32,434 bases of DNA from Anaerolineales bacterium (GTDB lineage: Bacteria > Chloroflexota > Anaerolineae > Anaerolineales > UBA11858), in NCBI GenBank assembly GCA_021161345.1, contig JAGHAU010000236.1, positions 1-32,434 on the forward strand. The letters run 5' to 3'. Numbering within the stretch: the first letter of the stretch is position 1; the number at the start of each line of letters is the position of its first letter. Shown here in pieces: positions 1-32,434 of the stretch. The position numbers were made by a program, and so were the translations under genes. The notes under the pieces were generated by a model, which worked only from the letters and a program-made list of their open reading frames with translations, made no database searches and had not been told where the DNA came from.

Positions 1-19
1 ACTTACTACTTACGATATC

Positions 20-418
20 TCACTCCCCCGCAGCCACGACCACAGCCGCTGCCATACCTCTGGTGTGGGTCAGGCTGACCGACCAGCTGGTATAACCCAG
101 GAATCCGGCGATCTGAGCCGCTTTACCGGTCAGCCGCAGGATTGGTTTTCCAGAACGCTCATTAAGGATCTCCATCTCTCTCCATGAAACAGGGCCGATC
201 CCTGTGCCCAGAGCTTTGGAACAGGCTTCTTTGGCCGCAAAGCGGGCCGCCACTTCGGCTGCGATCAACCGTGGTTTAACCTGTCTTTCCCTAAACTTAA
301 CCAGCCTTTCCAGCTCGGTTTCGCTGAAGATTTTCTTCAGGAAATGCTCCCCGTGCCGGTCAAGCGCTTTTTCAATGCGTTCGATTTCGATCAGGTCAAT
401 GCCGGAGGATATGTTCAT
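20..418 (-). CDS. acpS: holo-[acyl-carrier-protein] synthase
   Basis: N-terminal GIDLIEIERIEKAL and internal RFAAKEACSKALGTGIGPVSWREMEI match the AcpS signature; about 132 aa. Confidence 0.95.
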   Translation of the reverse strand: MNISSGIDLIEIERIEKALDRHGEHFLKKIFSETELERLVKFRERQVKPRLIAAEVAARFAAKEACSKALGTGIGPVSWREMEILNERSGKPILRLTGKAAQIAGFLGYTSWSVSLTHTRGMAAAVVVAAGE

Positions 419-1710
419 GGTTTTGGTCCTGCGCTGGAGATAACCAGTCGGTCCGGGTCCAAATATGCCCGGGCAGCTTCCAGGATCGATTCGGGTGTTA
501 TTTCCTGGATCATCTTTTCATAGTTTTGTAGATACTCCAATCCTAGCTGATGTTGTTCCATGGTGAGCAGTGCGGAAGCAACTCCGGCGTTGGACTCCAG
601 GGAAAGAGGCAGCTTGCCAACATAGTTGGACTGCACGTCCCTCAGTTCTTCGTTGCTTACGGGCTGGTCCACAAATTTTCTCAGTTCAGTTTTGATCAGA
701 TCCAGGGCTTTATCTAAATTCTCGGGAGCTACACCTGCTGATACCATCCACTGACCAGGACCAATGCTGGCACTGAGTGCGCTGTAAGCATAATAAGCCA
801 GGCCGGCCTCTTTGCGAACTGATTCGCCAATCCGACCCATCATGCCAAATTGCCCCAGAACGCTGTTGCCAAGTAAGGCGGAGTAATATCCTTCCCAATT
901 TCGGGAGGGACCAATTGTGCCGACCACCAGATCTGTCTGGCTTTTCTCGTCAATGACATGGTGTTTCTGGATCGAGGTTTCTGGATGAGGCATATCAGGG
1001 ACTTGCACGGCATCAGCCTGGTCCTCGTTCAGCCAGCTGCCCAAATATTCTTCCGCCAGAGAGATCACGGATTCGGGCTCGAATGGCCCCACTACCACCA
1101 GGGTCATGTCTTTGGGTCCGAAATGCTTCTTATGGAAAGCTGCCAGATCCTTTACCCGGATAGCCTTTATGGTTTCGATGTATCCATCAGAAGGATTCTG
1201 GTAAGGATGATCCTTGTAGAGTAATTTTTCAAACTCCAGCATGGCCATATCGTTTGTGTCTTGGGCTCGCAAATCCAGCCCGGTTAATAATTGGGAACGG
1301 ACCCGCTCAACATCCTGTTCAGGAAAGATGGGGTTCATTAGCACATCTGCCAGCATTTTCAACAGGGTGGGCAGGTCTTCCGCCAGGGATTTTCCCCCAA
1401 ACCCGGCTGTGTGGGCCCCGCAGCCAATTCCCAGGCTGGCACCGATTGACTCCAGGGAGTCGAAAATTTTCTGGAAGCTCTGGGTCCTGGTGCCGCGCAT
1501 CAAGGTCGAAGTTGTGAAATCTGCCAACCCCAATTTGTCCTGGGGGTCATAGATGCTTCCCGCCTGGACATATCCGCCTATTGAGGTGGCCATGGAATTC
1601 ATATTCGGTCGGAAAAGAAAAGTGATTCCGTTCTTCAGCTTTATCCGGGTGATATCATCGGGCCCGGGAAGCGAATTGATCTTTAGGGTTGAAAAATCCT
1701 GCTTGGTCAT
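415..1710 (-). CDS. M16 family peptidase-like protein, probably the inactive subunit
   Basis: M16 fold features (FVDQPVSNEEL, GRIGESVRKEAGLAYYAYS). The HxxEH position reads GLADFTTSTLMRGT, so the zinc motif is missing. Confidence 0.85.
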   Translation of the reverse strand: MTKQDFSTLKINSLPGPDDITRIKLKNGITFLFRPNMNSMATSIGGYVQAGSIYDPQDKLGLADFTTSTLMRGTRTQSFQKIFDSLESIGASLGIGCGAHTAGFGGKSLAEDLPTLLKMLADVLMNPIFPEQDVERVRSQLLTGLDLRAQDTNDMAMLEFEKLLYKDHPYQNPSDGYIETIKAIRVKDLAAFHKKHFGPKDMTLVVVGPFEPESVISLAEEYLGSWLNEDQADAVQVPDMPHPETSIQKHHVIDEKSQTDLVVGTIGPSRNWEGYYSALLGNSVLGQFGMMGRIGESVRKEAGLAYYAYSALSASIGPGQWMVSAGVAPENLDKALDLIKTELRKFVDQPVSNEELRDVQSNYVGKLPLSLESNAGVASALLTMEQHQLGLEYLQNYEKMIQEITPESILEAARAYLDPDRLVISSAGPKP

Positions 1711-3011
1711 TGGTTGTTATTTCCCTTCTTGTGGGGATGATAAATACCCACAATGCGGTTTTTTGGCTGCAGATATTGCTGGGCGACTCGCTGAACATCA
1801 TCCGGTGTGACTATCGCGATATTATCCAGATAACTTGTAACCCAATTGTAGCTGGCAAACATTTCTGAGAACCCCATCCAGAATGCCTGGTTGGTAATGC
1901 TTTCTCCACCATAAGCAAATAAAGCCTGGGTTTGTTTGACTGCCCGCTTTAACTCATCCACTGGCGGCGGGGTATCTTGCAAGCGTTGAATCTCGTCATC
2001 TAGGATTTTAAGAGCATCCTCTGTGGTCGAATCTGGATGAAGGATGAAGTTTATTGTGTACAAATAGGGATCTATTGTGGCTGGAAGGCCGCCGTGAATA
2101 TCAACAACTACTTCCATGTCTTCGACCATTTTCTTATACAACCGGGAGGTTTTATTGGAAATTCCTCCCCCACCGAACATATTCAATCCTTGTGGCCCTG
2201 ATAAGATGCTGTCCAGGATCAGGAGGGGGAAAAAATCAGGCTCGCTAGCTGAGGGAGTGTGGTAGGCCACATCACCCAGCACCGTTTCCCCAGGACCTTC
2301 TACTGTCAGCTTGTGTTCACCGCGTTGGGGGTTTTCGGGTCGGTTGACTCTGGGAGGATCATCTCCAGATGGGATGTCCTGATAAAGATCCGTAATACGT
2401 TTTAACATTTGGTCTTTATCAAAATCTCCGGCAATAGCAATCACCGCGTTGTTGGGAGTATAGTAGGTTTTATAATGTCGGTTCAAATCGTTTTTCTGAA
2501 TGGTTTCCAGGTCTACCTGATCTCCGATGATGACATGATTGTAAGGGTGGATACGGAAAGCGGCGTTATGGAGGGCTTCTGAAAGCCAAAAGCCGGGGCT
2601 GTTTTCCCTGCCCTGTCTTTCGGATATCACCACAGTGCGCTCGGATTCCACTTCTTTTTCATCATAGGTAGTGTTCACCATCCGGTCAGCTTCCAGCTCC
2701 AGGCCCAGATCGATCTTATCAGCCGGCATGGTTTCGAAGTAGGTGGTCCAATCCAGGTAGGTGAAGGCATTCCAGACACCGCCTGTACGGGCAACAGATT
2801 TTTCCATATCATCAGAGGATGTTTTTTCTGTACCCTTAAATTGCATATGCTCCACCCAGTGGGATATGCCGTGTTTGCCGGGGATCTCATCCCTGGATCC
2901 AACCCGGTACCAGATCCAGCTGCTGATCAATGGAGCAGAGTGGATTTCTTTAAGTTTGATTTCTAGTCCATTTTCAAGAAAAATGGACGGAATGGTTTCT
3001 AGTAGACTCAT
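1707..3011 (-). CDS. M16 family zinc metallopeptidase, probably the active subunit
   Basis: HWVEH (HxxEH) motif in GISHWVEHMQFKGT, followed downstream by the ESERTVVISE glutamate region. Confidence 0.9.
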   Translation of the reverse strand: MSLLETIPSIFLENGLEIKLKEIHSAPLISSWIWYRVGSRDEIPGKHGISHWVEHMQFKGTEKTSSDDMEKSVARTGGVWNAFTYLDWTTYFETMPADKIDLGLELEADRMVNTTYDEKEVESERTVVISERQGRENSPGFWLSEALHNAAFRIHPYNHVIIGDQVDLETIQKNDLNRHYKTYYTPNNAVIAIAGDFDKDQMLKRITDLYQDIPSGDDPPRVNRPENPQRGEHKLTVEGPGETVLGDVAYHTPSASEPDFFPLLILDSILSGPQGLNMFGGGGISNKTSRLYKKMVEDMEVVVDIHGGLPATIDPYLYTINFILHPDSTTEDALKILDDEIQRLQDTPPPVDELKRAVKQTQALFAYGGESITNQAFWMGFSEMFASYNWVTSYLDNIAIVTPDDVQRVAQQYLQPKNRIVGIYHPHKKGNNNQ

Positions 3012-3021
3012 AGGTTTTTAC

Positions 3022-3999
3022 TTATTGGGTGAGAGTAGCGATCAGTAGATCAAGGGCCAGTTCCTCTTCCAGTTGGAAGCTTTTGATGGACTGGTCGATT
3101 TCTGAAAGCTGATGATAGATTATTTTCAGTTGGGGCAGGGTGAATATTTTTGCTTGAGGCATGATCTTCTTAATGGGATAGGGATGGGATCCGATTCTCT
3201 GGGCGATTTCGTTATGATCCTGCCCGGGATTTTCATCCATCAATTCCCTGACCTGGATCAACAGCCGGAACTGCCGGATCACCATGCCAAACAGGCTCAA
3301 GGGTTTATTGTCTTCCAGGAGCCGGCGCAGCATGAACATTGCCTTTTGGCCGTCCCCATAGCCAATGGCATCCACCATTTCAAAGACATCACCCTGGCGG
3401 ACGTCCGCTACCAGGTCCCTGACATCACTTTCTGTTACAGGACGCGAATAATCTACATAGATGAGCAGTTTGTCGATCTCGGATTTTGCTAATCGTGGGT
3501 TTTCATCAATATAGCTGGCCAGCAGCTGGGCTGCTTGATTTTCAAAACTTCCGCCCATATCCTTGGCCTGCTCCAGGATCCAGTGGGTCATTGCGGGACC
3601 TTTGGGCAGGGCGAATACCTGCATCCAGGACCGCTCGGGGTTCTTTTTGATCCATTTGATCAGAAAATGTTTGTTTTCCAGAAGCTCGTCTTCAATTAAT
3701 ACCAGGGCCGTAGTAGAGGGAACTGCATCTAGCAGAGAGGTGAACTTCTCCACGTTTGTTTTCCCTTTGGTCATAGCTTTAATATTTTGGATCACCACCA
3801 TCCTGCGTTCGGTTAGAAATGGCACGGTCTGGGTTTCCGTTTTTATGCTCTCGATAGTTTTGGATCCGCCGTCGACCGTGGTGATGTCCATGGTGGTTTC
3901 CTCGCCCATTTTTGGTTTAAGGCGCTCTTCCAGAAAGCTGCGGATCGCATACTCATCGTTCCCATGTAAAAGGTAGACCGAGGGTGATTGGTCGCTCAT
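3022..3999 (-). CDS. holA: DNA polymerase III subunit delta
   Basis: VYLLHGNDEYAIRSFLEERL N-terminus and GDVFEMVDAIGYGDGQKAMFMLRRLLEDN, typical of HolA. Confidence 0.9.
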   Translation of the reverse strand: MSDQSPSVYLLHGNDEYAIRSFLEERLKPKMGEETTMDITTVDGGSKTIESIKTETQTVPFLTERRMVVIQNIKAMTKGKTNVEKFTSLLDAVPSTTALVLIEDELLENKHFLIKWIKKNPERSWMQVFALPKGPAMTHWILEQAKDMGGSFENQAAQLLASYIDENPRLAKSEIDKLLIYVDYSRPVTESDVRDLVADVRQGDVFEMVDAIGYGDGQKAMFMLRRLLEDNKPLSLFGMVIRQFRLLIQVRELMDENPGQDHNEIAQRIGSHPYPIKKIMPQAKIFTLPQLKIIYHQLSEIDQSIKSFQLEEELALDLLIATLTQ

Positions 4000-4000
4000 A

Positions 4001-4495
4001 TTAGTCCAGCGTCTTTATCCTGTGGGCAGATGTGCCGTTCATAGTATGTTTGGAAATTGTAGAGATCATTAAGTTCCCCGGGTTGCCGCTGGTGGTCACT
4101 TTCTTCTGGAGCAAGGGGCCTAGCGGACGGGCAGCGATCAATGCGAGTACGCCAAAAAAGGTGATTACTGGAATACGCTCAAATTTATCTCGCGCCTGTT
4201 TCCCGACCCCGATCAAGCCAGCCGCTCCAGCCAATCCGGCAGCAAAGCCGGAAACCAGCAGATTTGTGCCGCAGTTATTATGAATTGCCAGCTCAGATTG
4301 CCCGGCGTTTAATTTGCTAAGAGCTTCGCTCACTGTACTGCTCAGAATTTCGGTTGGGATGTCGCCCAGGATCCAAAATCCCCCCCCATCAGAATGCCCG
4401 GCGAAGGGCTGTCCCGGGTGGGTTTTTGCCAGCAAATTCAGTGTGGCGTGTTCGAGTCCGTGATTTCGGCGTGTTCGAGAAAATAGTGATTCCAT
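4001..4495 (-). CDS. DUF6391-like small protein
   Basis: RRNHGLEHATLNLL and GGFWILGDIPTE region. Start placed at the internal ATG (4495), MESLFSRTRRNHGLEHATL, rather than the longer ORF start at 4651. Confidence 0.65.
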   Translation of the reverse strand: MESLFSRTRRNHGLEHATLNLLAKTHPGQPFAGHSDGGGFWILGDIPTEILSSTVSEALSKLNAGQSELAIHNNCGTNLLVSGFAAGLAGAAGLIGVGKQARDKFERIPVITFFGVLALIAARPLGPLLQKKVTTSGNPGNLMISTISKHTMNGTSAHRIKTLD

Positions 4496-4650
4496 AAGGT
4501 TTCCAGTTATTGTATCAACAGTTCTCGCTCTGGTGGAAATACACCAAGGCAGTGAAATGTCTATTGTACTAAATTTAAATCTGTAATGATCACTCCCAAT
4601 GCCCATTATTATATACTTCTGAGATATTAACATACTCATTGGTTGGCACA

Positions 4651-4659
4651 TGCTATAAT
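4651..4659 (+). promoter_or_regulatory. extended -10 promoter element upstream of the epimerase
   Basis: TGCTATAAT (TGnTATAAT), about 40 bp upstream of the ATG at 4700. Confidence 0.5.
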
Positions 4660-4699
4660 TCTCTCGCTTGATAAATATTATATAGTTGGTGTTTATTTT

Positions 4700-5632
4700 A
4701 TGAAAATTCTGGTTACCGGCGTCGCCGGATTCCTTGGATCAGCCCTGGCGCAGCGACTGCTTGAGGATGGACACAAAGTCCTCGGTCTGGATGATCTCTC
4801 CACTGGAAAAGAAGAAGTTATCCCAGCAGGGGTTGAATTTGAGCTGGGTGATATGCTTGATCGCCCCAAATTATGGACCCTGCTGCAGGATGTAGAATGT
4901 GTTTACCACCTGGCAGCCAAAGTTGCGGTTCAGGAATCAATTTTATATCCGCGGGAGTATAACAGCACCAATGTTGGCGGCACGGTAAGTGTCATGGAAG
5001 CCATGCGCGATGTGGGTGTCAAAAGAGTGGTTTTCACTTCATCGGGAGCTATCTACGGCGCCCAAAAAGCCCAACCATTGCATGAATTGATGGTACCTTC
5101 CCCGGATTCGCCCTACGCAGTTTCTAAACTTTCGGCTGAGTTTTATGTCAAGACAATCGGAAAACTGTGGGGGATCGAGACCGTTACCCTGCGCATTTTT
5201 AATGCCTACGGCCCAGGCCAGCATTTACCGGCGGATCATCCACCTGTAATTCCCAACTTCCTCAAACAGGCTGTTAAGGGCGGTAGCTTGATCGTTCATA
5301 ACAGCGGCAGCCAGACCCGTGATTTCGTTTACCTGGATGATGTGGTGAATGCATTAACCAGAGCCGGCACGACCTCAGGTGTGGATGGCGCAACCATTAA
5401 CATTGGAAGTGGAAAAGAATACAGTGTTCTTGACCTTGTTAATAATGTAGTTGAACTCACAGGTGCGGATACTGAAACGATCTACAACCACAAAGCCACT
5501 GGCGGTGTCAGCCGGATGAGGGCTGATATCACCCGGGCATCCAAGTTGTTGGGCTACAAACCGAAATTCAGCCTGGTTGATGGCCTGGCCCGCACGCTGG
5601 AGCTGGATCCCCGATTCAAAAAAGCGATTTAA
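4700..5632 (+). CDS. NAD-dependent epimerase/dehydratase (UDP-glucose 4-epimerase-like)
   Basis: MKILVTGVAGFLGSALAQ Rossmann motif and YAVSKLSAE catalytic motif. Start moved to 4700 from the ORF start at 4643. Confidence 0.9.
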   Translation: MKILVTGVAGFLGSALAQRLLEDGHKVLGLDDLSTGKEEVIPAGVEFELGDMLDRPKLWTLLQDVECVYHLAAKVAVQESILYPREYNSTNVGGTVSVMEAMRDVGVKRVVFTSSGAIYGAQKAQPLHELMVPSPDSPYAVSKLSAEFYVKTIGKLWGIETVTLRIFNAYGPGQHLPADHPPVIPNFLKQAVKGGSLIVHNSGSQTRDFVYLDDVVNALTRAGTTSGVDGATINIGSGKEYSVLDLVNNVVELTGADTETIYNHKATGGVSRMRADITRASKLLGYKPKFSLVDGLARTLELDPRFKKAI

Positions 5633-5654
5633 ATGAATTGATCTCTCACTGCTC

Positions 5655-5680
5655 AAACGCCCGTCCCCGGGCGTTTTATA
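5655..5680 (+). terminator. rho-independent terminator
   Basis: aaacgcccg-tccc-cgggcgttt 9-bp perfect stem followed by ttata. Confidence 0.75.
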
Positions 5681-5747
5681 TGTTAAATAGGTGCCTCCCC
5701 GAGGACGGGTCGGCGAGCAACAATGATTTGTATTGTAAAATAAGCAC

Positions 5748-6347
5748 ATGTCAAACCATTTCCCAGAATCGTTTTTCTCCCGTGACACAGTTCAAGTTGC
5801 CAGGGATCTGGTCGGGAAGCGCTTGGTGCGCCTGGAAGGGAACCAGAGGATATCGGGAATCATCCTGGAAACCGAGGCTTACCGGGGCGAAGAGGACCTG
5901 GCCTGCCACTGCCGGGCTGGGCGAACGCCCAGAACTGAGATCATGTATGGGCCGGCGGGTCGGGCTTATATTTACCTGATCTACGGTATGTATTGGCTGC
6001 TTAATTTTGTAACCGAATCTGAAGGATCCCCTGGCGCAGTGCTGATCCGCGCTTTAGCTCCTGAGGAAGGAAAGGAAAAAATTTCTCAGCGGCGGGGAAA
6101 TCAACCTGAAAAACATTGGACAGATGGGCCTGGAAAGATCTGCATTGCCCTGGGGATCAACGCAGATTTTAACGGCCTGAACTCCTGCACCCCACAGGCA
6201 AAGATTTTTGTAGAGAATGGACAAGATCTTGATCCAGGGTTAATTCATACTGGCCCACGGGTGGGATTGGAGTCCGTTCCAGAACCATGGCGGAGCATCC
6301 CCTGGCGATTTGTGGTAAATTATCAACACTTGTTATATGGATCATAA
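5748..6347 (+). CDS. DNA-3-methyladenine glycosylase (AAG/MPG family)
   Basis: ARDLVGKRLVR, ETEAYRGEEDLACH, YGPAGRAYIYLIYGMYWLLN and GPGKICIALGI motifs. Confidence 0.93.
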   Translation: MSNHFPESFFSRDTVQVARDLVGKRLVRLEGNQRISGIILETEAYRGEEDLACHCRAGRTPRTEIMYGPAGRAYIYLIYGMYWLLNFVTESEGSPGAVLIRALAPEEGKEKISQRRGNQPEKHWTDGPGKICIALGINADFNGLNSCTPQAKIFVENGQDLDPGLIHTGPRVGLESVPEPWRSIPWRFVVNYQHLLYGS

Positions 6348-6367
6348 GAGTATCTATTGGAGAATTT

Positions 6368-6847
6368 ATGTTTAGGAAACGTGAAGAATCAACCCGGGAA
6401 CAAACCCCTGCGCCAATTCAAAGTCGGGTTACATCCATCCTGGGAGAAGGGACCAGCTGGAAAGGGGAGATCACCGGCAAGGGCGGCATCCGCATAGAAG
6501 GGTTATTTGAAGGAAAGATCGACCTGGATGGTCTGATCATTGTCAGCCAGACAGGGCGCGTTGAAAGTGAACTGATCAAGGCAGACTCTGTGATCGTCGG
6601 TGGTTCCGTTCGCAGTGATATTGAGGCGAATCGGGTTGAGATCCGCAGCACTGGCAAGGTCTGGGGAGATGTTAAGGCTGCTCGTTTTACTACAGAAGAA
6701 GGTGCCTATTTGCGAGGCAAGATCCAGATGGAAGAAGAAAACCCGCGTGAGATACCGGAAGCAGAAGCTTTGGACCCGGATGATAAAAAACCAGATCCCT
6801 CCAAACCGGCTTTAAAACCCAAAAAATCTGTCCAAAAGAAGGACTAA
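6368..6847 (+). CDS. bactofilin (polymer-forming cytoskeletal protein)
   Basis: ILGEGTSWKGEITGKGGIRIEGLFEGKIDLDGLIIVSQTGRVESELIKADSVIVGGSVRSDI beta-helix. Start at the internal ATG, 6368. Confidence 0.92.
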   Translation: MFRKREESTREQTPAPIQSRVTSILGEGTSWKGEITGKGGIRIEGLFEGKIDLDGLIIVSQTGRVESELIKADSVIVGGSVRSDIEANRVEIRSTGKVWGDVKAARFTTEEGAYLRGKIQMEEENPREIPEAEALDPDDKKPDPSKPALKPKKSVQKKD

Positions 6848-6848
6848 C

Positions 6849-7754
6849 TTGAAGAAATTCCTGGCTGCAGGATTTGTATTAATACTCTTTCTGTCTGCTT
6901 GCAGTGAGTTGATGACCGATGGAGAAGATACTCCTCAGCCGCAATTTACCTCTTCACCTGTTACTGAATATACAGTGCCTGAAGCGACTGAAGGTGCGCC
7001 TGAAATCGCCGAAACGACCATGCCTGCTCCAGTTGATCTGGATAGATCTTGTTCAGAAGCTTCGGGGGTAATGGAAACGTACGAGATTCCCTGGAAGGAT
7101 GAGTTATTAACGGGTCGGATCTATCTGCCGCCTTGTTATGGTTCGGATCCAGATCAGGAATATCCAACTTTATATATGCTGCACGGAGCTATCGAGACAG
7201 ATCAACAATGGGATGACCTGGGCTTAGATGAATGGGCTGACACCCTGATCTCCGGGAAAGAAATCTCCCCTTTGATCATCATCATGCCTCGGGAGATAAC
7301 CTGGATCATCTTGCCCGAGAATCTTTTTGGCGACCACCTGGTAACAGCGATCATCCCCTGGATTGACAGCCACTACCAGACCCTGGAGGATAGGGATTTC
7401 CGGGCGATCGGAGGGATGTCGCGCGGCGGTAATTGGGCCGTGCGGCTTGGTTTATTGCATTGGGGTTTATTTGGCTCCATAGGAGCCCACAGTACCCCCT
7501 TATTTCTTGGAGATCTGAAACGAGTGCCGGGTTGGGTGGAGATCATTCCGACCTCCCAGACTCCCCGGATCTTGATGGATATTGGCCAGGATGATAATAA
7601 TCTTTCTGACGCAGAGGCTTTGCACCAATCTTTGCAGGATCAGGAAATCCCCCACGAATGGCGTATGTATCCCGGATTGCATGATGAACACTACTGGAAA
7701 TCACATTTGGAGGAATACCTGAAATGGTACAGTGCAGGTTGGGCTGATCAGTAG
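6849..7754 (+). CDS. alpha/beta-hydrolase esterase (enterochelin esterase-like), lipoprotein
   Basis: lipobox LFLSACSE; YMLHGAIETDQQWDDLG; nucleophile elbow GGMSRGGNWA; C-terminal LHDEHYW histidine. TTG start. Confidence 0.82.
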   Translation: MKKFLAAGFVLILFLSACSELMTDGEDTPQPQFTSSPVTEYTVPEATEGAPEIAETTMPAPVDLDRSCSEASGVMETYEIPWKDELLTGRIYLPPCYGSDPDQEYPTLYMLHGAIETDQQWDDLGLDEWADTLISGKEISPLIIIMPREITWIILPENLFGDHLVTAIIPWIDSHYQTLEDRDFRAIGGMSRGGNWAVRLGLLHWGLFGSIGAHSTPLFLGDLKRVPGWVEIIPTSQTPRILMDIGQDDNNLSDAEALHQSLQDQEIPHEWRMYPGLHDEHYWKSHLEEYLKWYSAGWADQ

Positions 7755-7785
7755 ATAAAATATTTAAAGAACAAAGAGGATAGTA

Positions 7786-9492
7786 ATGAAAACACCAACA
7801 TTTAATGAGTTCATGGCTTTGGATCGGGAAAGTATTGAGCCCCTCTATCAGGTTTTGCAGGAGGTTGAGCTGACAGAAGGATCCCTGGATAGCTGGATGG
7901 AAGGTTGGTCAGACCTTCGCAAACTTGTCGATGAAAGGTATGCCAAGCTGGCTCTTGCTACTGAACTGGATACTACTGATGAAGAGGCAGAAAAGAAATA
8001 TCATGGTTTTTTGGAAAATATCTACCCTGCCGCACAAGCTGCCGACCAGAAACTAAAAGAAAAACTCCTGGCCAGTGAACTTGTGCCGACGGGTATGGAT
8101 TTGATCCTGAAAAAGATGCGAACGGAAGCAGATCTCTTCTGTGAAGAGAACCTGCCTTTGATGACAGAGGAAAGCAAATTGGGCACCCAGTACAGCAAGA
8201 TCCTGGGAGCGCAGACTATAGATTGGGAAGGGGAGGAACTGACCCTGACCCAGACCAAATCGAAACTGCAGACCCCGGACAGGGATGAACGCAAGCAACT
8301 CTGGGAATTGATGTCTCAAAGCCAGTTGGATGACAGGGATGATATTAACCAGTTGTGGGCCAAGTTCATGGATATCCGGGCAGAGTTAGCTTCCAATGCG
8401 GGATACCCCGACTACCGGTCCTTCCGCTGGCAGCAGCGGCTCAGGTTGGATTACACACCTGAGGACAGCAAGAAATTTGTCGAAGCAATTAAACAAGTTG
8501 CTGCTCCGGCCGCGACCCGGGTTTACGAGAAATATAAATCCCGCTTGAATATTGATAAAGTGCGTCCCTGGGATTTGCTTAATAACCAGACTACCTTCAG
8601 CCTTCCACCCATTAAAGCCTTTGATACTGAAGAGGAATTTATCTCCCGGGTGGGGAATATTCTCAATAAACTGGACCCGGTCCTGGGTGGGTATTACCAG
8701 ACCATGCGCGATAACCAGCTCTTTGATCTCTTGAACCGCAAAGGCAAAGGTCCGGGAGGTTTCTGTACCTCATTTGCCACGGTTGGGCTGCCCTTCATAT
8801 TTATGAATGCTGCCGGCCGAAGCGCGGATCTGCGAGTGTTGTTCCACGAAAGCGGGCATGCTTTCCATGTCTTTGAACGGATTAATTTACCTTATCATCA
8901 TCAGTGGCGCCCCGGACTGGAATTTGCGGAAGTTGCTTCCACGGCCATGGAACTGCTTGCCGAGCCTTTCCTGGCAGAAGATATGGGTGGTTTTATGAGT
9001 ACAGAGAATGCAGCCAGAACCCGGCTGCTGAACCTGGAAGAGAAATTGCTCTTCTGGCCCTATATGGCCGTGGTGGTCGCTTTTCAGCACTGGGTCTATG
9101 AGAACCACGAAGAAGGTAAAAACCCGGCTTCTTGCGACGCTAAATGGTCAGCCCTGGTTGATGAATATATGCCAGGTATAGACTGGGAGGGATATGAAGA
9201 TATCAAGATGACCGGATGGCACCGCAAGCTTCACATTCATCAGGTGCCGTTCTACTATATTGAATATGGCCTAGCCTCGCTGGGTGCATTCCAGATTATG
9301 CAAAATGCTCTCCAGGATCAGGCCAAGGCTATCAAGGATTATCGTCATGCTCTTGCATTAGGAGGAACAGTCACACTTCCTGAGCTTTACCGGGCTTCAG
9401 GAGCAAACCTGTCCTTTGACGCCCAGACTTTGGGTGAAGTTGTAGATTTAATCGAAGAGAATTTGGCTGATTTGGAAACCAAACTGGCCTGA
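7786..9492 (+). CDS. M3 family oligoendopeptidase
   Basis: FHESGHAFH (HExGH) zinc motif plus M3-type N- and C-terminal regions (PFYYIEYGLASLGAFQ). Confidence 0.93.
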   Translation: MKTPTFNEFMALDRESIEPLYQVLQEVELTEGSLDSWMEGWSDLRKLVDERYAKLALATELDTTDEEAEKKYHGFLENIYPAAQAADQKLKEKLLASELVPTGMDLILKKMRTEADLFCEENLPLMTEESKLGTQYSKILGAQTIDWEGEELTLTQTKSKLQTPDRDERKQLWELMSQSQLDDRDDINQLWAKFMDIRAELASNAGYPDYRSFRWQQRLRLDYTPEDSKKFVEAIKQVAAPAATRVYEKYKSRLNIDKVRPWDLLNNQTTFSLPPIKAFDTEEEFISRVGNILNKLDPVLGGYYQTMRDNQLFDLLNRKGKGPGGFCTSFATVGLPFIFMNAAGRSADLRVLFHESGHAFHVFERINLPYHHQWRPGLEFAEVASTAMELLAEPFLAEDMGGFMSTENAARTRLLNLEEKLLFWPYMAVVVAFQHWVYENHEEGKNPASCDAKWSALVDEYMPGIDWEGYEDIKMTGWHRKLHIHQVPFYYIEYGLASLGAFQIMQNALQDQAKAIKDYRHALALGGTVTLPELYRASGANLSFDAQTLGEVVDLIEENLADLETKLA

Positions 9493-9511
9493 TAATATTC
9501 TTGTTGAGATA

Positions 9512-9561
9512 GGGAGAGGGTTTGGCGTGTCATTTGTCAGTACCTGACAGCCTCCCTCTCC
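9512..9561. repeat. compound hairpin between the oligopeptidase and the nucleotidyltransferase
   Basis: outer 8-bp stem ggagaggg/ccctctcc (9513-9520 with 9554-9561) around inner stem tgtcag-tac-ctgaca (9535-9549); no U-tract. Confidence 0.55.
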
Positions 9562-9576
9562 GTTATAATGAAATTC

Positions 9577-9590
9577 TGGAACCGGTTCCA
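9577..9590. promoter_or_regulatory. LacI/PurR-family-type operator palindrome
   Basis: TGGAACCGGTTCCA, a 14-bp perfect palindrome fitting TGnAAnCGnTTnCA, 7 bp downstream of TATAAT (9564-9569). Confidence 0.55.
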
Positions 9591-9607
9591 AAAAAAGGAA
9601 ATATATT

Positions 9608-10618
9608 GTGAAGAAACTTAAAGTTGTCATTCCAATGGCAGGTTATGGAAAACGGCTTCGGCCCCATACCTGGAGCAGACCCAAACAATTACTGACGTTG
9701 GCAGGAAAAACTGTCATCGAGCATGTTCTGGATACATTTTCCTCCCTGCCCGAGGACACAAAGATAGAGTATGTCTTCATTGTTGGTTATCTGGGAGACA
9801 AGATCAAAGCCTATATGGCGGAAGAGCATCCAGACACTACAGTACACTTTGTGGTCCAGGAAGAAATGAGGGGGCAATCCCATGCGATTTATCTGGCGCG
9901 GGACTACATAAATGGTCCCATGATCATGGTTTTTGCAGATACTCTGATCGAAACCGACCTCGGTTTTCTGGATGAAGAACAATCTGATATTGTCGCTTGG
10001 GTTAAACCAGTGCCGGATCCGCGGCGTTTTGGCGTTGCGGAGGTTGGGAAAAGGAACCTGGTCACCAGGTTAATTGAAAAACCTAAAGCCATGGATAATA
10101 ACCTGGCCCTGGTCGGATTTTATTACTTCAAAAAGGGACAGGATCTGATTCAGGCCATCGAAAAACAGATCGATCAGCAGGTGCAATTGAAAGGCGAGTT
10201 TTTCCTGGCTGACGCCATCAATATCATGCTTGAAGGCGGAAAAAGCAAAATGCGAACAGAAAAGGTACATGTCTGGCTTGATGCTGGGACTTTTGATGCA
10301 ATGTTAAGCACCAATCGCTACCTGCTTGACCATGGTCATGACAATTCTGAAAAGGCAGCCCAGCGAATAGGTGTTCATGTCATCCCACCGGTCTTTATCC
10401 ACCCCGAGGCAGAGGTGGAATCTTCTGTGATAGGACCTCATACAACAGTGGAAGCCGGCTGCAAGATACTGGGCAGTGTTATCCAGAATTCCATCATTGA
10501 AAAAGGATCCCAGGTTGAGGATGCATTATTGAATGGATCCTTGATCGGGCAGAATACTGTCGTTAAGGGAGGATCAATCTCCATTAATGTTGGAGATGAT
10601 ACCGTATTAGAAATCTGA
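9608..10618 (+). CDS. sugar-phosphate nucleotidyltransferase
   Basis: VVIPMAGYGKRLRPHTWSRPKQLLTLAGKTVIEHVLD nucleotidyltransferase signature; C-terminal left-handed beta-helix-like repeats. GTG start. Confidence 0.9.
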   Translation: MKKLKVVIPMAGYGKRLRPHTWSRPKQLLTLAGKTVIEHVLDTFSSLPEDTKIEYVFIVGYLGDKIKAYMAEEHPDTTVHFVVQEEMRGQSHAIYLARDYINGPMIMVFADTLIETDLGFLDEEQSDIVAWVKPVPDPRRFGVAEVGKRNLVTRLIEKPKAMDNNLALVGFYYFKKGQDLIQAIEKQIDQQVQLKGEFFLADAINIMLEGGKSKMRTEKVHVWLDAGTFDAMLSTNRYLLDHGHDNSEKAAQRIGVHVIPPVFIHPEAEVESSVIGPHTTVEAGCKILGSVIQNSIIEKGSQVEDALLNGSLIGQNTVVKGGSISINVGDDTVLEI

Positions 10619-10645
10619 AAGTCTACCGCAGGTCCAAGGAGTCCC

Positions 10646-11812
10646 ATGCCCCGAGACTTTATAGCCAAACGTGTCGCTGAACTAAAACCATCAGGAATTA
10701 GAAAATTCTTTGACATCGTCGCAACTATGGACGATGTCATCTCATTGGGGATCGGGGAACCGGATTTCACAACTCCGAAGCCGATCCTGGAGGCTGGTAT
10801 TGAGGCGCTTCGGCAGGGAGAGACGCACTATACATCCAACGCCGGGATCTATGAACTGCGGGAAGCTATTGCTGATATGCTGGAAGAAAAATATCAAGTC
10901 AGCTACAACCCGGTAGATGAGGTGGTTGTTTCGGTTGGCGTTTCAGAGGCTCTGTATTTAGCCTTAACTGCGGTGATCGATCCCGGGGAGGAGATCATCA
11001 TACCCACACCCTGTTTTGTGTCCTACCAGGCGGAGGTGATGCTGGCAGGCGGCGTTCCGGTTGAGGTCCCTGGTACCTTCGAAAATGGTTTTCAACCAGA
11101 ACCCGAATTAATTGAAAAAGCTATCACACCTAAAACCAAGGCCATCTTTATTGGTTTCCCCAATAATCCTACCGGAGCAGTAGCCTCCAGGGAAAACCTG
11201 CTGGCAATTAGCAAGATCGCAGAAAAGCATGACCTGTTGGTGATTTCAGATGAGATCTATGACAGCCTGGTTTATGGTGTGGAGCATGTTTGTTTTGCGG
11301 CTCTGCCGGGTATGAAGGAACGCACCATCACGCTGGGGGGATTCTCCAAAAGTTATGCCATGACCGGTTGGAGGGTGGGTTATGCTGCCGCGCCGGCTAA
11401 CATCCTGGGTGGCCTGGTTCGGATCCATCAATACACTGTAATGTCTGCCCCATCAGTTTCCCAACTGGCAGCGCTGGCTGCTATCAATCTGGGAGCAGAT
11501 GCTGCAGAAGAGATGCGGCTGAAATACGACCGCCGCCGGCAGTTGATCGTCTCAGGTTTAAATGAGATTGGTCTGGAAACCTTCTTGCCCCAGGGCGCTT
11601 TTTACGCTTTCCCCAAGATCAGCGGCACTGGAATGGATGATGAAGAATTTGCCCAGCGGCTGCTGGAGGAAGAAAAGGTTGCTGTAGTGCCCGGTTCTGC
11701 TTTTGGCTCAGGAGGAGAAGGGTTTGTGCGCTGTTCCTATGCCACAGATTACACCAAGATCGAACAGGCCCTGGAGCGGATTGGGAGTTTTGTAAAGCGC
11801 TGTGGCGGATGA
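10646..11812 (+). CDS. pyridoxal-phosphate-dependent aminotransferase, class I (aspartate/aromatic-like)
   Basis: ISLGIGEPDFTTPKPI, GFPNNPTGAV, SDEIYDSLVYG, TLGGFSKSYAMTGWRVGYAAAP (PLP lysine). Confidence 0.95.
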   Translation: MPRDFIAKRVAELKPSGIRKFFDIVATMDDVISLGIGEPDFTTPKPILEAGIEALRQGETHYTSNAGIYELREAIADMLEEKYQVSYNPVDEVVVSVGVSEALYLALTAVIDPGEEIIIPTPCFVSYQAEVMLAGGVPVEVPGTFENGFQPEPELIEKAITPKTKAIFIGFPNNPTGAVASRENLLAISKIAEKHDLLVISDEIYDSLVYGVEHVCFAALPGMKERTITLGGFSKSYAMTGWRVGYAAAPANILGGLVRIHQYTVMSAPSVSQLAALAAINLGADAAEEMRLKYDRRRQLIVSGLNEIGLETFLPQGAFYAFPKISGTGMDDEEFAQRLLEEEKVAVVPGSAFGSGGEGFVRCSYATDYTKIEQALERIGSFVKRCGG

Positions 11813-11858
11813 ATTGGGAAATAGTAACTCCTAAGAAGTAAGTCGATTAAGATCTAGT

Positions 11859-11896
11859 CACAACGTTAAACGATCATAGTTTAACGTTGTGTTTTT
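11859..11896. terminator. strong, probably bidirectional terminator between convergent genes
   Basis: cacaacgttaaac-gatcata-gtttaacgttgtg 13-bp perfect stem followed by ttttt. Confidence 0.85.
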
Positions 11897-11904
11897 AATC
11901 CTGT

Positions 11905-11970
11905 TTCCCGTCCCCCGTCTCCGGTCCCCGGTCACGATGCGTAGCATCCACCGGTCTCTTTCTCCCGTCG
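11905..11970 (-). repeat. array A of the GAC-heptamer intergenic repeat family, with embedded hairpin
   Basis: GTC at 11910, 11917, 11924 and 11931 (7-bp period), then 11954 and 11967; hairpin gatgc-gta-gcatc at 11936-11948. Confidence 0.7.
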
Positions 11971-11974
11971 ATAC

Positions 11975-12778
11975 CTACTCAATAACCACTCCACTCAGAT
12001 CATCTTCCGCTTCCGGATAAGACATATTCAGACTTTTGAGCTTATCAATGATGATTGAAGAGATCACCAGGTTGCGGTACCATTTGCGGTTGGCGGGTAT
12101 CACATACCAGGGAGAAGCCTCGGTGCTGGTTTTTCCCAGTGCATCTTCAAATGCAGCTATGTACTGATCCCACAACTTGCGCTCTTCCAGATCTCCCAAG
12201 CTGAATTTCCAAATTTTCTCTGGTTTGTCCAGGCGGGCCTGAAGGCGTTCTTTCTGTTCATCCCTGTTAATGTGTAAATAGAATTTCAAGATCGTAGTGC
12301 CTTCATCAGCCAGCGTTTTCTCAAAAGCGGCGATATGCTCATAGCGTTTGGACCAAACCTCTTTCGGGACCAGATCATGTACCCTGACCACCAGCACATC
12401 TTCATAATGGCTGCGGTTGAAAATCACGATCTCACCTTTACCTGGAGTATGTTTATGGACACGCCAAAGATAATCATGAGCCAGCTCTTCCCTGGTCGGT
12501 GCCTTAAAGCTCGACACTTTCACTCCCTGGGGATTAACACCCTCAAAAACATGGCGGATGGTGCCGTCCTTTCCGCCAGTATCCATGGCCTGAAGAACGA
12601 TCAGGACCTTGTGTTTCCCTTCAGCGTAGAGCAGTTCCTGAAGTGTTTCCAGTTCGTTGTTCAACTGTTTAAGATGATCCTTGCCAACTTTTTTTCCCAT
12701 TGGAAAAATGCTCTTATCATTAGGATCCCACTTACTGAGGTCTAGTTTTTTGCCTGGTTTGATGCGATATTTATCCAT
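11975..12778 (-). CDS. ppk2: polyphosphate kinase 2 family protein
   Basis: VLIVLQAMDTGGKDGTIRHVFEGVNPQGV Walker A, FNRSHYEDVLVVRVH, SPWYVIPANRKWYRN. Confidence 0.95.
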   Translation of the reverse strand: MDKYRIKPGKKLDLSKWDPNDKSIFPMGKKVGKDHLKQLNNELETLQELLYAEGKHKVLIVLQAMDTGGKDGTIRHVFEGVNPQGVKVSSFKAPTREELAHDYLWRVHKHTPGKGEIVIFNRSHYEDVLVVRVHDLVPKEVWSKRYEHIAAFEKTLADEGTTILKFYLHINRDEQKERLQARLDKPEKIWKFSLGDLEERKLWDQYIAAFEDALGKTSTEASPWYVIPANRKWYRNLVISSIIIDKLKSLNMSYPEAEDDLSGVVIE

Positions 12779-12840
12779 TCATAACTCCAGTGAACAGTGT
12801 TTTCTTCATGATTGATTAATTCTAAATTGATTCGAATCTT

Positions 12841-12868
12841 GTCTCGGTCCTTCGTCTCCGGTCTTGTT
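12841..12868 (-). repeat. array B of the GAC-heptamer intergenic repeat family
   Basis: GTC at 12841, 12847, 12854 and 12861 (spacing 6,7,7), directly 3' of the lipoprotein stop. Confidence 0.6.
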
Positions 12869-13462
12869 TTATTTCAGATGCAGAACAAAAGCATACCCCT
12901 CTCCCTCAAATGAGGCACCTTCCTCCAGGGGAAAATTGAAATCAAACGGCACAGTTCCCTCCCAGGGATATTCTCCATGAAAATCCTCGGCGTTTACCAC
13001 GACCAGCTGGGACCCGGTACCCTCCACTAGCATATTCAATGCTCCACCTGCTTTATCATCTTCACAATTGCCTGTAATCACAAAGTCCAGGTTCATAGTG
13101 ACTTCGTATGTTCCCCATTCTTCAATTAATATATCTCCGTACTCCAGTCCTCCACCCCCTTGAAGGAGATAAGGCGGTTCATCTGTTGTCACGGCGAATG
13201 GGATACTTCCAACTGTATGTGGCTCTAATCCGACAGCATCAGCTGGTCCGACCAGGATCTGAACCTCTACTTCTCCACTAAGGCCCTCACACTTAGAAGG
13301 GGTCGCTGTTTGTGTGGGCGGCACTTCCTGCATTACCTTCGTTGGAGTGGGTGTGGGTTTAGGATCTTCGACGACTGCCGGCTGATCGCTGCAAGAAGAA
13401 ATAATCAACAAAAACATAAGGGTAATAGTCAGTCTAAAGAAAGTTTTATTTTTAGTAGACAT
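12869..13462 (-). CDS. hypothetical secreted lipoprotein
   Basis: signal peptide and lipobox LLIISSCSD followed by a PTPTP linker. Start chosen at ATG 13462 (MSTKNKTFFRL). Confidence 0.75.
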   Translation of the reverse strand: MSTKNKTFFRLTITLMFLLIISSCSDQPAVVEDPKPTPTPTKVMQEVPPTQTATPSKCEGLSGEVEVQILVGPADAVGLEPHTVGSIPFAVTTDEPPYLLQGGGGLEYGDILIEEWGTYEVTMNLDFVITGNCEDDKAGGALNMLVEGTGSQLVVVNAEDFHGEYPWEGTVPFDFNFPLEEGASFEGEGYAFVLHLK

Positions 13463-13505
13463 ATCTTTTTCTCCTTTTCTATTATGCGGCAAAAAAAATC
13501 GCATA

Positions 13506-13538
13506 TCCCGGTCTTCTGTCTTCCGTCCCCGGTCCTGT
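13506..13538 (-). repeat. array B-prime of the GAC-heptamer intergenic repeat family
   Basis: GTC at 13511, 13518, 13525 and 13532 (exact 7-bp period), directly 3' of the priA stop. Confidence 0.65.
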
Positions 13539-16133
13539 TTATAAAATCACCGGCGGATCTACTTCAACGATCCATTCTGGTCCCGGATGATGCCCGCTGA
13601 TCAACGCCAGTGGATTCGGCCCCTTGACCAGGATCTGCCAACGCCATTCGCCCCGGATCTTGCTGAAGTAGGCTGGTGTGGGTCCGACCAGATAAGTGGA
13701 CTGAAAACCTTCTTTCTTGATCCAGCCTTGCAATGTGGCGGTATAGACCCTGGCTTTTTTCTCGGCTGATTTTGGATTTTTGTCCCGGATCTCCAACCGG
13801 ATGATCTTCAGGAAGGGAGGATAACCCAACTCCCGGCGGTGTTCCAATTCTTGCTGGTAAAAATCCTCATAATCATGGCCTGCAGCGGCCTGGATTACAT
13901 AATGGTCTGGATCAAAGGTCTGCAAGACTACCTCGCCGCCCAGGGGGCTGCGCCCTGCTCTTCCCGCCACCTGGGTCAGGACCTGGAAGGTCCGTTCAGC
14001 TGCCCGGAAATCTGGCAAATTCAATCCGCTGTCTGCCAGGACAACACCCACCAGGGTTACCAGGGGCAGGTCCAAACCCTTGGCCAGCATCTGAGTACCA
14101 ATTAACACATCGGCCTGATGGGAGGAAAACTTGTCCATGATCTCCCAATGGGCACCTTTTTTGCGGGTGGTGTCCCTGTCCCAACGCAAAGTGCGAACAT
14201 CCGGAAGGAGTTCTTTGAGGGCTGATTCTACCTGCTGGGTGCCGGTTCCCAAATGGCGGATGCGCTGAGATCCGCATTTTGGACAGACCTTTGGGATATT
14301 CCTGCGGTAGCCGCATAAATGACAGCGCAGCTCCTGATCAAAGAGATGGGCAGTGAGCGAAGTTTCACAACGGGGACAGCGCAGGGCATATCCGCAATCC
14401 CGGCAAAATATATAGGTGGCGCTGCCGCGCCGGTTCAGGAATAGGATTGCTTGTTGGTTTTTTGTTAATGTTTCAGCAAGTTTTTCCTGGAGCTCGCGGC
14501 TGAAAATAGAGCGATTTCCGGCCTTCAATTCTGTCCTCATATCAATTACATTCACTGATGGCAGATCCGCCATCAGGAGGTCTTCATCCAGATCCTGATA
14601 GCGGGAGAAAGCGGGATCATGATCGGCCTGGTTCAACTGCACCTGAATGGATTTTCTATGAGCCAATATGCGCTCAGGTAAGGGTAGGTAGGTCCAGCTG
14701 CCGCGTTCACTCTGGTAGCGGCTGGTCACGTTAGGTGTGGCGGACCCCAGAATGCAAACCGCGCCCAAGTTCTTCGTGTGGAAAATGGCGCTGTGCAGTG
14801 CATGGTAGTGCGGGGATATGTCTCCCTGGTAGTAGGAATCGTCATGGCACTCGTCCAGCACGATCAATCCCAGATTCGGAAAAGGAGTGAATAAAGCGCT
14901 GCGGGGACCCACTACGATATCCAGGGCGCCGTGCCGTGCCAGTCGCCAGGTATCGTAACGCTCTCCCGGCGAGAGTCCTGAATGCAGTACCCCCACCCGA
15001 TCCGGAAAACGGCTCATAAAGCGGGTTACTGTCTGGGGTGTTAATGCGATCTCGGGCACCATAATGATGGCTTGTTTCCCGGCAGCAATGGTTTCCTCAA
15101 CAGCCCTTAAATAGATCTCTGTTTTTCCGGACCCTGTCACGCCGTGCAGTAGATAAGGTCTGGAGTTGTTATCTTTAAATCCTTCCAGGATCAACTGCCA
15201 GACGCTCTGTTGCGCCGGGGTCAGGATAGGGGCTGATTGAGGCGTGATGACCAGATCGGCCAGCGGGTCTCTCAACACTGGAACTTCAATGATCTCGGCC
15301 AATCCCCTTTTGATGAGGATCTTGAGGTCATTCAGGTTGGCACCGACCTTGTCATAGATGACTGAAAGGGGAACGGGATCACGCTGTTCCATGATCAGCT
15401 GCAGGGCTCGCTTTCTGCGGGCCAATGCCTCAGGGTAGCCTTTCCGGGCCAGATCATCCATCTGCCCCTGGGCTAAATCTGGATCGCTGATGAACTGAAG
15501 CTGTCGTTCATACTTCGGTTTAACGCTGGGATCTGCCAGGGTGGACTGGCTCTTTATGATTCCTCTTCGAGCCAGCGAACCGGCTGTTTTACGCCAATTC
15601 TTGTGAGGTAGGGCACGGTCAATTTGTCGGCCGCGGAGTGCCCCCCGCTTAATTAGAAGATCCAGTAGTTGGGTTTGAGATGGGGACGGTTCTGGAAGCA
15701 GGGACTTTCCCTCTGCGATCAATGTCTCGCTTTCATCCGAAAGACCATACTGGATATCCGCTTGAACGCTCAGCCCTGCCGGGACCATGGCCTGCAGGGT
15801 GACGCCTAGAGGAGAAAGGGTCTCCCCGGTTATGTGCTGAGCGAGTTCGATCTGGCCTGGTGTTACAACGGGGGTTGGATCGAGAATTTTCCCGACGGCT
15901 CTGGTTTGGGTGACGGCGGGTTTTTCGGGAAACTCAATGATTATTCCCTGGACCGACTGCCTTCCAAATGGCACTTCCACCAGCTGGCCCAGCTTGAAAT
16001 CATCCTGAATCTCATCTGGTAGATGATAGTCAAAAATACCCTGCACGTGTGGAACGTTGACAGCAATCCGGGCGTAAAGAGGAGGTGTTCTGTTTTTAGA
16101 AGGCATGGCGGAATGGTGGTTATTATTATTCAC
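13539..16133 (-). CDS. priA: primosomal protein N' (replication restart helicase)
   Basis: HGVTGSGKTEIYLRAVEE Walker A, LDECHD DEAH-type box, zinc cysteine clusters CRDCGYALRCPRC and CHLCGYRRNIPKVCPKCGS, GRAGRS. Confidence 0.96.
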   Translation of the reverse strand: MNNNNHHSAMPSKNRTPPLYARIAVNVPHVQGIFDYHLPDEIQDDFKLGQLVEVPFGRQSVQGIIIEFPEKPAVTQTRAVGKILDPTPVVTPGQIELAQHITGETLSPLGVTLQAMVPAGLSVQADIQYGLSDESETLIAEGKSLLPEPSPSQTQLLDLLIKRGALRGRQIDRALPHKNWRKTAGSLARRGIIKSQSTLADPSVKPKYERQLQFISDPDLAQGQMDDLARKGYPEALARRKRALQLIMEQRDPVPLSVIYDKVGANLNDLKILIKRGLAEIIEVPVLRDPLADLVITPQSAPILTPAQQSVWQLILEGFKDNNSRPYLLHGVTGSGKTEIYLRAVEETIAAGKQAIIMVPEIALTPQTVTRFMSRFPDRVGVLHSGLSPGERYDTWRLARHGALDIVVGPRSALFTPFPNLGLIVLDECHDDSYYQGDISPHYHALHSAIFHTKNLGAVCILGSATPNVTSRYQSERGSWTYLPLPERILAHRKSIQVQLNQADHDPAFSRYQDLDEDLLMADLPSVNVIDMRTELKAGNRSIFSRELQEKLAETLTKNQQAILFLNRRGSATYIFCRDCGYALRCPRCETSLTAHLFDQELRCHLCGYRRNIPKVCPKCGSQRIRHLGTGTQQVESALKELLPDVRTLRWDRDTTRKKGAHWEIMDKFSSHQADVLIGTQMLAKGLDLPLVTLVGVVLADSGLNLPDFRAAERTFQVLTQVAGRAGRSPLGGEVVLQTFDPDHYVIQAAAGHDYEDFYQQELEHRRELGYPPFLKIIRLEIRDKNPKSAEKKARVYTATLQGWIKKEGFQSTYLVGPTPAYFSKIRGEWRWQILVKGPNPLALISGHHPGPEWIVEVDPPVIL

Positions 16134-16971
16134 GGGTTAGAACAGCAGAAGTATATCCCACCACGCTGGTATTGTCGCCAGTGATGTTTCCGGAATGGGC
16201 GTAATTTAAAATATGAGCCGCAGCTTCCCCGCCCGATTTAACTGCCCAGATCACTGCTGCCAGGGCGCCTAAACCGCAGGCAGAACCGGTGTTTTCCTTC
16301 TGAGCCTGATAGAGGTAATCTGGGTCTAGCGACTGAATGCCATCAATGATGGTCTGGTCCAGTTGATTCGCTTTTTCAGCTGTTTGAAAATGTGATAGAT
16401 CTGTGCTGGCTACCAATAGGGCATTCCTGGACAATATCAGTTCTGCCAAGATCTCACCCAGCGACCGCATCAGGCTGGGCTCTTGCTGGCAGAGCATGAG
16501 TGGAAGCAGAGTAAATTCGTTTTGCAGGGCCCGCTGTAAAAAAGGCAAAATTATCTCAACCGCATGTTCACTATCGTTCCGGACCTCACTCAGCCCCACG
16601 CCGGTTTTCTCTTGTAGAGATCGATTTACGAAATCCATGCTTTCGCGGTCAAGAGGAACTTCTCCCAGGGGTGTTTGATAAGCCTGGTGCCCGCTGGTAA
16701 GGATGGCGCTTGGGTGAAACTGATGGCAGGGAGAGAGGATCACAATCAGATCTGGATCAAGCCCCGTTATAGCCCTAAAAGCATATCCTGCTACCGGACC
16801 GGAATAGATATGGCCGGCATGAGGGGAGACCAGAGCCAGGATCTTACCCTTGATCTTTGGGATCTGGGCTTCCTGGATGAAGCCATCTACTGACTCCGCC
16901 AGCTTTTTGGGCTGGGCAGGATACCAGCGGCCCGCCAGGGGTGAAGGTCGAATATCAGTGATAGTGTTCAT
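16126..16971 (-). CDS. amrB: AmmeMemoRadiSam system protein B (MEMO1 family)
   Basis: AGRWYPAQPKKLAESVDGF, LVSPHAGHIYSGPVAGYAF, ASTDLSHF, ACGLGALAA. Confidence 0.9.
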   Translation of the reverse strand: MNTITDIRPSPLAGRWYPAQPKKLAESVDGFIQEAQIPKIKGKILALVSPHAGHIYSGPVAGYAFRAITGLDPDLIVILSPCHQFHPSAILTSGHQAYQTPLGEVPLDRESMDFVNRSLQEKTGVGLSEVRNDSEHAVEIILPFLQRALQNEFTLLPLMLCQQEPSLMRSLGEILAELILSRNALLVASTDLSHFQTAEKANQLDQTIIDGIQSLDPDYLYQAQKENTGSACGLGALAAVIWAVKSGGEAAAHILNYAHSGNITGDNTSVVGYTSAVLTRE

Positions 16972-17329
16972 GGGTCTAATCCGATTGTAGCACAGGCGCG
17001 AATGTAAAACTTCTGGAGCAGGATATCTTATATAGAGATATATTCCCCGTATCAGAAATTGTAAGGTCCATTGGGAAAAGCCGGAATGCTTGCGGTGGGA
17101 TTGCCTGTAGTTTTTTTAACCCTGGAACCCCGGAATATTTCATTTTCCCCTCAGGTTTTCCTCAATCATTGGGAAAAGGGTGGGTGTGTTTGAGATTGGG
17201 TTGATGGCTGGTGTAAAAGACTAACAAGACTGTAACTATTTTTGTTTGCTATCCTGGGTTTCACTTGTATACTGAGTAGAGCAAATCGATGGACCGGCGA
17301 TTGTAGAGTAGTTAGTTTGGAGGAAATTG

Positions 17330-19945
17330 ATGACAGATGAAGAAAGAATACTGATTGTTCTTTCTGTTAATGATGATGAATCAAAACAGCAGCAAGTTGT
17401 TGAATCCCTGGCTGGCTCAAATGTGGTCTATCAGATCATCCAATATGATGACCTGGATCTCGCCAGAGATTTTCTTGAAACATCGGATGTTGATCTGGTA
17501 ATCACTGAGGTAGAAATAAAAGGGCGAAAGATCTTCGAACTGATGGAAAGTTTTCAGCACCTGCCCTGGATTGTATTGTCAGCTATTAACGACCATCAGG
17601 TTCTTAGGAAAGCTTTTAATTCCGGAGCTGCTGATTATATTGTCAGGAATGGGCGAAATACCAATTTGCCAGGACTGGATAAAATCATCTTTGATATTCT
17701 GGAGCGCTGGAATTACCGGAAGGATAACTGTACATGTGATCAAAAATCCTCTCCTGAAAATCACTCCACCGCGAGCGAGCTTCATCTTGTCAACTTACGA
17801 TTAGCCGAAGAATCCCATCAAAGGTTAGCGGCGTTGGAAGAGCTGAGAGAATCACGAGAATTGTACAGGCGATTCTTCCAGAATTCACGGGATGCTGTAT
17901 GTATAACATCAATTGATGGGCGCTGGATCGATATGAATGGATCTGCCCTGGCCATGTTTGGATATGAAGACAAGGAAGATATCTGGACGGATACCATGCT
18001 GAATTTTTACTGGGACACAGATCAAGGCCGTGATTATAGTCAGAAACTTGAAGTGGATGGATTTGTAAATGACTACCCAATAAAGTTCAGAAAAAAAGAT
18101 GGCAGCAGTATCAAGGCCCTGATTACCGCTATGCCATATGAGATCGGGGGCAAGGTGATTGGTTATCAGGTCCTCATACGCGATATGACTGATGAACTTA
18201 GGTCAAAAGACGAGAATTTAAAGCTGCATAAGAATCAAGCTATCCTTGACTCGCTTGCCAGAGATATGGGAAATATGCTGGAGTTAAATGATATCTATGC
18301 CAGCATCTCGAATCATATCAAGGAAATGATTGTTCCAGACTGGATCAGGATTCTGAAATTTGATGAGCTTCAACACAACTTCAAAATAGAACATGAATGG
18401 GGTATGAACCCTCCCAGAGGATCCAAAACCATTGAACTGGAATATTTCGAAGACAATTACCAAAATTTGATTCAGGAAACTTCAGAAACAAAACAGACCA
18501 CAATAGCAGCCATGGATGGTAGTCTGTATCAAGACCACAAGATTTCTGTGGCAACTTTGACAAATCTCATTGAGGCGGAGGGTTCTGGACGGGATCAACA
18601 CCACGATTACCCAACCATCGTACTGACGCCAATTCTGATTAATGACCAGGTGATCGGCATCATCCATGTGGTTTTTAACAGTAACAAACCGCCAAGCACA
18701 GAGGATCTGAGTTTCTTAACCCGAGCTGCCAATATAGTAGCCATTTGCCTAAAGAAAGCCTACCTTTTGCAGTATTCCGAAGATCATGTGAAGAAGCTAT
18801 CCAGTCTTCAGCGCGTTCAGCAGATCATTCTCGAGAATCTTTCTCTACCAACCACTATGGATATGATGGTTGATCAGGTTGTAACAGAGCTGGATGTTGA
18901 TGCGGTTAATATCCTGTATCTCCATCCCGGATTAAAAACTTTAAGATTGATTGCTCAAAAAGGATTCAGACAAAAAGTTTTCCAGGATAGCGGTCTAGAG
19001 ATAGGTGAAGGTTTAGCAGGCCGAGCTCTAGAAACAAAGGACATAATTCATGTCCGGGACCTGTCAAATTCCCCTGAGCAGATCAACCGATCATTAGAAT
19101 TCTCAACAGAGAAATTCGTGACCTATTTCGGTGTTCCTTTGCTAGTGAAAAATCGGTTGGTGGGTGTTCTCGAGATATTTAATCGATCGGAGCTGGTACC
19201 GGAAGCCTATTGGCTGGATCTCCTTAAGCTCATCGCAGGATTGGTGGCGGTTGCGATCGATCTTCAGAATCTGACCAATGATCTGGAGAGATCCCGGAAA
19301 AAAATTGCAGCGGCGTTCGACGGGGTCATCATGGGTTGGGCAACTGCCCTGGAGTTAAGAGGGATTGAGTCTGAAGGTCATGCGAGAAGGACTCAAGACC
19401 TTACCAGTCGCCTGGCAATAAAAATGGGTATCTCTGAAACAGAGCTGGATGACATTCGGCAGGGAGCCCTGCTTCACGATATCGGTAAAATGGGTATCCC
19501 GGATGATGTACTGCTAAAGGGAACCGTTTTGAACGCAGAAGAAATGCGACTGATTGGCCGTCATCCCGTCGATGCTTTTGAATTGCTCGAATCTGTAGAA
19601 GGATTAAAGGGAGCGCTGGATATTCCGCTCTATCATCATGAGCGCTGGGATGGCAAAGGATATCCGTATGGAATTGAAGGGGAGGAAATTCCTCTCTCCG
19701 CCAGGATCTTTGCGGTGGTGGATGTCTGGGATGCAATGCAGACAGACAGGCCCTACCGGAAAGCGTATTCAAGAACTGAAGCTCTACATCATCTTGAAGA
19801 GCAGGCTGGAAAGCATTTTGATCCGAAGGTTCTGAGAGCTTTTATGGAGATCCTGGAAGAAGATCACCCTGGGGGCCCAGAGGAGTCGTCTCTGGTGGAG
19901 CATGAAAGCCAGGACGAGTTAACAGCAGGAGTTTTGATCAAATAA
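17330..19945 (+). CDS. atypical receiver - PAS - GAF - GAF - HD-GYP domain protein (predicted c-di-GMP phosphodiesterase)
   Basis: receiver-like N-terminus; PAS region RRFFQNSRDAVCITSIDG; GAF regions; HD-GYP motifs GALLHDIGKMGIP and HHERWDGKGYPYGIEG. RBS ggagga precedes ATG 17330. Confidence 0.88.
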   Translation: MTDEERILIVLSVNDDESKQQQVVESLAGSNVVYQIIQYDDLDLARDFLETSDVDLVITEVEIKGRKIFELMESFQHLPWIVLSAINDHQVLRKAFNSGAADYIVRNGRNTNLPGLDKIIFDILERWNYRKDNCTCDQKSSPENHSTASELHLVNLRLAEESHQRLAALEELRESRELYRRFFQNSRDAVCITSIDGRWIDMNGSALAMFGYEDKEDIWTDTMLNFYWDTDQGRDYSQKLEVDGFVNDYPIKFRKKDGSSIKALITAMPYEIGGKVIGYQVLIRDMTDELRSKDENLKLHKNQAILDSLARDMGNMLELNDIYASISNHIKEMIVPDWIRILKFDELQHNFKIEHEWGMNPPRGSKTIELEYFEDNYQNLIQETSETKQTTIAAMDGSLYQDHKISVATLTNLIEAEGSGRDQHHDYPTIVLTPILINDQVIGIIHVVFNSNKPPSTEDLSFLTRAANIVAICLKKAYLLQYSEDHVKKLSSLQRVQQIILENLSLPTTMDMMVDQVVTELDVDAVNILYLHPGLKTLRLIAQKGFRQKVFQDSGLEIGEGLAGRALETKDIIHVRDLSNSPEQINRSLEFSTEKFVTYFGVPLLVKNRLVGVLEIFNRSELVPEAYWLDLLKLIAGLVAVAIDLQNLTNDLERSRKKIAAAFDGVIMGWATALELRGIESEGHARRTQDLTSRLAIKMGISETELDDIRQGALLHDIGKMGIPDDVLLKGTVLNAEEMRLIGRHPVDAFELLESVEGLKGALDIPLYHHERWDGKGYPYGIEGEEIPLSARIFAVVDVWDAMQTDRPYRKAYSRTEALHHLEEQAGKHFDPKVLRAFMEILEEDHPGGPEESSLVEHESQDELTAGVLIK

Positions 19946-20117
19946 GAAACTTGATAATCTGGTAGGCCCTTTTTTTTCGAGGAATGGGGCAGATCTTACT
20001 CCCAATGGGTGCCAAAGAGTTGCCCCGGGAATTTTTGATATCAACGTATTATCCCCTTGGCGGGTGGAAATGAGATAGCTTCACCCGCAGATATCAGGCT
20101 CTATCTGGTATGTTTAG

Positions 20118-20324
20118 GTGGAACAGACAAGTTTTTTATTGGTGGTTTACCAGGTTGCTGTCAACCGCCGGGTATCGCCCCTTGCTCCTAAAGCAGTTCT
20201 CGAACACAAAGATGTAGATTGGATCACACTCTTCACCTGTGAAAGTTACGGTGAATATTGGGGCGATTATGGATACCGCCGCATGGTCCAGGCTGTGCTT
20301 GTGGATGTAAGCCTGGAAAATTAG
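20118..20324 (+). pseudogene. C-terminal remnant of a sortase-family protein
   Basis: SPLAPKAVLEHKDVDWITLFTCESYGEYWGDYGYRRMVQAVLVDV resembles the sortase C-terminal TLxTC catalytic-Cys strand and downstream Arg; the upstream frame is closed by TAG at 20115. Confidence 0.5.
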
Positions 20325-20341
20325 ATCTCTGAAGTGATCAG

Positions 20342-20378
20342 AAAAGCCCCGCATTCCCTATTGCGGGGCTTCTTTATT
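20342..20378 (+). terminator. rho-independent terminator
   Basis: aagccccgca-ttccctat-tgcggggctt 10-bp perfect stem followed by ctttattt. Confidence 0.8.
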
Positions 20379-20449
20379 TAATATTGGCACATATCCCGAA
20401 AAAATGCTTATGTTATACTAATCTGAAATCAAAACGGGAGTATTGTTTC

Positions 20450-20692
20450 ATGTATAAGGTATCTATTGAATATTGTGTGCCTTGAAATTACCATCCACGA
20501 GCTTTCAGTTTGGAAGACGCATTTAAAAAACAATACCCAGATATTGTCTCTGATATCGAGCTGATAGAGTCTGCTGGGGGAGCTTTTGAGATCAGAGTTG
20601 ATGGAGAATTGATCTATTCGAAATTGGAAACCGGACGCCACGCGGCCCCGCCGGAGATTTTAGGTTTGTTTAAAGCATATATTGAGGAGTAA
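20450..20692 (+). CDS. SelT/SelW/SelH (Rdx)-family selenoprotein with TGA read as Sec
   Basis: ATG 20450; in-frame read MYKVSIEYCVP(TGA)NYHPRAFSLEDAFKKQYPDIVSDIELIESAGGAFEIRVDGELIYSKLETGRHAAPPEILGLFKAYIEE; CxxU at the family redox motif; TGA at 20483-20485 is in frame with the ORF listed from 20510. Confidence 0.75.
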
Positions 20693-20697
20693 GTTGA

Positions 20698-21699
20698 ATG
20701 ACAGCAAAAAAAGGCAGGGTATTCTCGGGTGCTAGGCCGACTGGCCGGCAGCATCTGGGCAATTACCTGGGCGCAATCAAGAACTATGTGGCCATGCAGG
20801 ATGATTACCGCACCGTGTACTGCATCGTGGATATCCATGCCCTGACCACAGTCGAAACTACCAAAGATCTGGCGTTTAATACTCAGGAAATGGCCCTGGA
20901 CTGGTTGGCGGCGGGCATGGACCCCAAACAAAGTATCATCTTCGTCCAATCCCACGTCCCGGAAGTGATGGAATTGCATACGATCCTGTCGATGGTAACA
21001 CCCCTGGGGAAATTAACTGCCCTGCCAACCTTTAAGGAAAAAGTGCGCGACAACCCTGATAACGTTAACTATGGTTTGGTTGGTTATCCTGTTTTGATGT
21101 CGGCCGACATTTTGCTTTATAAGGCAGACGCCGTGCCGGTGGGTACGGACCAGATTCCCCACCTTGAATTTGCCAGGGAAGTGGTGCGTTCATTCAATTT
21201 CCACTATGAGACCGATGTACTGATTGAGCCCCAGGCTGTGATCACCAAGATCCCCAAAGTGCTGGGAATTGATGGGGAACGCAAGATGAGTAAAAGTCTC
21301 AATAATCACATCGAGCTGGCTGCAACACCCGAAGAAACAGAAAAACGGGTCATGAGCATGGTGACCGATCCCCAACGCCAGCGCCGCAACGATCCTGGCA
21401 ATCCGGATGTCTGCAACGTCTTCACACTGCACAAGATTTTCTCATCCGAGAATGAGGTTGAATCCATCAATAAGGATTGCCGCATTGCGGAGATCGGCTG
21501 CGTGGACTGCAAACGGAAACTAGCGGCCAATTTGAACAAACACCTGGAACCTTTCCGGGCTAAAAGAAAAGAGCTGGAGGGGGATCCGGATTATGTCAGG
21601 GATGTCCTGCTAGATGGTGCCAAGCGAGCTAAAGTGATCGCCGCTGAAACAATGGCAGAAGTCCGGGAAGCGATCGGGTTTTATGGTGTTAAGGGATAA
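20698..21699 (+). CDS. trpS: tryptophanyl-tRNA synthetase
   Basis: VFSGARPTGRQHLGNYLGAIKNYV (HIGH-like) and DGERKMSKSLNNHI (KMSKS). Confidence 0.96.
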   Translation: MTAKKGRVFSGARPTGRQHLGNYLGAIKNYVAMQDDYRTVYCIVDIHALTTVETTKDLAFNTQEMALDWLAAGMDPKQSIIFVQSHVPEVMELHTILSMVTPLGKLTALPTFKEKVRDNPDNVNYGLVGYPVLMSADILLYKADAVPVGTDQIPHLEFAREVVRSFNFHYETDVLIEPQAVITKIPKVLGIDGERKMSKSLNNHIELAATPEETEKRVMSMVTDPQRQRRNDPGNPDVCNVFTLHKIFSSENEVESINKDCRIAEIGCVDCKRKLAANLNKHLEPFRAKRKELEGDPDYVRDVLLDGAKRAKVIAAETMAEVREAIGFYGVKG

Positions 21700-21702
21700 A
21701 AA

Positions 21703-22140
21703 TTGAAAGCGATCCTTCAGCGAGTTCAATCGGGAAGTGTCTCGGTAGACGGGAATAAAATTGCCGAGATTCGGGCTGGCCTTGTGATCCTGCTGGGTGT
21801 TGGACCTGCCGACACTAAGGCTGAAGCGGATAAGTTGGCTCTGAAACTGGCCCAGATGAGGATTTTCCCTGATAATAATGGGAAAATGAATCTCTCTCTC
21901 CTGGATGTGAGCGGAGAAGCCCTGGTAGTGCCCCAATTTACTCTCTTTGCAGATACGAAAAAAGGCCATCGGCCATCATTTGTCCATGCGGGTCCTCCGG
22001 AGATCGCCAAACCACTTACAGATCATTTTGCTTCGGCGCTTCGAAAACTGGGTGTTCCCACCCAGGAGGGAGAGTTTGGAGCTCATATGCTGGTCGAGAT
22101 CCACAATGATGGTCCTGTGACGATTGAGGTGGAGGTATAG
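21703..22140 (+). CDS. dtd: D-aminoacyl-tRNA deacylase
   Basis: MKAILQRVQSGSVSVDG, LSLLDVSGEALVVPQFTLFADTKKGHRPSF, GEFGAHMLVEIHNDGPVTIEVE; TTG start. Confidence 0.96.
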   Translation: MKAILQRVQSGSVSVDGNKIAEIRAGLVILLGVGPADTKAEADKLALKLAQMRIFPDNNGKMNLSLLDVSGEALVVPQFTLFADTKKGHRPSFVHAGPPEIAKPLTDHFASALRKLGVPTQEGEFGAHMLVEIHNDGPVTIEVEV

Positions 22141-22212
22141 AGGGACGCTTCGCGTCCCGACCGGAGTAAAGAGACGGGATTGAAAAGACCGAGACAAAGA
22201 GACGGGAGAGAT
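22141..22212 (+). repeat. array C of the GAC-heptamer intergenic repeat family, headed by a hairpin
   Basis: hairpin gggacgc-ttc-gcgtccc at 22142-22158, then GAC at 22159, 22173, 22187 and 22201 (exact 14-bp period). Confidence 0.75.
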
Positions 22213-22230
22213 TGTGGGGCTAGAAAAAAC

Positions 22231-22590
22231 CTAATCCCTCAATACTTTCATAAATCTTGTGATCTTGTAAAATAGATTTCTTCCCAGTTTTCTCACACCT
22301 TCTAATTCGTTTATCGAGATGTAATTCCTTTTTTCTATCAGATCTATACATGCCACTGTCTCAAGAAAAGATCTCAAAGCCAAACTGAGGAAACGTATTT
22401 GTTCCTTATCAGATTGACCTGTTGATCCTTCTGCAATATTGAGAGCAATTGACGTGGCTGCCCTAATCACCTGTGAACTCAAATTGAATCTTTCTGGACC
22501 TGGCAAACAAGTTGCTAGATCATATATATGATCTATATAATCCAAGGCTAGCTGGTATACATATAATGATTGGAATTTATATTCACCCAC
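22231..22590 (-). CDS. four-helix bundle protein (23S rRNA-intervening-sequence protein / S23-like family)
   Basis: LYVYQLALDYIDHIYDLATCLPGPERFNLSSQVIRAATSIALNIAEGSTGQSDKEQIRFLSLALRSFLETVACIDL matches the S23/IVP pattern (SNIAEG-like core); GTG start preceded by a G-rich RBS. Confidence 0.88.
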   Translation of the reverse strand: MGEYKFQSLYVYQLALDYIDHIYDLATCLPGPERFNLSSQVIRAATSIALNIAEGSTGQSDKEQIRFLSLALRSFLETVACIDLIEKRNYISINELEGVRKLGRNLFYKITRFMKVLRD

Positions 22591-22608
22591 TCTTCCCCCC
22601 TTAATTGG

Positions 22609-22637
22609 ATTATGACAACTTTGAAATCAATTGTCTA
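22609..22637 (-). promoter_or_regulatory. candidate sigma70-type promoter of the four-helix-bundle gene
   Basis: on the minus strand TAGACA, 17 bp, CATAAT. Confidence 0.35.
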
Positions 22638-22661
22638 TGGGTGTGAGCAAAACAGTTTCTC

Positions 22662-22771
22662 CTCCGGTCTCTTTACCCCACCCCGTCTTGTTATTTCCGT
22701 CTTGCCACTCCGGTCTCTTTACCCCACCCCGTCTCATTATCTCTGTCTCGTTATCCCCGTCTCTTCAATCC
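22662..22771 (-). repeat. array D of the GAC-heptamer family with a 46-bp higher-order tandem unit
   Basis: 27-bp identical copies ctccggtctctttaccccaccccgtct at 22662-22688 and 22708-22734; GTC at 22667, 22685, 22699, 22713, 22731, 22745 and 22759 (18,14,14,18,14,14). Confidence 0.8.
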
Positions 22772-22794
22772 TTCCTGGTGGTAAAATCATCTCC

Positions 22795-23778
22795 ATGGCT
22801 GTCAAAATTACCAATCATCCCGGATTTCTTCCCATTCGGGATTTTGATGTGCGAACGGACCTGCTTTCAGTCTCTGATCTGGTAGAGCTGTGTTTTGCGG
22901 ACCGACTCTCTCCGGACGGGGAAGCCTTGCTGCGAAAAATGCGCTCCTCGGCTCATAACAAACGTTTTCAAGAATGGGCTTATTCAATGGCAGGCCGGGT
23001 GTCGATGCCCTTCACAGGGTATGTCTGGGAGGAAGATGAAGAGATCATTGGCAATCTTAGTTTAATTCCCTATCATGTGGGCGGCAAACAATTTTATATG
23101 ATCGCCAATGTGGCGGTCCATCCTGATTATCAACGCAAAGGGATCGCTCACTCGCTGGTCAACCGGGCTCTGGATTTCCTGCTGCCAAAAAGCCTGGACG
23201 GCATCTGGCTTCAGGTGGATCAGGGCAACCAGGCAGCGGTTGATCTGTATTTGCGGCATGGTTTTGTAGAAGTGTCCCGCCGTACCACCTGGATGTTAAG
23301 GCCCAATGACGTTCCCCGAGAATTCCTTGACTGGCGTGTGCCGGGTTTTACTGTGAAAGAGCATAAAGTAAGGCATTGGCCCCAACAGCGTAGATGGTTG
23401 GAGAATAACTATCCTCCCGAAGTGCGCTGGCATTTACCGCTCCGACCGGAATACCTGAGGGGAGGGTTTTCTGGTCGATTCTCCCGTCTGATGCTTCTGG
23501 ACCCCAAAATTTTCCAGTGGTCGGTTATGTCCGGCGATGAACTGATCGGCGTGGTTTCCTGGCAATCTTCCAAGACCAAGGCCGATTGGCTTTGGATTGC
23601 CTCTTCTCCAGAAACCGAAGGTGTACTATTGGATGCCTTTTTGCCCCATTGGATGAATGGATCTGGTTTTAAACGATCTTTAAGGTTAAATTTTCCAGCC
23701 AGGAAAACCAACCTCAGTCTTGAGTCTCACTGGTTTAAACCCACTCGCACCCTGATCTGGATGAAATACGAACGGTAA
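22795..23778 (+). CDS. GNAT family N-acetyltransferase
   Basis: NVAVHPDYQRKGIAHSLVNRALDFL acetyl-CoA motif; start at ATG 22795 because the ORF upstream to 22570 only translates repeat array D. Confidence 0.88.
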   Translation: MAVKITNHPGFLPIRDFDVRTDLLSVSDLVELCFADRLSPDGEALLRKMRSSAHNKRFQEWAYSMAGRVSMPFTGYVWEEDEEIIGNLSLIPYHVGGKQFYMIANVAVHPDYQRKGIAHSLVNRALDFLLPKSLDGIWLQVDQGNQAAVDLYLRHGFVEVSRRTTWMLRPNDVPREFLDWRVPGFTVKEHKVRHWPQQRRWLENNYPPEVRWHLPLRPEYLRGGFSGRFSRLMLLDPKIFQWSVMSGDELIGVVSWQSSKTKADWLWIASSPETEGVLLDAFLPHWMNGSGFKRSLRLNFPARKTNLSLESHWFKPTRTLIWMKYER

Positions 23779-23881
23779 TCGGCTTGAGGTTCATTATTTT
23801 TATAAGGGGCTCTATTGTTTATAACTACAACTACTACTAACTAATTTTAGATTACTGGCCACGGGCTCATTTGGAGGAGCA

Positions 23882-25210
23882 ATGAAACTTGACTGGAAAA
23901 AAACATTTCTGATCGGCTTTGGTTTTCTGGGTGTATCAGCACTTTGGCAGGTCTATAATTCCTTTGTCCCCATCTTTCTGCAGACTGGACATCCCGGGTT
24001 CGCCAGCTCCAAGGAGATTTTGGGTTTTGGTTTAAACGCGTCTAGCACAGGCTTCATCATGGGAATTGATAATCTGGCCGCGATTTTTATCCTTCCCATG
24101 ATCGGCGTTTGGAGTGACAGGATCAGGACCCCGATCGGCCGCCGCTACCCATTTATTCTCACAGCCGCACCCCTGGCCGCGCTGGCATTTATTCTCATGC
24201 CGATTGCCGCTTCTCTGATCAAGCCTGAACTCAATGGCACAATTGCCGGAAATACGGGAGCCTTTTCGCTCTTTATGGTCGCAACTGCAGTTGTGCTTCT
24301 GGCAATGGCGATCTTGCGCACTCCCGTAATATCTCTCATGCCTGATCTGATTCCTTCGCCTCTGCGCAGCAAAGCCAATGGGGTGATCAATTTTATGGGC
24401 GGAGTTGGTTTTATCATAGGCACTTTTGGCCTTGCTCTTCTGTTTGATATCAACCCTGTTTATCCTTTCATAGGCGGAGCGGGGATCTTGACCCTCGCGG
24501 TAGTGTTGTTATTCATTACCACCAAAGAACCCGCTGTGGAAGATCTCCCTCACCCTGAAGAACACCTGCAAAGCGAGGAGGAACAGGCAGTTGGAGCACT
24601 GAAAGGCGTTTCAGTGGTGCCCAAAAAATACCGCAAATCATTATTTGCACTCTTGGGTGCCATCTTCCTCTTATTTATCGCCTATGATGGCATAGGGACT
24701 TTCTTTACTTCATATGCAGTTAATGAGCTCGGTGTCAGCGAAGGTTTTGCACCTACGTTGTACGGATTGGCTGGCGTGACCTTTATTCTCTTCGCTATCC
24801 CCGCCGGATTTATCGGTGCCAAATTTGGCCGCCGCCGGACCATCATTGCGGGTATCTTGTTGTTTGGAATCGTTATGATGCTGGGTTATTTTCTGACCAA
24901 CGTAACCCAGGTGGGGATCGTATTAGCGATCAGTGGTATCGGTTGGGCGCTGATAAACGTCAATACGCTGCCGATGGTGATCGATACTTCAGAAGATGAA
25001 CGCTTGCTAGGGACCTACACGGGATTGTATTATCTGGCTTCCCAAATCGGGTCCGCTATTGCCCCAGTGATGATGGGAACAGTGATCGATCTGTTTGGAA
25101 GCAACTTCAAGACCATCTTCATTACGGGCCCGGCATTCTTTGTGCTGGGTTTGATCGCAATGACCCTGGTGACCCGGGGTGAGGCTCACGTTAAAGAACC
25201 AGCTGCTTAG
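23882..25210 (+). CDS. MFS transporter (GPH/SLC45-like)
   Basis: 12-TM-like hydrophobic protein; GVWSDRIRTPIGRRYPFIL motif in the loop 2-3 position. Confidence 0.88.
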   Translation: MKLDWKKTFLIGFGFLGVSALWQVYNSFVPIFLQTGHPGFASSKEILGFGLNASSTGFIMGIDNLAAIFILPMIGVWSDRIRTPIGRRYPFILTAAPLAALAFILMPIAASLIKPELNGTIAGNTGAFSLFMVATAVVLLAMAILRTPVISLMPDLIPSPLRSKANGVINFMGGVGFIIGTFGLALLFDINPVYPFIGGAGILTLAVVLLFITTKEPAVEDLPHPEEHLQSEEEQAVGALKGVSVVPKKYRKSLFALLGAIFLLFIAYDGIGTFFTSYAVNELGVSEGFAPTLYGLAGVTFILFAIPAGFIGAKFGRRRTIIAGILLFGIVMMLGYFLTNVTQVGIVLAISGIGWALINVNTLPMVIDTSEDERLLGTYTGLYYLASQIGSAIAPVMMGTVIDLFGSNFKTIFITGPAFFVLGLIAMTLVTRGEAHVKEPAA

Positions 25211-25265
25211 AAGCAAGACTGTTGGGTAAAATGTTAAAAACGGCACTGTCAGAAGGCAGCCGGTG

Positions 25266-25294
25266 TTGACTTTATATTTAATACGGCGTATACT
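25266..25294 (+). promoter_or_regulatory. sigma70-type promoter
   Basis: TTGACT, 17 bp, TATACT. Confidence 0.7.
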
Positions 25295-25299
25295 ATTTT

Positions 25300-25396
25300 G
25301 GAAATAAAGGCGGTCCATTATGGGAGTGTCGGGCTCAAAAAGAATAACTACAAGATAGTACTCAATGCACGCTTGCTCAGGCAGCGTGCTTTTTGT
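25300..25396 (+). ncRNA. candidate small RNA or 5' leader transcript
   Basis: bounded by the TTGACT-17-TATACT promoter and a hairpin plus U-tract; no ORF support. Confidence 0.4.
25367..25396 (+). terminator. rho-independent terminator or attenuator-like hairpin
   Basis: gcacgc-t-tgc-tcag-gca-gcgtgc followed by tttttg. Confidence 0.7.
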
Positions 25397-25419
25397 TTCT
25401 AGATTAATGGAGGATAATT

Positions 25420-25659
25420 ATGGATTCCGGAATGATCGGAAAAATTCAAAAATCTAAGCAATATGCTTCAGAACCGGAACGGATCAAGATCAAATCTCTT
25501 TCGGTGACTTTTGAAGGCCAAAACAACGCCCATAAAGTTACTTTCCAGGAAGGCAAATGGCTTTGTGATTGTGAATTTTTTCAGACGAGAGAGCGCTGCA
25601 GTCATACCATGGCGCTGGAACGTATTTTGGTCCAGGAAGCTGATCTAACATTTGAATAG
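25420..25659 (+). CDS. SWIM zinc-finger mini-protein
   Basis: 79 aa with WLCDCEFFQTRERCSHTMALERIL (CxCxnCxH); ggagg RBS. Confidence 0.75.
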   Translation: MDSGMIGKIQKSKQYASEPERIKIKSLSVTFEGQNNAHKVTFQEGKWLCDCEFFQTRERCSHTMALERILVQEADLTFE

Positions 25660-25695
25660 TTCCTACCCTACAGCGATTAACTTTTAGATAGAATC

Positions 25696-25735
25696 CGCTC
25701 CCTGAAAAGGCGCTGCCTGGAAGGGAGCGATTTTG
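25696..25735 (+). terminator. rho-independent terminator
   Basis: cgctccct/agggagcg 8-bp perfect stem with an internal aggc/gcct hairpin, followed by atttt. Confidence 0.75.
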
Positions 25736-25777
25736 TTAAATTATTCCCAACTTGACGCATATTATTCAACAGATATA

Positions 25778-27130
25778 ATGACTGCCATGAAATATCACAT
25801 ATGGACATCAGGATGCCAGATGAATGTGGCGGATTCTCGCCGGGTTGCATCTGCGCTGGAAGATTTAGACTATCAACCAACTGATCGCGCAGAAGATGCA
25901 GATGTGGTTGTCTTAAACACATGTGTGGTTCGCCAAAGCGCCGAAGACAGCGCGGTGGGGCGGATCAGCTCGTTGAAAAACTTGAAAAAAGGACGCCCGA
26001 ATGTTGTTATCAATGTGATGGGCTGCCTGGTTGGAGTTAAAGGCACCCGGGACCTGGAAGAACAGTTCCCTTATGTGGACGTCTTTTCGGCTCCCTCTGA
26101 TCCTGGACCACTGATGGCATATCTGACCCAGGACGACAGCAAAGAATGGGAGCAGGAAACAACCTCGCGGCGTTTTGCCTACATGGATGGAGAACTGACT
26201 CTGCCCGCAGCAGATCAGGATCATCTGGTATCAGCATTTGTGCCAATCGTCCTGGGTTGTTCCCATGCCTGCACCTATTGCATCATTCCTTATCGCCGTG
26301 GGGTCGAGCGCAGCCGTCCGGTTGAAGATGTGGTTAATGAGGTGCGTTCCCTGGCATCTCAAGGAGTCAAGGAGATCACTCTGTTGGGTCAGATCGTGGA
26401 TCGTTATGGATTGGATCTGCCAGAAAAAACTTCCCTGGCGGCTTTGCTGCGGCTGATCCATGAAGTGGAGGGCTTGGAGAGGATTCGATTTTTAACCTCC
26501 CATCCCAACTGGTTCAGCAAAGACTTGATGGACGTGGTCGCTGACCTCCCAAAACTTATGCCCCATATTGAGGTGCCCCATCAGGCCGGGCATGACGAGG
26601 TGTTAAAAGCAATGAAGCGGGAGTACAGTGTCGACCAATACCGACAGCTCGTCCATGATATTCGTGATCGCATACCTGGTGTTAGCATTGCCACGGATGT
26701 GATTTTGGGCTTCCCGGGAGAAACAGAGGAGTACTTCCAAAGCTCTTTCGATATTTTGAAGGAGTTGAAGCTGGATGTTGTTCACCTGGCCCGGTATTCG
26801 GTTCGCCCCGGCACAGTTGCTGCCCGGAAAATGGAAGACGATGTTCAGGATGAAGAAAAATGGCGCCGGTTCCGATTGATCGAGGAGCTTCAGAAAGGTA
26901 TTTCTGAAGAAATTAACAGAGCTTACCAGGATCAAACCGTGGAAGTCTTATTTGAGGGTCTTAATAAGGGTCGCTGGCGGGGCAGGACTCCTACAAATAA
27001 GCTGGTGTTCGTGGAAAGTGATCAGAATCTGCTGGGAAAAATCAAGCCTGTTTCCATTACCTGGACCGGTCCCTGGTCCATGCAGGGACGGCTGCAGAGA
27101 GATAGTATGGGGTATAAGGTCCAAAGATGA
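25778..27130 (+). CDS. miaB: tRNA-2-methylthio-N6-dimethylallyladenosine synthase (MiaB-like methylthiotransferase)
   Basis: TSGCQMNVADSRRV, VVLNTCVVRQSAEDSAVGRI, GCSHACTYCIIPYRRGVERSRP radical-SAM CxxxCxxC; start probably ATG 25778 or 25787 rather than TTG 25733. Confidence 0.88.
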   Translation: MTAMKYHIWTSGCQMNVADSRRVASALEDLDYQPTDRAEDADVVVLNTCVVRQSAEDSAVGRISSLKNLKKGRPNVVINVMGCLVGVKGTRDLEEQFPYVDVFSAPSDPGPLMAYLTQDDSKEWEQETTSRRFAYMDGELTLPAADQDHLVSAFVPIVLGCSHACTYCIIPYRRGVERSRPVEDVVNEVRSLASQGVKEITLLGQIVDRYGLDLPEKTSLAALLRLIHEVEGLERIRFLTSHPNWFSKDLMDVVADLPKLMPHIEVPHQAGHDEVLKAMKREYSVDQYRQLVHDIRDRIPGVSIATDVILGFPGETEEYFQSSFDILKELKLDVVHLARYSVRPGTVAARKMEDDVQDEEKWRRFRLIEELQKGISEEINRAYQDQTVEVLFEGLNKGRWRGRTPTNKLVFVESDQNLLGKIKPVSITWTGPWSMQGRLQRDSMGYKVQR

Positions 27131-27555
27131 AACCTACAAAACAATATCCTGAACCCACTGTTGGTGCACTTATCTTCAATGATAAGAATCAGCTATTGAT
27201 CGTTAAAACCCATAAATGGAAGGGGAATTACACTATACCCGGGGGGCATGTGGAAATGGGGGAATATCTGGAGGATGCCTTGAAAAGGGAAATCCTGGAA
27301 GAAACTGGCCTGAATATGGTCAAGGCGAAATACCTTTGTTATCAGGAGTTCGTTTTTGACGATAGTTTCTGGGAGAAAAGGCATTTTATCTTTTTTGATT
27401 TTGTGTGTCGGGTGGAAGATGGAGTTGTGCAGCTAAATGAGGAAGCCCAGGACTACGCCTGGGTTGATATCGATAAGATCGATGACTACCCGGTGGATGG
27501 TTACGTTAAACATTCCTTGGATATGATTCAGGAAGACCCCCATATCCTGGAGTGA
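27127..27555 (+). CDS. NUDIX hydrolase
   Basis: GGHVEMGEYLEDALKREILEETGL, a complete Nudix box. Confidence 0.94.
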   Translation: MKPTKQYPEPTVGALIFNDKNQLLIVKTHKWKGNYTIPGGHVEMGEYLEDALKREILEETGLNMVKAKYLCYQEFVFDDSFWEKRHFIFFDFVCRVEDGVVQLNEEAQDYAWVDIDKIDDYPVDGYVKHSLDMIQEDPHILE

Positions 27556-27607
27556 CCCGAGGGTGGCCTTATTGGGGGATGATTTACGGGTACAATAAAA
27601 TTCACTC

Positions 27608-28801
27608 ATGGACCAGAAATATAAACGACGAATATTTTCCCAAATCATTATTCTAGCCATTATCCTGGGCGCCTGCAACCTGCCGGACGAAAGTCCCGGG
27701 CTGGAGGGAAAACCTGGGGCTTTATATACAGAAGCGGCTATGACTGTATCGGTTCAGCTAACTGCAGCTGGAATCGACCTCTCGCACAACACCCAATTGC
27801 CTGAAACGCCAGCGCCAGATGGTTCTCCGGCGGTAGTTTCCACAACAACCCTTGTGATCCCATCTTTCACACCTGAAGGATCTGTAGATGCGACCCCTGA
27901 GGTCTGCGATCAGGTGAAATTCGTCAAAGATGTCACTATCCCGGATGAAATGGATATAGCACCAGGAGAAAGTTTTACTAAAACCTGGCGCCTGCAAAAT
28001 GCCGGCTCCTGCCCCTGGGGGATCGGCTATCTGCTTTATTTTGAAACCGGCGATATCATGGGAGGCCCATCTTCCAAGGACCTGACTTCCGAGACCATCC
28101 AGCCCGGTGAGAATCTGGATATTTCCGTTGACCTTGTGGCCCCCCTGGAGACAGGCACCTACCAGGGTTTTTGGAAACTTCGCAATGTCAGGGGAGAGGG
28201 TTTTGGTGTTGGAGAGTACTCGAAAGCCTTCTGGGTGAAGATCAACGTGGTGCAAGGGGCAGGAATGATGTTAGATTTTAATGTTCGGGCTGATGAAGCG
28301 GCCTGGGGCAGCGGATCTGTGCCTGTCGATTATATTGATCTGGGCGGAGATATCCTTAACTTTGACCACCCCGGAGATCCAGAGGATCCCTATGTTGCGC
28401 TGTTGGACCAGAAGTTTCTGGAAGGCGGGAGAATCTCGGGGGTCTTGCTTGCTGCATACCCTCCCCGTGGTGCAGGAAAATATATCATCGGCCGCTTCCC
28501 AAACTATAAAGTTAATGGAGGGGATCTGTTATTCGGCCGGGTTGGTCTGTCAACCAATGCCAACGGGGTCTGCGGCAATGGAGATGTGACATTCCGGATA
28601 AATATGATGCTAGGGGGGGATCCGGCAACGTTGGTCACCCTTTGGGATTGGAGTGAAGTCTGTGATGATCAGATGAAATCATTTGAGATAGACCTGGATG
28701 ATTATAAAGGAGAAGTGGCACAGATATTCCTTGTTGTGATCGCTAATTCCGACTCGGCAGCAAATTACGCGGTATGGGATTCTCTCTCTATCCGTCGCTG
28801 A
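27608..28801 (+). CDS. lipoprotein with NBR1-type Ig-like domain
   Basis: lipobox ILGACNL; FVKDVTIPDEMDIAPGESFTKTWRLQNAGSCPWGIGYLLYF...GTYQGFWKLRNVRGEGFG, typical of the NBR1 Ig-like (four-tryptophan) domain. Confidence 0.82.
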   Translation: MDQKYKRRIFSQIIILAIILGACNLPDESPGLEGKPGALYTEAAMTVSVQLTAAGIDLSHNTQLPETPAPDGSPAVVSTTTLVIPSFTPEGSVDATPEVCDQVKFVKDVTIPDEMDIAPGESFTKTWRLQNAGSCPWGIGYLLYFETGDIMGGPSSKDLTSETIQPGENLDISVDLVAPLETGTYQGFWKLRNVRGEGFGVGEYSKAFWVKINVVQGAGMMLDFNVRADEAAWGSGSVPVDYIDLGGDILNFDHPGDPEDPYVALLDQKFLEGGRISGVLLAAYPPRGAGKYIIGRFPNYKVNGGDLLFGRVGLSTNANGVCGNGDVTFRINMMLGGDPATLVTLWDWSEVCDDQMKSFEIDLDDYKGEVAQIFLVVIANSDSAANYAVWDSLSIRR

Positions 28802-28910
28802 AACGGCCCCGTGCCAGCCCTCTAAAATTAAGGTAGAATTAATTTGAACGCCCAGTAGAGCACGCCTCAAGTGGTACAATGATTGCTCAATGCAGGAAGG
28901 AAAAGATCCT

Positions 28911-29675
28911 ATGAGTAAACAAGAATCAACTAAAGAGATCATAGACTCTTACCGGAAGAAACAGAACCAAACCTGGCAGAATGTTGCCCTGTTTGTGGGG
29001 GCTGCGCTTTTAATCATCCTCGGAGCAGCTTTTTTGATCACCTGGCTGACAGGCGCGCAGCTGGATATTGGAGGAATTTTTTCGTCCAAGACGCCTACTC
29101 CTACCATAACATTTACACCCAGCCCGGTTCCGCCCACCGCCACGATCACATTAACACCGACGGAAGCGCTGCCGACAGATACGCCTGCCCCCAGCCCAAC
29201 GGCCACCCGTTCTGGTGCGGTGATCTATATTGCTGAGGAGAATGACACTTTCTCGTCCATTGCCGAGCGTTTTGGCATGGATATCTTTACTCTGCTGGTT
29301 TATAACGCCGGGGAAGATCGATTGAACCTTGATATGTCCAATCCGATCCTGTTTGTTGGCGATGAGGTATTGGTGCCAGCGCCTGGCGCAACTGTGCCTA
29401 CTCCAACCCCGATCCCATTTGACGTTTTACCCGGGTTCCGGGTGGAGTATATGGTGAGGCCTGGAGACTCAGTTGGATCGATTGCCTACCAGCTGCGCAG
29501 CACTGTGGATGACATCCTGGAATACAATGAGTTGGAAGATCCCAATGCGATATATCCTGGCCAGCTCCTGCTGGTACGTGTCAATTTGGTCACCCCTGAG
29601 CCTACAGAAGAAGGGGCTGACGAAGGCCCAGCTAACACGCCTGGGTCGATCTCGACCCTGACACCGACACCGTAG
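28911..29675 (+). CDS. membrane-anchored protein with LysM domains
   Basis: N-terminal TM helix, Thr/Pro-rich linker, then two LysM-like modules (YIAEENDTFSSIAERFGMDIFTLLVYN and YMVRPGDSVGSIAYQLRSTVDDILEYN). Confidence 0.88.
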   Translation: MSKQESTKEIIDSYRKKQNQTWQNVALFVGAALLIILGAAFLITWLTGAQLDIGGIFSSKTPTPTITFTPSPVPPTATITLTPTEALPTDTPAPSPTATRSGAVIYIAEENDTFSSIAERFGMDIFTLLVYNAGEDRLNLDMSNPILFVGDEVLVPAPGATVPTPTPIPFDVLPGFRVEYMVRPGDSVGSIAYQLRSTVDDILEYNELEDPNAIYPGQLLLVRVNLVTPEPTEEGADEGPANTPGSISTLTPTP

Positions 29676-29698
29676 CGTAAATATTTTTGCAATAATCA

Positions 29699-29735
29699 GG
29701 ATACGGTTTCCTTAGAGGAAACCGTATCCTTTTCG
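29699..29735 (+). terminator. rho-independent terminator
   Basis: ggatacggtttcct-tag-aggaaaccgtatcc 14-bp stem followed by tttttcgttt. Confidence 0.9.
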
Positions 29736-29743
29736 TTTAATGG

Positions 29744-29749
29744 TATACT
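29744..29749 (+). promoter_or_regulatory. -10 element of the fur-metal ABC operon
   Basis: TATACT immediately preceding the Fur-box palindrome. Confidence 0.45.
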
Positions 29750-29786
29750 TCCTTATTGATAATGATTATCATTATCAATAAGGAAG
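29748..29786. promoter_or_regulatory. 39-bp perfect palindrome containing a Fur-family box
   Basis: cttccttattGATAATGATTATCATTATCaataaggaag; 19-bp arms around a central T; the core at 29758-29776 matches the canonical 19-bp Fur box. Confidence 0.9.
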
Positions 29787-29792
29787 CGACCC

Positions 29793-30236
29793 GTGTCGGC
29801 AGATCAAACTTCTCAACTTCTCTCAAATTGGAAAAATTCCCTCCATCAACATGGTTACAGGGTGACCCGACCGCGCCTGCAGGTGATGGAAATCGTCGCC
29901 GCCACACGAATTCCGCTCACTCCCCAGGATGTTTATCATAAATCCCTGAATCTGGAATCTCCCCCGGGTATTGCCAGTGTTTACCGAACCCTGGAAATGC
30001 TGGATGTCCTGGGATTGATTCAGCAAATTCACCAGCCAGGCGGCTGTCATGGGATCTGGCCTGCAGTGGACGGACATAAACATCTGCTTATGTGCAGAAA
30101 TTGCGGCCAGATGCAGGTCATTGAAGGTAATGAAGAGATAACAGAGTACATCAGAAGGATAGAAGAAGATACCGGTTATGAAGTGGATGAGCATTGGCTG
30201 CAGTTATTTGGTATCTGCAGTGAATGCTCAAAATGA
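29793..30236 (+). CDS. Fur-family metal-responsive repressor (Zur/Fur/Mur-like)
   Basis: RVTRPRLQVMEIVAATRIPLTPQDVYHKSL...GIASVYRTLEML winged helix; CRNCGQ and CSECSK cysteine pairs; GTG start. Confidence 0.9.
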   Translation: MSADQTSQLLSNWKNSLHQHGYRVTRPRLQVMEIVAATRIPLTPQDVYHKSLNLESPPGIASVYRTLEMLDVLGLIQQIHQPGGCHGIWPAVDGHKHLLMCRNCGQMQVIEGNEEITEYIRRIEEDTGYEVDEHWLQLFGICSECSK

Positions 30237-30256
30237 TACTTGAAGGAAATTTGTAT

Positions 30257-31219
30257 ATGGTAGGGATTTGGAAAAAGGCTTTTCGTTTGAGATTATTTTT
30301 TCTTAGTGTTTTACTGGTTTCTTCCTGCGGGAGTCCGACAAATGGAAATCAAATCCCGGTGGAAGGTAAAACCCGGGTTGTAGTCACCACTACCTTTATT
30401 GGCGATGTTGTGAATAATATTGCGGGCGATAAAGCAGACATTTCTGTATTGCTGACGGCAGGGCAGAATCCGCATTCTTACCAACCTGCTCCAATGGATA
30501 TGGTGGCAGTCTCGGAAGCTGATTTGATCCTGGTTAATGGTTTTGGGTTGGAGGATTTCCTGGATGATCTGCTGTCTGGTACTGATACACAAGCAGAAGT
30601 GATCGTGGTCTCTGAGGGCATTACCCCACTGATGATGGATGAGCATCTTGAAGATGATGACCATGGTTCAGAGGATTCTCTGGATGCTGTGATGGGCCAG
30701 GACCCCCATGTCTGGTTTGATCCCAATAACGTTCTGATTTGGGCGGAAAATATCACCAGCGCCCTGGCAGGCCAAGATCCGGAGAACAAGGCTTTTTATC
30801 AGGCAAACTTTGACGCTTATCGAGGGCAGCTGCTGGAGCTGGATGTTTGGATCCGGGAACAGATCGAGAAAATACCCAAAAACCAGAGAGAGCTGGTGAC
30901 AGACCATTCTACCCTTGGGTATTTTGCTCAGGAGTACGGACTGATCCCAATCGGGGCCGTTATTCCTGCTCTGACTACCGAAGCGGAAACTTCTGGCATG
31001 GAGCTGGCGGAGTTAATCGACACGATACGAGATCATCTGACCAAGGCCATTTTTATTGGAGTGGACTTTGACCCCAATCTGGCACAGCGAGTGGCCGATG
31101 AGACCGGAGTAAAATTGGTCCCCCTCTATTTTGGCTCACTGTCTGATGGGGAACCGGCCGGGACATACCTTTCTTTTATGCGTTATAACGTGAGCGCCAT
31201 TGTAGAGGCACTGCACTAG
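30257..31219 (+). CDS. metal ABC transporter substrate-binding lipoprotein (ZnuA/TroA-like)
   Basis: lipobox LLVSSCGS; NPHSYQPAPMDMVAVSEADLILVNGFGLEDFLDDLL; DPHVWFDPNN; VTDHSTLGYFAQEYGL. Confidence 0.92.
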   Translation: MVGIWKKAFRLRLFFLSVLLVSSCGSPTNGNQIPVEGKTRVVVTTTFIGDVVNNIAGDKADISVLLTAGQNPHSYQPAPMDMVAVSEADLILVNGFGLEDFLDDLLSGTDTQAEVIVVSEGITPLMMDEHLEDDDHGSEDSLDAVMGQDPHVWFDPNNVLIWAENITSALAGQDPENKAFYQANFDAYRGQLLELDVWIREQIEKIPKNQRELVTDHSTLGYFAQEYGLIPIGAVIPALTTEAETSGMELAELIDTIRDHLTKAIFIGVDFDPNLAQRVADETGVKLVPLYFGSLSDGEPAGTYLSFMRYNVSAIVEALH

Positions 31220-31228
31220 GCGAATATT

Positions 31229-32080
31229 ATGAAAAAACTGATCAACACTTTTCGAAAACAATCCTTCTCCCGGCGTTATGCTCCTCACGAGGAGAATGCG
31301 CCGCTGTTGGCAATGCAGGACATCTCGGTCCATTACGAAACCGGGTTAGTGCTTGACCACATCAATTTCGATCTGACGCCGGGCACAGCCGTGGCCGTGG
31401 TGGGACCCAATGGGGCAGGAAAGACCACGCTATTTAAGGTGATCGCCGGCATTCTCGATCCCGGTGAAGGGATCGTCCAAGTATCCGGACATGAACCTGG
31501 CGGACACACCTGTATTGCTTACGTACCCCAGCGCAGCACGGTGGACTGGACCTTCCCGGCTACGGTGGCCGATGTGGTCATGATGGGCCGGATTAACAAG
31601 ATGGGTCCATTTTTATGGCCTCAGAAAGAAGATTGGGATGTGGTTCAACGCTCGCTTGATTTTGTGAACCTGTCTGCCTATGCCAAACGCCAGATTAGTG
31701 AACTCTCCGGGGGGCAGCAGCAGCGCATGTTCATGGCCAGGGCTCTGGCTCAGGAAGCTGAACTAATGCTGCTGGATGAACCCTTTAACGGGCTTGATGT
31801 CCCGGCCCAGGAGAAGATCCTCGAGATCCTGGCTACGCTAAAATTGCAAAATGTGACCGTGATGATCTCAATGCATGACCTGCGTATGGCCGCCGAACAG
31901 TTTGATCGGGTAATGCTATTAAATAAAGAATTATTGGGTTTTGGCGTCCCTGAAGAAGTCTTTACCAGGGACCTGCTTCTAAAAGCCTACCAGGGGCACC
32001 TGCATTTTGTGGAAGGGGAATTTGATACCCTGGCTGTAGGAGACGACTGCTGTGAGGGAGAGCAACATGAATATCATTGA
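31229..32080 (+). CDS. metal ABC transporter ATP-binding protein
   Basis: GPNGAGKTTLFKVIAG Walker A, LSGGQQQRMFMARAL signature, LMLLDEPFNGLD Walker B. Confidence 0.95.
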   Translation: MKKLINTFRKQSFSRRYAPHEENAPLLAMQDISVHYETGLVLDHINFDLTPGTAVAVVGPNGAGKTTLFKVIAGILDPGEGIVQVSGHEPGGHTCIAYVPQRSTVDWTFPATVADVVMMGRINKMGPFLWPQKEDWDVVQRSLDFVNLSAYAKRQISELSGGQQQRMFMARALAQEAELMLLDEPFNGLDVPAQEKILEILATLKLQNVTVMISMHDLRMAAEQFDRVMLLNKELLGFGVPEEVFTRDLLLKAYQGHLHFVEGEFDTLAVGDDCCEGEQHEYH

Positions 32081-32434
32081 TCTATTAATTACCCCCCTTA
32101 GTTATTCCTTTATGGTGCGGGGTTTAACCGCAGCTGTGCTGACTGGAATCGTCTGCGCTGTGATAGGTGTCTACGTAGTGGTTCGGGGATTGGCCTTTTT
32201 TGGTGATGCCCTGGCGCATTCGATCCTACCAGGTGTGGCAGTAGGTTACCTGATTACAGATGGCGCCCGGGAACCTCTCTTTTGGTGGGGCACCGGTACC
32301 GCAGTGGTTGTCTCATTGGTGATCGGCGCGGTTAGCAAGGGCGCCAGGATCAAACAAGACACTGCAATCGGCATTATTTTTGCCGGCATGTTTGCCCTGG
32401 GCATTGCTATTATTTCCACAGTAAAGAGCTATAC
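32067..32434 (+). CDS. metal ABC transporter permease (ABC-3 family), truncated at the window edge
   Basis: manual translation from ATG 32067: MNIIDLLITPLSYSFMVRGLTAAVLTGIVCAVIGVYVVVRGLAFFGDALAHSILPGVAVGYL; absent from the ORF track because it is open at the end. Confidence 0.92.
   Translation, partial: MNIIDLLITPLSYSFMVRGLTAAVLTGIVCAVIGVYVVVRGLAFFGDALAHSILPGVAVGYLITDGAREPLFWWGTGTAVVVSLVIGAVSKGARIKQDTAIGIIFAGMFALGIAIISTVKSY

Follow-up and report, generated by a model that had tools for sequence, protein, structure and literature searches.

A SelW-like gene with an in-frame TGA, very probably encoding a selenoprotein, in a Chloroflexota bacterium

Nucleotides 20450-20692 of the window, by which we mean the whole 32,434-nucleotide stretch of Chloroflexota DNA analysed here, raise a simple question. 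Is the TGA within a SelW-like (Rdx) reading frame a stop codon, or is it read as selenocysteine (Sec)? The initial annotation proposed a missed selenoprotein gene. Our analysis supports this interpretation, on the strength of the TGA column in relatives, tRNA-Sec, SelB, covariation in the SECIS hairpin and linkage to trpS. We put the probability that this is a genuine SelW-like selenoprotein gene, with UGA read as Sec under SECIS direction, at about 97%. In the proposed mechanism, UGA codon 12 would be decoded by SelB carrying Sec-tRNA(UCA). Decoding would be directed by a bacterial SECIS (bSECIS) hairpin immediately 3' of the UGA. The product would be a small oxidoreductase with a thioredoxin-like fold and the active site Cys9-x-x-Sec12, and may be expected to have redox activity.

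The features of the locus are listed in Table 1. Translation of the frame that starts at ATG 20450 gives MYKVSIEYCVP-TGA-NYHPRAFSLEDAFKKQYPDIVSDIELIESAGGAFEIRVDGELIYSKLETGRHAAPPEILGLFKAYIEE, up to a TAA codon. The codon TTG 20510 shares this frame. Hence, the ordinary ORF call for the SelW gene is shortened and starts at TTG 20510. The position of the TGA upstream of this TTG, as given in the initial annotation, was confirmed. The read-through product matches Pfam Rdx (PF10262; 7.3e-20, 71.4 bits, cut-off 22.6), NCBIfam TIGR02174 (CXXU_selWTH; 1.5e-18, 66.8 bits, cut-off 34.2) and NCBIfam NF041051 (3.5e-25). The TGA occupies the second redox position (CVPU). These matches bear out the earlier assignment to SelW/Rdx-like proteins with a CVPU motif.

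Table 1. Features of the predicted SelW gene and its surroundings (window coordinates).
Feature	Coordinates	Strand	Description	Evidence
Shine-Dalgarno-like GGGAG	20436..20440	+	putative; 9 nt before ATG 20450	read from sequence
SelW/Rdx-like selenoprotein gene (predicted)	20450..20692	+	80 aa, MYKVSIEYCVPUNYHPRAFSLEDAF...KAYIEE; start ATG 20450, stop TAA 20690-20692	Rdx/TIGR02174/NF041051 matches; 34 relatives with in-frame TGA
CxxU redox motif	20474..20485	+	Cys9 (TGT 20474-20476)-Val-Pro-Sec12 (TGA 20483-20485)	TGA at this column in 30/30 genes checked within the order
Bacterial SECIS apical hairpin (predicted)	20502..20516	+	CUUUC-AGUUU-GGAAG; conserved apical G at 20508	covariation; RNA-level constraint beyond codons
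trpS, tryptophanyl-tRNA synthetase	20698..21699	+	5 nt after SelW stop	TIGR00233 6.8e-95
dtd, D-aminoacyl-tRNA deacylase	21703..22140	+	next gene of likely operon	TIGR00256 1.1e-47

The window genome was compared with 60 related genomes (61 in total). A SelW gene was found in 34 of the 60 relatives (35/61 including the window genome), and each strong match contained one in-frame TGA. Two matches also overran their own C-terminal stop. Identity of the relatives' proteins to the window protein ranged from 75% down to 36%. In 30 genes of the order, namely the window gene and 29 from other assemblies, the codon aligned to position 12 was inspected at the nucleotide level. In this alignment, a check suggested alongside the initial annotation, the codon was TGA in 30/30 and Cys in none; position 9 was TGT or TGC. 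The TGA is kept across many families of the order, and was never TAA or TAG. Few stretches of the alignment are as well conserved as the N-terminal part with CxxU. Between the window gene and two same-genus relatives, substitutions on either side of the TGA fell mostly at third codon positions. An independent scan of a genome collection added SelW relatives from Actinomycetota, Planctomycetota and Verrucomicrobiota, nearly all with TGA. Cys was present at the Sec column in one planctomycete and one Rhizobium.

A hairpin downstream of the TGA, CUUUC-AGUUU-GGAAG, had been described in the initial annotation as compatible with a SECIS. The hairpin is there, with its apical-loop G ~22 nt after the UGA, and comparative covariation backs it. 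Single-sequence support is weak. The 48-nt segment 20483-20530, folded alone, was no better than shuffles (z = +0.36) and its minimum-energy fold was a different hairpin. A scan of the window at Rfam gathering score gave no match. Conversely, the comparative test was positive. Its input was the gap-free alignment of the order's 30 genes over the 42 bases from the TGA. Standard pairs filled 90.7% of cells in the five-pair stem; shuffling lowered this to 79.4% on average, and sliding the stem to 13-62%. Four of the five pairs have changes on both sides, and the covariation score was 0.473 (0.228 shuffled). With RNAalifold, the inner three pairs alone were recovered from the alignment, at low energy. 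The loop-closing pair is broken in four genes (L024, L030, L031 and L039).

The second loop position is G in 30/30 genes, across Ser, Gly and Arg codons. Where serine is encoded in the loop the codon is always AGY (23/23), compared with 29/82 serines elsewhere in the region (p = 4e-9). Synonymous recoding of the stem (2000 trials) never exceeded 82% paired cells or 13 complete stems; the real alignment has 20 complete stems. Since recoding fails to reach the observed pairing, and the loop serine is always AGY, selection acts on both the RNA and the protein. Judged by this comparison, the hairpin after the TGA is a conserved bSECIS and more than chance. Computationally, the frame, the TGA column and the SECIS are all conserved. 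We infer, with high confidence, that Sec is inserted at the UGA. In Planctomycetaceae SP4 (L057), SelW has Cys (TGC) and close TGA relatives keep the hairpin; the L057 gene retains the loop AGU, on a weakened stem. This looks like a recent Sec-to-Cys change.

Machinery for Sec insertion was sought in the host draft genome (2.69 Mb, 288 contigs, 89% complete). A tRNA-Sec with a UCA anticodon (C79:2974-3068, 70.5 bits) and SelB (C143:5309-7177; 326.6 bits, cut-off 242) were identified. For selA, there was no accepted match in this draft. For selD, the best match scored 58 bits, far under the cut-off of 125, and was rejected as SelD. The machinery search put forward with the initial annotation was thus answered for tRNA-Sec and SelB and left without selA and selD. 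The relative G007 has selA flanked by a peptidase gene and dnaA, both named by inspection of translations. In the host, contig C237 runs out within the peptidase gene (4045 of 4045), and contig C54 has dnaA at its end (11691 of 11695). Hence, the selA interval of the host is an assembly gap. A gene conserved beside selD in four same-genus relatives was not found in the host draft assembly, in a search run without a positive control. The missing selD and neighbour are consistent with an unassembled region, a softer case than that of selA.

Among same-genus relatives, selA is present in 9/9 and full-length selD in 8/9, where it too contains a TGA in frame. In the order, every selD copy above cut-off (L096-L101 and others in relatives) has one in-frame TGA; by this pattern, selD of the order is predicted to be itself a selenoprotein gene. 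Of the 61 genomes, 47 have selA or tRNA-Sec, and 34 of these have SelW; of the 14 without, one has SelW (Fisher p = 1.7e-5, kinship ignored). In that one genome (G022), a short piece of selA lies close to the end of a contig. The split selA of G021 straddles an assembly gap (N), and that of G034 is in two overlapping frames. Candidate tRNA-Sec genes in relatives without a clear match were called tRNA-Ser by ARAGORN, and so were rejected; one candidate at a contig end (G013, L088) drew no ARAGORN call. Three genomes (G033, G034 and G047) have SelW with TGA, and selA, and no tRNA-Sec was found in them even under a laxer search. Either an assembly gap or a divergent tRNA-Sec would account for these.

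Could the TGA be a sequencing or assembly error for TGT or TGC, in a gene for Cys-containing SelW? The host assembly is a draft in many contigs, and selA and selD were not found. However, 29 of the 30 genes with TGA come from other assemblies, the SECIS hairpin is conserved, and the genome has tRNA-Sec and SelB. The presence of the TGA in relatives at 36-75% identity rules out a sequencing error, and we consider this explanation vanishingly improbable. It is also extremely improbable that the TGA is a true stop, with the locus a pseudogene or yielding the product of the TTG 20510 ORF alone. The short ORF in the ORF track, and the absence of selA and selD from the assembly, fit a true stop. Conversely, the sequence is constrained as coding both before and after the TGA, the conserved N-terminal part includes CxxU, and the codon stays TGA in family after family, with TAA and TAG never taking its place.

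A recent loss of selA and selD from the lineage, leaving SelW as a relic not yet decayed, is very improbable. It would fit the absence of selA, selD and the selD neighbour from an 89%-complete assembly. However, the selA interval falls at two contig ends, the same-genus relatives have selA and, with one exception, full-length selD, and SelB, tRNA-Sec and SelW are intact. The initial annotation had named two outcomes that would count against it: a genome without selA, selB, selC and selD and close relatives without Sec at this column, or TGT/TGC in place of the TGA. Neither was found; tRNA-Sec and SelB are present, the selA interval is in an assembly gap and close relatives all have TGA. Our preferred reading remains a functional SelW-like selenoprotein gene.

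The SelW gene ends just before trpS, as noted initially, with the trpS ATG at 20698. This adjacency is kept in 25 of the 29 relatives examined (one is a fragment at a contig end). The dtd gene is a neighbour of SelW in three other relatives and lies near SelW in 18 in all. The short spacing suggests that SelW and trpS are on one transcript. A functional link of SelW to aminoacyl-tRNA handling or translation quality control, rather than mere inherited order, is an unlikely reason for the order-wide SelW-trpS-dtd arrangement. On the other side of SelW, between an HD/GAF gene and SelW, one frame of segment 20115-20325 (+) resembles the C-terminal part of a sortase and contains LFTCESYGEYWGDYGYRRMVQAVLV. 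Its match to Pfam Sortase (E = 0.0011) is below the family cut-off. The segment is probably a remnant of a sortase gene.

Among known selenoproteins of marine bacteria, the SelW-like kind is one of the most abundant (PMC1088965, PMC2398784). In the Global Ocean Sampling set, 427 SelW-like selenoproteins stand beside 56 Cys homologues (PMC2398784). Few or no Cys homologues were reported in Sec-using bacteria (PMC1794560), and this scarcity agrees with the absence of Cys SelW forms from the order. A 2022 review lists a SELENOW-like protein with pfam10262 and CxxU (PMC9312934). Bacterial SelW-like selenoproteins (PF10262, TIGR02174) resemble the window gene in CxxU, a length of ~80 aa and the Rdx domain (PMC1088965, PMC2398784, PMC9312934). 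In them, too, a bacterial SECIS with an apical-loop G follows the UGA directly. There is no difference in kind; what sets the window gene apart is its place in Chloroflexota and its conserved linkage to trpS and dtd. Similarity of the window protein to eukaryotic selenoprotein W (PDB 2npb) is weak (E = 0.012), with the CxxU site in common. The eukaryotic SECIS is in the 3' UTR (PMC1088965), whereas that of the window gene is inside the coding region. The Cys-containing Rdx protein Atu0228 (PDB 2fa8) belongs to the same family (E = 1.5e-8). A Rhizobium Rdx (L067) has CxxC and lacks a matching SECIS hairpin, whereas the window gene has CxxU and the hairpin.

At the level of sequence, the window gene has every feature by which a SelW-like selenoprotein is recognised. 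The family is well known, the biology is ordinary and our understanding of selenium use is unchanged. The analysis corrects the annotation, in which the SelW protein, as called by ordinary ORF finding, lacks its catalytic N-terminal quarter. It also documents the SelW-like selenoprotein across an order of Chloroflexota, with the gene identifiable in 34/60 related genomes.

Follow-up and report, generated by a model that had tools for sequence, protein, structure and literature searches.

A four-helix-bundle protein gene between inverted arrays of a short repeat that follows the protein subfamily

A small gene encoding a four-helix-bundle (4HB) protein of the PF05635 (23S-rRNA-IVP/S23) family, found across many bacterial phyla, usually lies between two arrays of a 7–9-nt DNA repeat in opposite orientation, and the length and core of the repeat unit follow the protein subfamily and not the host. 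Of 83 PF05635 genes from the order of the genome studied here, 52 have strongly complementary flanking arrays, as opposed to 0 of 159 other ORFs in the same loci. This points to a widespread, selfish-looking element made of a protein and a repeat that it is inferred to recognize. In the literature searched, which excluded subscription papers and preprints, none of the hits read links PF05635 to inverted arrays.

The 4HB gene and its flanking arrays at the dtd-GNAT junction

We analyzed a 32,434-nt stretch of DNA from an Anaerolineales bacterium (contig JAGHAU010000236.1), here called the window, from a 2.69-Mb assembly in 288 contigs that is 88.9% complete. A preliminary description had noted a 4HB gene bracketed by GAC-heptamer arrays in opposite orientation, filling the spacer between dtd and a GNAT gene like a self-contained cassette, and this observation is confirmed. 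The gene at 22231–22590 (−) encodes a 119-aa protein with a GTG start preceded by a purine-rich AAGGGGGG stretch. The protein matches PF05635 (87.9 bits, cut-off 33.8) and TIGR02436 (88.7 bits, cut-off 24), and has PDB relatives 2gsc and 2rld, of five chains each. Its left neighbor is dtd (21703–22140 (+), PF02580) and its right neighbor a GNAT acetyltransferase gene (22795–23778 (+), PF00583) that is 47–82% identical in the genus relatives.

Array C (22159–22206 (+)), the downstream arm, has GAC[CG]G units at 22159, 22173, 22187 and 22201. Array D (22662–22771 (−)), the upstream arm, has C[CG]GTC units at 22665, 22683, 22697, 22711, 22729 and 22757 and includes a 46-nt direct duplication (tandem repeat period 46/14). 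The stretches 22163–22206 and 22728–22771 form ungapped arms of 44 bp that are 77% complementary, a score reached by 1 of 1000 dinucleotide shuffles. The arms look like 7-mers in which alternate units have degenerated to a 14-nt spacing. A 17-bp hairpin (GGGACGCTTCGCGTCCC, 22142–22158) caps array C next to the dtd stop, and a search of Rfam returned no family there. A PADLOC search for anti-phage defense systems likewise gave no match.

Three gene-less arrays in the window, A (11903–11933 (−)), B (12839–12864 (−)) and B' (13508–13534 (−)), are real and use the same unit. However, each is in one orientation only, so that they are not clear MITEs as had been proposed.

The window's genome (G000) holds five PF05635 genes. 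A paralog with 71% identity on contig C208 has the same hairpin-GACCGG units, and a similar unit flanks the copies in two relatives, G007 and G001 (relatives are numbered from G001). The genes on contigs C89 and C115 have GAC/GTC-containing octamers and the one on C271 has GTAAGTA heptamers. In these, upstream and downstream arrays read as reverse complements of one another by eye, although the copy on C115 does not reach the strict score used below.

Generality of the arrays and their match to protein subfamily

In order to test whether this arrangement is general, we searched 61 genomes (the window's and 60 relatives) for PF05635, which is present in 47 of them with up to 22 copies in one genome. 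For 83 genes we compared the 150 bp upstream with the reverse complement of the 150 bp downstream. The mean score was 30.5 within a locus and 16.0 between mismatched loci. Fifty-two of 83 genes scored at least 26 compared with 0 of 159 other ORFs in the same loci (p=4e-30), whereas 31 of 83 fell below this cut and a few show an array on one side only. Of 123 size-matched ORFs only 3 passed the cut, and all 3 turned out to be further PF05635 genes, so the array criterion blindly found family members. These control ORFs rule out an artefact of intergenic position. Self-similarity of the flanks peaks at lags 7, 8, 14, 15/16 and 21 only, and the units have periods of 7, 8 or 9 nt.

A scan for the KDFRxLKVWEKSH subfamily, using a 7-sequence subfamily alignment since a 12-sequence family alignment was too diverse, returned 80 loci from more than 15 phyla, including Cyanobacteria, Bacteroidota, Acidobacteriota, Nitrospirota, Planctomycetota, Poribacteria and Patescibacteria. 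Most of the flanks examined show TCAGC/TTAGC/TCAGT-type heptamers upstream and their complement downstream, and 30 of 76 pass the strict cut. Six 4HB genes on named cyanobacterial plasmids also carry an array or its remnant on both sides. One of these, on Pseudanabaena galeata plasmid pPg_01, has long AGCTAAA arrays and lies between cas6 and cas4, where heptamer arrays could confuse CRISPR-association screens.

When loci are ordered by protein tree, unit length and core follow subfamily, with octamers for HTDLEVYQLAF and GFEDLECYQLAL, nonamers for KGFRKLxVWQRAH, and heptamers of distinct cores for others. The nonamer units of KGFRKL-type genes (loci L101 and L090; AAAGGTTTC) keep a reading frame, unlike 7- and 8-mers. 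The window's subfamily keeps a GAC heptamer down to 49% protein identity and across several families. Over pairs from different genomes and different junctions, protein similarity correlates with array similarity (r=0.226), while shuffling proteins within genomes gave at most 0.14 in 1000 trials (p<=0.001); these loci are not fully independent phylogenetically, which the within-genome shuffle addresses only in part. Copies in the same genome with dissimilar proteins have dissimilar arrays. At the pheS-pheT junction three genera carry a 4HB element (loci L117, L133, L135), each with a different unit (TTCGATA, GGTGAAT and the 8-mer AGTCGTTG), which suggests either a recurrent site or rapid unit turnover. 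At orthologous junctions the arms are only slightly better paired within a locus than across loci (p=0.02), which is weak support for concerted evolution of the two arms and we do not claim it.

We next asked whether arrays occur without the family, sampling genomes by pattern searches and selected stretches. A first pattern with period 8 mixed unit types. In 777 kb sampled from three relatives without PF05635 there are no period-7/8 arrays, while 800 kb from three with it contain 31, although these samples differ much (18, 12 and 1); no arrays of period 5, 10, 11 or 13 were found in any sample. PF05635 copy number correlates with YAGY heptamer arrays per genome (Spearman 0.71). At least four GAC-array matches were found in 9 of 9 genomes with a close window-type 4HB gene and in 10 of 52 without (p=5e-6; outside the window's family 2/2 versus 1/38, p=0.004). 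The clear exception is G038, a fragmented assembly of 600 contigs with 251 GAC-array matches in which no close window-type 4HB gene was found.

Gene-less members, junction states and orientation

The window's genome has roughly 20 gene-less loci with GAC arrays, including arrays A and B', with B being a shorter one. Several are inverted pairs, GAC then GTC, around short loops (contigs C169, C193 and C130). In G025, 13 of 13 close pairs read from listed coordinates have this polarity, which is also that of gene-bearing pairs. At the panB junction of the window's genus the element is intact in G000, G005 and G007, decayed in G004 and G001, reduced to a gene-less inverted pair in G003, G006 and one G009 copy, and absent in G002 and the other G009 copy. 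At the dtd-GNAT junction the window has the gene antisense and G007 has it in the sense direction, while G001, G003 and G009 have arrays or array-like units only and G004 shows neither gene nor clear array. In G002 (contig C92, locus L143) the same junction is occupied by a 132-aa IS200-like Y1 transposase gene (PF01797) bracketed by hairpins GCCGGGTGATAAATCACCCGGC and GCCCGGTCATTGATGACCGGGC. No target-site duplication or clean empty/filled pair was found, the junction spacers in relatives being too diverged to define one.

Where both neighbors point the same way, 105 of 112 4HB genes share that direction, with median gaps of 69 and 51 bp, so arrays fill the spacer. The window gene is among the seven exceptions. 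Predicted RNA folds pair the arms with each other through 41–57 base pairs, 52 in the case of the window. The sense bias suggests action or tolerance at the RNA level, which is an inference.

Interpretation and relation to known elements

We propose, with moderate confidence, that the block is one member of a pan-bacterial class of elements, a selfish gene-in-loop element related to 23S rRNA intervening sequences (IVS) but intergenic. Our comparisons show the architecture, the match of unit to subfamily, the gene-less derivatives of the same polarity, the states of insertion, decay and absence at one junction, and the sense orientation in operons. What remains inference, in the absence of binding, cleavage or transposition data, is that the oligomeric 4HB protein recognizes the repeated unit through several evenly spaced contacts, probably as RNA or single-stranded DNA, along with any processing or movement. 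The solved relative XCC0516 is a ring of five bundles (PMC4990558; Lin 2006; 2gsc), which makes contact with several evenly spaced units plausible. The TRAP ring reads spaced triplets in a similar way. In this view the transcribed arms would pair into a long imperfect stem with the gene in the loop, which would make insertion between operon genes tolerable and keep array and protein co-inherited; the antisense window gene does not fit this simply. Gene-less arrays would be remnants or copies propagated in trans. Since the element encodes no catalytic domain, spread would probably use a host or transposon enzyme in trans, of which an IS200-like Y1 transposase is the best candidate; reverse transcriptase (RT) is not required.

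The IVS that encode S23p/IVP in Leptospira and Coxiella share the protein family and the ORF in the loop of complementary arms, and are regarded as selfish. The Coxiella IVS even has tandem GACAGAT heptamers by the ORF, varying in number between strains, and is excised by RNase III (PMC4990558). In our case the insert lies between protein genes and not in a 23S rRNA gene helix, the arms are repeat arrays with a subfamily-specific unit, copy number reaches 22 per genome and gene-less copies are dispersed. We assign the protein to PF05635 but not the element to the 23S IVS, since it lacks their defining location; it resembles IVS elements and is probably related to them.

The preliminary interpretation, that the protein binds, processes or helps mobilize the repeat and that gene-less arrays are MITE-like members, is partly supported. 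Inverted arrays flanking 4HB genes in relatives and across phyla, a GAC unit specific to the window's subfamily, the concentration of GAC arrays in genomes that hold it and the existence of gene-less, MITE-like inverted pairs go beyond what was proposed, whereas binding, processing and mobilization stay hypothetical. The suggested enrichment of GAC arrays near 4HB genes generally is the wrong criterion, because other subfamilies carry arrays of other units, and the suggested link to Avd of diversity-generating retroelements is weak.

Among alternatives, a non-autonomous transposon moved by a Y1 transposase (RAYT-like), with arrays and terminal hairpins acting as REP-type ends and the 4HB protein only assisting, survives best but appears unlikely. 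Y1_Tnp is present in 43 of 47 genomes with and 4 of 14 without 4HB genes (p=8e-6), which could reflect a trans partner or shared genome plasticity, a Y1 gene occupies the dtd-GNAT junction in G002, and a hairpin next to GACCGG units caps the window element. However, there are four exceptions, including G009 (88% complete), with 10 4HB copies and 265 YAGY-array matches but no Y1 hit, and G054, likewise without one. In addition, co-occurrence is confounded by ancestry and general genome plasticity, and most 4HB elements lack the hairpins. RAYT genes and their REP/BIME repeats (GTAG/CGTC-tagged REPs) similarly show a protein gene bracketed by inverted copies of a dispersed short repeat with gene-less repeats elsewhere, but REPs are single palindromes and not tandem 7–9-mers, and the 4HB protein has no catalytic domain.

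It is also unlikely that the 4HB gene is a passenger, with heptamer arrays arising independently by replication slippage or REP-like spread and inverted arrays merely being tolerated landing sites. Arrays do occur without the gene, the dtd-GNAT junction holds arrays, a Y1 transposase or the gene in different relatives, and G038, G016 and G013 have many GAC arrays without a close 4HB subfamily member. This is contrasted by the absence of arrays from the sampled genomes without 4HB genes, by unit length and core that follow protein subfamily across phyla and within genomes, and by the same polarity of the arms. Equally doubtful is a regulatory RNA or operator bound by the protein for autoregulation in a TRAP-like manner, with gene-less arrays as targets in trans. 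Sense orientation with short gaps, unit specificity, the pentamer ring reported for XCC0516 (PMC4990558) and TAACTGA arrays upstream of start codons in Beggiatoaceae (PMC4679880) would agree with it, but 4HB genes decay at the panB junction (G004, G001), arrays or whole spacers vary freely between close relatives, unlike a conserved regulon, and junction genes share no obvious theme. A relic or satellite of a diversity-generating retroelement is very improbable, since, although PF05635 resembles Avd (PMC10053308), a homologous pentameric four-helix bundle, the protein scores 15.2 bits against the Avd cut-off of 80, there are no template/variable repeats, no RT was found in the window's genome or in 35 of 47 4HB-bearing genomes in total, including G055 (22 copies, 99% complete), and RT shows no association with 4HB genes in 61 genomes (p=0.5).

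PF05635 is a large family without a known function, and heptamer arrays are an old puzzle of bacterial genomes; tying each subfamily to its own repeat turns both into one testable question. If the association holds, it explains a widespread class of intergenic repeats, links them to rRNA intervening sequences and offers a family of small proteins with different short nucleic-acid specificities. More tentatively, it is possible that each PF05635 protein both recognizes and, in trans, builds or maintains tandem arrays, which would make the family the source of many bacterial heptamer arrays (the cyanobacterial STRR, TAACTGA and GGGAATC) and give it a common function. The TAACTGA arrays of Beggiatoaceae, for which a binding protein was postulated (PMC4679880), equal the AGTTATC unit of the KDFR-type subfamily (loci L195 and L215). 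GGGAATC repeats are described from Xanthomonas and Nostoc (PMC4692102); X. campestris has 186 such arrays (84 plus, 102 minus strand) with 70 inverted pairs and also encodes XCC0516. Both papers describe intergenic heptamer arrays without linking them to the 4HB gene, and the terms S23 and four helix do not occur in either.

Elsewhere in the window, at 29748–29786, a perfect 19-bp inverted repeat (CTTCCTTATTGATAATGAT / ATCATTATCAATAAGGAAG) lies just upstream of a Fur-family-like regulator gene at 29793 and a zinc/manganese-type ABC binding-protein operon, and looks like a metal-regulator operator.
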